A stretch of 64,000 bases of DNA, from contig NZ_BONC01000027.1 of the NCBI RefSeq assembly GCF_016862515.1, positions 1 to 64,000 on the forward strand. Direction: 5' to 3'. Of this stretch, positions 1 through 64,000 are shown piece after piece; position 1 is the first letter of the stretch; each line of letters opens with the position of its first letter. Under the pieces are notes generated by a model. The model worked only from the letters and a program-made list of their open reading frames with translations, was not told the DNA's origin and made no database searches. This DNA comes from Asanoa iriomotensis. Its GTDB lineage: Bacteria; Actinomycetota; Actinomycetes; Mycobacteriales; Micromonosporaceae. Both the position numbers and the translations under genes were made by a program.

Positions 1-1
1 G

Positions 2-2224
2 GTGGCCCGCGAGGTGGGCACCGAGGGCAAGCTCGGCGGTCAGGCCCAGGTCAAGGGCGTGTCCGGCACGTGGCGCGACCTGACCGACAACGTCAACCAG
101 CTCGCCTCGACGCTGACCACCCAGCTCCGCGCGATCGCCGGGGTGTCCACGTCCGTGACCCGCGGCGACCTGACCCAGCGCATCACCGTCGAGGCACAGG
201 GCGAGGTCGCCGACCTCAAGGACAACATCAACCAGATGATCGTCACCCTGCGCGAGACCACGAAGAAGAACGCCGAGCAGGGCTGGCTGGACTCCAACGT
301 GGCCCGGATCGGTGGCCTGCTGCAGGGCCAGCGCGACCTCGGCGAGGTTTGCCGCATGATCATGACCGAGGTGACCCCGCTGGTCGACGCCCAGCTCGGC
401 GCGTTCTTCCTGGCCGACACCGACGAGGGCGTGGTCCGGCTGCGGCTGACCGCCTCGTACGGCTACGTCGCCCGCGACCACCACGTGGTGTTCGGCCCGG
501 GCGAGGGCCTGGTCGGCCAGGCGGCGCTGTCCCGCCGCCCGATCCGGGTCGGCTCCGAGCCCACCGGCACGCTCACGCTGCGCTCCGGGATGCTCGACGC
601 CCGGCCGCGCGACCTGGTCGTGCTGCCCGTGCTGTTCGAGGGCGAGGTGCTCGGCGTCATCGAGTTCGCCTGCATCGACGCGTTCTCCGACCTGCACCTC
701 ACGTTCCTGGAGCGGCTCGTCGCCACGATCGGCGTCGCCCTCAACACCATCCAGGCCAACCGGCGCACGGAGGAGCTGCTGGCCCAGTCGCAGCGCCTCG
801 CGCACGAGCTGCAGGAACAGTCGGCCGAGCTGCAGCGCACCAACAACGAGCTGGAGGAGAAGGCCAAGCTGCTCTCCGACCAGAACATCAACATCGAGAC
901 GAAGAACCACGAGATCGAACTGGCCCGGATGGGGCTGGAGGAGAAGGCGCGACAGCTCTCGGCCGCCTCCGCCTACAAGACCGAGTTCCTCGCCAACATG
1001 AGCCACGAGCTGCGTACGCCGCTCAACTCGCTGCTCCTACTAGCCCGGCTGCTGGCCGACAACCCCGACGAGAACCTGACCGCGAAGCAGATCGAGTTCG
1101 CCCGCACCATCCACAGTGCGGGGTCCGACCTGCTGTCGCTGATCGACGACATCCTGGACCTGTCGAAGATCGAGGTCGGCCGGATGGACGTCGAGCCGAC
1201 CGAGCTGCGGTTCGACGAGATCCGGGGGTACGTCGAGCAGGCGTTCGCGCCACAGGCCGAGGACAAGGGCCTGCGCTTCCTGGTCGAGACGGGCACCGAC
1301 CTGCCCGACATGCTGATCACCGACGCGCAGCGGCTCCAGCAGATCCTGCGCAACCTGCTCTCCAACGCGGTCAAGTTCACCGATACGGGTGAGGTGGCGC
1401 TGCGCATCCAGACCGCCGAGCCGAGCCCGGACCTCGACATGCCGGCGCTGCAGGCGGCCCGCACGGTGTTCGCGTTCTCGGTCACCGACACCGGCATCGG
1501 CGTGCCCGACGACAAGCTGAGCCTGATCTTCGAGGCGTTCCAGCAGGCCGACGGCACCACGAGCCGGCGGTACGGAGGCACCGGGCTGGGCCTGTCGATC
1601 AGCCGCGACCTGGCCCGGCTGATCGGCGGCACGATCACCGTGGTCTCCGAGCCGGGCGTGGGTTCGACGTTCACGCTGCTCGTGCCGGACGTGCTCGCAC
1701 CGGACGCGGTCGTCGCGCCGATGCCGGCGCCCGCGCCGCCGCGCACCACGGTGCCGCCGCTGCTGCGCCCGACCACCGAGACCGTGCTGCAACCGAGCGC
1801 GGCCAGCCGGGCGCTGGACGGCGCCACCGTGCTGATCATCGACGACGACGTGCGCAACGTGTTCGCGCTGACCAGCGCGCTGGAGCTGCACGGCATGTCG
1901 GTGCTCTACGCCGACAACGGCGGCGACGGCGTGCGCGCGCTGGCCGAGCACCCCGAGGTCGACATCGTGCTGATGGACGCGATGATGCCCGACCAGGACG
2001 GCTACGAGACCACCCGGGTGATCCGCCGCAACCAGCACAACGCGGGCCTGCCGGTGGTGTTCCTGACCGCGAAGGCGATGCCGGGCGACCGCGAGTCCGC
2101 GATCGCGGCCGGCGCGACCGACTACATCACCAAGCCGGTCGACCTCGACGAGCTGATCGACCTGATGGCGAGCTGGGTGCACGGCACCGCCGACCGGACG
2201 AGCCAGGAAGGCGGAGCCGCTTGA
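2..2224 (+). CDS. Hybrid sensor histidine kinase, HAMP-GAF-HisKA-HATPase-REC (5' truncated by window edge)
   Basis: A cytoplasmic hybrid histidine kinase whose N-terminus lies outside the window. The visible 740 residues begin in HAMP-type repeats ([13 protein letters not shown], then [20 protein letters not shown]). A GAF domain follows at about 110-250 and a coiled coil at about 255-320. The HisKA box is [12 protein letters not shown] with phosphoacceptor His335. The HATPase domain has an N box (NAVKFT) and the DTGIGVP and GGTGLGLSI loops. A C-terminal receiver domain has predicted phospho-Asp659 ([12 protein letters not shown]) and the conserved K in TKPVD. The repeated-HAMP design resembles soluble Nik1-type kinases. 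The signal sensed is not visible. The response regulator gene starts 16 bp downstream, so the two probably act together, although that gene may also have its own promoter. Confidence 0.93.
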
Positions 2225-2228
2225 CCGT

Positions 2229-2234
2229 TAGGGT
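2229..2234 (+). promoter_or_regulatory. -10-like hexamer TAGGGT, 6 nt before the response regulator start
   Basis: TAGGGT lies between the kinase stop and the GTG at 2241, leaving only 6 nt before the start codon. This matches the leaderless-promoter pattern seen at several other genes of the window. No clear -35 element was identified, so it is a candidate only. Confidence 0.4.
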
Positions 2235-2240
2235 GGGGCA

Positions 2241-2786
2241 GTGAGTGGCACCGCGAAAGCATTGTTGGTCGACGACCGCAAGGAAAACCTCCTCGCGTTG
2301 GAGGCGATCCTGCAAGGGCTGCCGGTGAAGTCCGTGGCGGTCGAGGGCGGCGAGGCCGCGCTGAAACAGCTGCTGGTCGACGACTTCGCCGTGATCCTGC
2401 TCGACGCACAGATGCCCGACATGGACGGCTTCGAGACGGCCAACCACATCAAACGCCGCGAGCGGACCCGGCACGTGCCGATCATCTTCCTCACCGCGGC
2501 GGACCGCGACGCGCAACTCGCGCTGCGCGGTTACGCGGCGGGTGCGGTCGACTACCTGACGAAGCCGTTCGATCCCTGGGTGCTGCGCGCCAAGGTCTCG
2601 GTCTTCGTCGACCTGTGGACGAAGAGTCGTCAGCTCGCCGCGCACAGTGAGGACGTGCGCGAGCGGGACGCCCGCTACCGGTCGCTCACCGAGGCGGTCG
2701 ACGCGGCCACGGCGCTGCTGCGCGGCGAGGAGGAAGGCGCGCGCGAACGCGCGATCGCCCTTCTCGAACAGGCCCGCTGGGGTTAG
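2241..2786 (+). CDS. Response regulator with a single receiver domain and short helical tail
   Basis: Receiver-domain protein of 181 residues. The acidic pocket D11-D12, phosphoacceptor Asp55 ([15 protein letters not shown]), the conserved Thr/Ser region ([10 protein letters not shown]) and the Lys in YLTKPFDP are all present, so it should be a functional phosphoreceiver. No DNA-binding or enzymatic output domain follows. The last 50 or so residues are predicted helical and charged, so output is probably by protein-protein interaction. It lies 16 bp after the hybrid kinase, its likely partner. GTG 2241 was chosen because the receiver motif begins right after it. The stop codon (2784-2786) falls in the first bases of a large inverted repeat, so the natural C-terminus may have been altered by that element. 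Confidence 0.9.
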
Positions 2787-2949
2787 GGCGCGTCCTGCCG
2801 CTCAACGCGGCCTGCGACGGGCCAAGGCGTCGTCTGGCGGCGTCCCGGGATCACCGAGATACAACACCGGTATCCCGGCAATCCCGGGCCACCGCCAGAC
2901 GACGCCTGGACTCCGTCTCGGCTCACGTTGAGCGGCAGGACGCGCCCTA
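2784..2949. repeat. Large nested palindrome (extragenic palindromic or MITE-like element), also a possible bidirectional terminator
   Basis: The arms 2784-2807 and 2926-2949 are a perfect 24-bp inverted repeat. A second perfect pair of 16 bp lies inside (2825-2840 and 2892-2907), and a third of 8 bp (2844-2851 and 2881-2888) surrounds a 29-nt loop. The intervening stretches pair imperfectly. The outer tips supply the TAG stop codons of both convergent flanking genes. As RNA it would fold into one long hairpin from either strand, so it could end transcription in both directions. The size, symmetry and position also fit a non-autonomous mobile element. No transposase is present. Confidence 0.8.
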
Positions 2950-3282
2950 GCTCGACGGCTCGTTGTTCTTGACCATGAGCGCGGAGCGTACGCCGGTGAT
3001 GTCGAGGACCCGCATCAGAAAGTCACCGACGTTGGTCAGGATCAACACGCTCTGTGCATCGCGGGCCTTGCGGCTGAGCACGACGAGCGTGCCGAGACCC
3101 GTGGAGTCGCAGAAGGTGACGCCACCGAGATCGAGGATGATTCGCGGCGTCGGCTCGGTCAGCACCTCGGTGATCGCGTTGACCAACCGGTTGCCGGTGA
3201 GCATGTCAATCTCGCCGACGAGACTCAGCACGACCTCTTCGGGTGTGCGTCGCACGGCAATGGACAGCTCCGGTCGATCCAC
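2947..3282 (-). CDS. STAS-domain anti-sigma factor antagonist
   Basis: Protein of 111 residues made of one STAS domain, as in SpoIIAA/RsbV-type anti-anti-sigma factors. The signature [13 protein letters not shown] contains predicted phosphorylation site Ser60. Such proteins, when unphosphorylated, bind an anti-sigma kinase and release a sigma factor. No anti-sigma kinase or sigma-B-type gene is adjacent, so its partner lies elsewhere. It is a single-gene unit, divergent from hemL. GTG 3282 is supported by a TAGGCT hexamer 6 nt upstream. Its stop codon lies in the right tip of the large palindrome. Confidence 0.9.
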
Positions 3283-3288
3283 GGTAGG

Positions 3289-3294
3289 AGCCTA
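3289..3294 (-). promoter_or_regulatory. -10-like hexamer TAGGCT, 6 nt before the STAS gene
   Basis: On the minus strand TAGGCT is followed by 6 nt and then the GTG at 3282, a leaderless-type arrangement. No -35 was recognised. Confidence 0.4.
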
Positions 3295-3381
3295 TCGCGA
3301 TCTCCCTGGACCGGCCCGTCGAGCGTCCGGTGCAGGGTCGCCTGCCTCGCATCTACTACGTGCTGTCAGAATGGCAGCACC

Positions 3382-4737
3382 GTGACCGAAACATATTCGG
3401 CCGGCCCCGGTCGGTACTCGCCCGACGCGCCGGCATCCGAGGCCCTGTTCCGCCGCGCCCGAGAGCTGACACCGGGCGGGGTGAACTCCCCTGTGCGCGC
3501 GTTCCGCGCGGTCGGCGGCACCCCCCGCTTCATGGTTCGCGGCGAGGGTCCCTGGCTGTACGACGCCGACGACCGCCGCTACGTCGACCTGGTCTGCTCC
3601 TGGGGTCCGCTGATCCACGGGCACGCCCACCCGGCCGTGGTCGAGGCCGTCCAGGCGGCCGCCGCCCGCGGCACGAGCTTCGGCACACCGACACCGGGCG
3701 AGGTGGAGCTGGCCGCCGAGATGGTCGCCCGCACCCCGATCGACCAGGTCCGCCTGGTCAACTCCGGCACCGAGGCGACGATGTCGGCCATCCGGCTGGC
3801 CCGCGGCTTCACCGGCCGCCCCAAGATCGTCAAGTTCGCCGGCTGCTACCACGGCCACGTCGACGCGCTGCTGGCCGCGGCCGGCTCCGGCGTCGCCACG
3901 TTCGCCCTGCCCGACTCGCCCGGCGTCACCGGCGCCGCGGCGGCGGACACGATCGTGCTGCCCTACAACGACCTCGCCGTGGTCGAGGCGGTCTTCGCCG
4001 CCGACGGCGCCGAGATCGCTGCGGTGATCACCGAGGCCGCCCCGGGCAACATGGGCGTGATCGCGCCGCGGGACGGGTTCAACGCCGGCGTGGCCCGGAT
4101 CGCGCACGCCAACGGCGCCCTGTTCATCGTCGACGAGGTGATGACCGGCTTCCGGGTGTCGAGGTCCGGCTGGGCCGGCATCGAAGCTGTGCTGAGTGAC
4201 CCCGAGGCCGGCGCCGACCTGTTCACCTACGGCAAGGTGATGGGCGGCGGGCTGCCGGCGGCGGCGTTCGGCGGCCGCGCCGAGATCATGGCGAAGCTGG
4301 CCCCGGCCGGGCCGGTCTACCAGGCCGGCACGCTCTCCGGCAACCCGCTGGCCTGCGCCGCCGGCCTGGCCTCACTGCGGTTGGCCGACGATGCCGTCTA
4401 CCGTCGCCTCGACGAGACCGCGGGCACGGTCGGCAAGCTCGCCGCCGAAGCGCTGTCCGCGGCCGGTGTGCCGCACCGGCTCTCGTACGCCGGCAACATG
4501 TTCTCGATCTTCTTCACCGACGCCGACGTGGTGGACTTCGACGGCGCCCGCGCCCAGAACGTGCCCGCCTTCAAGGCGTTCTTCCACGCGATGCTCGACG
4601 CCGGCGTCTACCTCCCGCCGAGCGCGTTCGAGTCCTGGTTCGTGTCAGCGGCGATCGACGACGCCGCTCTCGAGGTGTTGGCCGCGGCCCTGCCGGGCGC
4701 GGCGCGGGCAGCGGCGGACGCGGGGGGCGCGAGTTGA
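3382..4737 (+). CDS. hemL: Glutamate-1-semialdehyde 2,1-aminomutase
   Basis: PLP enzyme converting glutamate-1-semialdehyde to 5-aminolevulinate in the C5 route to tetrapyrroles. The 451-residue protein matches the family length. It has the N-terminal [17 protein letters not shown] signature, the PLP-phosphate region [17 protein letters not shown], the [12 protein letters not shown] strand carrying the cofactor Asp, and the Schiff-base lysine Lys285 in [13 protein letters not shown] 3382 begins the conserved region and has a CAGAAT -10-like hexamer at 3367-3372. The next gene overlaps its stop by TTGA, and the System II cytochrome c genes follow, so heme supply and cytochrome assembly are probably transcribed together. 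Confidence 0.97.
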
Positions 4738-5381
4738 CGACGACGGTGGTGCACGTGCTGCGGCACGGCGAGGTGCACAACCCGGACAAGGTGTTGTACG
4801 GGCGCCTGCCCGGCTTCAAGCTCAGCGAACTCGGCGCGCAGATGGCCAAGGCCGCCGCGCAGGCGCTCGCCGACCGCGACGTCACCCACGTCGTGGCGAG
4901 CCCGCTGGAGCGCGCGCAGGAGACAGCCGAGCCGATCGCGGCCCAGTTCGGCCTCCCGGTCGCGGTCGACGAGCGGCTGATCGAGAGCGCCAACTGGTTC
5001 GAGGGCAAGCGGGTCTCGCCCGGCGACGGCTCGTTCCGCGACCCGCGCAACTGGTGGGTGCTGCGCGACCCGCTGACCCCGTCGTGGGGCGAGGCCTACC
5101 GGGCGATCGCCGAGCGCATGTTCGCCGCCGTGCACGCCGCCCGGGTCGCGGCCGAGGGGCACGAGGCCGTCTGCATCTCGCACCAGCTGCCGATCTGGAC
5201 CCTGCGGCGCTACGTCGAGCGCAAGCGGCTCTGGCACGACCCCCGCAAGCGCCAATGTGGGCTGTGCAGCCTGACCTCGTTCCACTTCGAGGGTGCCAAG
5301 GTCGTCGGCATCGGCTACTCCGAGCCGGCCGCGCACCTGGTCGCGCTCTCGCCCAACGCGCGGCACGCCAAGGGAGCGTGA
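4734..5381 (+). CDS. Histidine phosphatase (phosphoglycerate-mutase-like) family protein
   Basis: Protein of 215 residues in the histidine phosphatase superfamily. It has the catalytic N-terminal RHGE motif (HVLRHGEV), the conserved [10 protein letters not shown] segment, and the second catalytic His in VCISHQLPI. The substrate cannot be read from the sequence, and family members act on sugar phosphates, nucleotides or phosphoproteins. TTG 4734 overlaps the hemL stop (TTGA), implying translational coupling. It sits between hemL and the cytochrome c biogenesis genes, an association suggesting a role in that unit, but this is inference. Confidence 0.88.
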
Positions 5382-5382
5382 C

Positions 5383-5955
5383 GTGCGCCGTCGCGGGCTC
5401 CTCGTCGGGATAGCGGTCGCCGTGTTCGCGGTGGCCGCCGTCGTCTACGTGGTCGCGGGCCGCGGCGGTGACAGTTGGAAGGACCTGTGCTCGACGTCGA
5501 GCGAGGGCTTCATCGAGTGCGCCGCAGGCAAGCGCCCGGCCGCGCCGGCGGTCACCGGCGAGCTGCTCGAAGGCGGCACCTACGACTCGGCGCGCAGCGC
5601 CGGCAAGGTCGTCGTGGTCAACTTCTGGGGATCGTGGTGCGCGCCCTGCCGGGCCGAGATCGACGACCTGGAGAACGTCTACGAGGCGACCAAGGACAAG
5701 GGCGTCGAGTTCCTCGGCATCAACATCCGCGACAGCCGGGACGCCGCGCTCGCGTTCCACAACCAGCGCGTCGCCTACCCGAGCGTGTTCGACCCGTCGA
5801 GCAAGCTCGCCCTCGGCTTCGAGATCCCGCCGAACTCCATCCCCGCCACGATCATCCTCGACCGCTCCGGGGACATCGCCTACGTGATCCGCCGCGCCGT
5901 GACCGAGGAGCAGCTCCGGCCGGTGGTCGAGCGGGTCGCCGCCGAGGCGTCCTGA
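5383..5955 (+). CDS. resA: ResA/TlpA-like extracytoplasmic thiol-disulfide oxidoreductase
   Basis: Protein of 190 residues. A short Arg-rich N-terminus and one hydrophobic segment (about residues 5-26) anchor it in the membrane with the catalytic domain outside. The thioredoxin-fold redox motif WCAPC has Cys86 and Cys89 after VVVNFWGS, and a cis-Pro loop SIPATIILD follows. In System II, ResA reduces the apocytochrome CXXCH cysteines before heme attachment, receiving electrons from CcdA, which is encoded next door. GTG 5383 follows the previous stop by 1 bp. A longer in-frame upstream reading would overlap the phosphatase gene and is unlikely. Confidence 0.9.
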   Translation: MRRRGLLVGIAVAVFAVAAVVYVVAGRGGDSWKDLCSTSSEGFIECAAGKRPAAPAVTGELLEGGTYDSARSAGKVVVVNFWGSWCAPCRAEIDDLENVYEATKDKGVEFLGINIRDSRDAALAFHNQRVAYPSVFDPSSKLALGFEIPPNSIPATIILDRSGDIAYVIRRAVTEEQLRPVVERVAAEAS

Positions 5956-6782
5956 TGGGCGAGACGTTCGGCAACCTGGCCACCAGCGGCCCGCTGCTCT
6001 TCGCGATCGCCGGCGCGGCGCTGGCCGGCCTGGTCAGCTTCCTCTCGCCGTGCGTGCTTCCGCTGGTGCCGGGCTACCTCAGCTACGTAACCGGCCTAGC
6101 CGGCTCCGAGCTTGAAAGGAACGGTCCGTTACTAACGGTTTCCGCAGAGGAACGGACCGTTCCTAACGTCGCCGCAGGCGGCGGGTTGCGGACCGCGGTG
6201 GCTGAGCGGAGCCGGGTGCTGGCCGGGACCATGCTGTTCATCATCGGCTTCACGACCGTGTTCGTGCTGGTAGCGGTCCTGGTCAGCCGGGTCGGTTGGG
6301 CGATGGTCGAGCACCGCCGGGCGCTGGAGATCGTGGTCGGCTCGCTGATCATCGTGTTGGCGCTGGCCTTCCTCGGCGTGATCCCGGGGCTGCAGCGCGA
6401 GCTGCGGATCCAGGCACTGCCCAAGGCCGGCCTGCTCGCGGCGCCGGTCTTCGGCGCGGTGTTCGCGCTCTCGTGGGTGCCCTGCGTCGGCCCGACCATG
6501 GGCTCGGTGCTGCTGCTAGCCAGCACCTCGGGGCAGGCCGACCGGGCCGTCGTGCTCGCGGTCGCGTACTGCCTCGGTCTGGGCATCCCGTTCGTGGTCT
6601 TCGGGTTGTTCTTCACCCGGCTGCTGGGGCTGTTCAAGCTGATCCGCCGCAACAGCAAATGGGTGACGCGGGTCGGCGGCGTGCTGCTGATCCTGATCGG
6701 GCTCGCGCTGGTCACCGGGGGCTGGAACAGCTTCCTGATCTGGCTGCAGACCAGCGTCGGCGTGGGAAGCATCGGGATCTGA
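5955..6782 (+). CDS. ccdA: Cytochrome c biogenesis membrane protein CcdA
   Basis: Polytopic membrane protein of 275 residues with about six transmembrane segments. It carries electrons from cytoplasmic thioredoxin to the ResA-like partner. The paired redox cysteines are present: Cys33 in FLSPCVLPLVPGY and Cys177 in SWVPCVGPTMG. ATG 5955 overlaps the previous stop by one base. Residues from about 53 to 75, in the first loop, are an in-frame insertion coming from a palindromic DNA element (6117-6164). Most CcdA proteins have a short loop there. The reading frame stays open and both cysteines are intact, so the protein is probably functional. Confidence 0.93.
   Translation: MGETFGNLATSGPLLFAIAGAALAGLVSFLSPCVLPLVPGYLSYVTGLAGSELERNGPLLTVSAEERTVPNVAAGGGLRTAVAERSRVLAGTMLFIIGFTTVFVLVAVLVSRVGWAMVEHRRALEIVVGSLIIVLALAFLGVIPGLQRELRIQALPKAGLLAAPVFGAVFALSWVPCVGPTMGSVLLLASTSGQADRAVVLAVAYCLGLGIPFVVFGLFFTRLLGLFKLIRRNSKWVTRVGGVLLILIGLALVTGGWNSFLIWLQTSVGVGSIGI
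6117..6164. repeat. Small palindromic element inserted in frame within ccdA
   Basis: A perfect 14-bp inverted repeat (6117-6130 and 6151-6164) flanks a 20-nt loop that holds its own small inverted repeat (CCGTTACTAACGG). The stretch codes for a polar linker (ERNGPLLTVSAEERTVPN) in the first CcdA loop, where family members have little sequence. Local base composition is lower in GC than the gene around it. This fits a dispersed palindromic element that settled in a permissive loop. No second copy was found in this window. Confidence 0.7.
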
Positions 6783-8356
6783 TGACGGCCACCGAAACCC
6801 GACCCGCCCCGCCGGAAGCTCCCCGCCCGCCCGGCTGGGGCGGTTTCCTCGTCGGCGCCGCGCGCGGCCTCTGGCGCCAGCTCACCAGCATGCGGACCGC
6901 GCTCGTGCTGCTCTTCCTGCTCGCCGTCGCGTCGATTCCGGGCTCGGTGCTGCCGCAGAGCAACGTCGCGATCGAGCAGGTCCAGCAGTACTACCGCGAC
7001 CACCCGACGCTGGCGCCGTGGATCGAGAGGGTCGACGGGTTCAACGTCTTCGGCTCACCCTGGTTCGCGGCGATCTACCTGCTGCTGTTCACGTCGCTGA
7101 TCGGGTGCGTGATCCCGCGGCTGCGCGACCACTACCGCGCGATCCGGTCCGTACCCCCGAACGTGCCGGCGCGGCTCGACCGGTTGCCGCAACACGCCTC
7201 GGCGGCCGACCACGACGGCGACATCGAAGGCGTCGCCGCCGCGCTGCGCAAGCAGCGCTGGCGGGTCGCGGTCCGCGGCGACACGGTCTCCGCCGAGAAG
7301 GGCTACCTCAAGGAGACCGGCAACCTGGTCTTCCACGTCTCGCTGCTGGCCGTGCTGGTCGCGGTCGCGCTCGGCTCGTGGTACGGCTGGCACGGCAACC
7401 GGATCCTGGTCACGGGCAAGGACTCGAGCTTCTGCAACAGCCTTCAGCAGTACGACGAGGCGAAGCTCGGGCCACGCGTCGACGAGGGCAAGCTGCCGCC
7501 GTTCTGCATGACGCTCGACGACTTCGAGGCGACCTACCAGACCAGCGGGCAGCCCAAGGAGTTCCGGGCGTCCGTGACCGTCGAGGGCGACGGGCCGACC
7601 CGTGCCGCCAGCTTCTCGGTCAACGATCCGCTGCGGCTCGACGGAGCATCGGTCTACCTGCTCGGCCACGGCTACGCGCCGATCCTGCGCTACACCGACC
7701 GGTTCGGTCAGACGCAGACCAAGGAAGGTCCGTTCCTGTCGACGGACGAGATGCAGACCAGCACGGGCGCGATCTCGTTCCCGGACGCGAACGTCGACCC
7801 GGCGACCGGCAAGCGCGACGCCTCGCTGCAGATGGGCTTCGACGGGATCTATATGCCGACCGCGCCGGACCAGGCGCCGTTCGTGACGTCCCGGTTCCCG
7901 GCCGAGGAGAACCCCGCGCTGTTGCTGACCGCCTACCGGGGCAACCTCGGCCTGGACGCCGGCATCCCCAGTTCGGTCTACCGGCTCGACCAGGCGCAGA
8001 TCGACGCGGGCCGGCTCAAGCCGGTCGGCGAGGGCAAGCTGCTCAAGCCCGGCGAGACGTGGACGCTCGACGACGGTTCGACGGTCCAGTTCGTCGGCAC
8101 CAAGGAGTACGCGACGCTGTCAGTGCGGCACGACCCCGGCCAGGGCATCGCGCTCGTGGCCGCGGTGCTCGCGCTCGGTGGGCTGATGGGCTCGCTGTTC
8201 GGCAAGCGGCGGCGCGTCTTCTTCCGATTGACTTCCCCGTCTCCGACGTCCAGTAGTAGATTGCTCGAGGCCGGTGGCCTCCCGCGCACCGACTACCCCG
8301 GCTTCGCCGAGGAGTTCGCTTCCACCGTCGCCGCCGTGAGAGAGAAGAAGACCTGA
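6782..8356 (+). CDS. resB: Cytochrome c biogenesis protein ResB
   Basis: Membrane protein of 524 residues. Three N-terminal hydrophobic segments lie at about 36-56 (MRTALVLLFLLAVASIPGSVLP), 90-112 and 185-205, a large extracytoplasmic domain follows, and a last transmembrane segment lies near 455-475 (GIALVAAVLALGGLMGSLFG). This is the ResB/Ccs1 layout. With CcsB it forms the System II synthetase that exports heme and attaches it to apocytochrome c. ATG 6782 overlaps the ccdA stop by one base, and the ccsB start overlaps its stop in the same way. The acidic and basic C-terminal tail is cytoplasmic. Confidence 0.94.
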   Translation: MTATETRPAPPEAPRPPGWGGFLVGAARGLWRQLTSMRTALVLLFLLAVASIPGSVLPQSNVAIEQVQQYYRDHPTLAPWIERVDGFNVFGSPWFAAIYLLLFTSLIGCVIPRLRDHYRAIRSVPPNVPARLDRLPQHASAADHDGDIEGVAAALRKQRWRVAVRGDTVSAEKGYLKETGNLVFHVSLLAVLVAVALGSWYGWHGNRILVTGKDSSFCNSLQQYDEAKLGPRVDEGKLPPFCMTLDDFEATYQTSGQPKEFRASVTVEGDGPTRAASFSVNDPLRLDGASVYLLGHGYAPILRYTDRFGQTQTKEGPFLSTDEMQTSTGAISFPDANVDPATGKRDASLQMGFDGIYMPTAPDQAPFVTSRFPAEENPALLLTAYRGNLGLDAGIPSSVYRLDQAQIDAGRLKPVGEGKLLKPGETWTLDDGSTVQFVGTKEYATLSVRHDPGQGIALVAAVLALGGLMGSLFGKRRRVFFRLTSPSPTSSSRLLEAGGLPRTDYPGFAEEFASTVAAVREKKT

Positions 8357-9309
8357 TGGCCGCCTTGTCGGACGCGCTGCTGGTGGTGGCCATGCTCGGC
8401 TACCTCGTCGCGATGATCTGCTACGCCGCCGTGTACGCGTTCGGCGACCGCGGTGCCGTCGCGCGCGTGGCGACCCGCGAGTTGGTCGGCGCCGGCGGTC
8501 CGCCGGTCGTCGAGGTGGTCGAAGAGGTCAGGAAGCCGGCAGTGCCGGGCCGCGTGTCCTGGGCCGGGCGGATCGCCGCCGCGGTGCTGGTGCTCGCGGG
8601 TGTCGCCCAGATCGGGTCGCTGATCTTCCGCGGCGTCGCCGGGGACAGGCTGCCCTGGGGCAACATGTACGAGTACGTCCTCGCGGCCACGTCGGTCGCC
8701 GCGGTGGCGTGGATCGTCGTCATGGTCCAGCGCCCGGCGCTGCGCCATCTCGGCCTCTACGTGGCGCTGACCCAGGTGGTCCTGTTGGGCGTCGCCGCGC
8801 TGTTCCTGTATGTCCCCGTCGGCCCGCTGGTGCCGGCGCTGGACTCCTACTGGCTGGCCATCCACGTGACGGCCGTGGCCATCTCCTCGGGCGTGTTCCT
8901 GATCGGCTTCGTGCCGGCGGGCCTGTTCCTGATCCGCTCGGGCTGGGACAACGGCAAGGCGGGCTTCCCGTTCACCCTGGGCGAGCGCCTCCCCACCGCG
9001 GCGGTGCTGGAGCGGCTCTCGTTCCGGCTGCACGCGTTCGCGTTCCCGATCTGGACCTTCGGCGCGCTGATCGCGGGCCCGATCTGGGCAGAGGCCGCCT
9101 GGGGCCGCTACTGGGGCTGGGACCCCAAGGAGGTCTGGGCCTTCATCTCCTGGATCGTCTACGCGGGCTACCTGCACGCCCGCGCGACGCCGAGCGTCAA
9201 GAAGACCACGGCGACCTGGATCGCGGTGCTCGGCTTCCTGACGATGCTGATGAACCTCTTCGGCGTGAACCTGTTCTTCACTGGCCTGCACTCGTACGGC
9301 GGCCTCTGA
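8356..9309 (+). CDS. ccsB: Cytochrome c biogenesis heme-handling protein CcsB (CcsA family)
   Basis: Membrane protein of 317 residues with about eight hydrophobic segments. The heme-handling WWD signature is plain near residue 250 (WGRYWGWDPKEVWAF), and conserved His residues lie on both sides (IHVTAV and the C-terminal LHSYGG). With ResB it makes the heme lyase of cytochrome c maturation System II. ATG 8356 overlaps the resB stop by one base. It is the last gene of the hemL-resA-ccdA-resB-ccsB unit, followed by a weak hairpin. Confidence 0.95.
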   Translation: MAALSDALLVVAMLGYLVAMICYAAVYAFGDRGAVARVATRELVGAGGPPVVEVVEEVRKPAVPGRVSWAGRIAAAVLVLAGVAQIGSLIFRGVAGDRLPWGNMYEYVLAATSVAAVAWIVVMVQRPALRHLGLYVALTQVVLLGVAALFLYVPVGPLVPALDSYWLAIHVTAVAISSGVFLIGFVPAGLFLIRSGWDNGKAGFPFTLGERLPTAAVLERLSFRLHAFAFPIWTFGALIAGPIWAEAAWGRYWGWDPKEVWAFISWIVYAGYLHARATPSVKKTTATWIAVLGFLTMLMNLFGVNLFFTGLHSYGGL

Positions 9310-9318
9310 CTCGACCAT

Positions 9319-9339
9319 TCGGCCATTGAATAAGGCCGA
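9319..9339 (+). terminator. Weak hairpin after ccsB
   Basis: TCGGCC (9319-9324) pairs with GGCCGA (9334-9339) around a 9-nt loop and is followed by TTTCG. The stem is only 6 bp, so it is at best a weak terminator for the cytochrome unit. Confidence 0.35.
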
Positions 9340-9389
9340 TTTCGCTCGGTACGCTCGCCGTTGATCATTTCGGCAACGGGGAGCTGTAA

Positions 9390-11936
9390 ATGCGTGTGGG
9401 TCGTGGCCTGCGACTGTTGGCCGTGGGTGCGTTGGTGGCGGCCGGGTCGCCGGCCATCGGTGTCAGCGCGGCGGCGGCGCCGCCGTCGAAGATCTACGTC
9501 GCCAAGTCGTGCGGCAGTGCGCCGGACGGCAGTGTGAGCAAGCCGTTCTGCGCGATTTCGCAGGCAGTCGCCGTCGCCGTGGCCGGCCAGACCATCGAGG
9601 TCGGCACCGGCTCCTACAACGAGAACGTGGTGCCCCGGTCCGGTGAGCCCGGCAAACCGATCACGATCGCCGCTGCCCCGGGCAAAGGCAATGCGGTGCA
9701 GGTCGGCCCTGGGAACGCGACCGAGGCCGTCTTCCGCCTCTCCGGAGTGCACGACGTCGTGATCGACGGGTTCAACATCGGCGGGGTGGGTCCTGCCGCC
9801 GTCCTCGTCGAAGACTCGACCGACGTCACGGTCTCCTCCGGCTGGGTCCTGTCGCCCTACGGGCCCGGAGTCGAGATCAAGGGCGCATCGAGGCGGGTGA
9901 CCATCACCGGCATGTCCATGCAGGCCCTACGCGCGCCCGCGTTCGCTGTTGGTGCGGGCGCGGCCGACACCCGCATCGCCGCCAGCAACGTGTGGTCCAA
10001 GCGGCTCGCGGGGCTCCCGGCATACGCGGCCATCAGCGTCGCGGACGCGCCGCGGACGACGGTCGTCAACAACTCGATCATGACCGACTGCCTGGCCGGC
10101 GTCGAGGTCACCGGCGCCTCGCCGGGCTTCGCCCTCGTCAACTCGATCGTGCAAACCACGTTCGGGACGCTCGGCACCTGCACCGCCCCGTCAGCACCAG
10201 ACCCGGCGAGCGTGCGGCCGGTAACCGTCGCGGCCCCGGCCACCGCCGACTCGCTCCTCGACTACAACGTGATCGACCCCAGGCTCGGTGGGCCGCTCTA
10301 CTCCTGGGCGGGCACGACCTACGCAGACCCGGGCACCTTCCACTCGGCCACCGGTCAAGCGGCGCACGACATCGGGGCCGACCCGAGGATGACCAGCAGC
10401 GGAGACTACTTCCGGAGCGGCTTCACCCTGGCTGCCGACTCGCCCGCGATCGACTCGGCGTGGGTGGCCGCGCCGGGGCTGTCCGCGACCGACCTGCGCG
10501 GCAACGCGCACGCCGACAAGCCCGACACCCCCAACAGCGGCGGTGGGTACGTCGACCGCGGCGCCGTCGAGTTGGTGCCGACTCCGTCGATCAGCTCCAC
10601 GATCGCGCGGGCGCCCGGCGGTGGCGCCTTCGAGACGATCACCACCGTGCAGCGGACGTACCAGTGGGCCACCGACGGACCGATCGGGGCCTTCATCATC
10701 AGCAACGGTCCGGAGCGGGTCGTCAACAACACCGGCATCGCGCGGTTCAGCTTCGACCGTGCCGGCCCGGCCTGCACCACGGTCCAGTTCAGCGTCGACG
10801 GGTTCCGTACGCCCTCAGCGACCATAATGGACGCACCCTGCGTGTTCCTCGGTGGCGCCTACACCGCCGTCACCCCGCAGCGGGTGCTGGACACGCGGTC
10901 CAAGATCGGCGTGCCGGGCACGACGCCGGTGGCGTCGGGCGCGGAGGCCGTGTTCGCCCTGCCCGCGGCGGCGGCGAACGCCAGCGCGGTCGTCCTCAAC
11001 GTCACGGCGACCCAGCCGACGACGGCCGGTTTCCTGAAGGTCTACGGAGACGGCGACTTCCTGCCGAACGCGGCGGACCTCCACTTCGCCTCCGGGCAGA
11101 CGATCGCGACACTGGTGACCGTGAAGGTGCGCAACGGCATGGTGCGCATCTGGAACAGCGGCCCAGGAACCACCCACCTGCTGGCCGACCTGTGGGGCAA
11201 CTACGGCAACCCCGGCAACGGTTTCCAGGCCAACACCCCCGTCCGGGTGATGGACACCCGCTCGGCGGTCGGCGTGCCCACCACCACCCCGGTCGCCGCC
11301 AACGGGAAGGTCACGTTCGACGTGTCGACCCGCGTTCCGGCGGGCACGACCGCCGTCGCGCTGAACCTGAACATCCTCAACGCGACGAAGTCTGGGCAGG
11401 TGACCGCCTATCCGGCCGGTGGCGCGGTGCCGGCCACCCCGAACGCCACCTTCGCCGCCGGCAAGAACATGACCACCATGGTGATTGCGCCGGTCGTCGG
11501 CGGAAAGGTCGCGCTCGCGCACACCGGCACCGGCACCGTCCATCTGGTCGCGGACCTGGCGGGCTCGTTCGCGCCCAGCGCCCGCGACACCTATCTGCCG
11601 ACCTCGCCGAGCCGTCGGGCGAACGCCTCGGTCGCCGCGGGACAGACGCTGCGCGTCTACGTCAGCAAGGCCGAGTGTGGGTCCGACCCCTGCACCGCAC
11701 GCACCGCGCTGGCGAACGTGACGGCGTCGGGCGCGACCCAGACCGGGTGTCTGACCGCCTACCCATACGGGCAGACCCGTCCGAACGCGTCGGTGATCAG
11801 TTACGCCGCCGGACAGACCGTGAGCAGCCTGGTCGCCGTCGGCCTGAGCCAGGACTCGTTCCTGCTCTACAACTGCGGCCGGGCGGCCGTGCAGGTGACT
11901 GTTGACCAGGCCGGCTTCTACCTGGCAGGGGCGTGA
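9390..11936 (+). CDS. Large secreted right-handed beta-helix protein with C-terminal repeat modules
   Basis: Protein of 848 residues with a Sec signal peptide (MRVGRGLRLLAVGALVAAGS, cleavage after about residue 33). An N-terminal region of parallel beta-helix type runs to about 390 (IYVAKSCGSAPDGSVSKPFCAISQAV, then rung-like VIDGFNIGG and VEDSTDVTVSSG), as in pectate-lyase-fold proteins. A linker follows. Three repeats of about 120 residues then start near 489, 610 and 733. Two carry RVLDTRS/RVMDTRS with VGVP, and all three share ...TAYP or VYGDGD followed by an NA.(I/L).(F/Y)A.G(K/Q) strand. No catalytic residues were identified. It is probably a surface-exposed or secreted binding or hydrolytic protein. 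ATG 9390 follows a GGGGAG Shine-Dalgarno. Confidence 0.8.
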   Translation: MRVGRGLRLLAVGALVAAGSPAIGVSAAAAPPSKIYVAKSCGSAPDGSVSKPFCAISQAVAVAVAGQTIEVGTGSYNENVVPRSGEPGKPITIAAAPGKGNAVQVGPGNATEAVFRLSGVHDVVIDGFNIGGVGPAAVLVEDSTDVTVSSGWVLSPYGPGVEIKGASRRVTITGMSMQALRAPAFAVGAGAADTRIAASNVWSKRLAGLPAYAAISVADAPRTTVVNNSIMTDCLAGVEVTGASPGFALVNSIVQTTFGTLGTCTAPSAPDPASVRPVTVAAPATADSLLDYNVIDPRLGGPLYSWAGTTYADPGTFHSATGQAAHDIGADPRMTSSGDYFRSGFTLAADSPAIDSAWVAAPGLSATDLRGNAHADKPDTPNSGGGYVDRGAVELVPTPSISSTIARAPGGGAFETITTVQRTYQWATDGPIGAFIISNGPERVVNNTGIARFSFDRAGPACTTVQFSVDGFRTPSATIMDAPCVFLGGAYTAVTPQRVLDTRSKIGVPGTTPVASGAEAVFALPAAAANASAVVLNVTATQPTTAGFLKVYGDGDFLPNAADLHFASGQTIATLVTVKVRNGMVRIWNSGPGTTHLLADLWGNYGNPGNGFQANTPVRVMDTRSAVGVPTTTPVAANGKVTFDVSTRVPAGTTAVALNLNILNATKSGQVTAYPAGGAVPATPNATFAAGKNMTTMVIAPVVGGKVALAHTGTGTVHLVADLAGSFAPSARDTYLPTSPSRRANASVAAGQTLRVYVSKAECGSDPCTARTALANVTASGATQTGCLTAYPYGQTRPNASVISYAAGQTVSSLVAVGLSQDSFLLYNCGRAAVQVTVDQAGFYLAGA

Positions 11937-12379
11937 CGATGCGACAGACGTGGCGGGTGTCGCCGGCCGGTCGGGTGGCCGGGATCGTGTTCATCGCGTT
12001 CGGCGCCTGGGTGGTCGTGCGCGCGCTGTTGGCCGTCGCGCGGGACGGGCTGGAGCTCAGCCTCGGCTACGCGCTCGTCTTCGGGCTGGCGGTCGGGCTC
12101 GCACCCATGCTGCTCGCGCTGCGGCCGGCCGTGACGCTGACCGACACCGAGGTCGAGGTCCGCAACCCGTTGCGGACCCGGCGCCTGCCCCTCGGCGAGG
12201 TCGTCGACGCCAAGACCGGCTACGGCGGGCTGCGGATCGAGACCCGGGACGGCCGCGCGGTCAGCGCCTGGGCCGTGCAGAAGTCCAACCTGGCCAGTTG
12301 GTCCGGGCGGCACACCCGGGCCGACGAGGTCGCCGACGCGATCCGGAAGGCGGCGCGGCGGCGCGCCCGCGTTTCCTGA
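11933..12379 (+). CDS. Small membrane protein with a PH-like domain
   Basis: Protein of 148 residues. Two hydrophobic segments (about 13-33 and 44-62) are followed by a cytoplasmic region (PAVTLTDTEVEVRNPLRTRRLPLGEVVDAKTGYGGL) that fits the bacterial PH-like domain family. The function of these proteins is unknown. GTG 11933 overlaps the upstream stop (GTGA), and ATG 11939 is an equally good start two codons later. It may be co-transcribed with the beta-helix gene. Confidence 0.65.
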   Translation: MTMRQTWRVSPAGRVAGIVFIAFGAWVVVRALLAVARDGLELSLGYALVFGLAVGLAPMLLALRPAVTLTDTEVEVRNPLRTRRLPLGEVVDAKTGYGGLRIETRDGRAVSAWAVQKSNLASWSGRHTRADEVADAIRKAARRRARVS

Positions 12380-12435
12380 GATCCCGAGCAGCAGCCGGCC
12401 GACCGCCGGCGTTGTCAGGGGTATGAGGGACGAGC

Positions 12436-12957
12436 ATGGACGCTGATCTCGAGGCGGAGTTCAGCGACTTCGTGGCGGCCCGGTCGCACGCGCTGTTTCG
12501 CACGGCGCTCGCGCTGACCGGGCACCGCCAGCAGGCCGAAGACCTGTTGCAGACGGTGCTGGTCAAATGTGCCAGGCACTGGCCGCGGATCCGGTCCGGT
12601 GCGCCGGAGGCCTATCTGCGCACCGCGCTCTATCGCCAGCAGACCAGCTGGTGGCGCAGCCTGCGCCGGCATCGCGAGGTGAGCACCGGCGAGCCGCCGG
12701 AGACGGCCGTTGGCGCCGACGCGACCGCCGGCGTCGACCTGCGGCTCGCGTTGCGGGATGCGCTGACCCGGTTGGCGCCCAAGCACCGGGCGGTGCTGGT
12801 GCTGCGCTATTTCGAGGACCGGCCGGACGAGGAGATCGCCGAGATCCTCGGGTGCACCGAGTCGACCGTGCGCAGCCAGGCGGCGCGGGCGCTGGCCCGG
12901 CTTCGCCAGCTCGCCCCCGAGCTCCATGTCGAAGCGAAGGAGGACGCGCCGCGATGA
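12436..12957 (+). CDS. ECF RNA polymerase sigma factor, SigE-like subfamily
   Basis: Protein of 173 residues with sigma region 2 (FVAARSHALFRTALALTGHRQQAEDLLQ through AYLRTALYRQQTSWWR) and region 4 (ALTRLAPKHRAVLVLRYFEDRPDEEIAEILGCTESTVRSQAARAL). The wording is that of the actinobacterial SigE-type (SigE70) ECF group. Such sigma factors direct transcription of a small regulon under control of a membrane partner. The next gene starts inside its stop (ATGA) and codes for a membrane-anchored propeller, the likely regulator. ATG 12436 has a GGGACGAG sequence just upstream. Confidence 0.92.
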   Translation: MDADLEAEFSDFVAARSHALFRTALALTGHRQQAEDLLQTVLVKCARHWPRIRSGAPEAYLRTALYRQQTSWWRSLRRHREVSTGEPPETAVGADATAGVDLRLALRDALTRLAPKHRAVLVLRYFEDRPDEEIAEILGCTESTVRSQAARALARLRQLAPELHVEAKEDAPR

Positions 12958-14084
12958 ACGACCGCATGACCTACGCACTGCGCCAGACGTTCGAGGAACT
13001 CGCCAGCGACTCGCCGCCACCGCCCGGGCTCGCCCGGGTCGCGCTGCGCGGGGCCAGGCGCCGCCGCCGCGCGCAGTTCGGGGCCGGCATCGGGCTGGCC
13101 GTCTGCGCGGCTCTGGCCGGCGGCCTGGCCCTGGGTGGCGCGGGCGGCGGTGGCCAGCAGTTCGCCAGCAGGCCGGGTGGGTCCGTCATCGCCGCTTACA
13201 GCGGCATCCGCGACCCGAAGGTCGAGGACGCCAGCCCGGCCTTCCTGTACTCGCTGCTGCTCGACCGGGAGACCGGCGAGTACCAACGGGTCCCGTACCG
13301 GTCCGTCGTGCCCTCGCCCGACGGCGACCAGGTGCTGGTCGGGGTCGGCGACAACGGCGCTGCCCACCCGACCCGGGTCGGCGTCATGGACCGGGAGTCC
13401 CAAAAGGTGCGCTGGATGGATACGGACCAGCAGGGCGGGTTTCCAGGCAACGCGGGCGATGGAGAGTGGTCGCCGGACGGGCGGCGGATCGCGTTCCGCC
13501 TCGCTCCCAAGACCGGCCCCATCACCGTGGTCGTCGTCGACGCCGAGACGCTGCGCGCGGATTTCCTGGCGGTGCCCGACTTCCGCCAGGGTGACATCCG
13601 GATCGGCTGGACTCCGGACAGCGCGGGCTTCGCGATCACGACCGCCGACACGAAGAACGAGGGCAGCCCGTACGAGGCGGGGCAGGTCCAGTTCTACGAC
13701 CTCGACGGCAAGCAGCGGCGCGTCTTCGACGTGCCCGACAAGGCTCTGTACTCGGCGCCCGCGTTCTCCGCCGAGGGCCAGTTGGCCTTGAGCGGACCGC
13801 CATGGGACGCCGCTGACCTGTCGATCGCGCTCGCCGACCCCGAGACCGGCGCCGTGCGCAGCCGGTTCGCGCTGGACCAACCCGGCCTGCTGCTCGGTTG
13901 GGTCGGCGAGGACCGCCTGCTGGTCCGCACGAACGACGGCCGGGACAACGAGCGGATCGAGACCGTCGACCTGCACGGCCGGGTGATCAGCTCGCTGACC
14001 CCGCCGGAGGGCGTCTTCGCCCAGCAGGTCTACGTCGGCTCCGCCGACGGCCTGCCGGACTCCGCGGCCGACCTGACCTTCTGA
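12954..14084 (+). CDS. Membrane-anchored beta-propeller protein, likely partner of the ECF sigma factor
   Basis: Protein of 376 residues. A cytoplasmic N-terminus of about 40 residues (MTYALRQTFEELASDSPPPPGLARVALRGARRRRR) is followed by one transmembrane segment (about 44-63). An extracytoplasmic part follows with WD40/TolB-like repeats (VPSPDGDQVLVGVGDNG, GEWSPDGRRIAFRL, GWTPDSAGFAITTAD). The layout resembles a membrane anti-sigma factor with a sensor domain, but no zinc-binding HxxxCxxC anti-sigma motif is present. The start overlaps the sigma stop (ATGA), so they are co-translated. The role as regulator of the sigma factor is inferred from this context. Confidence 0.75.
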   Translation: MNDRMTYALRQTFEELASDSPPPPGLARVALRGARRRRRAQFGAGIGLAVCAALAGGLALGGAGGGGQQFASRPGGSVIAAYSGIRDPKVEDASPAFLYSLLLDRETGEYQRVPYRSVVPSPDGDQVLVGVGDNGAAHPTRVGVMDRESQKVRWMDTDQQGGFPGNAGDGEWSPDGRRIAFRLAPKTGPITVVVVDAETLRADFLAVPDFRQGDIRIGWTPDSAGFAITTADTKNEGSPYEAGQVQFYDLDGKQRRVFDVPDKALYSAPAFSAEGQLALSGPPWDAADLSIALADPETGAVRSRFALDQPGLLLGWVGEDRLLVRTNDGRDNERIETVDLHGRVISSLTPPEGVFAQQVYVGSADGLPDSAADLTF

Positions 14085-14133
14085 ACCGGGGGCCGGGAAG
14101 GTGCGGTGGGCGCCATAGGCGAGACTGCTATTC

Positions 14134-15588
14134 ATGGCCCGCTTCCCGTACCCGGACCTCAAGGACTTCATCGCCGCGCTCGAGAGCGCCGGTGAGCTGC
14201 GTCGGGTCGGTGTGCCCGTCGACCCGACGCTGGAGATCAGCGAGGTGGTGACCCGCACCGTCCGGGCGGGTGGGCCGGCCCTGCTGTTCGAGCGGCCGAC
14301 CCGCGGCGAGATGCCCGTCGCGATCAACCTGTTCGGCACCGAGCGCCGCACCGCGCTGGCGCTCGGTGTCGAGTCGCTCGACGAGATCGGCGACCGGATC
14401 GGCGCGCTGGTCAAGCCGGACCTGCCGGTGGGCTGGTCGGGGATCCGGGACGGGCTGGGCAAGGTGATGCAGCTCAAGTCCGTACCCCCGAAGAAGGTCA
14501 AGACTGCGCCCTGCCAGCAGGTGGTCTACCAGGGCAACGACGTCGACCTCAACCGGCTGCCGGGGCTCCAGGTCTGGCCCGGTGACGGTGGGATCTTCCA
14601 CAACTTCGGGCTGACCCACACCAAGCACCCGGAGACCGGCAAGCGCAATCTCGGGCTCTACCGCCTCCAGCAGCACTCGCACAACACGCTCGGCATGCAC
14701 TGGCAGATCCACAAGGACTCGACCGCGCACCACGCGGTCGCCGAGCGGCGCGGCGAGCGGCTGCCGGTGGCGATCGCGATCGGCGCGGACCCGGTGGTCA
14801 GCTACGCGGCGAGCGCGCCGCTGCCCGGCGACATCGACGAATACCTGTTCGCCGGCTTCCTGCGCGGCGAGCGGGTCGAGATGGTCGACTGCCTGACCGT
14901 GCCGCTCCAGGTGCCGGCGCAGGCGCAGATCGTGCTGGAGGGCTACATCGAGCCCGGCGAGCGGCTGCCGGAGGGCCCGTTCGGCGACCACACCGGCTTC
15001 TACACGCCGGTCGAGCCGTTCCCCGTGCTGCACGTCGAGTGCGTGACGACCCAGCGCGACCCGGTCTACCACTCGATCATCACGTCCAAGCCGCCGCAGG
15101 AGGACCATGGGCTCGGCAAGGCCACCGAGCGGATCTTCCTGCCGCTGCTGCGCCTGCTGATCCCGGACATCGTCGACTACGACCTGCCGTCCGCCGGGGT
15201 GTTCCACAACTGCGTGATCGTGTCGATCCGCAAGCGGTACCCCAAGCACGCGCAGAAGGTGATGAACGCCATCTGGGGCGCCCACCTGCTCTCGCTGTCC
15301 AAGCTGATCGTGGTCGTCGACGACGACTGCGACGTCCACGACTACGCCGAGGTCGCGTTCCGCGCGTTCGGCAACGTCGACTACGCGCACGACCTGCTGC
15401 TCACGCAGGGTCCGGTCGATCACCTGGACCACGCGTCGTACCAGCAGTTCTGGGGTGGCAAGGCGGGCGTCGACGCCACCCGGAAGCTGCCGACCGAGGG
15501 CTACACCCGCGGCTGGCCGGACGAGATGACCATGTCGCCGGAGATCACGGCGTTGGTCGACAAGCGGTGGAAGGAGTACGGCATCTGA
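14134..15588 (+). CDS. mqnL: UbiD-family menaquinone biosynthesis decarboxylase
   Basis: Protein of 484 residues in the UbiD family of prenylated-FMN-dependent decarboxylases. It shows the conserved EGPFGDHTGFYTP loop with the catalytic acid residues, the NLGLYRLQ segment and HWQIHKD. In the futalosine route, after 1,4-dihydroxy-6-naphthoate is made and prenylated, a UbiD-like enzyme is proposed to remove the carboxylate. The next gene is a UbiA prenyltransferase and a UbiX flavin prenyltransferase is 3 genes on, so the assignment is well supported by context. ATG 14134 begins the family N-terminus (MARFPYPDLKDFIAALE). Confidence 0.92.
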   Translation: MARFPYPDLKDFIAALESAGELRRVGVPVDPTLEISEVVTRTVRAGGPALLFERPTRGEMPVAINLFGTERRTALALGVESLDEIGDRIGALVKPDLPVGWSGIRDGLGKVMQLKSVPPKKVKTAPCQQVVYQGNDVDLNRLPGLQVWPGDGGIFHNFGLTHTKHPETGKRNLGLYRLQQHSHNTLGMHWQIHKDSTAHHAVAERRGERLPVAIAIGADPVVSYAASAPLPGDIDEYLFAGFLRGERVEMVDCLTVPLQVPAQAQIVLEGYIEPGERLPEGPFGDHTGFYTPVEPFPVLHVECVTTQRDPVYHSIITSKPPQEDHGLGKATERIFLPLLRLLIPDIVDYDLPSAGVFHNCVIVSIRKRYPKHAQKVMNAIWGAHLLSLSKLIVVVDDDCDVHDYAEVAFRAFGNVDYAHDLLLTQGPVDHLDHASYQQFWGGKAGVDATRKLPTEGYTRGWPDEMTMSPEITALVDKRWKEYGI

Positions 15589-16487
15589 TGGTGGCCGTGG
15601 CGGCACCGGCCCCTAACCGGGTACGGGCCTTCATGCGGCTGGTCGTGATCGAGCACTCGATCTTCGCCCTGCCGTTCGCCTACGTCGCCGCGCTGGCCGC
15701 CATGCGGCTCGACGGCGGCCGCGTGCAGTGGGACACGCTGGCACTGATCACGATCGCGATGGTCGCGGCGCGGACGGTCGCGATGGCCGCCAACCGGATC
15801 ATCGACCGGCGGATCGACGCGCAGAACCCGCGCACCGCCAGCCGCGAGTTGATCACGGGTGCGGTGTCCATGCGTACCGCCTGGGTCGGCTTGTTGATCT
15901 CGCTGGCCGTCTTCGAGGCCACCGCGGCCGCGCTCAACCCGCTCTGCCTGATCCTGTCGCCGCTGGCGCTGTTCCTGCTGGTCATCTACTCGTACGCGAA
16001 ACGCTTCACCAACTACCCGCAGCTCTTCCTGGCCGCGGCGCAGGCGGTGGCCCCGGTCGGTGCCTGGATCGGCGTCACGGGCGAGTGGTCCTGGCCGGCG
16101 TTCGTGCTCGGCGTCGCGGTCGGCACCTGGATCGGCGGCTTCGACTGCATCTACGCGGTGCAGGACCTCGAGGCCGACCGCCGCATCGGCATCGGCTCGG
16201 TGCCGGTCAAACACGGCGTCCGAGGCGCCCTGATCATCTCGGCCCTGACCCACGTCGTGACGGTGGCGTTCTACGTCTGGTTCGGCGTGCTGGCCGACCT
16301 GGGCTGGCTGTGGGGAGCCGGCGTAGCGATCACGGCTGCGGTCCTGGTCTACGAGCACGCCATCGTGAAGCCCACGGACCTGTCCCGGGTCAACCGCGCC
16401 TTCTTCACCGCCAACGGCGTGATCGGCATCGTCCTGTTCGCCTTCGCCCTGCTCGACCTGGTCACCCTGCAGGGTCTCCGCGGCTGA
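15588..16487 (+). CDS. mqnP: UbiA-family prenyltransferase of menaquinone biosynthesis
   Basis: Integral membrane protein of 299 residues with about eight or nine helices. Both Asp-rich motifs for Mg-diphosphate binding are present: NRIIDRRIDAQNPRT and DLEADRRIGIGS. It should attach the polyprenyl chain to the naphthoate ring made by the futalosine pathway. ATG 15588 overlaps the UbiD stop by one base, so the pair is translationally coupled. The last 26 bp overlap the 3' end of the convergent terpene synthase gene. Confidence 0.92.
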   Translation: MVAVAAPAPNRVRAFMRLVVIEHSIFALPFAYVAALAAMRLDGGRVQWDTLALITIAMVAARTVAMAANRIIDRRIDAQNPRTASRELITGAVSMRTAWVGLLISLAVFEATAAALNPLCLILSPLALFLLVIYSYAKRFTNYPQLFLAAAQAVAPVGAWIGVTGEWSWPAFVLGVAVGTWIGGFDCIYAVQDLEADRRIGIGSVPVKHGVRGALIISALTHVVTVAFYVWFGVLADLGWLWGAGVAITAAVLVYEHAIVKPTDLSRVNRAFFTANGVIGIVLFAFALLDLVTLQGLRG

Positions 16488-17445
16488 TCCACTGCTGCAC
16501 GGCCGGGGGCAGTGGGTATCGGGGCGACTCGAGTGACCAGTCGATCGTGCCGCGGACCGAGTCGGCGACGCCCTCCACGTAGCGGCGGACCGCCGCGTCG
16601 ATGCGGGCGCCGAAGGTCGGCACCGACGCGCGCAGCTCGACGAATCGGGTCATCCGGTCCTGCCAACGGCCGATCACCTCGTTGATCGCCGCGTTGCGGT
16701 GCAGCCCACGCTCGCGGGCGGTGGCCAGCACCAGGTTGTGGCCGGCCGAGGTGCGCTCGTCGCGCTCCAGGGAGATCAGGTCGTTGAACCAGGACAGCAG
16801 GTCGTTGCCGGCCGCGCTGATCTCGCGGAGCACCGGGTGGTGGTAGACCGCCTCCGGGATGCGCATCCGGACGGCGCAGGCGAACTCGATCAGGGCGTAC
16901 GACACGTACGCCGCCGAGGTGGCCCGGCGGAGCTGGATGTATTCGACGATGCCCGGGCGGCGGCCGGCCCATTTGTTGCTCGCCTCGACCAGGATGCCGT
17001 CTAGGTGGTGGCGCAGCGCGTCGCCGATCCGGTCGACCGAGACCTCCGACAACTCGCCGGTGATCGGGCGCCACGAGTCGAGCAGCAACGCCCGCATCGG
17101 CTCGGGCAGGCCCGGCGCGGGTTGCCGCCCGTCGCTGTCGATCGTGGTGAAGACGCCGTCCACCGTGGCCCGCACCCCTTCCAGCGAGGGCGTGGCGTGG
17201 CCGTCGACCGTGTCGTCGAGCAGGAAGAACCAGGTGAACAGCGCCGTCACCAGGCGCAGGTCGGCGAGGGTGGCGTCGGGGTAGAGGCGGCCCGCGTAGC
17301 GGGCGAAGCCGCTCTGGTGCAGGCGGACCGCGGTCTCGGCCGGCACGCCGCGCTCGACCACCCAGCCCGTCAGCCAGTCCTGGACGTCGTCCGCGTGCGG
17401 GGAGATCCGCGGCTGGATGGGGCAGAACAGACCGGGTGTCACCAT
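16462..17445 (-). CDS. Class I terpene synthase family protein
   Basis: Protein of 327 residues with the terpenoid synthase fold. The Asp-rich motif is FFLLDDTVDG (Asp77, Asp78, Asp81). The second metal motif is NDLISLERD (Asn221, Ser225, Asp229), with Asp where most family members have Glu. The C-terminal Arg-Tyr pair (SPRY) is present. Such enzymes cyclise a prenyl diphosphate to a terpene, and the product cannot be read. ATG 17445 starts the family N-terminus (MVTPGLFCPIQPRISP). An in-frame extension to 17886 would run antisense through the UbiX gene and is rejected. The 3' end overlaps the UbiA gene by 26 bp, and the start is 61 bp from the divergent UbiX gene. Confidence 0.88.
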   Translation of the reverse strand: MVTPGLFCPIQPRISPHADDVQDWLTGWVVERGVPAETAVRLHQSGFARYAGRLYPDATLADLRLVTALFTWFFLLDDTVDGHATPSLEGVRATVDGVFTTIDSDGRQPAPGLPEPMRALLLDSWRPITGELSEVSVDRIGDALRHHLDGILVEASNKWAGRRPGIVEYIQLRRATSAAYVSYALIEFACAVRMRIPEAVYHHPVLREISAAGNDLLSWFNDLISLERDERTSAGHNLVLATARERGLHRNAAINEVIGRWQDRMTRFVELRASVPTFGARIDAAVRRYVEGVADSVRGTIDWSLESPRYPLPPAVQQWISRGDPAG

Positions 17446-17493
17446 GGGCAGCGGCCTCCCGTATGCGGGCCGGGTGGGGCGCGCCCGGCTCAA

Positions 17494-17499
17494 TAGGCT
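17494..17499 (+). promoter_or_regulatory. -10-like hexamer TAGGCT, 7 nt before the UbiX gene
   Basis: TAGGCT is followed by 7 nt and the ATG at 17507, in the 61-bp gap between divergent genes. It fits a leaderless transcript. No -35 was recognised. Confidence 0.4.
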
Positions 17500-17506
17500 T
17501 GACCGT

Positions 17507-18139
17507 ATGCGAACGCCGTGGGTGGTAGGGGTCTCGGGAGCGTCTGGTACGCCATATGCGGCTTCGGTGCTGCGGGGCTTGCTCGACGCGGGCGAGCCGG
17601 TCGATCTCGTGGTGTCCCGCGCGGCGCGGCTGACGATCTTGGATGAGACCGGCGCGCCGCTGCGGGACGGGCACTGGAAGGACGACCTGGCCCGCTGGCT
17701 CGGCCGCGACCTGGCCGGCGCTGACCTGGTGTTCTGGCCGGCGGGTGACCTGGCGGCCGGGCCGAGCAGCGGGTCATATCCGGCCCGGGGCATGGTGGTG
17801 GTGCCGGCGAGCACGGCGGCGTGCGCCGGGATCGCCCTGGGCCTGTCCAAGGACCTGCTGCAGCGGGCGGCGGAGGTCAACCTCAAGGAACGCCGCCCGA
17901 CCGTGCTCGTGCCCCGGGAGACCCCGGTGACCCGCAGCCACCTGCTGCACCTGCTGGAGCTGGACGCCGCCGGCGCGGTCGTGCTGCCGGCGAGCCCGGG
18001 TTTCTACGGCGCCGGCGCCGCGGCGACCGCGGCCCAGCTCGTCGACTTCGTGGCCGGCAAGATCCTCGATGCGATCGGCGTGGCCCATGATCTTTCGCCA
18101 CGCTGGACCGGCGTCATCGGGGCCGCTGGGGCCCCCTGA
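17507..18139 (+). CDS. mqnM: UbiX-family flavin prenyltransferase
   Basis: Flavoprotein of 210 residues. It shows the FMN-binding GVSGASGTPYA loop, the SSGSYPARGMVVVPAST segment with the conserved Ser and aromatic residues, and KERRPTVLVPRETP. UbiX proteins make the prenylated FMN cofactor required by UbiD decarboxylases, and such a UbiD gene lies about 2 kb upstream. It is slightly longer than E. coli UbiX because of an insertion around residues 55-80 (RDGHWKDDLARWLGRDLAGA). ATG 17507 is preceded by TAGGCT. It ends 6 bp from the convergent BldC-like gene. Confidence 0.9.
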   Translation: MRTPWVVGVSGASGTPYAASVLRGLLDAGEPVDLVVSRAARLTILDETGAPLRDGHWKDDLARWLGRDLAGADLVFWPAGDLAAGPSSGSYPARGMVVVPASTAACAGIALGLSKDLLQRAAEVNLKERRPTVLVPRETPVTRSHLLHLLELDAAGAVVLPASPGFYGAGAAATAAQLVDFVAGKILDAIGVAHDLSPRWTGVIGAAGAP

Positions 18140-18145
18140 GCGACC

Positions 18146-18421
18146 TCAGTGCAGGCCGGCGTTGGTCGGCCCGTGGTTGCCGCCCTGCGACGGCCCGGTG
18201 TTGCGAGGACGGCCGTTGGCGCCGCCGTCGTCGAGGTCGTCGAGCACGCCTTCACCCTCGAGCAGGGCACGGACCTCAGATTCGCGGAATCGCCGGTGCC
18301 CACCTGGTGTCCGGATGCTCCCGATCCGGCCCGCCGCGGCCCATCGCGTCACGGTCTTGGGGTCGACCCGGAAGAGCGCAGCCACCTCGCCCGGCGTCAG
18401 CAGACGATCTCCAGTGTCCAC
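18146..18421 (-). CDS. bldC: BldC-like small DNA-binding regulator (MerR-type helix-turn-helix)
   Basis: Protein of 91 residues. The N-terminal 60 residues (LLTPGEVAALFRVDPKTVTRWAAAGRIGSIRTPGGHRRFRESEVRALL) closely match BldC, the developmental regulator of Streptomyces, with winged-helix DNA recognition by the KTVTRWA and GGHRR segments. A 30-residue acidic and Gly/Asn-rich tail (LDDLDDGGANGRPRN) extends beyond the usual BldC length of about 70. It may be a paralogue rather than BldC itself. GTG 18421 is the start. The upstream inverted repeat 18442-18495 is a candidate operator or attenuator. Confidence 0.85.
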   Translation of the reverse strand: MDTGDRLLTPGEVAALFRVDPKTVTRWAAAGRIGSIRTPGGHRRFRESEVRALLEGEGVLDDLDDGGANGRPRNTGPSQGGNHGPTNAGLH

Positions 18422-18441
18422 GGTCCCCTCCTCGCGTCAGC

Positions 18442-18495
18442 GAAAGCCTCTCGAACTGGTCAGATGTGCGCCCCGGCAGTGCGCGAGAGGCTTTC
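18442..18495. promoter_or_regulatory. 12-bp inverted repeat between bldC-like and Lrp genes
   Basis: GAAAGCCTCTCG (18442-18453) and CGAGAGGCTTTC (18484-18495) are perfect inverted copies 30 nt apart, lying 20 bp upstream of the bldC-like start. They could bind a regulator as two half-sites or form a hairpin in the leader. The rest of the 245-bp gap holds a direct repeat GCACTGT at 18531 and 18556 but no gene. Confidence 0.5.
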
Positions 18496-18651
18496 ATAGG
18501 GACGTACGGCCATTAGAGCACCGTGAGAGTGCACTGTCCTGGAATCGGGGAAAACGCACTGTGTGGGAAGATCCCCGGTACTATTGCGAGCCGTACTCTC
18601 CTTTGACCATGTTTCACGCGGACCGGCGAATCGTCCACTCCCGGCCCCGGT

Positions 18652-18657
18652 TAGGGT
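18652..18657 (+). promoter_or_regulatory. -10-like hexamer TAGGGT, 9 nt before the Lrp gene
   Basis: TAGGGT followed by 9 nt and the GTG at 18667 fits the same near-leaderless pattern as other genes here. No -35 was recognised. Confidence 0.38.
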
Positions 18658-18666
18658 CTACAGGCC

Positions 18667-19116
18667 GTGGATGCCATCGACCTCCGGCTCGTGGAGTTGT
18701 TGCGTACCAACGCCCGGCTGTCCTTCGCCGAACTCGCCAGACAGGTCGGCCTGTCCGCACCGGCGGTGCACGAGCGGGTCGGAAAGCTCGAGTCGTCCGG
18801 TGTGATCCGCGGTTACCGTGCCGAGGTCGACCCGGAGGCGGTCGGGCTCGGCGTGACCGCGATGATCGGCGTCGTCGAGGAGTCGACGACCGACGCCGAC
18901 GACCTCCAGGCGGTGCTCAAGGGGCTTCCGGAAATCGAGTCCTGCTACTTCATGGCCGGCGTCGAGTCGTTCCTGCTGACCGTGCGGGTGGGCACGATCG
19001 CCGAGCTGGAACGGCTGATCGTGCGGCTCAACCGGACACCCGGAGTGGCGTCGACGCGCACCGCGATCGCGTTGTCGGCCAAGTGGGAAAACCGCCCCCG
19101 CCCCCTGTCGGCATAA
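18667..19116 (+). CDS. Lrp/AsnC-family transcriptional regulator
   Basis: Protein of 149 residues with an N-terminal helix-turn-helix ([47 protein letters not shown]) and a C-terminal RAM ligand-binding domain (about 75-145, with [23 protein letters not shown]). These regulators sense amino acids. The PLP enzyme gene starts 10 bp after its stop, so control of cysteine breakdown is likely. In mycobacteria and other bacteria Lrp-type regulators often control cysteine desulfhydrases. GTG 18667 is the start. Confidence 0.92.
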
Positions 19117-19119
19117 TCT
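19114..19119 (+). promoter_or_regulatory. -10-like hexamer TAATCT, 7 nt before the PLP enzyme
   Basis: TAATCT overlaps the stop codon of the Lrp gene and is followed by 7 nt and the ATG at 19127. It may give the enzyme gene its own leaderless transcript. Confidence 0.38.
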
Positions 19120-19126
19120 GCATCCC

Positions 19127-20218
19127 ATGGAACAGCTCGACCGATGCAGCGACACCGAACGGGCGTGGGTGACCGAAGCGGTCGCCGCGGTCGAAGCCGA
19201 CGCGAACCGTTCGGCGGACACCCATCTCCTGCCTTTCCCACTGCCGCGGGAGTGGGGCGTCGACCTTTATCTCAAGGACGAGTCGGTGCACCCGACCGGC
19301 TCGCTCAAGCACCGGCTGGCCCGGTCGCTGTTCCTCTACGGCCTCTGCAACGGCTGGATCGGCCCGCACACGACGGTGGTCGAGGCGTCGTCGGGGTCGA
19401 CGGCGGTCTCCGAGGCCTATTTCGCCCGGATGCTCGGCCTGCCGTTCATCGCGGTGATGCCCGCGTCGACCTCGGCCGAGAAGATCGCGCTGATCGAGTT
19501 CCAGGGGGGCAAGTGCCATCTGGTCGACGACCCGTCCGCGGTCGTCGACACCGCCCGCGCGCTCGCCGGCGACCTCGGTGGGCACTTCATGGACCAGTTC
19601 ACCTACGCGGAGCGGGCCACCGACTGGCGCGGCAACAACAACATCGCCGAGTCGATCTTCCACCAGATGGCCCGCGAGCGGCATCCGGTGCCGGCCTGGG
19701 TGGTGATGGGTGCGGGCACGGGCGGCACCAGCGCGACGATCGGGCGCTATGTCCGCTACCAACGGCACGCCACCAAGGTCTGCGTGGTCGACCCGGAAAA
19801 TTCGTCCTTCTATCCGGCGTACGCGGCCGCCGACTGGTCGGTGTCCACCGGCCTGGGCTCCCGGATCGAGGGGATCGGCCGGCCGCTGGTCGAACCGTCG
19901 TTCCAGCCGCAGGTCGTCGACCGGATGGTCGCGGTGCCGGACGCCGCGTCGCTCGCCGCGATGCGCGCGGCCTCCGCGGTGCTCGGCCGCCGCGTCGGAG
20001 GCTCGACGGGTACGAACCTGTGGGGCGCTTTCGCCTTGATCGCGGAGATGCGCACGGCGGGCGTACGCGGCTCGGTGGTGACCCTGCTCTGTGACGGCGG
20101 GGAACGCTATGCCGACACCTACTACGCCGACGGCTGGGTGGCCGCGGCCGGCCTGGACCTGACGCCGCACCTCGCGGTGGTCGACCGCTTCCTGGCGACC
20201 GGCGACTGGCCGGCTTAG
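19127..20218 (+). CDS. cds1: PLP-dependent cysteine synthase-family enzyme, likely Cds1-type L-cysteine desulfhydrase
   Basis: Fold-type II PLP enzyme of 363 residues. The Schiff-base lysine is Lys61 in [11 protein letters not shown], followed by the Asn/Ser loop [19 protein letters not shown] and the PLP-phosphate loop [16 protein letters not shown]. The overall length and the N-terminal stretch before the core resemble the actinobacterial Cds1 group, which releases H2S, ammonia and pyruvate from cysteine, more than O-acetylserine sulfhydrylases of about 310 residues. The adjacent Lrp regulator supports a catabolic role. The exact substrate is inference. Confidence 0.78.
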
Positions 20219-20841
20219 GGCTGGCCCCGCTTGGCCAGGCCCGGGTAGTCGATCACGTAGCCGGCGTCGTCGACGGTCATGTCGGCGCTGAAGCCGTCGC
20301 TCTCGTAGCGGACCCGGTTGCCGCCCAGCGGCGTGTAGGTGTGCTCGGCCGCGATGATCTCCAGGCTGGGCAGCAGCACCCACGCGGCCAGCACGTTGTA
20401 GGGCCGGTCCGGCGTCGCGTTGAGCAGGCCCAGCCGCCGGATCACCAGCGTGTTGGTCAGCGGCGAACCGCCCAGGTCAACGTCGAGCGCGCGTTCGAGC
20501 CGGGAGGCGTCCTCGATGCCGGGGAAGCCGACCCGGCGCTGGCCGGCGGCGACCAGCGCGGCGTCGAGGTCACCCTGCTCGCCCGTGGTGGCCCGCCAGC
20601 GCCCGGTGGCGCGCTGCATTCTTATCGTCCGCATCCACCCGGCGCCCTCGCAGCTCACGTCGAGCCGCGCGGCTTGCCAGTTGTCGTCGGCGATCAGCTC
20701 GTAGCGGGCCTGGTAGGGGATCGGGTCGACCGCTAGCTGTGTGCCCCGGGCGACCAGCCCGCGCCGGTCGTCGAGTACCACCGTCTCGGCGCCGGGCAGG
20801 TCGGTGCGGGTCCACAGCAGAACCTTCGGCAACGTCGCCAT
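20215..20841 (-). CDS. Putative glycolipid-binding family protein
   Basis: Protein of 208 residues without signal peptide or transmembrane segment. Its sequence pattern ([39 protein letters not shown], then [18 protein letters not shown]) fits the conserved family annotated as putative glycolipid-binding, known from a Pseudomonas structure. The function in actinomycetes is unknown. ATG 20841 is preceded by TAACGT with a 7-nt gap. Its stop overlaps the convergent Cds1-like gene by 4 bp. Confidence 0.65.
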
Positions 20842-20848
20842 GCGATCA

Positions 20849-20854
20849 ACGTTA
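20849..20854 (-). promoter_or_regulatory. -10-like hexamer TAACGT, 7 nt before the glycolipid-binding gene
   Basis: On the minus strand TAACGT, 7 nt and then ATG 20841. It lies in the 28-bp gap after the helicase gene, which suggests separate initiation. Confidence 0.35.
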
Positions 20855-20869
20855 CCGAAGGTCGCGCGT

Positions 20870-22309
20870 TCAGTGGGTCCGGCGCGGTCCGCTGCGTGGG
20901 CCGCGGGGGCTGTGCCGGTGGTCGCGGTGCTCACCGCCGTGCCGGTGCTCCCCGCTGTGCCGGTGGTCCCCGCCGTGGCGGCGGTCGCCGGCCGGGCGGT
21001 GCGGGCGGCGCGGCTCGTCCGGCGGCACCGGGACCCCGCTGGGCTCGCGGGCGCCGGTCAGCTCGGTCAGTGCCGCGTCGCCGGCCCGGACCCGGGTCTC
21101 GGCCGGCTCGACGCCGGCCTTGCCGAGCATCTGGAGCGTGCTGCGCCGCTGCTTGGGCAGCACCAGCGTGGCCACCGAGCCGGACTCGCCGGCCCGGGCC
21201 GTGCGCCCGGCGCGGTGCAGGTAGTCCTTCGCGTCCCGCGGCGGGTCGATGTGGACGACGAGGGACACGCCGTCGACGTGGATGCCGCGGGCGGCCACGT
21301 CGGTGGCCACGAGGACGGTGGTGCGCCCTTCCTTGAACTCGGCGAGCGTGCGGGTGCGCGCCCGCTGCGTCTTGCCACCGTGCAGGCCGCCGGCCCGGAC
21401 GCCGACCGCGGCGAGCTGCTCGACCAGCCGGTCGACGCCCATCTGGGTGCGCGCGAACATCATCGTGCGGCCGTCCCGCGCGGCGATCGACGCGGCGACC
21501 CGGAACTTGTCGTGCGGCGGGATCAGCAGCAGGTGGTGATCCATCGTCGTGACGGTGGCGACGGCCGGCTCGGTCGAGTGCGTGACCGGGTCGGTCATGA
21601 AGCGCTTGACCAGCGAATCGACGTCGTTGTCCAGGGTGGCCGAGAAGAGCAGTCGCTGCGCGCCGGCCGGCGTCTTGGCCAGCAACTCGGTGACCTCGGG
21701 CAGGAAGCCCATGTCGGCCATCTGGTCGGCCTCGTCGAGGACCGTGACCTCGACGTCGTCGAGCACGCAGACGCGGCGCTGGATGAGGTCGCCCAGCCGG
21801 CCCGGCGTGGCGACGATGATCTCCACGCCGCGCTCCAGCGCGTCGATCTGCCGGTCGTAGGGCACGCCGCCGACGGCGGTCTTCAAGAACACGCCGAGCG
21901 CCTTGCCCAGCGGCAGCAGCGCGTCGTTGACCTGCATGGCCAGCTCGCGGGTCGGCACCAGGACCAGCGCCTTCGGGTGCCGCGGCCGGGCGCGCTCGCC
22001 GCGGGCCACCCGGGCCAGCACGGGCAGGCCGAAGGCGAGCGTCTTGCCGGAGCCGGTCTGGCCCCGGCCGAGGACGTCCTTGCCGGCCAGCGCGTCGGGG
22101 ATGGTGGCCTTCTGGATCTCGAACGGGGTGACGATGCCGTCCCGGGCGAGCGCCCGGACGAGCTTGCGGGGGAGCCCGAGCGCGCCGAAGCCGTCGGTCT
22201 CGGTCTCGGCCTCGGGGTCGGTCTCGGCGCCGGTGGGCGCGTCGAAGATGGACGGAAACATGCTGGGGTCAGCGAACGCGGTCAAGTGGGGCCTTTCGTG
22301 GCGGGCCAT
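20870..22309 (-). CDS. DEAD-box ATP-dependent RNA helicase with His/Arg-rich tail
   Basis: Protein of 479 residues with the two RecA-like domains of DEAD-box helicases. Visible are the Q motif (LVRALARDGIVTPFEIQKATIP), Walker A GQTGSGKT with Lys89, PTRELA, the DEAD box at 192-195 in VLDEADQMADMGF, the SAT motif (LLFSATLD), ARGIHVDGVS and HRAGRTARAG. It should remodel RNA, for example in ribosome assembly or mRNA turnover. The last 60 residues are a low-complexity tail of His, Arg, Gly and Asp (repeats like HRHGGEHR), likely an RNA-contacting extension. A second start at the internal Met (MFPSIFD) is possible. There is no link to the neighbours. Confidence 0.93.
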   Translation of the reverse strand: MARHERPHLTAFADPSMFPSIFDAPTGAETDPEAETETDGFGALGLPRKLVRALARDGIVTPFEIQKATIPDALAGKDVLGRGQTGSGKTLAFGLPVLARVARGERARPRHPKALVLVPTRELAMQVNDALLPLGKALGVFLKTAVGGVPYDRQIDALERGVEIIVATPGRLGDLIQRRVCVLDDVEVTVLDEADQMADMGFLPEVTELLAKTPAGAQRLLFSATLDNDVDSLVKRFMTDPVTHSTEPAVATVTTMDHHLLLIPPHDKFRVAASIAARDGRTMMFARTQMGVDRLVEQLAAVGVRAGGLHGGKTQRARTRTLAEFKEGRTTVLVATDVAARGIHVDGVSLVVHIDPPRDAKDYLHRAGRTARAGESGSVATLVLPKQRRSTLQMLGKAGVEPAETRVRAGDAALTELTGAREPSGVPVPPDEPRRPHRPAGDRRHGGDHRHSGEHRHGGEHRDHRHSPRGPRSGPRRTH

Positions 22310-22476
22310 CTCGCGCGTCTTCGATCAGGGTGCACGCTCAGCAAGATCGCCCAAAGGGCGCGGTAACACGCGCCGGTCGATGAACCCGAGAAGTGTACGG
22401 TGCGTGGCCGCCCGATATCGAATCGAGAGCGCTTCAGGGTGTGCGGCGTCACGCCACGGAGTTATCCCGAACAGAG

Positions 22477-24339
22477 TCAGTCCAGGAAGCCGGTGATCGA
22501 GTTGCTGACGAAGAGGACGACCAGCACGCCGATGCCGACGAGCAGCCCCAGGCCGATCGCCAGGAACAGGCCGACCTTGGCGTACGAGCGCTTGACCGGG
22601 ATGTTGTCGGTGTGGCCCTGGGCCAGGATGTGGCCGGTCAGCGAGCCCGAGTGGTCCAGCGTCGCGGCCGGATAGCCGGACGGCACGGGCGGCGGGTCGT
22701 CGTGCTGGCCGTAGAGCCGGCCGGTCCGCTGGCCCTGTGCCCAGCGCGTGTAGTCGGCCGCGGCCGGCGAGGCACCCGGCGCGGTCGGGTTGACCGACTC
22801 CGGCCAACTCGGCAGCGCGGCCGCGGGTGGCCCCCCGGCGGCGGGTGGCAGTCCGATCGCGGGCGGCAGTCCGATGGCGGGCGGCAGCCCGATCGCGGGC
22901 GGGGGCGGGAACGGCGGCACCGGGGACGGACCCGGCGGCGGGCTCGGTGGCGGCACGGGCGGGCCGGGCGGCGCGGGCGGTTGCGGCTCCGGGAGCGGCG
23001 GCACGGGCGAGGGCGGCGGCTGCGGCACGGGCGACGGCGGCACCGGTGGTGGGCCGGGCGGGATCGGGCCCGGTGGCGGTGGCGTCGGCACCGGACCTGG
23101 CGGCGGGCTCGGCGCGGGGAACGGCGAGGGCGCCGGGCCGGGCGTCGGCTCCGGCCCCGGGAAGGGCGGCTGGGGCCGCAGCGGTGGCTCGGGCTCCGGC
23201 TCGGTCGGCGGGGCGGGCCGTCTGGGCGTCGGTCGCCTCGGGCCCGGCTCGTCGGGCTCGGGCCCGGGTTCACCCGGCTCGGGCTCGCCAGGCCTGGGCT
23301 CTTCCGGCTCCGGCTCAGGCGGTGCCGGGGGCTCGTCGGGTCCTGGGCGCCCCGGCTCGGGTTCGGGGTCCGGCTCGTCCGGGCCACCGGCCGCCGGAGG
23401 GCCGCCCGTGTCCTGGCGCGCACCGCGGCCGGCGATCAGGTCGCCGGCGCCGGCCCGGTAGACCCGGGCCGTGCCGCTGCTGACCGAGGGCACGCCGTGC
23501 GCGAGCTCCACGGCCGACGGCTTGCGGGTGCCCGGCACCGTGGCCCGTGCCTTGGCGACCCCGGCGGCGCCGGCCTCGTCGTCGACCGCGCCCGGCAGGG
23601 CCTCGACCGACGCGGGTGTGCTGGCGGACCAGCCGGCCCGCTGCGCGGGGATGCCGGACGCCGCGGGCGGTTCGCCCTCGGTCGCCACCGGCTCGACGCT
23701 CGGCAGCGAGTAGCCCGCCACCGGCGGTGGCGAGGAAGGACCGGCGCTCGGCTCGGGCCGGACGTAGGCGGGCGGCGACTCGGACTTTTCGGCCTTGTGG
23801 AACGGGACGGCAAAACCCGACCAGGCGGACTCCTCGGCGACCGGCACCTTCGGCACCCGTCGCTCCAACGGCGGCACGGGCCCCTTGGCCGGCACGGGCG
23901 TGATCGGGCCCGCGGGCGCCGCCGGCGGGGCCGGCGTCGTGCTCTCACCGGCCCGGTAGGTGCCCGGCACCGCGGGCGTGGCGACGTGCGCGGCATCCGG
24001 CGCCGCGGCGGTGCGGACCGATGCCCGCCCGACGACGGAGGTCGGGGTCGCGCCGGCCGGCGGCACGGGCAGGTGGGAGATCTCGGCGGCCGGCGTCGGC
24101 CGGGTCCAGGCGGGCGTCGAGCCGGGCTCGCCGGGCCAGAGCGCGCCACCACCGGTCGGCGGTGGCGGCGGCTCGTACGCCTCGGGCAGGTCCTCGGCGC
24201 GCGCCTCAGGCAGCGCCGTGCCCACCGGCGGAGGCAACGGCAGCGGCGGTAGCTCGGCGGACAGGCTCCCCCGCGGTGCCGACTCGTCGACCACCGGGTC
24301 GGGTCGTGCGTCGCTGGACCGCTGTGGCTTCTCGTCCAT
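22477..24339 (-). CDS. Long proline-rich protein with a C-terminal membrane anchor
   Basis: Protein of 620 residues of unknown function. The first 300 residues are Pro/Ala/Gly-rich and disordered. The middle (about 310-500) is an extreme proline tract of PxPPPP and PEPEPxEP repeats. Then comes a short stretch (YTRWAQGQRTGRLYGQHDD), and a single transmembrane segment of about 25 residues (VGLFLAIGLGLLVGIGVLVV) lies near the end. The topology is tail-anchored, with the long part in the cytoplasm unless it is exported. ATG 24339 is chosen because GGGAGG lies 5 nt upstream. A longer in-frame start at 24420 lacks such a site. The strong GC bias makes any reading here prone to frame artefacts, but the C-terminal helix and ribosome site support it. 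Confidence 0.68.
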   Translation of the reverse strand: MDEKPQRSSDARPDPVVDESAPRGSLSAELPPLPLPPPVGTALPEARAEDLPEAYEPPPPPTGGGALWPGEPGSTPAWTRPTPAAEISHLPVPPAGATPTSVVGRASVRTAAAPDAAHVATPAVPGTYRAGESTTPAPPAAPAGPITPVPAKGPVPPLERRVPKVPVAEESAWSGFAVPFHKAEKSESPPAYVRPEPSAGPSSPPPVAGYSLPSVEPVATEGEPPAASGIPAQRAGWSASTPASVEALPGAVDDEAGAAGVAKARATVPGTRKPSAVELAHGVPSVSSGTARVYRAGAGDLIAGRGARQDTGGPPAAGGPDEPDPEPEPGRPGPDEPPAPPEPEPEEPRPGEPEPGEPGPEPDEPGPRRPTPRRPAPPTEPEPEPPLRPQPPFPGPEPTPGPAPSPFPAPSPPPGPVPTPPPPGPIPPGPPPVPPSPVPQPPPSPVPPLPEPQPPAPPGPPVPPPSPPPGPSPVPPFPPPPAIGLPPAIGLPPAIGLPPAAGGPPAAALPSWPESVNPTAPGASPAAADYTRWAQGQRTGRLYGQHDDPPPVPSGYPAATLDHSGSLTGHILAQGHTDNIPVKRSYAKVGLFLAIGLGLLVGIGVLVVLFVSNSITGFLD

Positions 24340-24444
24340 CGCTGCCTCCCTGCCCACCGCCGGGCGCACGTGTGCCCGCCCGGCGCGCCGTGCCAATGTC
24401 ACATCGTGGCACAACCACACACCCCGTTATGTCGGGAAGTGGGT

Positions 24445-25953
24445 CTAGCTGCCTGAGGTGCCGGTCGGCGTGGCGGGCGTTTCCTCCTCCGGGGCAGGTG
24501 GAGTGGTCTCCTCGCTGCCCGCGGGCGGCGTGGTCGGCTCTTCCTCGTCGGGCGGGTCCGCCGGGGTCGTCGGGTTCGTGGTCGGCGGGTCCGTCGTCGG
24601 ATCGCTCGTCGGCGGCCCCGTGGTCGGCGGCTCGGTGGTCGGCCCCGTCGTCGGTGGCTTGGTGGTCGGCCCGGTCGTCGGTGGCTTGGTGGTCGGCCCG
24701 CCGGTCGACGGCGGCCTGGTCGTCGGCGGCTGGGTGGTCGGCGGCGTCGGCGCGACCGGGATGCCCGGGAAGATCCTGGTCGCCGCGTAGAACCGCGTGT
24801 ACCAGACCGGCGAGACCTTCACGACGTCGCCGGTGGTCGGCGCGTGCACCATCTTGCCGTTGCCGATGTACATGCCCACGTGGTGGATGGTCGACCAGCT
24901 CGACCCCGAGGCGAAGAAGATCAGGTCGCCGGGGAGCAGAGCGCTCTGCGACACGCTCTGGCCCCGGGTGGCGTAGTACTGGTCGCGCGACACCCGTGGC
25001 AGCGTGTAACCGGCCGACCTGTAGGAAGCCCACATCAGGCCGGAGCAGTCGAACGAGTCCGGACCCTCGTCCGCCCACACGTACGGGTCGCCGAGCTGGG
25101 CCAGCGCGTACCGGACCGCCTTCAAGGCGTTGGGGTTCGCGCGGAGGCCGGCCGCGCTCTCGTTCCTGACGTATTCGGCGCCGGCCCGCTGCTCGATGCG
25201 ATCCTGCTCGCGCTCGTACGCCCTGACGGCGTCGATGTTGTCGGTGCGCAGCTTGCGCAGCGCGTCTTCCTTGGTCTTGCGGGTCTTCTCGAGGTCGGTC
25301 GCCTGCTTGACCAGGCTGTCGTACTTGGTCTGCATCGCGGCGTAGTACGAGGTCGCGTTCTGCTCGGCGACCTTGGCGCGCTCGACGGTGTCGCCGGCGA
25401 TCTCCGGGTGCGGCCCGGCCGACTGGCCGGTGAGCAGCCGGTGCAGCATGTCGAGATCCTGCATGTCGCGGTTGTAGGCGCCCGGCGGCAGCGCGGCGGC
25501 GGCCTTGAGCGCGTCGCCGGCCGCGTTGTCGGCGGCCCGCTGCGCGGCGGTCAGCGCGTCGCGCATCTCACGCAGGTTGGCGTCGGCCAGCAGCAGGTCG
25601 TTTTCGGCCTGGTCGCGCTGCTGCTGCAGCTCGAGCACCTGCTCGCCGATCATCGCGACCTCGGTCGCGCTGGAGTTGATCCGGGCGGCCAGCGGACCGG
25701 TGGTGGCCGGCGACGGGATCTGCGGGAGGCTCGTCGCGGGCGCCTGCCCGGGCAGCGAGACAGGACCGACCGGCGCGGGCCGGGAGCCGTCGTCAGGCGC
25801 GGTCGCCGGGTAGGGCGGGTCGGCGGCGAACGCGGGCGCGCCGAAGCCGGCCGCCGCAGCGGCCGTGGCCACCAGCAATGCGGCCCACGCCACCGGTCTC
25901 AGCACCCGCATGACCTGCGGATGGTCCTGGCGGTTGGGCTGCCGGCTCGACAT
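24445..25953 (-). CDS. Secreted NlpC/P60 peptidoglycan endopeptidase
   Basis: Protein of 502 residues. After a signal peptide (hydrophobic AWAALLVATAAAAAGFGAPAFA, cut near residue 44) comes a long coiled coil (about 90-275), then an NlpC/P60 domain (about 285-400) with catalytic Cys303 in DSFDCSGLMWASY, His358 in TIHHVGMYIG and His370. The last 90 residues are a Thr/Pro repeat tail (PPTTGPTTKPPTTG) and an acidic end. Such enzymes (RipA-like) cleave the peptidoglycan stem peptide during growth and separation of cells, and the coiled coil probably regulates activity. The gene is divergent from mqnE across a 217-bp gap. Confidence 0.93.
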   Translation of the reverse strand: MSSRQPNRQDHPQVMRVLRPVAWAALLVATAAAAAGFGAPAFAADPPYPATAPDDGSRPAPVGPVSLPGQAPATSLPQIPSPATTGPLAARINSSATEVAMIGEQVLELQQQRDQAENDLLLADANLREMRDALTAAQRAADNAAGDALKAAAALPPGAYNRDMQDLDMLHRLLTGQSAGPHPEIAGDTVERAKVAEQNATSYYAAMQTKYDSLVKQATDLEKTRKTKEDALRKLRTDNIDAVRAYEREQDRIEQRAGAEYVRNESAAGLRANPNALKAVRYALAQLGDPYVWADEGPDSFDCSGLMWASYRSAGYTLPRVSRDQYYATRGQSVSQSALLPGDLIFFASGSSWSTIHHVGMYIGNGKMVHAPTTGDVVKVSPVWYTRFYAATRIFPGIPVAPTPPTTQPPTTRPPSTGGPTTKPPTTGPTTKPPTTGPTTEPPTTGPPTSDPTTDPPTTNPTTPADPPDEEEPTTPPAGSEETTPPAPEEETPATPTGTSGS

Positions 25954-26004
25954 GATCCTCCCCGGATGTCGCGTTGTGACGACCGAACACCCGGCGGCAC
26001 ATTA

Positions 26005-26021
26005 CGGACCCGATGGGTCCG
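26005..26021. promoter_or_regulatory. Short hairpin in the gap between the NlpC/P60 gene and mqnE
   Basis: CGGACCC and GGGTCCG are 7-bp inverted arms around a 3-nt loop, about 50 bp upstream of the NlpC/P60 start. It could be an operator or leader hairpin for that gene. A c-di-AMP (ydaO) riboswitch, frequent before actinobacterial cell-wall hydrolases, was looked for and not recognised. Confidence 0.4.
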
Positions 26022-26157
26022 CGGCGCCGTCTGGTGCATCCCGTCACACTCGTTACTACCGCAAAACTGTGGCGACTGTCGATGGCAAGAGCGGTAACGA
26101 GACGCTGAGAACGAATGAACGGCAGTGGCCGAACGGTGATCACCACCCGGCGGCACG

Positions 26158-26163
26158 TACGCT
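26158..26163 (+). promoter_or_regulatory. -10-like hexamer TACGCT, 7 nt before mqnE
   Basis: TACGCT is followed by 7 nt and ATG 26171. It fits a leaderless transcript for mqnE. Confidence 0.4.
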
Positions 26164-26170
26164 CGCCTGC

Positions 26171-27340
26171 ATGGACGAGGCACGTAAGCACGAGCTCGAG
26201 GAAAAGGTCTACGCGGGCATCCGACTTTCCCGACAGGACGGTGTGGACCTCTACGAGTGCGACGATCTGGCCTGGCTCGGCCGGCTGGCTCACCACAAGC
26301 GCACGGAGCTCAACGGCGACCGGGTGATGTTCAACATCAACCGCCACCTCAACCTGACCAACGTCTGCTCGGCGAGCTGCGCCTACTGTTCGTTCCAGCG
26401 CAAGCCGGGCGAGAAGGACGCCTACACGATGCGCATCGACGAGGCCGTACGCAAGGCCAAGGAGATGGAGAGCGAGCAGCTCACGGAGCTGCACATCGTC
26501 AACGGCCTGCACCCGACGCTGCCCTGGCGCTACTACCCGAAGGTGCTGCGCGAGCTCAAGGCGGCGCTGCCGAACGTCAACCTCAAGTGCTTCACCGCCA
26601 CCGAGGTCCAGTGGTTCGAGAAGATCAGCGGGCTGCCGGCCGACGCGATCCTCGACGAGCTGATGGACGCCGGCCTCGAGTCGCTGACCGGCGGCGGCGC
26701 CGAGATCTTCGACTGGGAGGTGCGCCAGCACATCGTCGACCACGCCACCCATTGGGAGGACTGGTCCCGGATACACCGGCTGGCACACAGCAAGGGCATG
26801 AAGACCCCGTCGACCATGTTGTACGGCCACATCGAGGAGCCCCGGCACCGGGTCGACCACGTGTTGCGCCTGCGTGAGCTGCAGGACGAGACCGGTGGTT
26901 TCGCCGTCTTCATCCCCCTGCGCTACCAGCACGACTTCGTCGACTCCCAGGACGGCAAGGTCCGCAACAAGCTGCAGGCGCGCACGACGATGGCGTCGCC
27001 GGCCGAGTCGCTCAAGACGTTCGCGGTGTCCCGCCTGCTCTTCGACAACGTCCCGCACGTGAAGTGCTTCTGGGTCATGCACGGCCTGTCGGTCGCGCAG
27101 CTCTCGCTCAACTTCGGCGTCGACGACCTGGACGGTTCGGTGGTCGAATACAAGATCACGCACGACGCCGACTCCTACGGCACCCCCAACACCATGCACC
27201 GCGAAGACCTGCTCGACCTGATCTGGGACGCCGGCTTCCGGCCGGTGGAGCGGGACACCCGTTACAACGTCGTCCGCGAGTACGACGCAGCCCCATCGCT
27301 CGCCGAGCGCCGCGCCGACCCACAGGACGTGATGTCGTGA
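26171..27340 (+). CDS. mqnE: Aminofutalosine synthase MqnE
   Basis: Radical SAM enzyme of 389 residues in the futalosine pathway. It joins the chorismate-derived enolpyruvyl benzoate (MqnA product) with S-adenosylmethionine to give 6-amino-6-deoxyfutalosine. The [4Fe-4S] motif CxxxCxxC is Cys66, Cys70, Cys73 in NVCSASCAYCSF. The segments LTELHIVNGLHPTLP, GAEIFDWEVR and TPSTMLYGHIEEP are family-typical, and length matches. ATG 26171 is supported by the hexamer TACGCT and by the family N-terminus. The DUF4229 gene overlaps its stop (GTGA). Confidence 0.96.
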   Translation: MDEARKHELEEKVYAGIRLSRQDGVDLYECDDLAWLGRLAHHKRTELNGDRVMFNINRHLNLTNVCSASCAYCSFQRKPGEKDAYTMRIDEAVRKAKEMESEQLTELHIVNGLHPTLPWRYYPKVLRELKAALPNVNLKCFTATEVQWFEKISGLPADAILDELMDAGLESLTGGGAEIFDWEVRQHIVDHATHWEDWSRIHRLAHSKGMKTPSTMLYGHIEEPRHRVDHVLRLRELQDETGGFAVFIPLRYQHDFVDSQDGKVRNKLQARTTMASPAESLKTFAVSRLLFDNVPHVKCFWVMHGLSVAQLSLNFGVDDLDGSVVEYKITHDADSYGTPNTMHREDLLDLIWDAGFRPVERDTRYNVVREYDAAPSLAERRADPQDVMS

Positions 27341-27606
27341 ACCCCGCCGTCAAGTACACGCTGGCCCGGCTGGGCCTGTTCGTGCTGATCTTCGCCGCGC
27401 TGCTGCCGGTGCCGATCGGCCTGTTCCTCAAGCTCATCCTGGCGCTGGCCTTCTCGGCCACGATCTCGTGGTTCTTCCTGCGCACCTGGCGCGACCAGAT
27501 GGCGCAGCAGCTCGCCGACCGCGTCGACAAGCGCCGCGAGGACAAGGCCAAGCTGCGCTCCGCGCTGGCCGGCGACGAGGAGCCGCCGGCCACCGCGAAG
27601 CCGTAA
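27337..27606 (+). CDS. Small membrane protein of the DUF4229 family
   Basis: Protein of 89 residues with two hydrophobic segments (KYTLARLGLFVLIFAALLPV, and LILALAFSATISWFFL) followed by a charged cytoplasmic tail (RDQMAQQLADRVDKRREDKAK). It fits DUF4229, an actinobacterial family of unknown function. GTG 27337 overlaps the mqnE stop, so it is translated with mqnE. A role linked to menaquinone synthesis at the membrane is possible but rests only on position. Confidence 0.8.
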   Translation: MNPAVKYTLARLGLFVLIFAALLPVPIGLFLKLILALAFSATISWFFLRTWRDQMAQQLADRVDKRREDKAKLRSALAGDEEPPATAKP

Positions 27607-27609
27607 GGC

Positions 27610-28962
27610 CTACCAGTTGGTCGAGCCCGGGACCGTTGGCCAGGGCTTCCACCACGGCTTGATCAGGTACGCGATGCCGCCGGTGCCGCCCGAGACGCCG
27701 CCGGACGCGTTGATCCGCTTCGTGCGCAGCCAGACCTGCTCGAACTGGCTGCGCTTGTAGACGTTGCGCACCACGTCGTTGGACGAGCTGGCCGGGTCGT
27801 TGATGATCACGTCACCGTCCGCCGTGAATCCGACGATCACGAACAGGTGCCCGGAGGTGCCGTAGTTGGCCCCGTCCAGCTCGCTGGCCAGGAACGACTG
27901 TGACGTGACGATCGGGATGCCGGCGGCGATGAACCGCTCCGCCTCGTCCAGCGAGTGCAGCCGGGTGACCTTGCCCTCGAGACCGGCGAACGAGGCCGCG
28001 TAGGCGGTGTTGAACGGCCAGTTGCCGGCGCCGTCGTAGGTGTAGTCGTAGGTCATCCGTGCCGCGTGGTTGACGGTCGGGTCCGGGTAGGTCGGGTCGA
28101 CCCACGCGGTGTCCTCGGCGGACGGCTTGCGACCCCAGTACTCGACCACCATCTCGGTGGACGTCGGTGAGCACCAGGCCTCGCCACCACCGTCGTACTC
28201 CGGGTAATGCCCCTCGTGGATGTTCTGCGAGTAGCGCGGCACCGCGAGCTCCTTGCCCCAGGCGATGCGCCCGGCGCTCGGCGGCACGGTGAACCGGTCC
28301 GGCACGTAGGAGGACATCGCGCCGAGCGCCCAGACCCGCGGCGAGGCATGCTGCCCCGGCGCGCGGTAGAGGGTCAGCCGGAGCTGGTAGGAACTCAGCA
28401 TCACGCCGTTGGCCACGTCGTCGATCGAGAACGTGTCGGTCCAGATCGTCGAGTACGGGTCACCCTGCCGGTTCACCGAGGTGCGCTTGATGTCCTCGTC
28501 GCCGGAGGCCCAGCGCCCCATGACGTACCAGGGAGTGGTGTTCCCGGTGTTGTAGGTGCCCTGCATCTCGACCTGAATCCAGGTGCCACGCGGCGTCTCG
28601 GCGTTCCACGAGGCGATGAGCTCGCTGGCGTCGAACCCGACGTCCCGCTTCGGCGAGGTCCAGGTGGCGTAGTCCCAGCTCCGGGTGACCCCCGTATGCG
28701 GGTCGGTGTAGTCGGTCGTCCCCTGTGGACGCAGAATGGTCACCCCACCCTGAAGACCGGGAACGCCCGGAATGCCCGGCAGGGCGACGGTGCCCTGGTG
28801 ACTGCCGGTGCGCCAGTCGCGATACGTCGACCAGCCCTGATACGTGATCTGCTCGTCATGGACGGGTGGAGGGGTAACCGCGGCCCCGGCCGGCGCCGCG
28901 AACCCGGCAATGAAGGCAACCGCCCCGAAGACCGCGACGACCACCCGCGCTGAAGCGTTCAT
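27610..28962 (-). CDS. Secreted C39-like papain-fold cysteine peptidase
   Basis: Protein of 450 residues with a signal peptide (ASARVVVAVFGAVAFIAGFA, cut near residue 28). The N-terminal half (about 30-230) is beta-rich and of unknown fold. The C-terminal half is a peptidase_C39-like domain with Cys264 in EAWCSPTSTEMVVEYWG, His372 in SGHLFVIVGFT and Asp389 in VIINDPAS, forming a credible catalytic triad. It is probably exported and active on peptides or peptidoglycan cross-links outside the cell. ATG 28962 is chosen; a GTG three codons earlier is possible. It is divergent from the M14 peptidase gene and ends 3 bp from the convergent DUF4229 gene. Confidence 0.85.
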   Translation of the reverse strand: MNASARVVVAVFGAVAFIAGFAAPAGAAVTPPPVHDEQITYQGWSTYRDWRTGSHQGTVALPGIPGVPGLQGGVTILRPQGTTDYTDPHTGVTRSWDYATWTSPKRDVGFDASELIASWNAETPRGTWIQVEMQGTYNTGNTTPWYVMGRWASGDEDIKRTSVNRQGDPYSTIWTDTFSIDDVANGVMLSSYQLRLTLYRAPGQHASPRVWALGAMSSYVPDRFTVPPSAGRIAWGKELAVPRYSQNIHEGHYPEYDGGGEAWCSPTSTEMVVEYWGRKPSAEDTAWVDPTYPDPTVNHAARMTYDYTYDGAGNWPFNTAYAASFAGLEGKVTRLHSLDEAERFIAAGIPIVTSQSFLASELDGANYGTSGHLFVIVGFTADGDVIINDPASSSNDVVRNVYKRSQFEQVWLRTKRINASGGVSGGTGGIAYLIKPWWKPWPTVPGSTNW

Positions 28963-28986
28963 GGCTGTCACTATCGCGGTTGAAAG

Positions 28987-29017
28987 GAAGTTTCACCAGA
29001 CTTCATCCTACTGAAGT
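28987..29017. promoter_or_regulatory. Alternating GAAGT/ACTTC half-sites between two secreted peptidase genes
   Basis: GAAGT (28987), ACTTCA (29000) and TGAAGT (29012) lie at about 12-13-nt intervals in alternating orientation within the 174-bp gap between the divergent C39 and M14 peptidase genes. Such an array could be an operator serving both. No regulator gene is nearby. Confidence 0.4.
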
Positions 29018-29136
29018 TCATTGCCGGCAGGATGATCAGCCTGGCATGGATTCGCGCAAAGACCCATATTGATATGACCATGCATCCGGTGGTGAGGTTC
29101 GTCCAACGTTCCTCCACCAACCCCCGGAGGTCATGC

Positions 29137-31005
29137 ATGGCCATTCGTCTGGGCCGGCGTCGCGTGTTGACCGCACTGGTCAGCACGGCGGTCGTGGGTC
29201 TGCTCGTCGCCTCGGCCAACCCGGTCGCGGCACAGAAGCCGGCGCCGGGCGCCGGTGCCGCGTCCGTTTCGGCCGAGTACCGCGTGCTCGGTCCCAAGAC
29301 CATCGCCGACCGTAACGCGGTCGCCCGCACCGGTGCCTCGATCGACTATGTCGAGCACGGGGTCCTCAACGTCACCGCCAACGCGACCGAGGCCGCCGCC
29401 ATCGCGCGGCTGGGGTTCAAGCTCGAGAAGGTCACGCCGCCCGCGGCCAGTGATGGGCCGAGCACGCTGGCGTTTCCGCCCGCCGACTCCGCCTACCACG
29501 ACTACGCGGAGTTGACCGCCGTGGTCAACCAGGTCGTCGCGGACCACCCGACGATCGCGCGGAAGCTCTCGATCGGCAGCTCGTACGAGGGCCGCGACCT
29601 CATGCTGATCAAGATCTCCGACAACGTCAACCTCGACGAGGCCGAGCCGGAGATCCTGTTCAACGCGCAGCAGCACGCCCGTGAGCACCTGACCGTCGAG
29701 ATGGCGATCTACCTGCTCAACCTGTTCACCGACAACTACGGCACGGACTCCCGGATCACCAACATCGTCAACAGCCGTGAGATCTGGATCGTGCCCACGG
29801 TCAACCCGGACGGCAGCGAGTACGACATCGCCACCGGCTCCTACCGCAGCTGGCGCAAGAACCGGCAACCCAACTCAGGCTCGTCCAATGTGGGCACCGA
29901 CCTCAACCGCAACTGGAGCTACCAGTGGGGTTGCTGCGGCGGATCGTCCGGCACCACCAGCTCGGAGACCTACCGCGGTCCGTCGGCGTTCAGCGCCCCG
30001 GAGACCTCGCGCCTGCGCGACTTCGTCAACAGCCGGGTGGTCGGCGGCCAGCAGCAGATCAAGGCCAACATCGACTTCCACACGTACTCGCAGCTGGTGC
30101 TCTGGCCCTTCGGCTACACCACCGCGAACACCACGACCGGGATGACGGCCGACCAGTACAACACCTTCGCCACGCTGGGTCAGCAGATGGCCGCGACCAA
30201 CAGCTACACGCCGGAGCAGTCGTCGGACCTCTACATCGCCGACGGTACGAGCATCGACTGGATGTGGGCGACTCACAACATCTGGGCGTACACGTTCGAG
30301 ATGTACCCGGGCTCGGCCAGCGGCGGCGGCTTCTACCCGCCCGACGAGGTGATCCCGGCGCAGACGAGCCGCAACCGCGAAGCGGTGCTGATGCTCTCGG
30401 AGGCCGCGGACTGCCCGTATCGCGTCATCGGCAAGGAGGCGCAGTACTGCGGCGGTGGCGGCGGCACGACGGTCTACTCCGACACCTTCGAGACGGCCAC
30501 CGGCTGGACCACCAACCCGAACAGCACCGACACCGCGACCAGCGGCCAGTGGGTGCGCGGTGACCCGGCGGCGACCACGTCCAGCGGCGCCAAGCAGCTC
30601 GGCACGACCGTGAGCGGCGTCAACGACCTGGTCACCGGCGCGGCCGCCGGCACCTCGGCGGGCGACTTCGACGTCGACGGCGGTGTGACCAGCGTCCGCT
30701 CGCCGGCCATCACGCTGCCCGCCAGCGGCACGTTGACGCTGAGCCTGTCGTGGTATCTCGCGCACGGCTCGAACTCGTCGTCGGCCGACTTCTTCCGGGT
30801 CAGCGTCGTGCACAACGGCGGCACGACGGCCGTGTTCAGCCAGGCCGGTGCGGCCACCAACCGCAACGGCGCCTGGGCGGTCGCCAACGCCAACCTGTCC
30901 GCGTACGCCGGGCAGTCGGTCCGCATCCTGATCGAGGCCGCGGACGCCTCGACCGCGAGCCTGGTGGAGGCGGGCGTCGACGACGTCCGGATCACCCAGA
31001 GCTGA
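29137..31005 (+). CDS. Secreted M14-family zinc carboxypeptidase
   Basis: Protein of 622 residues. A signal peptide ([20 protein letters not shown]) precedes a propeptide-like region (about 45-125) and an M14 domain (about 130-440). Zinc ligands are His180 and Glu183 in QQHAREH and His315 in IDFHTYSQ, and the catalytic Glu is Glu388 in TFEMYPG. The substrate-binding NPDGSEYD and DLNRNW segments are also present. A C-terminal beta-sandwich domain of about 170 residues ([16 protein letters not shown] onward) resembles the domains attached to secreted actinobacterial peptidases. It should release C-terminal residues from extracellular peptides. ATG 29137 follows GGAGG with a 6-nt spacing. Confidence 0.93.
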
Positions 31006-31013
31006 CCATCGAC

Positions 31014-31054
31014 GTCACCGGCGTCCCGCGACAACGACGCGGGGCGCCGGTGAC
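31014..31054 (+). terminator. Long-stem hairpin after the M14 carboxypeptidase
   Basis: A 17-bp stem (31014-31030 with 31038-31054, one G-U pair) closes a 7-nt loop, 9 bp past the stop codon. There is no U tract, as is common for actinobacterial terminators. It separates the peptidase from the cobalamin riboswitch region. Confidence 0.75.
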
Positions 31055-31087
31055 GCGACTAACGGGAGCGCAATCGCCCTCCCGACC

Positions 31088-31212
31088 ATGGTGACCAGTG
31101 GGTTACCGTGCTCCCGACCGCAAGCAGCGAAGCCGGTGCGAACCCGGCGCTGTCCCGCAACTGTGATGCCCCTTTCTGGCAAAGGGGACAAGCCAGGTCG
31201 CCTGCCCAGGTC
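31088..31212 (+). ncRNA. Cobalamin (adenosylcobalamin) riboswitch
   Basis: The stretch has the hallmark cobalamin aptamer elements in order: GAAGCCGGTGCGAACCCGGC (31129-31148), the core CCCGCAACTG about 7 nt later, a short variable stem (CCCCTTTCTGGCAAAGGGG), and the B12 box AGCCAGGTCGCCTGCC (31191-31206). It lies about 100 nt upstream of a cobalamin ABC transporter operon, as expected for a switch that shuts uptake off when B12 is plentiful. The exact 5' and 3' limits are approximate. Confidence 0.93.
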
Positions 31213-31262
31213 GCGAACCAGCGCTCTCGAGGAAGGGCGCCTCGCGGGCGGGCGGCGGCACC

Positions 31263-31299
31263 CCTGTCGGCGAAGCACCAGACCTCGACCGACAGGAGG
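31263..31299 (+). promoter_or_regulatory. Ribosome-site hairpin of the B12 riboswitch expression platform
   Basis: CCTGTCGG (31263-31270) pairs perfectly with CCGACAGG (31289-31296), whose last bases are part of the Shine-Dalgarno AGGAGG (31294-31299) of btuF. A competing pair ACCTC (31282-31286) with GAGGT (31296-31300) also covers the site. This points to translational control by sequestering the ribosome site when cobalamin binds, as is usual in high-GC actinomycetes. The pairing with the aptamer is not resolved. Confidence 0.65.
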
Positions 31300-31304
31300 T
31301 ACCC

Positions 31305-32249
31305 ATGCGATATCAGGTCAGGTTCGTCGCCGTCGCCGCTCTCGGCGCGGCTCTCGCGCTCGCCGGCTGCGGTTCCGGCGGTGGCACCGAGAACGGTGGC
31401 ACGCCGCCCAGCCAGGACGTCGGCGCGACCGCCGACTTCCCGGTCACCATCGGCAGCACCACCGTCGCCGCCAAGCCCACCAAGATCGTCGCGCTGTCGC
31501 CGACCGCGACCGAGGTGCTCTTCGCGATCGGCGCCGGGCAGCAGGTGAAGGCCGTCGACGACCAGTCCAACTTCCCGGCCGAGGCGCCGAAGAGCGCGCT
31601 GTCGGGCTTCCAGCCCAACGCCGAGGCGATCGCCGAGCAGGAGCCCGACCTGGTCGTGCTCTCGAACGACACGAACAACGTGGTCGCGCAGCTCACCCAG
31701 CTCAAGATCCCGGTGTACGTGGCGGCGGCCGGCAAGACGATCGACGACACGTACCGGCAGATCACCGACATCGGCGCGCTGACCGGCAACAAGCCGGCCG
31801 CCGAGGATCTAGCGAAGCGGATGCGCGAAGACGTCGACAAGCTCGTGGCCGACGTACCGAAGCGCGCCACCAAGCTGACCTACTACTACGAGCTCGGCCC
31901 CGAGCTCTACTCGCTGACCTCCAAGACGTTCGTCGGGTCGCTCTTCGACCAGCTCGGCCTCGAGAACGTCGCGGACGCGGCCGACGCGGACGGCAGCAAG
32001 GGCGGCTACCCGCAGCTCTCCGCCGAGTCGCTGGTCAAGGCCGACCCTGACCTGATCTTCCTGGCCGACACGGTGTGCTGCCAGCAGAGCGCGGCCACGG
32101 TGTCGGCCCGACCGGGCTGGGCCGGCATCACGGCGGTCAAGACCGGGCAGATCGTGCCGCTCAACGACGACATCGCCTCCCGCTGGGGTCCGCGGACCGT
32201 CGACCTGCTCCGCCAGATCGTCGACGCGGTGTCGAAGGTGCCGGCTTGA
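31305..32249 (+). CDS. btuF: Cobalamin ABC transporter substrate-binding lipoprotein
   Basis: Lipoprotein of 314 residues. The signal peptide ends in a lipobox LAGC with Cys22. A periplasmic-binding domain of the helical-backbone type (FecB/BtuF-like, about 50-310) follows, with PTKIVALSPTATEVLFAIGAG, EPDLVVLSNDTNNV and ADTVCCQQS. The family includes siderophore and B12 binders. The cobalamin riboswitch directly upstream makes B12 or a related corrinoid the likely ligand. ATG 31305 follows AGGAGG with a 5-nt gap. The permease gene overlaps its stop. Confidence 0.93.
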   Translation: MRYQVRFVAVAALGAALALAGCGSGGGTENGGTPPSQDVGATADFPVTIGSTTVAAKPTKIVALSPTATEVLFAIGAGQQVKAVDDQSNFPAEAPKSALSGFQPNAEAIAEQEPDLVVLSNDTNNVVAQLTQLKIPVYVAAAGKTIDDTYRQITDIGALTGNKPAAEDLAKRMREDVDKLVADVPKRATKLTYYYELGPELYSLTSKTFVGSLFDQLGLENVADAADADGSKGGYPQLSAESLVKADPDLIFLADTVCCQQSAATVSARPGWAGITAVKTGQIVPLNDDIASRWGPRTVDLLRQIVDAVSKVPA

Positions 32250-33286
32250 GAGCTCCCGGCGTACGGTGGCCGTGGCTGGTCGGTGGCGTCGTCGCCGTCG
32301 TGGTCGCGGCCATCGCCGGCTTGGCGTTCGGCCCGGTCTCGCTCCCGCCCGGCGGGGTCGCCGCCGAGCTGCTGGACCTGATCCCCGGTGTCCACATCCA
32401 CAGTGGACTTTCGGAGCGCGAGGCCGCGATCGTGCTCCAGCTCCGGCTGCCGCGGGTCGTGCTCGGTCTGCTCGCCGGCGCGATGCTGGCCCTGGCCGGC
32501 GGCTGCTACCAGGGCGCGTTCCGCAACCCGCTGGCCGATCCCTACCTGCTGGGTGCGGCGGCGGGCGCCGGGCTCGCGGTCACCGCGGTGGTCGCCCTGC
32601 GTGGGTCCGATGTGGACATCGGGTCGCTGCCGCCGAGCGTACCCCTGGCGGCGTTCGCCGGTGCTCTCGTCGCGGTCGCGCTGACCTATGTGCTCGGCGT
32701 CGCGGGCCGCGACCGCACACCGGCGTCGCTGATCCTGGCCGGTGTCGCGGTGTCCGCGTTCCTCGCCGCCGGGCAGACCTACCTGATGCAGCGCAACGCC
32801 GACGACATCCGCGCCATCTACTCGTGGCTGCTCGGGCGGTTGGCCACCAACGGCTGGCACGAGGTGAAGCTGCTGCTGCCGTACGCCGTCGTCACCACCG
32901 TCGTCGTGCTCGCCCTGCGCCGCGAGTTGGACGTGCTCTCCGTCGGCGACGACGAGGCGAGCGGGCTGGGCCTGCACCCGCAACGGTCGCGCTACATCCT
33001 GATCGCCGCCGCGTCGCTCGGCACCGCCGCGGCGGTCTCGGTGTCTGGGCTGATCGGCTTCGTCGGCATCGTGGTGCCGCACATCGTGCGCATGCTCACC
33101 GGCGGCTCCTATCGCTCGATCCTGCCGCTCTCGATGCTGTTCGGCGCCGCCTTCCTGGCCCTGGCGGACCTGGCGGGGCGGACGTTCGCGGCGCCCGCGG
33201 AGATCCCGATCGGCGTGGTCACCGCGTTCGTCGGCGGACCGTTCTTCGTGCTCATCCTCCGCACCGCGAAGCGGGTGATCACATGA
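32246..33286 (+). CDS. btuC: Cobalamin ABC transporter permease (FecCD family)
   Basis: Polytopic membrane protein of 346 residues with about ten transmembrane helices. It has the FecCD-family wording LRLPRVVLGLLAGAMLALAGGCYQGAFRNPLADPYLLG and the coupling-region pattern GLIGFVGIVVPHIVRM. It forms the channel for corrinoids delivered by the lipoprotein. TTG 32246 overlaps the upstream stop (TTGA), and no in-frame ATG or GTG lies close. The ATPase gene overlaps its stop by 4 bp (ATGA). Confidence 0.93.
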   Translation: MRAPGVRWPWLVGGVVAVVVAAIAGLAFGPVSLPPGGVAAELLDLIPGVHIHSGLSEREAAIVLQLRLPRVVLGLLAGAMLALAGGCYQGAFRNPLADPYLLGAAAGAGLAVTAVVALRGSDVDIGSLPPSVPLAAFAGALVAVALTYVLGVAGRDRTPASLILAGVAVSAFLAAGQTYLMQRNADDIRAIYSWLLGRLATNGWHEVKLLLPYAVVTTVVVLALRRELDVLSVGDDEASGLGLHPQRSRYILIAAASLGTAAAVSVSGLIGFVGIVVPHIVRMLTGGSYRSILPLSMLFGAAFLALADLAGRTFAAPAEIPIGVVTAFVGGPFFVLILRTAKRVIT

Positions 33287-34071
33287 CCTCCGCGATCTCG
33301 GTGAGCGACCTGCACGTGACGCTCGGGAAAGCGCCGATCCTGCGCGGCATCGACCTGTCGGTCGCGGCGGGTGAGTGGGTCGCGGTCATCGGACCCAACG
33401 GCGCCGGCAAGTCGACGCTGCTGCGGGCGATCGGCGGCCTGCTCCCGACGACGGGCGCGGTCTCCTTGTCGGGTACGCCCATCGAACGGCTGCGCCGCCG
33501 CGCCCGGGCGCGCACGGTGGCGACGGTCGCGCAGTCGCCGGTCGTACCCCCGGGGATGTCGGTCTTCGATTATGTGTTGTTGGGCCGGACCCCGTTCGTC
33601 TCGCTGCTCGGCCGGGAGTCGGCGGCCGATCTCGCCGCGGTGCGCGCGTTGCTGGACCGGCTCGACCTGGCGGGCTTCGGCGACCGCGAGTTGGACACGC
33701 TGTCCGGCGGCGAGCGGCAACGGGTGTTCCTGGCCCGCGCGCTGGCACAGGAGCCGTCGCTGCTGCTGCTCGACGAGCCGACCAGCGCGCTCGACATCGG
33801 CCACCAGCAGGAGGTGCTGGAACTGGTCGACACGCTGCGCCGCGACCAGGGCCTGACGGTGCTGGCGACGATGCACGACCTGTCGATCGCCGGCGGGTAC
33901 GCGGATCGCCTGGTGCTGCTGGCCGAGGGCGTCGTGGTGGCCGCCGGCCCGGCCCGCGAGGTGCTGACCGAGGAGATCCTGTCCCGCTTCTACCGGGCGC
34001 GCGTGCGGGTCGTGGATGGGGTCGACGGGCCGCTGGTGGTCCCGTATCGAGGTAATCCGTCCGGTCAGTAG
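33283..34071 (+). CDS. btuD: Cobalamin ABC transporter ATP-binding protein
   Basis: ATPase of 262 residues with Walker A GPNGAGKST (about 38-46), Q-loop in VATVAQSP, signature LSGGERQRV, Walker B LLLLDEPTSALD and switch His in TMHDLS. It drives the B12 importer with the two preceding gene products, and is the last gene of the riboswitch-controlled unit. ATG 33283 overlaps the permease stop (ATGA). No terminator was recognised in the 29-bp gap before the next gene. Confidence 0.95.
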   Translation: MTSAISVSDLHVTLGKAPILRGIDLSVAAGEWVAVIGPNGAGKSTLLRAIGGLLPTTGAVSLSGTPIERLRRRARARTVATVAQSPVVPPGMSVFDYVLLGRTPFVSLLGRESAADLAAVRALLDRLDLAGFGDRELDTLSGGERQRVFLARALAQEPSLLLLDEPTSALDIGHQQEVLELVDTLRRDQGLTVLATMHDLSIAGGYADRLVLLAEGVVVAAGPAREVLTEEILSRFYRARVRVVDGVDGPLVVPYRGNPSGQ

Positions 34072-34100
34072 AGATTGGCCGAGACGACTAGTAGTCATTC

Positions 34101-34676
34101 GTGAATTTCGACGGGTTTCGTGGTTACGTCGGAGATGTGAGTGTTGCTTACCGCACCGCATGGGTGCCGAACGACCTCACCCCTCGAAACGACGCCGCCG
34201 ACCTGGCGGCAGCGTGGGTGCTCGACCAGGCTCGGACCCACGCGTTGCAGCCCTTCCTCCGGCCGGCGGAAGGAACCCCAGGGCGAGGCCACGCGGTGCT
34301 CGCCTTCCAGCCCGACTACAACGACGTCAACAAAGCGATCCAGGCGGCGCGGTTCGGTGCGTTCGCCGCGGTGGAGTCAGGCCGGACTCCGCTGATCGGC
34401 TGGGCGATGGAGACCCGCGCCCTCGACCTGACCACCGGTGAGGTCACGACGGACACCCGCAGCGCCGCGCTCAGGGAGGCGATCGAACGCATCCACTTCT
34501 TCGACAACAACGGCTGGACCCGGGGTTTCGGCGCCGACGGTGCCAAGCGGATCCTCGGCGACCTGCGACCGTCCGATCGCGACAAGGACGTGATCCTGGG
34601 CAGCCTGTGCGCCCTGGGCTCACGCCCGGCGGCTCTGCGGCGGCTGAGCGGCCTGGCGGAGAGGGCGTGGAAGTAG
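34101..34676 (+). CDS. Protein of unknown function
   Basis: Protein of 191 residues that I do not recognise. It has no signal peptide or membrane segment. Mixed charge and regular helices (LAAAWVLDQARTHALQPFL, SAALREAIERIHFF) suggest a soluble globular protein. Two starts are possible: GTG 34101, or GTG 34137, which has GGAG a few bases upstream and would give 179 residues. It follows the B12 transporter by 29 bp on the same strand, but nothing in the sequence ties it to cobalamin. Coding character is consistent with real genes of the window (high GC at the third position). Confidence 0.65.
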   Translation: MNFDGFRGYVGDVSVAYRTAWVPNDLTPRNDAADLAAAWVLDQARTHALQPFLRPAEGTPGRGHAVLAFQPDYNDVNKAIQAARFGAFAAVESGRTPLIGWAMETRALDLTTGEVTTDTRSAALREAIERIHFFDNNGWTRGFGADGAKRILGDLRPSDRDKDVILGSLCALGSRPAALRRLSGLAERAWK

Positions 34677-34690
34677 CTCGATATCCGGAG

Positions 34691-34696
34691 TAAGTT
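34691..34696 (+). promoter_or_regulatory. -10-like hexamer TAAGTT, 8 nt before the BNR protein
   Basis: TAAGTT is followed by 8 nt and ATG 34705, again a near-leaderless arrangement. No -35 was recognised. Confidence 0.38.
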
Positions 34697-34704
34697 CGGT
34701 CGGC

Positions 34705-35745
34705 ATGTGGATGCGAAAAGCGTCGATGGCCGCCGTCTCGATCGGGGTGCTGGCCGTCTCGGCGGGGTTCACCCAGACCCCGTCGCCGTCGTGGGAGCTG
34801 TCACCGACCGACAGCACCGCCCGGCTGCGCGGCCTGTCCGTGGTCAGCGCCAGCACCGTCTGGGCGAGCGGCAGCGCGGGCACGGTGCTGCGCACGGTCA
34901 ACGGCGGCCGCACCTGGTCGTCGGTCGGCCCACCCGACACGTCGACCCTGCAGTTCCGCGACATCGAGGCGTTCGACGCCCGCAACGCGGTGGCACTCTC
35001 GATCGGTTCGGGTGAGGATTCGCGCCTCTACCGCACCGGGGACGGTGGCCGCAGCTGGTCGGAGGTCTTCCGCAACACCGACCCGGCCGCGTTCTACGAC
35101 TGCATGACGTTCCTCGACGAACGGCACGGGCTCGCGCTGTCGGACCCGGTCGACGGCAGGTTCCGCATCCTGGCCACCGCCGACGCCGGCCGCTCCTGGT
35201 CGGTGGTGTCGCCGCACGGCATGCCCGACGCTCTGGCGGGCGAGTTCGCCTTCGCGGCCAGCGGCACGTGCCTGGTCGCGGCCGGCGGCCGGGCCTACTT
35301 CGCCACCGGCGGCGGCGCCACGGCCCGGGTCTTCCGCAGCGACGACCTCGGGCGCACCTGGAAGGTCACCGACACACCGGTGCCGAGCGGCCCGTCGGCG
35401 GGCATCTACTCGCTGGCGTTCCGCGACCGGGACCACGGCGTCGCGGTCGGCGGCGACTTCGCGACGCCGACCACGGCGCCGGACGCCGCGGCGGTGACCC
35501 GCGACGGCGGCCGCACCTGGACACCCGCGAGCCGGGAGCCGGGCGAATACCGCTCGGGCGCGGCCTGGATGACGCGGCTGGGCCCGGTGCTCGCGGTCGG
35601 CCCGACGGGCAGCGACATCTCGTTCGACGCGGGCCGCCACTGGTCACCCTTCGACACGGGCAGCTTCGACGCGGTGGCGTGCGCGGGCCTGGCAGTCTGC
35701 TACGCCTCCGGCGAACAGGGCCGGATCGCTAGGTTGCGCTGGTGA
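34705..35745 (+). CDS. Secreted BNR/YCF48-type beta-propeller protein
   Basis: Protein of 346 residues with a signal peptide (MRKASMAAVSIGVLAVSAGF). Repeated sialidase-type Asp-box motifs follow: VNGGRTWSS, GDGGRSWSEV, ADAGRSWSVV, SDDLGRTWKV, DGGRTWTP and FDAGRHWSP. Six such blades suggest a propeller like plant and bacterial Ycf48 or exo-glycosidase-related proteins. No sialidase catalytic residues were identified, so an enzymatic role is not claimed. The 3' end overlaps the convergent HelD-like gene by 17 bp. Confidence 0.85.
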   Translation: MWMRKASMAAVSIGVLAVSAGFTQTPSPSWELSPTDSTARLRGLSVVSASTVWASGSAGTVLRTVNGGRTWSSVGPPDTSTLQFRDIEAFDARNAVALSIGSGEDSRLYRTGDGGRSWSEVFRNTDPAAFYDCMTFLDERHGLALSDPVDGRFRILATADAGRSWSVVSPHGMPDALAGEFAFAASGTCLVAAGGRAYFATGGGATARVFRSDDLGRTWKVTDTPVPSGPSAGIYSLAFRDRDHGVAVGGDFATPTTAPDAAAVTRDGGRTWTPASREPGEYRSGAAWMTRLGPVLAVGPTGSDISFDAGRHWSPFDTGSFDAVACAGLAVCYASGEQGRIARLRW

Positions 35746-37789
35746 GCGGTGCCGGCAGGGGCTCGGTGTGCAGGACGGCCAGGCGGCTGACGGCTCGGGT
35801 GAGCACCACGTAGAGGCGGTGCAGGCCACGGGGTTCGGCGGCGACGATGGCGGCCGGTTCGACGACCACCACGTGGTCGTACTCGAGGCCCTTGACGACC
35901 GACGCCGGCACGACCGTGACCCGCGCCGCGCTCTCGACCTCGTCGGCGGTCGCGGTGTCGATGCCGGCTGAGGTCAGCGCGGCGTGGACGCCCGCCACGG
36001 CGGTGTCGGCCGCGATCACGCCGACCGAGCCGTCGTGGGTCAGGGCCGACCTGACCTCGGCCACCGTCGCGGCGTCGAGGTCGGTGACCGCGTCGATGGT
36101 CAGGCCGCCGTCGTGCCGCAGCGAGCGGGCCGCCGGCACGTCGACGGCCAGCGCCGGCAGCAGGCGGTTGGCGAAGGTGACCACCGCGGCCGGCACCCGG
36201 AAGCCGACGGTCAGCGGGACCACCTCGGCGTCGGGCTTGCCCAGGTGGCGCAGGGTCTCCTTCCAGTCGGCGGCGGCCCACGGCGCGGTGCCCTGTGCCA
36301 GGTCGCCGAGCAGGGTGATCGAGCCGTGCTCGCTGCGCCGGGCGATCGCGCGGGCCTGCATGGCCGAGAGGTCCTGTGCCTCGTCGACCACCACGTGGCC
36401 GAAGCTCGGGCGGCGCTCGATCAGGCCGGCCGCCTCGTCGATCAGCACGAGGTCGGCGGCGGTCCATTTGGCCGATTTGAGCGACCGCGGCGGCGTCGGC
36501 CAACGGAGCCGGTCGCGCTCGTCGTCGGTGAGGATGCCGGGCGGCGGGTCCGTGAGAATCTGGGCGACCAGGCCTTCCGGCGTGACGGCGGGCCAGACCT
36601 GGTCGAGGAAGTCGGTGACCGGCTTGGCCTTGCCCATCCGGCGCAGCCAGCCGTCGCTCGGCGAGTCGCCGCGGCGCGCCTCGGACTGGCGTTGCAACAG
36701 GCTGACCACCCGGGCCCGGATCCGCTCGCGGGCGGTGCCGTAGGGGAGCGCCTCCGCGCGGACGTCCTCGACCAGCCGGCGAAGAACTTCGGCGCCGATC
36801 CGCCACCGGTACGAGCCGTCGGGCACCGTCATCGGCTCGGTGTTCGTGCCGATGTGCGCGTCCAGGGCGGCGGCGAGCACGGCGGCCATCCGGGCGTCGT
36901 GCTTGACCGTGGCGGCGGCCGGGGTGTCCTGCGCCCGCACGGTCACGCCGGCGAGCAGGTCGTCGACGGTGGCCTGCTCGACCTCGACCTCGCCGAGCGC
37001 GGGCAGGACCGCGGAGATGTAGGACAGGAACGCCCGGTTGGGCCCGACCACCAGCACGCCGGATCGGCGTAGCCGCTCGCGGTGCAGGTAGAGCAGGTAC
37101 GCGGCGCGGTGCAGGCCGACCGCGGTCTTGCCCGTGCCGGGTGCGCCCTGCACGCAGATCGACACGTCGAGGTCGGCCCGGACCAGCTCGTCCTGCTCGG
37201 GTTGGATGGTCGCGACGATGTCGCGCATCGGCCCGACGCGGGGCCGCTCGATCTCGGCGGTCAGGATCCGGCTGGTGGTGCCGAGCTCTTCGCCGCGGTC
37301 CAGGTGCTCGTCCTCGAAGCTGGTGAGCAGCCCGGCGCTGAACCCGAACCGGCGGCGGACCGCGAGGCCCTGCGGGTCACGGGCGCTGGCGCGGTAGAAC
37401 GACCGGGACACCGGCGCGCGCCAGTCGAGCACCATGGGCTCGCCGTCCTCGTCGGTGACGTGCCGGCGCCCGACGTGATAGCGATGCCCGGCGTGGTCCT
37501 CGGCCTGCGGGCCGGCGCCGAAGTCGAGCCGCCCGAAGAACAGCGGGGTGTCCGGATCGTCGGCGAGCTCGGCGACGCGGCGGGCAAGCGTACGCCCGAG
37601 GGTCTCGGCGGTGTAGGAGTCACCGGCGACGTTGCCGCCGGTGGAGAACAGGGCTTCGGCGCGCTCGCGCATGCGGCGCAGGGCGGCCCGGGACTCGGCG
37701 AGATGGGCACGCTCGGCGTCGAGATCGGTATCGAGGTCGCTGGCGGGCTCGGTGTCGGTGTTGACGAAGTGTTCAGCGGGCAGGGTCAT
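35729..37789 (-). CDS. helD: HelD-like superfamily 1 helicase (RNA polymerase-recycling factor family)
   Basis: Protein of 686 residues. It has an N-terminal coiled coil (about 20-50, ERAHLAESRAALRRMRERAEAL) and a conserved domain (GRLDF, YHVGRRHVTDEDGEPMVLDWRAPVSRSFYRAS). The helicase core has Walker A GAPGTGKT with Lys221, VVDEAQDLSAMQ, and a C-terminal VVVVEPAAI...LYVVLTRAVSRL region. This layout is that of actinobacterial HelD, which frees stalled RNA polymerase and in some species (HelR) gives rifamycin tolerance. The 19-bp rifamycin-associated element found before helR genes was not seen upstream. ATG 37789 is the start. Confidence 0.88.
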   Translation of the reverse strand: MTLPAEHFVNTDTEPASDLDTDLDAERAHLAESRAALRRMRERAEALFSTGGNVAGDSYTAETLGRTLARRVAELADDPDTPLFFGRLDFGAGPQAEDHAGHRYHVGRRHVTDEDGEPMVLDWRAPVSRSFYRASARDPQGLAVRRRFGFSAGLLTSFEDEHLDRGEELGTTSRILTAEIERPRVGPMRDIVATIQPEQDELVRADLDVSICVQGAPGTGKTAVGLHRAAYLLYLHRERLRRSGVLVVGPNRAFLSYISAVLPALGEVEVEQATVDDLLAGVTVRAQDTPAAATVKHDARMAAVLAAALDAHIGTNTEPMTVPDGSYRWRIGAEVLRRLVEDVRAEALPYGTARERIRARVVSLLQRQSEARRGDSPSDGWLRRMGKAKPVTDFLDQVWPAVTPEGLVAQILTDPPPGILTDDERDRLRWPTPPRSLKSAKWTAADLVLIDEAAGLIERRPSFGHVVVDEAQDLSAMQARAIARRSEHGSITLLGDLAQGTAPWAAADWKETLRHLGKPDAEVVPLTVGFRVPAAVVTFANRLLPALAVDVPAARSLRHDGGLTIDAVTDLDAATVAEVRSALTHDGSVGVIAADTAVAGVHAALTSAGIDTATADEVESAARVTVVPASVVKGLEYDHVVVVEPAAIVAAEPRGLHRLYVVLTRAVSRLAVLHTEPLPAPLTSAT

Positions 37790-37986
37790 CCGAGGAAACC
37801 TTCCGGCGGTCGTCAGTGTGGCTCGGGAAGACCTGGGCCGCCCGGAACTCCGCGCGGAGCGCTCAACGCCCCAGCCGGTGCCGGCAGTGCCCGGTAACCA
37901 CGCCCATCAGCGCAGCGGCGCTCCACGCTACGCCCGCCCAGAGGTGGTGGCCAGGGATTTACCGGCGTGGTGGGACGATGTTGGGT

Positions 37987-38565
37987 ATGACGGAGGTCGG
38001 GCAGGAGCGGCGCCGGATTTCGGATCCCAAGATGTTGCGGGCGTTGGCGCATCCGGCGCGGTTGGCGATCATCGAGGATCTGAACGTCACCGGGGACGGG
38101 CGCACCGCTACCGAGTTGGCGGAGATCGTCGGGCTGTCGCCGAGTGCGACCAGTTACCACCTGCGCGAGCTGGCCAAGGTCGGTCTGATCGAGGAGGCGC
38201 CGAGCCGGGGGGACGGGCGCGAGCGCGTCTGGCAGAGCCCCGTGCATTCCTGGGGCGTCGACCTCGAGCCGGACGCCGACCCCGAGACCCAGGCCGCCGA
38301 GGACGAGTTGGTCAGCCTCTACGTCGACCGGGACTACGCCCGCCTGCGTGCCTACCTCGCCCGGTCCCGGCAGGAGCCGCCCGAATGGCACGACGCCGCG
38401 GGGCTCAACACGTCGACCGTTCTCGTCACCGCGCAGGAGATGAAGGACCTTTTCGAGCAGGTGCAGCGACTGATCGCGCCGCTGCGGGTGCGGGACCGCA
38501 AGGGGGCCGTGCCCGAGGGGGCGCGGACCGTGCGTGTCCACTTTGCCGTTTTCCCCGACGACTGA
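37987..38565 (+). CDS. ArsR-like winged-helix transcriptional regulator
   Basis: Protein of 192 residues. The N-terminal 90 residues are a winged helix (DPKMLRALAHPARLAIIEDL, TATELAEIVGLSPSATSYHLRELAKVGLIEE) of the ArsR/HTH_20 type. The C-terminal half is a variable domain without metal-binding cysteines. A 14-bp inverted repeat lies 22 bp past its stop and encloses the start of an MFS exporter gene, so it probably represses that gene. Unlike most local repressors, the operator is on the far side from its own promoter. ATG 37987 is the start. Confidence 0.88.
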   Translation: MTEVGQERRRISDPKMLRALAHPARLAIIEDLNVTGDGRTATELAEIVGLSPSATSYHLRELAKVGLIEEAPSRGDGRERVWQSPVHSWGVDLEPDADPETQAAEDELVSLYVDRDYARLRAYLARSRQEPPEWHDAAGLNTSTVLVTAQEMKDLFEQVQRLIAPLRVRDRKGAVPEGARTVRVHFAVFPDD

Positions 38566-38587
38566 CTCGAGCCGGGACTTGCGTACC

Positions 38588-38631
38588 GCAGATGTGAAGG
38601 AATATTTTCGAAGCATGTCCTTCACATCTGC
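38588..38631. promoter_or_regulatory. Operator-like 14-bp inverted repeat enclosing the MFS start codon
   Basis: The arms 38588-38601 (ending GATGTGAAGGA) and 38618-38631 (starting TCCTTCACATC) are perfect inverted copies, with a 16-nt spacer that carries the ATG at 38615. The spacer is AT-rich (AATATTTTC) and could hold the -10 element. A repressor bound here would block transcription start of the exporter gene. The adjacent ArsR-like protein is the obvious candidate. Confidence 0.78.
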
Positions 38632-39847
38632 CTCGGCCGTGTCAAAGTCGCGCTGGGGTGACGTCTACGTCACCGCCGGGTCGCGTGCCCTGTCCATGGC
38701 CGGCGACGCGCTCGCCGCCACCACGCTCGCGCTCGCCCTGCAGGACCGGGGCGCCGGCGGGCTCGCCGTCTCCGGCCTCTGGCTCGCGGCGACCCTGCCG
38801 CTGGTCGCGCTCGTGCCGCTGACCGGCCGCCTGATCGACCGGTACGACAGCCGCACGCTGCTGGTCGCCACCGGCCTGGTCCAGGCGCTGGTCTGCACCG
38901 CCCTCGCCTTCGTGACCAGCCCGATCGCCTCGATCGCCCTGGTCGGCGTGCTTGCCGCCGGGCTCGCGATCACCAACCCCACGTTCGCCGCGCTGATGCC
39001 GTCGATGGTCACCCGCGACGAGTTGCCCAAGGCCAGCGCCATCGGGCAGACCGCCTCGATGATCGGCACGCTGCTCGGCCCGGCGGCCGCCGGCTTCCTG
39101 GTCGGCGCGTTCGGCACCCGGCCGCCGCTGCTGATCGACGCCGTCACCTACCTGGCTGTCGCGGTCGCCGGCCTGCTCATCAAGACCCGCCGCGGTGGCG
39201 CCGCCGCGACGACCACGACGGCGCGGCAGGAGACGCCCTGGCGGCTGCGCGCCGACGGCCTGCTCCTCGCCACCTTCCTCGCCTTCGGCGTGGTGGTCGC
39301 CGGCGTCGGTGGCGTCAACGTCATCGAGGTGTTCTTCATCCGCGACACCCTCGGCGCGTCCGCCTCCGCGTTCGGCCTGGTCACCGCCTCGTGGACGGCG
39401 GGGATGGCGGCCGGCGCCTGGATCTTCGCCCGGGTCGTCCGGCGGTACGACGACGACAACGCGCTGGCCCGCGGCGTGCTCGTGCTGCTCGGCAGCACCT
39501 GCGTGCCGGTCCTGATCAGCGCCGCCGCACCCGGCGTCTGGCTGGTCGTGCTGCTCTGGCTCGCCGGCGGCGTGCTCAACGGCGGCCTCGGCGTGTTCAG
39601 CACCATCCTCGTCGCCCGCCGGGTGCCGGAGAACGCTCGCGGCCGCGCGTACTCCGGGCTCAACGCCGCCGCCAACGGCGGTGCGATGTTCGGGTACGTG
39701 CTAGCCGGCGCCCTGCTCGGCCCGTTCTCGCCGCGCGCACTCGTCTTCGCGTTCGGCCTGGCCGGCGTGCTGGCGGTGCTCGCCGCGGCCCTGCCCGTCG
39801 CCCGCGCGATCCGCCAAACGCGCGTCACATCCCCGGCGGTCGCCTGA
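38615..39847 (+). CDS. MFS transporter, likely drug or metabolite exporter
   Basis: Membrane protein of 410 residues from ATG 38615 with about twelve hydrophobic helices. The MFS motif A-like loop is GRLIDRYDSRTLL after helix 2, and the central loop (about 180-210) is basic. The wording (FAALMPSMVTRDELPKASAIGQTASMIGTLLGPAAAGFLVGAFG) fits the enterobactin-exporter/MFS_3-like group. The start lies inside the inverted repeat, and an earlier in-frame start at 38534 would overlap the regulator gene and is less likely. Substrate unknown. Confidence 0.88.
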   Translation: MSFTSASAVSKSRWGDVYVTAGSRALSMAGDALAATTLALALQDRGAGGLAVSGLWLAATLPLVALVPLTGRLIDRYDSRTLLVATGLVQALVCTALAFVTSPIASIALVGVLAAGLAITNPTFAALMPSMVTRDELPKASAIGQTASMIGTLLGPAAAGFLVGAFGTRPPLLIDAVTYLAVAVAGLLIKTRRGGAAATTTTARQETPWRLRADGLLLATFLAFGVVVAGVGGVNVIEVFFIRDTLGASASAFGLVTASWTAGMAAGAWIFARVVRRYDDDNALARGVLVLLGSTCVPVLISAAAPGVWLVVLLWLAGGVLNGGLGVFSTILVARRVPENARGRAYSGLNAAANGGAMFGYVLAGALLGPFSPRALVFAFGLAGVLAVLAAALPVARAIRQTRVTSPAVA

Positions 39848-41661
<1,814 letters not shown>

Positions 41662-41771
41662 AATCAGCCCCGGGTGTCGCCGGACAGAAGATGGCAGACC
41701 ACCGCGTTGTGCGAGGTCCTGGCCTTCAGGTTAGCGATTCGTCACGGTTTGCACCCGGAACTTCGTGATCG

Positions 41772-42773
41772 CTAGCTGGCCGCCGCCCGAAGTTGCACGC
41801 CGACCTGCTTGCAGATGTTGGCGCCGTACGTGTAGCCCTTGCTGATGTCGTACTTGGTCATCACGCCGATGACCCAGCCGTCGCCGATCGCCATGCAGCT
41901 GACGTGGTACTCCTGCTCCCGCTGCCGGTCGACCCAGCCGTTCTTGATGGCGATCTTCTTCTGGTCGGCGGCGGGGAACGCCTTGCGCGGGCCGAAGTCG
42001 CCCGTGCCGCGCACGGCGCGCATCTGGTCGAGCAGGTACTTGGTCCACTTCGGGCCGGCTGCGGTGCCGTTGGCGATGCAGGCGCCGAGCCGGGTGATGT
42101 CGGCCGGGGAGAGCATGGTGCGGCTCCAGCCGCCGTCCGCCGAGACCTTGCTGTCCTTGAGCTTGCACATCGAGATCAGCCGCTTGATCGACGGCGCGCC
42201 GCCGTTGGCCTCGTAGAGCGACTGCGCGGCGTTGTTGTCGCTGTCCCGGATCATCGTCTCGACCTGGGCCATCCGCGACGCGCTGGGCTCCGTGCCCTGC
42301 TCGGCCGAGCGGCGCAGGAAGTCCGCGCCGATCCACGACTTGATCAACGAGGCGGTCGTGCTCAGCTCGGTGCGGTCGGCCGGACCGGACAGCTCACCGG
42401 TACGGGTGTCCAGCAGCGCCCACGAGTACCAGCCGCTGTGGTCGATCTTGATGTCCGTCGCCTTCACCGGCAGCGGCTCGAGCGTCGGAGTGGGGTCGGC
42501 CTCGGGCGAAGCCGGCGCGTCCGGCGCGTCGCTCGGCGTCGAGTCGGGCTCGCCCGAGGCGCCGGTCAGCCCCGGCGGTGTCTCCCAGCGCGCGGCGGCC
42601 CGGGCGGCCAGCGGCGAGCCCGGCCAGAGCCGCACGCCCGCCACACCGAGGGCGGCGAGGACGACGATTATCGCGACAAGGGTCGTTGCGCGCCGGGACC
42701 GGCGCTGCCTTGGGGGAGTCTTCAACTGTTCAGCCCTGGGTGCCGGCGGACGAGGGAATGCGCAGGGCCGCAC
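41772..42773 (-). CDS. Secreted beta-lactamase-fold serine-hydrolase-like protein (copy 2)
   Basis: Protein of up to 333 residues. Basic N-terminus, one hydrophobic segment (ATTLVAIIVVLAALGVAGV), then a Pro/Asp/Ala-rich linker (about 68-98) and the hydrolase-like domain with Ser142-x-x-Lys in TASLIKSW, RDSDNNAAQSL and KNGW. The domain is highly similar to copy 1. GTG 42773 gives a 44-bp overlap with copy 3; TTG 42725 starts just past the copy 3 stop and would shorten it by 16 residues. Both are open. Tight overlap implies co-transcription with copy 3. Confidence 0.78.
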   Translation of the reverse strand: MRPCAFPRPPAPRAEQLKTPPRQRRSRRATTLVAIIVVLAALGVAGVRLWPGSPLAARAAARWETPPGLTGASGEPDSTPSDAPDAPASPEADPTPTLEPLPVKATDIKIDHSGWYSWALLDTRTGELSGPADRTELSTTASLIKSWIGADFLRRSAEQGTEPSASRMAQVETMIRDSDNNAAQSLYEANGGAPSIKRLISMCKLKDSKVSADGGWSRTMLSPADITRLGACIANGTAAGPKWTKYLLDQMRAVRGTGDFGPRKAFPAADQKKIAIKNGWVDRQREQEYHVSCMAIGDGWVIGVMTKYDISKGYTYGANICKQVGVQLRAAAS

Positions 42774-43698
42774 CCACCTTGGGGGTCACGAGCTGGGTGG
42801 CGGTGTCCTGGCACACCTTCGCACCGTACGACAAAGGCTTTGAGCTGGGGTAACGAGTCTGAACTGCGAGTACCCAATCTTTGCTGATCGCCATGCAGCT
42901 GATGTGCCAGTCGCCGTCGTAGACGAGCGCTGTCCACCCGTTCTTGAAGCTGATCGGGCCGTCGTTGGTGACGAGCTCTTTGGGCAGCCCGTCGATGATG
43001 CCCCAGCGGCCGCCGCCGGACGTTTTCTGCTGCTCGGTGACCTTGCCGGTCACCTTGGTCATCTCGCTGAGCACCAGCGGCGTGTATTTCTTGCCGGCCG
43101 CCTTGCCGGACTGGATGCACTTGCCGAGCCGGGTGACGTCCTGCGCGGACATCTCGGTGAAGCTCCACCAGCCCTCGTAGCCCTTGACCGTGCCGAGGTG
43201 GGTGTTCTTCAGCCCGCACCAAGTGATCATGCGCTTGGTCTGCGAGGTGCCGCCGCCGAGCTTGTTGAGCGAGCCCGCGGCGTTGTCGTCGCTGTTGCGG
43301 ATCGCCCTTTGCACCATCTGCTTGTTGGTGTCGGTGAGCGGTTTGCCCTTTTCGTCGAGCTGGCGCAGGTAGTCCGACACGATCCAGGACTTGATCATGG
43401 ACTCGGTCGAGCTGGTCTCGGTGGCGCTGTTCTTGGACCCGGAGATCTTGCCGCTCGACAGGTCCATCAGCGCCCAGGAGTAGAAGCCGTCGACCGTGAC
43501 CGAGACCGGGCCGGGTGCGAGCGTCGGCTGGGGTGGTTCGACCACCTTTGGGGGGATCGTCGGCGCGGGTCCGGAGGCCGCCGCGGCGGCGGTGCCGCCG
43601 CCGCTGTCGTTCAGCTTGGCGTAGGCGGCAGGCACGAGGAGCACGCCGCCGAGCAGCAGTGCGGCGATGGCGAGCACCATGACCACGCGAGGACGCAT
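42730..43698 (-). CDS. Secreted beta-lactamase-fold serine-hydrolase-like protein (copy 3)
   Basis: Protein of 322 residues, first of the minus-strand array. Signal segment VVMVLAIAALLLGGVLLVPA, Pro-rich linker, then the hydrolase-like domain. Here SxxK is Ser100-x-x-Lys in TESMIKSW, the second motif is RNSDDNAAGSL, and the KTG-like box reads FKNGWT. It differs most from the other two, with a longer segment before the KNG box (QQKTSGGGRWGIIDGLPKEL). Likely located at or outside the membrane and acting on peptidoglycan or a related substrate. ATG 43698 is the start; a 328-bp gap separates it from paaA. Confidence 0.78.
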   Translation of the reverse strand: MRPRVVMVLAIAALLLGGVLLVPAAYAKLNDSGGGTAAAAASGPAPTIPPKVVEPPQPTLAPGPVSVTVDGFYSWALMDLSSGKISGSKNSATETSSTESMIKSWIVSDYLRQLDEKGKPLTDTNKQMVQRAIRNSDDNAAGSLNKLGGGTSQTKRMITWCGLKNTHLGTVKGYEGWWSFTEMSAQDVTRLGKCIQSGKAAGKKYTPLVLSEMTKVTGKVTEQQKTSGGGRWGIIDGLPKELVTNDGPISFKNGWTALVYDGDWHISCMAISKDWVLAVQTRYPSSKPLSYGAKVCQDTATQLVTPKVGAALRIPSSAGTQG

Positions 43699-44026
43699 GA
43701 GGGGTGATCTCCGGTTGTTTTCAGGCCGGGGGGCGGCTCTCGGTAACCGATCGTGGGGGGTCAGCGATCTACCGCGTCGAAGTCTACGGCGCTGCTTGTC
43801 GTGATGGCACGGGCGAAAATGCCGCCAGCCGCCCGAAATCGCCTTCTTTCAGGCGCATTCGGCGATGCAAGTTAAGGAAATCTTATGCCTTTGCGGTGAC
43901 GCAGCTCATTGTCCACAGTGGATCGGCCACACGCGCACGGCGAGCAACCCGTAACTCAGGGTGACGGAGAGTGCCTGTTTGTTACAGGTGCTGGCTTGTG
44001 TGTCAGGAAGCTGTAACACTGTGAGG
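43699..44026. other. 328-bp gap between the hydrolase array and paaA, with a DnaA-box match and an inverted repeat
   Basis: No gene is seen. A perfect TTGTCCACA, the DnaA-box consensus of high-GC actinobacteria, lies at 43909-43917, and TCCACAGTGGA overlaps it. The inverted repeat TGTTACAG (43980-43987) and CTGTAACA (44011-44018), with a 23-nt spacer, ends 8 bp before the paaA start and is a candidate operator for the phenylacetate operon. No paaR-type regulator gene lies in the window. Confidence 0.45.
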
Positions 44027-45079
44027 ATGTACGGGAATGACTTCGCCGGCCCGGATGCCGGATCCGACGGTGGTCTCCTCGGGCAGGTCGAGGCCGCCGA
44101 GGCGGCGCTGCGCGCCGCTGCGCTCCGTGGTCGGGTCGAGGGGGACCCGGCGGCACTCCAGGACTACTTCGACGCGGTGATCGCGGCCGACCAGAAGATC
44201 GAGCCGCGCGACTGGATGCCCGACGCCTACCGGCGCGGTCTGGTCCGCCAGATCGCCCAGCACGCCCATTCCGAGATCATCGGGATGCAGCCCGAGGGCA
44301 GCTGGATCACCCGCGCGCCCTCGCTCAAGCGCAAGGCGATCCTGCTCGCCAAGGTCCAGGACGAGGCCGGGCACGGTCTCTATCTCTACGCCGCCGCCGA
44401 GACCCTCGGTGTCAGCCGCGCGGAGCTGGTCGACATGCTGCTCGACGGCCGCCAGAAATACAGCTCGATCTTCAACTACCCGACGCTGACCTGGGCCGAC
44501 ATCGGCGCGATCGGCTGGCTGGTCGACGGCGCGGCGATCGTCAACCAGGTGCCGCTGTGCCGCTGCTCATACGGCCCCTACGCGCGCGCGATGATCAGGA
44601 TCTGCAAGGAGGAGTCCTTCCACCAGCGGCAGGGGTACGAGATCCTGCACACCCTGTCCCGCGGCACCCAGGCGCAGCACGAGATGGCGCAGGACGCGGT
44701 CGACCGCTGGTGGTACCCGTCACTGGCCATGTTCGGCCCGCCCGACACCGACTCCACCCACTCCGCGCAGTCGATGGCCTGGAAGATCAAGCGGTTCTCC
44801 AACGACGACCTGCGGCAGCGCTTCGTCGACATGTGCGTCCAGCAGGCCGGCGTGCTGGGCCTGCGGATCCCGGACCCCGGGCTCCGCTGGAACGAGGAAC
44901 GCCAGGCACACGACTTCACCGCGCCCGACTACGACGAGCTGATGCGGGTGATCAAGGGCGACGGCCCGTGCAACGAGGAGCGGATGGCGCACCGCCGCCG
45001 GGCCCACTCCGAAGGCGCCTGGGTACGCGAGGCGGCCGCGGCCTACGCGGCGAAGCAACAGGAAGTGGTGCCGGCATGA
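44027..45079 (+). CDS. paaA: Phenylacetyl-CoA 1,2-epoxidase, catalytic subunit PaaA
   Basis: Ferritin-like di-iron protein of 350 residues. It holds the active centre of the multicomponent monooxygenase that epoxidises phenylacetyl-CoA. Iron-ligand motifs are visible in [26 protein letters not shown] and [18 protein letters not shown] 44027 ([12 protein letters not shown]) is chosen with GTGAGG just upstream; a longer in-frame reading from 43961 would use the promoter region. It is first of paaABCDE, all overlapping or nearly so. Confidence 0.96.
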
Positions 45080-45357
45080 GTGGTGAACCGTTGTTCGAGG
45101 TGTTCGTCCGCCCACGGCGGGGGCTCTCGCACACCCATGTCGGCAGCCTGCACGCGCCCGACGCCGCCATGGCGCTGCGCAACGCCCGCGACGTCTACAC
45201 CCGCCGCGAGGAGGGCGTGTCGATCTGGGTGGTGCCGGCGACCGCGATCACCGCGTCGAGCCCCGACGAGAAGGACGCGTTCTTCGACCCGGCGGCCGAC
45301 AAGGTCTACCGGCACCCCACCTTCTACGACGTACCTGACGGAGCGAAGCACCTGTGA
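45076..45357 (+). CDS. paaB: Phenylacetyl-CoA epoxidase subunit PaaB
   Basis: Small protein of 93 residues matching PaaB ([39 protein letters not shown]), which bridges subunits of the epoxidase complex. ATG 45076 overlaps the paaA stop (ATGA). Confidence 0.94.
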
Positions 45358-46061
45358 CGACGGTCGACTACGTCCTCCGGCTGGGCGATGACGCGCTGAT
45401 CACCGCCCAGCGACTCGGCGCCTGGTACGCCGCCGGCCCCGAGATGGAGGAAGACGTCGCGCTGGCCAACATCGCGTTGGACCAGCTCGGCGCCGCGCGG
45501 CTGCTGCTGACCTATGCCGGCGAGCTCGAGGGTGCGGGGCGCGACGAGGACGCGCTGGCCTACCGACGCTCCGCAGGCGAGTTCCGCAACTGCCGGCTGG
45601 TCGAGCAGCCCGAGCCCGACTTCGCCTTCGTGATCGCCAAGCTGCTGCTGCTTTCTTCTTTCCAGCAGCCGCTGTACGAGGCCCTGGCCGCCGCTGGGGA
45701 CGAGCGGCTCGCGGCGATCGGCGGCAAGGCGTTGAAGGAGTCCGCCTACCACCTGGACCATGGGACACTGTGGACACTGCGGCTCGGTGACGGCACCGAC
45801 GAGTCGCACCGGCGCGTGCAGGAGGCGTTCGACACGCTGTGGCCGTACACCGGCGGCCTGTTCGTGGGTGACGCGGTTGGCCCGGTCGAGTTCGCGAGCC
45901 TGCGTGACACCTGGCAGTCCACAGTGGAAGACGTGCTGCGGCGCGCAACGCTGGAGGTGCCGTCGCCGTCGCCCGAGCCGACCGGGGACCGGCCGCAGCT
46001 CGTGGCGCTGCTCGCCGAGATGCAGGAGCTGCACCGTGCCCATCCGGGGGCCCGCTGGTGA
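45354..46061 (+). CDS. paaC: Phenylacetyl-CoA epoxidase structural subunit PaaC
   Basis: Ferritin-like protein of 235 residues that pairs with PaaA and supports the substrate channel. Conserved helices include DDALITAQRLGAWYAAGPEMEEDVALANIALDQLGAAR and the KESAYHLDHGTLW segment. The PaaC family keeps the fold but not a full di-iron site. GTG 45354 overlaps the paaB stop (GTGA). Confidence 0.94.
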   Translation: MTTVDYVLRLGDDALITAQRLGAWYAAGPEMEEDVALANIALDQLGAARLLLTYAGELEGAGRDEDALAYRRSAGEFRNCRLVEQPEPDFAFVIAKLLLLSSFQQPLYEALAAAGDERLAAIGGKALKESAYHLDHGTLWTLRLGDGTDESHRRVQEAFDTLWPYTGGLFVGDAVGPVEFASLRDTWQSTVEDVLRRATLEVPSPSPEPTGDRPQLVALLAEMQELHRAHPGARW

Positions 46062-46519
46062 CCGCGCGGGACGCGGTGGCCGCGGTCGTCGACCCGGAGC
46101 TGCGCGTGGTCACCATCGACGAGCTCGGCATCCTCCGCGACGTCGAGACCGACGACCGTGGGCACATCACGGTCACGATCACGCCGACCTACACCGGCTG
46201 CCCCGCGATGGACGTGATCCGGGCCGACATCGGTGCGGCCCTGCGCGCCGCCGGACACCTCGACCACGAGGTGCGCACGGTCTTCGCGCCGGCCTGGACC
46301 ACCGACTGGATCTCGCCCGGCGGCCGGGCCAAGCTCGCCGCGGCGGGTGTCGCGCCACCCGGGCCCACCCGGCCCGTCACGCTCTCGATCGCCGTCCGTT
46401 GCACGCATTGTGGCTCGCCAGACACCGAGCAGCTCAGCCGCTTCGGCTCGACCGCGTGCAAGGCGCTCTGGCGTTGCCGCGCCTGCGGCGAGCCGTTCGA
46501 CGCGATGAAGGCCTACTGA
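46058..46519 (+). CDS. paaD: Phenylacetate degradation protein PaaD
   Basis: Protein of 153 residues with a MIP18/SufT-like domain (VDPELRVVTIDELGILRDVE, TPTYTGCPAMDVI) and a C-terminal four-cysteine zinc-ribbon (CTHCGSPDTEQLS...CRACGEPF). It is thought to help mature the iron centre or cluster of the epoxidase. GTG 46058 overlaps the paaC stop (GTGA). Confidence 0.93.
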   Translation: MTARDAVAAVVDPELRVVTIDELGILRDVETDDRGHITVTITPTYTGCPAMDVIRADIGAALRAAGHLDHEVRTVFAPAWTTDWISPGGRAKLAAAGVAPPGPTRPVTLSIAVRCTHCGSPDTEQLSRFGSTACKALWRCRACGEPFDAMKAY

Positions 46520-46521
46520 CG

Positions 46522-47628
46522 ATGAGCGTGACGATCAGCCGACCGACCCGCCGGCGCCCGGTGTTCCACCCCCTGCCCGTCGCGGCCGTCGACCGGCTCA
46601 CCGACGACGCGGTCGCGATCACCTTCGCGGTGCCCGCGGAGCTGCGCGACCAGTTCGCCTTCCGGGCCGGGCAACACCTCACCGTGCGCAAGCCGGACGA
46701 CGGTGACGCGCGGCGCTCGTACTCCATCTGCTCGACACCCGCCGAGTTGGCGAGTGCGGGTCTGCTCCGGATCGGTGTCAAGGAGATCCCCGGCGGGGTG
46801 TTCTCCAGCTACGCGGCCACCGCGCTGCGGCGTGGCGACGCGATCGAGGTGATGCCGCCGCTGGGCAAGTTCACGTCGGCATTCGAGCCGGGCCGACGGC
46901 GGCACTACGGCGCGATCGCCGCCGGGTCGGGCATCACGCCGGTGCTGTCGCTGGTCGCCACGGCGCTCGCCGTCGAGGACGACAGCCGGTTCACCCTGCT
47001 CTACGGCAACCGCTACGCGCGCAGCGTGATGTTCGCCGACGAGCTGGGCGACCTCAAGGACCGGTACGCCGCCCGGCTGCACCTGGTGCACGTGCTCTCC
47101 CAGGAGCCCGGCGAGTCCGAGCTGCTCTCGGGCCGGATCGACGCGGACCGGCTGGCCCGGCTGCTCGACGTGCTGGTGCCCGCGAGCACCGTCGACGAGT
47201 GGTTCCTGTGCGGGCCGTACGGGCTGGTCACCGACGCCCGCAACGTGCTCGCCAACCGTGGCGTCCCCGGCGGGGCAGTGCACACCGAGCTGTTCCACGT
47301 CGACGACGTGCCCGAGCCGCCCCGCCGCCCGAGCACCGCCGACGACGCCGCGCCGGTCGAGGTCTCCGTGCTGCTCGACGGCCGGGTCTCGACGCTGCGG
47401 ATGCGCCGCGACGAGCGGGTCCTGGACGCGGCGCTGCGGGTGCGCTCCGAGCTGCCGTTCGCCTGCAAGGGCGGAGTCTGCTCGACCTGCCGGGCCCGGA
47501 TCGTCGAGGGCGAGGTCACGATGGCCCGCAACTACGCGCTGGAGCCCGACGAGGTGGCCCGCGGCTACGTGCTCACCTGCCAGTCGAGCCCGGTCAGCGA
47601 CAAGCTGGTCGTCGACTACGACGGCTGA
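46522..47628 (+). CDS. paaE: Phenylacetyl-CoA epoxidase reductase PaaE
   Basis: Protein of 368 residues that feeds electrons from NAD(P)H to PaaA. An FAD domain (about 15-115, RRSYSICS), an NAD(P)-binding domain (about 120-250, GAIAAGSGITPVLSL, EWFLCGPYGLV) and a plant-type [2Fe-2S] ferredoxin domain (about 275-365) with CKGGVCSTC and a last Cys in VLTCQS are all visible. ATG 46522 lies 2 bp after paaD. It ends the paa unit and its 3' end overlaps the SWIM gene by 13 bp. No paa ligase or ring-opening genes are in the window. Confidence 0.95.
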   Translation: MSVTISRPTRRRPVFHPLPVAAVDRLTDDAVAITFAVPAELRDQFAFRAGQHLTVRKPDDGDARRSYSICSTPAELASAGLLRIGVKEIPGGVFSSYAATALRRGDAIEVMPPLGKFTSAFEPGRRRHYGAIAAGSGITPVLSLVATALAVEDDSRFTLLYGNRYARSVMFADELGDLKDRYAARLHLVHVLSQEPGESELLSGRIDADRLARLLDVLVPASTVDEWFLCGPYGLVTDARNVLANRGVPGGAVHTELFHVDDVPEPPRRPSTADDAAPVEVSVLLDGRVSTLRMRRDERVLDAALRVRSELPFACKGGVCSTCRARIVEGEVTMARNYALEPDEVARGYVLTCQSSPVSDKLVVDYDG

Positions 47629-48437
47629 TCGTCGCCGAGCCCCCGGTAGACCGGGCGGAGCAGGTCGACCAGCGGGATGTGCCGCACCTTCACCGGCGGC
47701 GGTTCGAGCACGCGCAGCAACAGCTCGGGCGGCGCGGTCGCACCGCCCGGGAGTTCCTTGAGTTTTGCCAGCGACGTGGTGGATTCGTAGAAGCCGTCGA
47801 CGGTCAGCGGCCGGTCCGGCACGGCGAGGGGATCGGTCGGCGGTTCGTCGGCGGTCGGGCCGCGCAGAGCGCCGAGCAGCTCGTCGCGTGCCCGTCCCCG
47901 CCAGGCCAGCACGAGGAACGGGTCGTCGTCGAACGCCTCCGCGAGCAGGTAGAGCACCGCGGACAGGTGCTTGCACGGGAAGCCCCAGTCGGGGCAGGTG
48001 CAGCTCATGTCCAGGTCGGTCGGGAACAACGGCAGGCCGAGGTCGTCGAACACGGCCACGATCTGGGTCGGCATCTCACCGGCGAGCAGCTTGGCGCGGA
48101 ACACCGCCTGGTTGGCCAGCGCGTCCTCGACCCGGGTCCAGGCGCCCTGGTCGTACACCGGAATCTTGACTTCGATCTGGTACGGCTCGGCGCGCGAACC
48201 CTGCACCCGCGAGCGCACCCGGCCGGGTTCGAGGTCGAGGTCGAGCACCTGCCCGGCGCGGGCGTAACGCCGGCCGCGCTCCAGGCGCCCCTTGTCGCAG
48301 ATGCCCTCGAGGATGTCGATGAACCGGCGCGACCACCATTCCTCGCCGATCCGGCCGCGGCGCGAGCGGGCCTTGATGCCGCCCTCGACCTTGATCGCCT
48401 TGCCACCCTCGAACCAGCCGTCGGGACCGATCGGCAT
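47616..48437 (-). CDS. SWIM zinc-finger protein
   Basis: Protein of 273 residues. The SWIM motif CxCx(n)CxH is CTCPDWGFPCKH (about residues 143-154), which can bind DNA or protein. The N-terminal part (SRRGRIGEEWWSRRFIDILEGICDKGRLERGRRYARAGQVLDL) is typical of the actinobacterial SWIM partner of SNF2 proteins. ATG 48437 overlaps the stop of the SNF2 gene (ATGA), so the two are made together and probably form a complex. The cellular role of this pair is not established. Confidence 0.9.
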   Translation of the reverse strand: MPIGPDGWFEGGKAIKVEGGIKARSRRGRIGEEWWSRRFIDILEGICDKGRLERGRRYARAGQVLDLDLEPGRVRSRVQGSRAEPYQIEVKIPVYDQGAWTRVEDALANQAVFRAKLLAGEMPTQIVAVFDDLGLPLFPTDLDMSCTCPDWGFPCKHLSAVLYLLAEAFDDDPFLVLAWRGRARDELLGALRGPTADEPPTDPLAVPDRPLTVDGFYESTTSLAKLKELPGGATAPPELLLRVLEPPPVKVRHIPLVDLLRPVYRGLGDDQPS

Positions 48438-51268
48438 CAGCCCACCGCCTTCGGGTCGAGCGCGAACAGGTCGCGCAGCTCCTCGGTGGACAGCTCGGTC
48501 AGCCACTCCTCGCCGGTGCCCACGACCCGCTGGGCCAGCGCCTTCTTCCGCTCGATCAGCTCGTCGACCCGCTCCTCGATGGTGCCGGTGCAGACGAACT
48601 TGCGGACCTGGACGTTGCGGGCCTGCCCGATCCGGTACGCGCGGTCGGTCGCCTGATCCTCGACGGCGGGGTTCCACCACCGGTCGACGTGGATGACATG
48701 GTTGGCGGCGGTCAGGTTGAGTCCCGTGCCGGCGGCCTTGAGCGACAACAGGAAGATCATCGGCTCGGGGTCGGTCTGGAAGCGGTTGACCAACTCGTCC
48801 CGTCGCTGCTTCGACAGCCCGCCGTGCAGCCAGAGCACGGGTCGGTCGAGGTGGGCCGCCAGATAGGGCTGGAGCAGCGAGCCGAACTCGGCGTACTGGG
48901 TGAAGACCAGCGCCTTGTCGCCCTCTTCGACGATCTCCTCGGCCAACTCCTGCAGCCGGGCGAGCTTGCCGGACCGCCCGGCCAGCTTGGACCCGTCGCG
49001 CAACAGGTGGGCGGGGTGGTTGCAGACCTGCTTGAGCCGGGTCATGGCGGCCAGCACGTTGCCGCGCCGCTCGATGCCGGCGCTGGACCCGATCTTGTTC
49101 ATCATGTCGTCGACGACGGCCTGGTAGAGCGCGGCCTGCTCGGGGGTGAGCGGGCACCAGACCTTCATCTCCAGCTTCTCGGGCAGGTCGGAGATGATGG
49201 TCTTGTCGGTCTTGAGGCGCCGCAAGACGAAGGGCCCGGTAGCCCGCTTCAACGCGGCCGCGGCATCCTCGTCCTGCCGCACCTCGATGGGCTCCTGATA
49301 GCGGCGGCGGAAGGTCTTGGCGGGCCCGAGCAGGCCGGGATTGGCAAAGTCCATGATGGACCAGAGCTCGGCGAGATGATTCTCGACGGGCGTGCCGGTG
49401 AGCGCGAGCCGCGTCCGCGCGGGAATGGCCCGCACGGCCTGCGACTGCCGCGTCCCGGAGTTCTTGATTGCCTGCGCCTCGTCGCAGACGACCCGCCCCC
49501 ACTCGACTCCTTGCAACGCCTCGAGATCCCGCAACGCGGTGCCGTAGGTGGTGATCACGAGATCGGCACCCCCGAGCCGCTCCGCGTCCCGGGTGGCACC
49601 GTGATGCACATAGACATCAAGCGAAGGCGCGAACTTCTCGGCCTCCTTACGCCAGTTGCTGACGAGAGACATAGGACAGACAAGCAAAGTCGGGGAGACC
49701 GTTCCTCGTTCACGCTCGTTCACCAGCAGCGACAACGTCTGCGCCGTCTTGCCGAGCCCCATGTCGTCCGCGAGGATGCCGCCGATGCCTAGGCGCGTCA
49801 GGAAATCCAGCCACGAGAGGCCGCGTTCCTGGTACGGGCGCAGCGTTCCCTGGAAGGCCGCCGGTGTGCTGGTCGGGCGCAGGCGTTGGTCCGCGTCGCC
49901 TGAGAGGAGGTCGCCGAGCCAGCCGTCCGCGTCGACCGCTACCAGTGGCAGTTCCTCCTCGCCGCCCGCGGCGACCTGGCTCAGGACCTCGGCGATCGTC
50001 ATCTCGCCCGAGCGGTGCTGCTCGACCGCGCGGATCGCGGCCGACAGCTGTCGGTCGTCGAACTCGACCCAGCGGCCCTTGACCCGCAGCAGCGGCACCT
50101 TCAAGCGGGCCAGGTCGTGCAGGTCCGCGGCGCTGATCTCCTCGTCGCCGGCCATCAGGTCGACCTTGAAGTCGACCAGTTGGTCCTTGCCGACGCCCTG
50201 TGCCGCGAGCGCCTTGCCGCCCGGCGACGACGACTTGGCCCGCGTGGTCAGCTTCAGGCCCAGGCTCTTGCGGCCCGCCCACGCCGGCAGCTGGACCCCG
50301 AAGCCCGCCGCCTGCAGGAGGGGCGCGGCGTGTCTTAGAAAGGTGTACGCCGCCGCCGTGTCCAGGAGGGTCTCCGTCGGCTGCGCCTCGCGCAGGGCCT
50401 CGTCGAGCGGCGGGAACAGGCGGACCGCGCGGCCCAGGCCGGCGAGCAGCGTCTCGTCCGGGCGGGCCGGCAGGCCGGGCACGCGCTGGCCGGCCCAGAT
50501 CACGTCGGCGGGTACGTACAGCGACGGGTCGTCGACCGACTGCAGCGCGAACTCCAGGTCCCAGCGGTCCGTGGTCGGCAGCGGCTCGACCAGCCGGAAA
50601 CAGACCCGGACCGGCTCGTTGGCCTGGTGCGCCGCGCGGTGCCAGGCGTCGAGGGCCGTACGCAGCGCGGCCAGCTCCGGGCGCTGTGCCGTCGTCGCCG
50701 TGACCGTCGGGTCGTCGGCGGTCAGCGCACGCATCCACCGGTCGGCGACCGGCGCCTTCGGGCCGGGGCGGTGGCCGAGCAGCAGGCGGTCGGGCAGCGC
50801 GCGCCGGGCGGCCGCGTCCGTGAAGGCGTCCAGCAGCTCGCGCAGCACGTCGCCGGGCGGGGGCGCGCCCAGCGACCGGACCGCGTCCGGCATCGCCGCC
50901 GCCAGCTCGCGGAACGCGGTGGCGTCCCGGCCCGTGAGCACCGGGCGCCAGCGGGCGGCGTGTGCGCCGTCCGCAGTGACCAGCCCCGGGAGCAGGCGGC
51001 CGCGGCGGAGCAGGCCTCGTGCGTACGCCGCGACCACCGCGAGGTAACGCAGGTCACCGCCGGGTGTCCAGTCGGGATCGTCGTCCGCCAGCAGGTCGAG
51101 GGCCTCGGCCGGCGACAGCAGCCGCGCCTCGACGGGCACCGGGGCCAGCGCGTCGTCGACCGGCAGCGTGAGCGTCAGTGTGGCCGGTTCGCCGGGAACG
51201 TCGGGTAGCGCGGTCTCGCCCCAGAGGCCCAACCGCCCGCCGGCCCAGACGCCGTGAACCACCTTCAC
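48437..51268 (-). CDS. SNF2-family DNA-dependent ATPase
   Basis: Protein of 943 residues. The N-terminal 470 residues contain the domain found in bacterial SNF2 proteins of the HepA/RapA-like group (WAGRKSLGLKLTTRAK). The core has Walker A DDMGLGKT with Lys507, the DEAQ box in VVCDEAQAIKNS, LTGTPVENHLAELWSIMDF, and C-terminal motifs VFTQYAEFGSLLQPYL, WLHGGLSKQRRDELV and ATDRAYRIGQ. It should translocate on double-stranded DNA or remodel nucleoprotein. The SWIM protein is encoded in overlap. ATG 51268 is the start, divergent from mqnC by 86 bp. Confidence 0.94.
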   Translation of the reverse strand: MKVVHGVWAGGRLGLWGETALPDVPGEPATLTLTLPVDDALAPVPVEARLLSPAEALDLLADDDPDWTPGGDLRYLAVVAAYARGLLRRGRLLPGLVTADGAHAARWRPVLTGRDATAFRELAAAMPDAVRSLGAPPPGDVLRELLDAFTDAAARRALPDRLLLGHRPGPKAPVADRWMRALTADDPTVTATTAQRPELAALRTALDAWHRAAHQANEPVRVCFRLVEPLPTTDRWDLEFALQSVDDPSLYVPADVIWAGQRVPGLPARPDETLLAGLGRAVRLFPPLDEALREAQPTETLLDTAAAYTFLRHAAPLLQAAGFGVQLPAWAGRKSLGLKLTTRAKSSSPGGKALAAQGVGKDQLVDFKVDLMAGDEEISAADLHDLARLKVPLLRVKGRWVEFDDRQLSAAIRAVEQHRSGEMTIAEVLSQVAAGGEEELPLVAVDADGWLGDLLSGDADQRLRPTSTPAAFQGTLRPYQERGLSWLDFLTRLGIGGILADDMGLGKTAQTLSLLVNERERGTVSPTLLVCPMSLVSNWRKEAEKFAPSLDVYVHHGATRDAERLGGADLVITTYGTALRDLEALQGVEWGRVVCDEAQAIKNSGTRQSQAVRAIPARTRLALTGTPVENHLAELWSIMDFANPGLLGPAKTFRRRYQEPIEVRQDEDAAAALKRATGPFVLRRLKTDKTIISDLPEKLEMKVWCPLTPEQAALYQAVVDDMMNKIGSSAGIERRGNVLAAMTRLKQVCNHPAHLLRDGSKLAGRSGKLARLQELAEEIVEEGDKALVFTQYAEFGSLLQPYLAAHLDRPVLWLHGGLSKQRRDELVNRFQTDPEPMIFLLSLKAAGTGLNLTAANHVIHVDRWWNPAVEDQATDRAYRIGQARNVQVRKFVCTGTIEERVDELIERKKALAQRVVGTGEEWLTELSTEELRDLFALDPKAVG

Positions 51269-51341
51269 CCCGACAAACCCCTTCTACGCGACGCTCGACA
51301 CTACCCGCGCGGTCCACGCGGCTGCCTGTCCGGCGCGGGGC

Positions 51342-51347
51342 TAGGCT
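51342..51347 (+). promoter_or_regulatory. -10-like hexamer TAGGCT, 7 nt before mqnC
   Basis: TAGGCT followed by 7 nt and GTG 51355, the same leaderless layout as at the STAS and UbiX genes. Confidence 0.42.
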
Positions 51348-51354
51348 CGGTCCC

Positions 51355-52545
51355 GTGGAGAATCGGCGGGAGATCGACGACGCACTGCAACGAGGTGCCG
51401 ACGGCGGGCGGATCACCGCCGAGGAGGCCTTGCTGCTTTACACCGAGGCGCCGTTCCATGCGCTGGGCGAGGCGGCCGACGCGGTGCGGCGCCGCCGTTA
51501 CCCGGACGGCATCGTCACGTACCTGATCGACCGCAACATCAACTACACCAACGTCTGCGTGACGGCCTGCAAGTTCTGCGCCTTCTACCGGGCGCCGAAG
51601 CACGCGCAGGGCTGGACCCACCCGACGGAGGAGATCCTGCGCCGCTGCGGCGAGGCCGTCGAGCTGGGCGCGACGCAGGTGATGCTCCAGGGCGGACACC
51701 ACCCGGAGTACGGCGTCGAGTACTACGAGGAGCTGTTCAGCTCGGTCAAGGCCGCGTACCCGCAGCTCGTCATCCACTCGATCGGGCCGTCCGAGATCCT
51801 GCACATGGCCAAGGTCTCCGGTGTCTCGCTGGACGAGGCGATCAGCCGGATCAAGGCAGCCGGCCTCGACTCCATCGCGGGCGCCGGCGCGGAGATGCTG
51901 CCCGACCGGCCGCGGCGGGCGATCGCCCCGCTCAAGGAGTCCGGCGCGCGCTGGCTCGAGGTCATGGAGATCGCGCACACGCTCGGCCTCGAGAGCACCG
52001 CCACCATGATGATGGGCACCGGCGAGACCAACGCCGAGCGGATCGAGCACCTGCGGATGATCCGCGACGTGCAGGACCGCACCCGCGGCTTCCGCGCCTT
52101 CATCCCGTGGACCTACCAGCCCGAGAACAACCACCTCAAGGGGCGCACGCAGGCCACGACGCTCGAATACCTGCGGCTGATCGCGGTCGCCCGGCTGTTC
52201 TTCGAGACCGTGCCCCACCTGCAGGCGTCCTGGTTGACCACCGGCAAGGACGTGGGCCAGCTCGCGCTGCACATGGGCGTCGACGACCTCGGTTCGATCA
52301 TGTTGGAGGAGAACGTCATCTCTTCCGCCGGTGCGCGGCATCGGTCCAACTTGCACGAGCTGATCTGGATGATCCGATCCGCCGGCCGCATCCCGGCGCA
52401 ACGGGACACGCTCTACAACCACCTGCGGGTGCACCACACACCGGCCGACGACCCGACCGACGACCGGGTGGTCTCGCACTTCTCGTCGATCGCGCTGCCC
52501 GGCGGTGGCGTCGGCACGGTCCTGCCGCTCGTCGACTCGCACTGA
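51355..52545 (+). CDS. mqnC: Cyclic dehypoxanthinyl futalosine synthase MqnC
   Basis: Radical SAM enzyme of 396 residues that cyclises dehypoxanthine futalosine in menaquinone synthesis. The [4Fe-4S] motif is Cys68, Cys72, Cys75 in NVCVTACKFCAFYRAPK. Typical segments include ATQVMLQGGHHPEYGVEYYEE, AGAGAEMLPDR, TATMMMGTGET and WTYQPENNHL. GTG 51355 is supported by TAGGCT at 51342. It is a single-gene unit, followed after about 175 nt by a strong terminator. Confidence 0.96.
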   Translation: MENRREIDDALQRGADGGRITAEEALLLYTEAPFHALGEAADAVRRRRYPDGIVTYLIDRNINYTNVCVTACKFCAFYRAPKHAQGWTHPTEEILRRCGEAVELGATQVMLQGGHHPEYGVEYYEELFSSVKAAYPQLVIHSIGPSEILHMAKVSGVSLDEAISRIKAAGLDSIAGAGAEMLPDRPRRAIAPLKESGARWLEVMEIAHTLGLESTATMMMGTGETNAERIEHLRMIRDVQDRTRGFRAFIPWTYQPENNHLKGRTQATTLEYLRLIAVARLFFETVPHLQASWLTTGKDVGQLALHMGVDDLGSIMLEENVISSAGARHRSNLHELIWMIRSAGRIPAQRDTLYNHLRVHHTPADDPTDDRVVSHFSSIALPGGGVGTVLPLVDSH

Positions 52546-52866
52546 AAAACGTTTCAGCGAGGCCTTCGGCAACATTTCGGCAACGGTCAGCACACGAATC
52601 GTGCCGCCTGCTAGCGGGCGCTTTTCGGCGGTCGATAGCGTCCCTGACGTCGCTACGACGTAGGCGACCCTAAGCGGGCCCATGAGACGCCGACCGCCAG
52701 AGCGGTCGTACATATAGAGCCGAGGCGGGATGGGAAACCATCCCGCCTCGGCGTTTTCCGGCCGATCTGGGCCTAGCGCCGCGCCGACCCGCACGGTTAC
52801 CGTGCGCTGTTCCCAGCCCCAGGTGCCACACAGGCATCATTCGCCTCACAGCCCCCAGAGGTTCAG
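52546..52866 (+). other. 321-bp gap after mqnC with hairpins and a strong terminator; possible small RNA or long 3' UTR
   Basis: No protein gene is seen. A short hairpin CTGAAA/TTTCAG (52542-52557) overlaps the mqnC stop. TTCGGCAAC is repeated in tandem at about 52565 and 52576. A 7-bp hairpin lies at 52691-52708, and a 15-bp terminator at 52719-52752. The stretch could be the mqnC 3' UTR or a small RNA. The 114 bp from 52753 to the next start would hold the promoter and leader of the LPVTG gene, but no clear elements were recognised. Confidence 0.45.
52719..52752 (+). terminator. Strong intrinsic terminator
   Basis: A perfect 15-bp GC-rich stem (52719-52733 with 52738-52752) closes a GAAA tetraloop and is followed by GTTTTCC. 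It ends the mqnC transcript or a small RNA and insulates the downstream LPVTG gene. Confidence 0.9.
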
Positions 52867-54054
52867 ATGAATTCGCGCTCGCGCGCCGCGCTCCTCCGCG
52901 CCGGTGCGGCCACGGCCATGGCGGTCGGCCTGGTCGCCGTCGCCGGACCGGCGTACGCCGCCGACGGCCCCAATGTGTCCGTCAACCCTGTCAGTTCGGT
53001 CATCGCGAAGGGCGTCAAGAAGGCCAACGCGAAGCCGTTCCAGGTGGATCTCCCCAACATCGGCAACGCCGATGCCACCGGGGTGACGGTCAAGCTCGAC
53101 CTTTCCAAGCTCGCCGCCGGGGTCGGGTTCATCCGCCCGGACGGTTGTGAGAAGACCGGGCGGGCGAAGTTCACCTGCGCGGTCGGTGACATCCCGGCCG
53201 GTCAGGACGTCGTCTTCGGGGTGCCGCTGTTCAGCACCAAGGCCATGGTCACCGACGACGCCGGCTACTTCTCGGTCACCGCGGTCGTTCCCGGTGACTC
53301 CGACACCGAGGACAACAGCGCCGACGTCTACGTCAAGGTGGAGCGGAAGACCTACGACCTGACGGTCTGGGCGCAGGACGTCTACGCCGAGGTGGTCGCC
53401 GACGGCGACGAGGACGGCGAGGAGAAGAAGACTCCGGTGCCGCCGGGCGGCACGGCGCCGCTCGACTCGGCGATCTTCAACCACGGCAGCAAGCGCGTGG
53501 TCGGCCTCGCCTACTCGGTCGAGGTGCCGGCGGGTGTCTCCTTCGCGTCCGTGCCCGCGGACTGCTACGCCGTGGAGGCCGAGACCCCGACACTTTCCTG
53601 CGAGAACGACGAGGTCGTGTTGAAGCCGGGCGAGGTGTTCCTGCCGGGCCTCACGGTCAAGGTCGACCACGGCACCGCCGCTGGTACACACCCCGGCGGG
53701 CTGGTCTACGCGGTCGCGCTCGAGCCGGGCGCCGACGACGCGGAGCAGCCCGGCGACGAGGCGCGGATGGCGACCCAGGGTCAGCGTCGCGTGCTGTCCG
53801 ACGCGGATCCCACCGACAACTGGGCCTTCTTCGACGTGTTCGTCGGGACCGCGCCGACGCAGGAGCCGAGCCCGTCGCCGAGCGAGCCCGGCAACCCGGG
53901 CAATCCGGGTGGCGGCAGCGGCGGTGGCGACGGCGGCCTGCCGGTGACCGGTCCGCAGACGGCGTTGATCGCCGGCGTCGGTGCGGCCGTCCTCGCCGGC
54001 GGCATCGTGCTGCTCCTGGCGTTGCGCCGGCGTCGCACGTTCTCCGCGGAGTAG
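52867..54054 (+). CDS. LPVTG surface protein (sortase substrate), copy 1
   Basis: Protein of 395 residues. A signal peptide (RAGAATAMAVGLVAVAGPAYA, cut after about residue 31) leads to two DUF11/CARDB-like beta domains (about 35-160 and 165-310; PNIGNADATGVTVKLDLSKL). A Pro/Gly/Ser linker follows, then a C-terminal sorting signal: LPVTG, a hydrophobic helix (about 20 residues) and RRRR. A sortase should cut after Thr and attach it to the cell wall. No sortase gene is in the window. It is a neighbour and probable paralogue of the next gene. ATG 52867 follows AGAGG. Confidence 0.87.
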   Translation: MNSRSRAALLRAGAATAMAVGLVAVAGPAYAADGPNVSVNPVSSVIAKGVKKANAKPFQVDLPNIGNADATGVTVKLDLSKLAAGVGFIRPDGCEKTGRAKFTCAVGDIPAGQDVVFGVPLFSTKAMVTDDAGYFSVTAVVPGDSDTEDNSADVYVKVERKTYDLTVWAQDVYAEVVADGDEDGEEKKTPVPPGGTAPLDSAIFNHGSKRVVGLAYSVEVPAGVSFASVPADCYAVEAETPTLSCENDEVVLKPGEVFLPGLTVKVDHGTAAGTHPGGLVYAVALEPGADDAEQPGDEARMATQGQRRVLSDADPTDNWAFFDVFVGTAPTQEPSPSPSEPGNPGNPGGGSGGGDGGLPVTGPQTALIAGVGAAVLAGGIVLLLALRRRRTFSAE

Positions 54055-54133
54055 GCCGCGCATCGTTTCTGGTCACTGGCCGATCACTGTGAGCTTGCTG
54101 TGAATCCACCGTTCGGTCAATGTCCCGAAGCCT

Positions 54134-54150
54134 TTAGGTTCTCTTAGGTT
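54134..54150. repeat. Direct repeat TTAGGTT, twice with a 10-bp period
   Basis: TTAGGTT occurs at 54134-54140 and 54144-54150, about 90 bp upstream of the second LPVTG gene and in the 184-bp gap between the two. A period of one helical turn suggests two protein contacts on one face. The half-site resembles those of DtxR/IdeR boxes, but the spacing does not. Confidence 0.35.
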
Positions 54151-54238
54151 TCCAGCTCAGAACAGGGGCAGCGCGGCATGATCGCCAGCCGCTAACGTCC
54201 TCGCTCATATTCCCTTCCTTTACCCCCGGGGGACTTTC

Positions 54239-55378
54239 ATGAAGCTTCGCAACCGCGCGCTGCTGCGCGCGGGCGTGGCCGCGGCAGCGGCGATCGCGGC
54301 GTCCACCGCGTTCGCCGCCCCGGCGTTGGCCGACGACACCGCCGACCTGGGCATCAAGCTCGACGGCACCACGATCGCGGCCAACGCCGAAGGCAAGTTC
54401 GCGGTCGTCTCGCTGTCGAACGCCGGCCCGAACGACGCGCACGGCATCACCGTCACGATCGACATCAGCGCACTCGACACCGAGAAGATCGACTTCATCG
54501 ACGGTGAGTGCGACGACCCGGTCGAGGGCAAGGTCCTGTGTGGCATCGACGGCGACACCATCGAGGCCGGCGCCGAGTACGACTGGGACTTCCCGATCGT
54601 CAAGAAGGACGGCGCGACCGGCGACGCCGGCGAGATCACGGTCACGATCGAGCACGAGGGCACCGACCCGAACGAGAAGAACAACACCGCCAGCGCCAAG
54701 GTCGTGCTGAGCGAGGAGAGCGGCGCCGACCTGCGCGTCTACTCGCCGGACGTCTACACCTGGGACGAGGCGGCCAAGTCCTACACGGACGAGCCGGTCG
54801 CGCCGGGCGCGTCGTCGCGCGTGTTCGCCGAGGTGCTGAACATGGGTGACATGACCGCCAAGGGCCTGGCCTTCAAGGTCTCGCTGCCGGAGCACGTCAC
54901 GTTCACGACGCCCGAGGACGAGTGCGACTTCAGCGCCGACAAGCGCGTCGCGACCTGCGACTACAACGATTTCGAGCTCAAGCCGTACGAGCTGGTGGAG
55001 GAGTTCAACTCGCTCTTCTACTGGGACATCAAGGTTGACGAGAGCGCGCCCGCCCCGTCGACCCTGCACGGCACGGTGACGGTCGCCGCGATCGACGAGG
55101 TCGAGATCGAGGCCCCGCCGGCGATCGCGCGGATGAACGCCCCGAAGGCCGCCGAGCTGCCGGAGCACTTCAAGGACATCGACAAGACCGACAACACCGA
55201 CGACTTCGGCGTCTTCGTCGCCGAGGCCGGCGGCGAGGGTGGCGGCGGCGGCCTGCCCGTCACCGGCCCGGCTGCCGGCATCATCGGCGGCGTCGGTGGC
55301 GCGGTGGTCATCGCCGGTGCGGTGCTGTTCTTCCTGGCCCGGCGGCGTCGCGTCGTCACGGTGACCCCGGACGCGTAA
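54239..55378 (+). CDS. LPVTG surface protein (sortase substrate), copy 2
   Basis: Protein of 379 residues with a signal peptide ([20 protein letters not shown]) and the same general plan as the preceding gene: two beta domains ([36 protein letters not shown]), a short Gly-rich linker and LPVTG plus hydrophobic helix plus RRRR. It is much more acidic than copy 1 and lacks its long Pro linker. ATG 54239 follows GGGGGAC. A strong terminator lies 16 bp after the stop. Confidence 0.87.
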
Positions 55379-55394
55379 GCCAAAGAGCAACAGG

Positions 55395-55427
55395 AACGGC
55401 CCGCTCCCACCCTGGGAGCGGGCCGTT
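55395..55427 (+). terminator. Strong intrinsic terminator after LPVTG copy 2
   Basis: A perfect 15-bp stem (55395-55409 with 55413-55427) closes a CCC loop and runs into TTTCA. It separates the LPVTG gene from menG, whose -10 element begins 4 bp later. Confidence 0.9.
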
Positions 55428-55430
55428 TCA

Positions 55431-55436
55431 TACAGT
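55431..55436 (+). promoter_or_regulatory. -10-like hexamer TACAGT, 6 nt before menG
   Basis: TACAGT, 6 nt and GTG 55443. The hexamer directly follows the terminator, so the promoter's -35 region would overlap the terminator stem. Confidence 0.42.
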
Positions 55437-55442
55437 GGCCAG

Positions 55443-56135
55443 GTGACGCGAGCCAACCTGGACAAGCAGCCGCACGAGGTCGCCGAGATGTTCGACGGGG
55501 TGGCCGAGCGGTACGACCTGACCAACACCGTCCTCTCCTTCGGACAGGACCGCGGCTGGCGGAGGGCCACGCGGACCGCCCTCGACCTGCGAGCGGGGGA
55601 GAAGGTGCTCGACGTCGGCGCCGGCACCGGCGTCTCGACCGAGGAGCTCGGCCGGTCCGGTGCCTACGCGGTCGGCGCCGACCTCTCGATCGGCATGCTC
55701 CGCGCCGGCCGGCACACCCGGCCGACCGTTCCGCTGCTGGCCGGCGACGCGCTGGCCCTGCCGTTCGCGGACGCGACCTTCGACGCGGTCACGATCTCCT
55801 TCGCGCTGCGCAACGTGGTCGACACCAGGGCCGCCCTGCGTGAGCTGGCCCGGGTCACCCGTCCCGGCGGCCGGCTGGTGGTCTGTGAGTTCAGCCACCC
55901 GACCAACTTCACGTTCCGCACCATCTACCTTTCGTATCTGATGCGGTCACTGCCCGCAGTCGCCCGGCGGGTGTCCAGCAACCCGGACGCGTACGTCTAC
56001 CTCGCCGAGTCGATCCAGACGTGGCCCAACCAGCAAGATCTCGCGACCCGCATCCAGGAGGCCGGATGGGGTGCCGTGGGCTGGAGAAACCTGTCTGCCG
56101 GGATCGTCGCGCTGCACCGCGCAACCCGTATGTGA
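55443..56135 (+). CDS. menG: Demethylmenaquinone methyltransferase
   Basis: Class I SAM-dependent methyltransferase of 230 residues (UbiE/COQ5 family). Motifs are [29 protein letters not shown], the SAM loop [17 protein letters not shown], and [32 protein letters not shown]. It makes menaquinone from demethylmenaquinone, the last ring step of both known routes. GTG 55443 is supported by TACAGT. The likely menaquinone-chain reductase and the nuo operon follow. Confidence 0.94.
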
Positions 56136-56189
56136 AGATTATCCGCTTTGCGAATCGGACATCGATCGACAACTCGGTTTCGGGCCCGG

Positions 56190-56207
56190 GGTTAGGTATA
56201 CCTAACC
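56190..56207. promoter_or_regulatory. Perfect 18-bp palindrome upstream of the geranylgeranyl-reductase-type gene
   Basis: GGTTAGGTATACCTAACC is a perfect palindrome about 100 bp before the GTG at 56308, in the 172-bp gap after menG. It looks like a dimeric regulator site. The half-site GGTTAG recalls DtxR-family boxes, but those have a 1-bp centre, not 6. Confidence 0.6.
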
Positions 56208-56307
56208 GGCCGCCCGCAGTATCCCCGGTTCTAGACTCCACCCGATGAGCTTGTGAAGCATTTCACGAGCCTGCGAGGAGCGAAAACCGGCATCCGAGGG
56301 GGAAATC

Positions 56308-57594
56308 GTGGTGGCCGCCAGCAGGGACAACGACGCCGACGTCATCGTCGTCGGCGCGGGACCGGGTGGCTCCACGACGGCGTACCACCTGGCGCGGCAC
56401 GGCGTACGCGTGCTGGTCCTGGAGAAGTCGCAGTTCCCGCGGGAGAAGGTCTGCGGTGACGGGCTGACCCCGCGCGCGGTCAAGCAGCTCATCAAGCTCG
56501 GCCTGACCGCCGACGGCACGTTCGAAGAGCAGGGCTGGCTGACCAACAAGGGCCTGCGGGTGATCGGCGGCGGCGTGCGCCTCGAGCTCGACTGGCCCGA
56601 CCTCGCCAGCTTCCCCAACTACGGGCTCGTGCGCACCCGCCACGACTTCGACGACCTGCTCGCCAAGCAGGCCGTGAAGGTCGGCGCCGACCTGCGCACC
56701 GGCTACACCGTCACCGGCCCGGTCCGCGAGGACACCGGCCGCGTCGTGGGCGTGATCGCCGAGTCCGAAGGCGGGGAGCAGCACACGTTCCGCGCCCCGC
56801 TGGTCATCTCCGCCGACGGCGTCTCCGGCCGTTTCCCGCTCTCGATGGGCCTCGCCAAGCGCGAGGACCGGCCGATCGGCGTCGCGGTGCGCCGCTACTA
56901 CCACTCGCCGGCCCGGCACGACGACGACTACCTCGAGTCCTGGCTCGAGCTGCGCAGCAAGGAGGGCGGCGACAAGCTGCTCCCCGGCTACGGCTGGATC
57001 TTCGGCATGGGCGACGGCCGGGTCAACGTCGGCCTAGGCGTGCTCAACTCGTCGGCCGCGTTCGGCAAGACCAACTACCGGCGCATGCTCACCGAGTGGC
57101 TCGGCGCCACCCCGCCCGAGTGGGGCATGGCCGACGAGGCCAACGCCGACGGCCCGATCCTCGGCGCCGCGCTGCCGATGGGCTTCAACCGCGTGCCGCA
57201 CTACACCCGGGGCGTGCTGCTGGTCGGCGACTCCGGCGGCATGGTCAACCCGTTCAACGGCGAGGGCATCGCGTACGCGATGGAGTCCGGCGAGCTCGCC
57301 GCGGAGGTGGTGGCGCAGGCGCTCGGCCGCACGGGTGCGGACCGCGAGCGCGCGCTGGCCGCCTATCCGGCCGAGCTGAAGGCCCGCTACGGCGGCTATT
57401 ACCGGCTCGGCAACATCTTCGTGAAGATGATCGGCAACCCGCAGATCATGCGCATCGCCACCAAGCACGGGATGCCGCACCCGACGCTGATGCGGTTCGT
57501 TCTCAAACTGCTGGCAAACCTGACGGATCCCCGCGGTGGCGACGCGATGGACCGCGTCATCAACGCGATGACCAAGGTGGTGCCGGCGGCATGA
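56308..57594 (+). CDS. menJ: Geranylgeranyl reductase-family flavoprotein, likely menaquinone reductase
   Basis: FAD-dependent oxidoreductase of 428 residues. The FAD Rossmann motif is VIVVGAGPGGSTTAYHLARHG near residue 12. PREKVCGDGLTPRAVKQLIKLGL and LLVGDSGGMVNPFNGEGIAYAMESGELAA are family hallmarks. Members reduce double bonds of prenyl chains. In mycobacteria MenJ saturates one isoprene unit of menaquinone, and the position between menG and nuo supports the same here. Chlorophyll or archaeal-lipid roles do not apply. GTG 56308 is followed by a second GTG; either may start. SD-like GAGGGGGA is upstream. Confidence 0.86.
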   Translation: MVAASRDNDADVIVVGAGPGGSTTAYHLARHGVRVLVLEKSQFPREKVCGDGLTPRAVKQLIKLGLTADGTFEEQGWLTNKGLRVIGGGVRLELDWPDLASFPNYGLVRTRHDFDDLLAKQAVKVGADLRTGYTVTGPVREDTGRVVGVIAESEGGEQHTFRAPLVISADGVSGRFPLSMGLAKREDRPIGVAVRRYYHSPARHDDDYLESWLELRSKEGGDKLLPGYGWIFGMGDGRVNVGLGVLNSSAAFGKTNYRRMLTEWLGATPPEWGMADEANADGPILGAALPMGFNRVPHYTRGVLLVGDSGGMVNPFNGEGIAYAMESGELAAEVVAQALGRTGADRERALAAYPAELKARYGGYYRLGNIFVKMIGNPQIMRIATKHGMPHPTLMRFVLKLLANLTDPRGGDAMDRVINAMTKVVPAA

Positions 57595-57688
57595 GCACAA
57601 GACCCCGCCGGGCGGGGGCCTACACAACGGTGAATACTCAGACGCTGATTCTCGACAGAGGGCAGGAAAGGACGAGCAGGGGAAGATC

Positions 57689-58054
57689 ATGACGCTCTCG
57701 CCGTACGTACCGATCCTGGGGCTGCTGGCCCTGGCTGCCTTCTTCGCGCTGTTCTCCGTGGCCTCAGCGCGCATCGCCGGCCCACGCCGTTACAACCGCG
57801 CCAAACTCGACGCGTACGAGTGCGGCATCGAACCAAGCCCGCAGCCCGTTGGCGGCGGCCGGTTCCCGATCAAGTTCTACCTGACGGCGATGCTGTTCAT
57901 CGTCTTCGACATCGAAATCATCTTCCTGTACCCGTGGGCGGTCAGCTTCGACTCGCTCGGCCTCTTCGGGTTCGTCGAGATGGTCATGTTCATCGGCACC
58001 GTGTTCATCGCCTACGCCTATGTCTGGCGTCGCGGCGGCCTGGACTGGGACTGA
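57689..58054 (+). CDS. nuoA: NADH-quinone oxidoreductase subunit A
   Basis: Membrane protein of 121 residues with three helices and the conserved [45 protein letters not shown]. It is the first gene of the nuo operon, with ATG 57689 after AGGGGAAG. The 94-bp gap before it must carry the operon promoter unless transcription runs on from the reductase gene. No clear -10 was recognised. Confidence 0.96.
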
Positions 58055-58070
58055 AGGGAGGCACGCCAGC

Positions 58071-58741
58071 ATGGGCATCGAAGAGAAACTCCCCGCGGGC
58101 GTCCTGCTCACCTCCGTGGAGAAGCTGGTCAACTGGTCCCGCAAGTCGTCGGTCTGGGGCGCGACGTTCGGCCTCGCCTGCTGCGCGATCGAGATGATGG
58201 CGGCCGGCGGCCCGCACTACGACATGGGCCGCTGGGGCATGGAGGTGTTCCGCGCCTCGCCCCGTCAGGCCGACCTGATGATCGTGGCCGGCCGGGTGTC
58301 GCAGAAGATGGCGCCCGTGCTGCGGCAGATCTACGACCAGATGGCGGAGCCGCGCTGGGTGCTCTCCATGGGCGTCTGCGCGAGCAGCGGCGGCATGTTC
58401 AACAACTACGCGATCGTCCAGGGCGTCGACCACGTCGTGCCCGTCGACATGTACCTGCCCGGCTGCCCGCCGCGGCCGGAGATGCTCATCGACGCGATCC
58501 TCAAGCTGCGCGAGAAGATCATGCACGAGCCGCTCGGCCCCAACGGCCGCAAGATGCTCGAGCAGCGCAAGGAGCGGGGTGACGTGCCGGTCGTGCCGTA
58601 CGGCTCGATGCCTTCCTCCTACCGCAACGACAAGGCCCGGCGGGCCGAGTGGACCGAGGCGGTCCGCGAGGGCCGCGAGGAGCAGTTGCGGATCGAGAAC
58701 TGGATGAAGCAGGAACGACACCTCCAGGGAGGTGGACGGTG

Positions 58742-58745
<4 letters not shown>
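58071..58745 (+). CDS. nuoB: NADH-quinone oxidoreductase subunit B
   Basis: Protein of 224 residues carrying the terminal [4Fe-4S] cluster N2. The ligands are Cys37 and Cys38 in [11 protein letters not shown], Cys103 in [10 protein letters not shown] and Cys132 in LPGCPPRP. It passes electrons to quinone with NuoD. The C-terminal 45 residues are a charged extension common in actinobacteria. ATG 58071 follows AAGGGAGG. Confidence 0.97.
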
Positions 58746-59514
<769 letters not shown>

Positions 59515-59518
<4 letters not shown>

Positions 59519-60843
59519 CAACCAACCCGAGCTACGCCCCTGAGCGCGACACCTCCGAGGGCAAGGTCTTCACCGTTACGGGCGGCGACTGGGACACCGT
59601 CGTCGGCGCCGCGGATCCGGTCAGCGACGAGCGACTCATCGTCAACATGGGCCCGCAGCACCCGTCGACGCACGGCGTGCTGCGCCTGATCCTCGAGCTC
59701 GAGGGTGAGACGGTCCGCGAGATGCGTTCGGTCGTCGGCTACCTGCACACCGGCATCGAGAAGAACATCGAGTACCGCAACTGGGTGCAGGGCACGACGT
59801 TCGTGACCCGGATGGACTACCTCTCGCCGATCTTCAACGAGACTGCCTACAGCCTCGCGGTGGAGAAGCTCCTCGGCATCGAGGACGAGATCACCGAGCG
59901 GGCCACCACCATCCGCGTGCTGATGATGGAGCTCAACCGGATCTCGTCGCACCTGGTCTGGCTGGCCACGACCGGCATGGAGCTGGGCGCCATCTCGATC
60001 ATGTTGTACGGCTTCCGCGAGCGCGAGTACATCCTCGAGATCTTCGAGATGATCTCGGGCCTGCGGATGAACATGGCCTACGTGCGCCCGGGCGGCGTGG
60101 CGCAGGACGTGCCGGACAGCGCGGTCGCGAAGATCCGCGAGTTCCTGAAGGTCATGCCGAAGCGCCTCAAGGAATACGAGGACCTGCTCTCGGGGCAGCC
60201 CATCTGGATCGAGCGGACGCAGGGCGTCGCCGTGCTCGACGTGACCGGCTGCATCTCGCTCGGCGTCACCGGCCCGGTGCTCCGCTCGGCCGGCCTGCCG
60301 TGGGACCTGCGCAAGACCATGCCGTACTGCGGCTACGAGAACTACGAGTTCGACGTGCCCACCTCGACCGACGCCGACGTGTGGGGTCGCTACCAGGTGC
60401 GGCTCGCCGAGATCCGCGAGTCCCTGAAGATCATCGAGCAGGCCCTCGAGCGGCTCCGGCCCGGCCCGATCATGGTCGCCGACAAGAAGATCGCGTGGCC
60501 GGCACAGCTCGCCATCGGCGTCGACGGTCTCGGCAACTCGCTGGAGCATGTCGCCAAGATCATGGGTCAGTCGATGGAGTCGCTGATCCACCACTTCAAG
60601 CTCGTCACGGAAGGCTTCCGGGTGCCGCCCGGCCAGGTCTACGTGGCGATCGAGGGCCCGCGCGGGGAGTTGGGCGCCCACGCGGTGTCCGACGGCGGCA
60701 CCCGGCCCTACCGGGTGCACTTCCGCGAGCCCAGCTTCGTGAACCTGCAAGCGCTTCCCGCGATGGCCGAAGGCGGCCTGATCGCCGACGTCATCGCCGG
60801 CGGCGCCTCGCTGGACCCGGTGATGGGTGGGTGTGACCGATGA
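59515..60843 (+). CDS. nuoD: NADH-quinone oxidoreductase subunit D
   Basis: Protein of 442 residues, 49-kDa subunit of Complex I that forms the quinone pocket with NuoB. Motifs include [50 protein letters not shown] and [28 protein letters not shown] 59515 overlaps the nuoC stop (GTGA). Confidence 0.97.
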
Positions 60844-61556
60844 CGACGCCAACGACGGTCTTCGACGAGGAGATCCGGCAGCGGGCCCGGGAGATACTGG
60901 CCCGCTACCCGGCCGACCGCACCCGGTCCGCCCTGCTGCCGCTGCTGCACCTCGTGCAGTCCGTCGAAGGGCACGTCTCGCCGGCCGGTGTGGAGTTCTG
61001 CGCCGAGGTGCTCGGCATCAACAAGGCCCAGGTCGGTGCGGTCGCGTCGTTCTACACGATGTACAAGCGCCGCCCGACCGGTGACTGGCTGGTCAGCGTC
61101 TGCACCAACACGATGTGCAACGTGCTCGGCGGCCAGGAGGTCTACGACACGCTCAGCGAGCACCTGGGCGTCGGGCACGACGAGACCACCGGCGACGGCT
61201 CGATCACGCTCGAGCACGCCGAATGCCTGGCCGCGTGCGACTACGGCCCGGTCATGACGGTCAACTACGACTTCTTCGACAACGTGACCCCCGGGTCGGC
61301 GACGGACCTGGTCGACGACCTCCGCCGGGGCAACCGCCCGCAGCCCAGCCGCGGCGCCCGGCTCTGCACGCTCAAGGAGATGTCGCTCCAGCTGGCCGGT
61401 TTCCCGGACACCCGGGACGACGCGGTCGCCGACGGAGTGCCGGGTGAACCGACGCTGCGCGGCCTGCAACTCGCACAGCAGCACGGCATCGCGGTCGCGG
61501 GGTTCAACCCGGACACCCCGATCAAGAAGGCCGGCGCCAAGGAGGACAAGAAGTGA
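60840..61556 (+). CDS. nuoE: NADH-quinone oxidoreductase subunit E
   Basis: Protein of 238 residues with the [2Fe-2S] cluster N1a, ligands Cys88 and Cys93 in CTNTMC and Cys129 and Cys133 in CLAAC. It lies in the NADH-oxidising module. The C-terminal 60 residues are a charged extension with [10 protein letters not shown] at the end. ATG 60840 overlaps the nuoD stop (ATGA). Confidence 0.96.
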
Positions 61557-62872
61557 CCACAGCTCCGCGGCGGGAAGTCCTCGAGAAGCTCACGCCGGTC
61601 CTGACCAAGCGCTGGCTGTCGCCCAACGCCTGGGCGCTGCGGACCTACGAGCAGCTCGACGGCTACCAGGCGCTGAAGAAGGCGCTCAAGGCGCACCCGG
61701 ACGACCTGATCCAGCTCATCAAGGACTCGGGCCTGCGCGGGCGCGGCGGTGCCGGCTTCCCGACCGGGCTCAAGTGGGGCTTCATCCCGCAGGGCGACGG
61801 CAAGCCCCACTACCTCGTCGTCAACGCCGACGAGGGCGAGCCGGGCACCTGCAAGGACCTGCCGCTGATGACCCACGACCCGCACTCGCTGATCGAGGGC
61901 GTGATCATCGCCAGCTACGCGATCCGCGCCGAGCGGGCCTACATCTACATCCGCGGCGAGGCGGTGCACGCCGCGCGCCGGCTGCGCAACGCGGTCGTCG
62001 AGGCGTACGACAAGGGCTACATCGGCCAAAACATCCTCGGGTCGGGCTTCAACCTCGAGGTGGTCGTGCACAGCGGCGCCGGCGCCTACATCTGCGGCGA
62101 GGAGACGGCGCTGCTCGACTCGCTCGAGGGCTTCCGCGGCCAGCCCCGGCTGCGCCCGCCGTTCCCCGCGACGCACGGCCTCTACGCCTCGCCGACGGTG
62201 GTCAACAACGTCGGCACGATCGCCAGCGTCCCCTACATCGTGCTCGGCGGCGCCGACTGGTGGCGCACGATGGGCACCGAGAAGTCGTCCGGCCCGATGA
62301 TCTACTCGCTCTCGGGGCGGATCAACAACCCCGGCCAGTACGAGTGCTCGATGGGCATCACCCTGCGCGAGCTGATCGAGCTGGCCGGCGGCATGCGGCC
62401 CGGGCACGAGCTGCGGTTCTGGACCCCGGGCGGCTCGTCGACCCCGCTGCTCACGGCCGACCACCTGGACGTGCCGCTCGACTTCGAGGGCGTCGCGGGC
62501 GCCGGCAGCATCCTCGGCACCACGGCGACGCAGATCTTCTCCGACCAGGACTGCCCGGTCTACGCGACCTACCGGTGGCTGGAGTTCTACCACCACGAGT
62601 CGTGCGGCAAGTGCACGCCGTGCCGCGAGGGCAACTACTGGATGGTCCGGGTCTACGAGCGGATCCTGTCCGGTCGGGGCACCCACGAAGACCTCGACAC
62701 GCTGCTCGACACCTGTGACAACATCCTGGGCCGCTCGTTCTGCGGTCTGGGCGACGGCGCGACGAGCCCGGTGACGTCCTCGTTGCAGTACTTCAAGCAG
62801 GACTACCTCGACTACATCGAGGGCCGGACGGCTCCCCGGCTGTCCGAGAAGGCTCTCGTGGGGGCGCACTGA
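61553..62872 (+). CDS. nuoF: NADH-quinone oxidoreductase subunit F
   Basis: Protein of 439 residues that binds NADH and FMN. The FMN/NADH glycine-rich segments are [18 protein letters not shown] and [12 protein letters not shown]. The [4Fe-4S] cluster N3 uses the [12 protein letters not shown] cysteines plus a later Cys in [14 protein letters not shown] 61553 overlaps the nuoE stop (GTGA). Confidence 0.97.
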
Positions 62873-64000
62873 TGACCGACGTAGCTAAGAAGGCCGACGA
62901 GGTCACCCTGACCATCGACGGCGTCGAGGTGACCGCGCCGAAGGGCACGCTGCTGATCCGGGTTGCCGAGCAGCTCGGCATCGCGATCCCGCGGTTCTGC
63001 GACCACCCGCTGCTGGCGCCCGCGGGCGCGTGCCGGCAGTGCCTGGTCGAGGTCGAGGGGCAGCGCAAGCCGGTCGCCTCGTGCACCCAGCCGATCGCCG
63101 ACGGCATGGTGGTCAAGACCCAGCTCACCTCTCCGGTCGCCAAGAAGGCGCAGGAGGGCATCATGGAGCTGCTCCTGATCAACCACCCGCTCGACTGCCC
63201 GATGTGTGACAAGGGCGGCGAGTGCCCGCTGCAGAACCAGGCGATGTCGACCGGCCGGGCCGACTCGCGGTTCCACGAGCACAAGCGGGAGTACCCGAAG
63301 CCGATCAACATCTCCTCGCAGGTCCTGCTCGACCGCGAGCGCTGCGTGCTCTGCCAGCGCTGCACCCGGTTCTCCGAGGAGATCGCCGGCGACAAGTTCA
63401 TCGACCTGATGAACCGCAGCAGCAACGAAGAGATCAACGTCTACCGCGACGAGGTGTACGACGCGGAGGCGGGCGAAGAGGCCGAGGGCGACGTTCCCTT
63501 CAACTCCTACTTCTCCGGCAACACCGTGCAGATCTGCCCGGTCGGCGCGCTGACCGGTGCCCAGTACCGCTTCCGCTCCCGCCCGTTCGACCTCGTCTCG
63601 AGCCCGTCGATGTGCGAGCACTGCGCCTCAGGCTGCGCACAGCGCACCGACCACCGCCGCGGCAAGGTGCTGCGCCGGCTGGCCGGCGACGACGCGGCGG
63701 TCAACGAGGAGTGGAACTGCGACAAGGGCCGGTGGGGCTTCCGCTACGCGACCGCCACCGACCGGCTCACCACCCCGCTGATCCGCGACGCACAGAGCGG
63801 TGAGCTGCGCGAGGCGTCCTGGAGCGAGGCGCTGCGCGTCGCCGCCGACGGCCTGCGCACCGCCCGCGACGGCGCACACGGCGTCGGCGTGCTCACCGGC
63901 GGCCGGCTGACCGTCGAGGACGCGTACGCGTACGCGAAGTTCGCCCGCGTCGCCCTGCACACCAACGACATCGACTTCCGCGCGCGGCCGCTGTCGACGG
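62872..64000 (+). CDS. nuoG: NADH-quinone oxidoreductase subunit G (3' end beyond the window)
   Basis: The first 376 codons of the large iron-sulfur subunit are present; the reading frame stays open to the window end. In order there is a [2Fe-2S] ferredoxin domain ([17 protein letters not shown] and SCTQP), the HxxxCxxCx5C cluster ([14 protein letters not shown]), a [4Fe-4S] site (RCVLCQRC and CPVGAL) and a molybdopterin-oxidoreductase-type 4Fe-4S region (CEHCASGC with a further Cys in [10 protein letters not shown]), so the extra N7-type cluster is retained. ATG 62872 overlaps the nuoF stop by one base. nuoH to nuoN should follow outside. Confidence 0.96.

Follow-up and report, generated by a model that had tools for sequence, protein, structure and literature searches.

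We find that the ccdA gene of an Asanoa genome (Micromonosporaceae) carries, in its reading frame, one copy of a dispersed palindromic repeat that usually sits just after genes. The repeat therefore appears to add a stretch of amino acids to CcdA. It has a 53-bp core and belongs to a family with many copies in this genome, five of which were found in frame in other genes. Four of five Asanoa relatives have the empty ccdA site, and the fifth has the same insertion. A first-pass annotation of the sequence had described a palindromic element inserted in frame in ccdA and had proposed an actinobacterial analogue of the Rickettsia palindromic elements. The insertion is confirmed, and the analogy is supported as a description of what the element works like rather than as a claim of kinship. 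The preference for stop codons, the genome-specific palindromes, the use of the same loop in Micromonospora, and a rare TTA codon could not be seen in that annotation.

Results

The sequence analyzed, referred to here as the window, is the 64,000-nucleotide stretch at bases 1–64000 of contig 27 (NZ_BONC01000027.1) of an 8.57-Mb genome, designated G000. The nearest named ccdA loci are from Asanoa. Five further Asanoa genomes (G001–G005) were compared, of which G004, G002, and G003 are identical at this locus to A. siamensis, A. hainanensis, and A. ishikariensis, respectively. Features are collected in Table 1.

Table 1. Positions of the insertion in ccdA and of other features noted in this work
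Sequence	Position	Strand	Feature
Window	5955..6782	+	ccdA (DsbD_TM, PF02683), 275 aa, carrying the insertion
Window	6116..6168	+	53-bp core of the dispersed palindromic element, read in frame as (E)RNGPLLTVSAEERTVPN
Window	6117..6133	+	Left arm, itself a near-palindrome (AGGAACGGTCCGTTACT)
Window	6148..6164	+	Right arm, itself a palindrome around its middle base (AGGAACGGACCGTTCCT)
Window	6123..6197	+	25 codons absent from the ccdA of G001–G004 as placed by the protein alignment; exact ends ambiguous by several bases
Window	6129..6131	+	TTA leucine codon (residue 59), supplied by the element, rare in the genes sampled
Window	6167..6183	+	Second small GC-rich hairpin (predicted) in the inserted stretch, beginning at the end of the family core
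Window	9390-11936	+	Large ORF (848 aa) that looks like a secreted repeat protein by eye, unrelated to the insertion
L231 (G004)	1265-2369		AbiEi-like gene (PF13338) between two inverted element copies
L325 (G003)	1293-2396		AbiEi-like gene (PF13338) between two inverted element copies, at a place orthologous to that in L231
L234 (G004)	1319-1370 and 2862-2913		Element copies on both sides of a gene that looks like proB, the second before a gene that looks like proA (by eye)

The inverted arms of the ccdA element are 17 nt long, 94% complementary, and 14 nt apart, 48 bp in all, whereas the first-pass annotation gave 14-bp arms. As RNA, the core folds at -29.5 kcal/mol (z -5.9), with 0 of 200 shuffles as low, and the ccdA frame is open through it. 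In G001–G004 the CcdA protein aligns as residues 1–56 followed directly by 82–275, and G004 reads GAG CTC GAG CGG AAG GTC CGC GAG where G000 has additional codons. Against this empty site the loop is 37 residues instead of 12 in G000 (25 codons, 75 bp more) and 36 in G005 (24 codons, 72 bp more). The core spans about 18 codons (54–71), of which E54 and R55 are also present in the empty loop, and the rest of the insertion is an adjoining GC-rich stretch. Three named Asanoa records also have the 12-residue loop, but they are identical at this locus to three of the four empty genomes and are not extra evidence. An AlphaFold model of CcdA has a mean pLDDT of 57.6, too low for a fold search, and residues 51–80 are its least confident part.

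The element is a dispersed repeat. The 111 bases around it give 56 matches in G000 at E<=0.001, self included and some of them both-strand matches of one place, and these make up 40 distinct places including ccdA. The pattern AACGGWCCGTTNYYAAC gives 73 forward and 69 reverse hits (142 in all) in G000, whereas the reversed control gives 0. An ordinary variable loop with chance symmetry could be entertained, as the CcdA loop varies in length across the family; however, the 39 further places in the genome, the control, and the empty sites in relatives refute it. Copies occur as the 53-bp core, a half form, and as forms of about 80 and 135 bp with inverted ends (judged by eye). Rfam at gathering scores gave nothing in L231, L325, or L328, three of the loci retrieved.

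The distribution of the family is patchy. In 200 Micromonosporaceae genomes, AACGGWCCGTTNYYAAC is found in four: G000 (142), G004 (68), G005 (59), and one hit in G106. A generalized pattern, AASGGNCCSTTNYTAAC, is found in 24 of 121 genomes and 8 of 44 genera of the family, with up to 227 hits, although several genomes have only one or two; its reversed control hits two genomes (G055 once, G060 five times). Seven genomes of one genus (g4) have 0, 106, 0, 7, 12, 73, and 7 hits. The reversed control of the first pattern gives 5 and 6 hits in G060 and G092, both of genus g31, which hints at a different dispersed palindrome (TTGCCWGGCAA) in that genus. An order-wide search found the element in 0 of 131 genomes outside the family, but its longer pattern also misses G049, a genome of another genus than Asanoa with 106 hits of the shorter one, so this search does not fix the limit of the element's distribution.

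Copies lie mostly against stop codons. With a home-made codon model trained on these loci, 124 clusters fetched from G000, G004, and G005 gave 71 convergent, 22 tandem, 1 divergent, and 21 unclear contexts, and 9 were flagged as intragenic, of which 8 are elements and one is a chance 13-bp match. On 207 gene sides in G000, G003, G004, and G005, the stop codon ends before the element in 135 (median 5 bp, 116 under 10 bp), overlaps or lies in it in 69, and lies beyond it in 3. These inventories are partial. Elements also lie in G005 (L223) and G000 (L027) at the places matching the two copies around the proB-like gene of G004. Of ten intergenic sites whose flanks were searched in G001, G002, and G004, eight gave alignments, in which relatives hold another hairpin, the other palindrome type, or no element; no target-site duplication was resolved from these flanks, as their divergence hides the ends. 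At one such place (L358, the orthologue of L045), G001, which is poor in copies, has an AAGGGGCCCTT-type element where G000 has the AACGG type with a similar loop.

The ccdA copy is not the only one in a coding frame. In G000, in-frame copies were also found in genes for a MutL-like protein (PF13941), a carboxyltransferase (PF02626), asparaginase II (PF06089), dihydroorotate dehydrogenase (PyrD, PF01180), and a LuxR-type regulator (PF00196). The asparaginase and carboxyltransferase orthologues of the five relatives aligned have no element; the MutL element is also in G003 and G005, the PyrD element is also in G002 with a remnant in G003, and the LuxR element is also in G003 and G005. In G005, ccdA and the LuxR gene were flagged by the codon model, and the element in its MutL gene was shown by alignment. 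Of 22 clusters of G003 (10 convergent, 1 tandem, 1 divergent, 9 unclear), one is intragenic, at the same LuxR site, and of 22 lower-ranked clusters of G049 (8 convergent, 9 tandem, 4 unclear), one is in frame just before a tetrapyrrole methylase domain (PF00590). None of the 32 clusters in the 30 best loci of G015 and G049 is intragenic (14 convergent, 10 tandem, 8 unclear). Orthologues of the MutL, carboxyltransferase, asparaginase, and PyrD genes vary in length at the same places with or without the element, so the sites look tolerant; in the MutL-like gene of G001 (L262), the site holds several hundred extra bases of repetitive GC-rich sequence. The reverse frame is open in 174 of 179 non-coding cores, but because copies are alike, this observation does not show selection for coding.

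The same CcdA loop is used elsewhere in the family. Of 73 named ccdA loci, 9 score 41–48 of 53 against the core and three more score 31–38, whereas the best of 60 shuffles scores 29. The nine clear copies are of the other palindrome type (AAGGG.CCCTT, not AACGG.CCGTT). These loci were found with peptides of the query, one of them inside the insert, so the share with an element may be biased upward. Together with the two Asanoa copies, all 14 copies examined (11 clear, 3 degenerate) have the same strand and phase and start at residue 54–60. This regularity, found although the reverse frame could also have been used, and the existence of degenerate remnants leave possible a single ancient insertion in a common ancestor of Asanoa and Micromonospora, lost many times and with its palindrome rewritten in each lineage. 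We regard this history as tentative, and less likely than not. The seven empty Asanoa loops (four genomes and the three named records identical to three of them) differ at one residue only, LAG[ST]ELERKVRE, which repeated independent deletions would hardly give, and the loop of Phytohabitans is short too. On a FastTree tree of 75 rows, presence of the element, with degenerate copies counted as present, needs at least 11 changes (L155, which lacks the loop, was left out of the tree). The near-identical empty loops favor a separate gain in Asanoa. A simple one-gain history does not fit there, however, as G000 is closest at the whole locus to the empty G004 (91.5%) and not to the filled G005 (88.5%), so gain and loss, or exchange of alleles, must have occurred. 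Sliding identities gave no clear signal of local recombination of ccdA between G004 and other species.

The palindromes have a dominant type in each genome. Of complete 11-mers AAxGGnCCyTT in fetched clusters, x-y is C-G in 146 of 149 (G000), 37 of 39 (G004), and 81 of 93 (G005, with 7 G-C and 5 mismatched), and G-C in 48 of 48 (G003), 32 of 32 (G015), and 60 of 60 (G049). Over the distinct sequences among 188 cores, columns 7, 13, 38, and 44 are 96–98% complementary where the palindromes demand it, against 51% expected. These numbers overstate the case, as the row filter favored the two pure types and the covariation is largely between genomes, so that shared ancestry inflates it. Orthologous sites are stronger evidence. 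Between G003 and G004 both elements at L325/L231, and between G003 and G000 the intergenic site L317/L036 and the coding LuxR site L327/L037, differ by the compensating change on both arms of each palindrome. Against this, at the first of these intergenic sites G005 (L209) has one mismatched palindrome, the first MutL palindrome of G003 is mixed, the MutL copy of G005 is of the AAGGG type, and another G005 site (L225) holds both types. The switching is thus real but incomplete.

The element also supplies a rare codon. TTA accounts for 9 of 83,688 codons in 235 predicted genes of G000, and four of the nine fall in element copies, one of them across the edge, although the loci were chosen for elements and this share is inflated. 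Among 72 named ccdA genes (L155 again left out), 0 of 60 without an element have a TTA in the first 250 codons, whereas 8 of 12 with one (9 clear, 3 degenerate) have exactly one, in the element. One could imagine that the insertion is regulatory and adaptive, giving ccdA a TTA codon and an mRNA hairpin so that cytochrome c maturation depends on the UUA-reading tRNA. We consider such a role unlikely and unsupported: the TTA follows from the sequence of the element and needs no selection, one clear copy (L149) and the three degenerate ones lack it, and the developmental use of this codon may not extend beyond Streptomycineae (PMC4255298).

No mobilizing enzyme was found. PF01797 has no match in five of six Asanoa genomes, G000 included, and G003 has one match over the cut-off with a stop inside. 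Mobilization as REP elements by a RAYT (Y1 transposase), which the short palindromes, gene-end location, and high copy number might suggest, is thus very unlikely on the basis of this profile. The reading frame of the AbiEi-like gene between two inverted copies in G003 and G004 ends inside the element (in G004 the last residues read EVLTTDRSYAKSVNNGPLLP). However, its flanks proved orthologous, and the other four genomes have only weak matches, about 25–34% identity apart from one 27-residue stretch, and we did not retain it as an autonomous element.

Discussion

We favor, with reasonable confidence, the view that the ccdA feature is one copy of a terminator-like, REP/MITE-like repeat built of two to four short palindromes, present in a patchy set of Micromonosporaceae and occasionally kept as an in-frame insertion. 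The positions of the copies, commonly between convergent genes, suggest that intergenic copies act as bidirectional terminator-like or 3'-end-protecting hairpins, a role inferred from sequence alone, and by eye the consensus sequences have no run of T after the hairpin. The minority of copies in coding frames lie in stretches of proteins that vary in length between species, and we infer that they are insertions of the same element, kept because the frame stays open and the loop tolerates the extra residues.

The coordinated difference of palindrome type at orthologous sites, one of them clearly coding, asks for an agent not yet named and gives a direct way to look for it. It is conceivable, although we think it unlikely, that each genome imposes its own palindrome "dialect" (AACGG.CCGTT or AAGGG.CCCTT) on its copies through a trans-acting sequence-specific system, such as a recombinase, a nuclease, a DNA-binding protein, or conversion between copies, strongly enough to rewrite copies inside protein-coding genes and to change the encoded peptide in step.

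In-frame palindromic repeats are reported from few bacteria, and we saw no report of the present family in the open-licence papers searched. The family adds free-living, high-GC actinomycetes with large genomes, with empty and filled orthologues in related species, so that gain, loss, and tolerance of such insertions can be followed. It also shows how a repeat can place rare TTA codons in core genes.

The Rickettsia palindromic elements (RPE) and their Wolbachia counterparts are likewise dispersed palindromic repeats found between genes and inserted in frame in unrelated conserved genes, with a peptide read from an open frame (PMC2229807, PMC10969869). The present family is from another phylum and a high-GC genome, measures about 53–135 bp against 105–146 bp quoted for RPE, is settled mainly within a few bases of stop codons, and has palindromes of a genome-specific type. 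REP elements with RAYT are also short palindromes at gene ends in high copy number, but here the PF01797 search gave no match in five of six genomes and copies lie in frame in genes. REPs carry GTAG or CGTC tags (PMC3733652); by eye, neither is in the Asanoa consensus, though the G049 consensus holds GGTAGAGG. MITEs that form in-frame fusions (ERIC and the 107-bp Correia-related repeat) are small repeats, some with inverted ends, found in frame in genes (PMC2229807), whereas for the present family no target duplication was resolved at the diverged sites aligned and, without a systematic search, no parent insertion sequence was found. SPRITE, the rho-independent-terminator-like element of Streptococcus pneumoniae, is also a dispersed repeat resembling a terminator (PMC10969869); the present consensus has no T-run, and the present family also enters coding frames.
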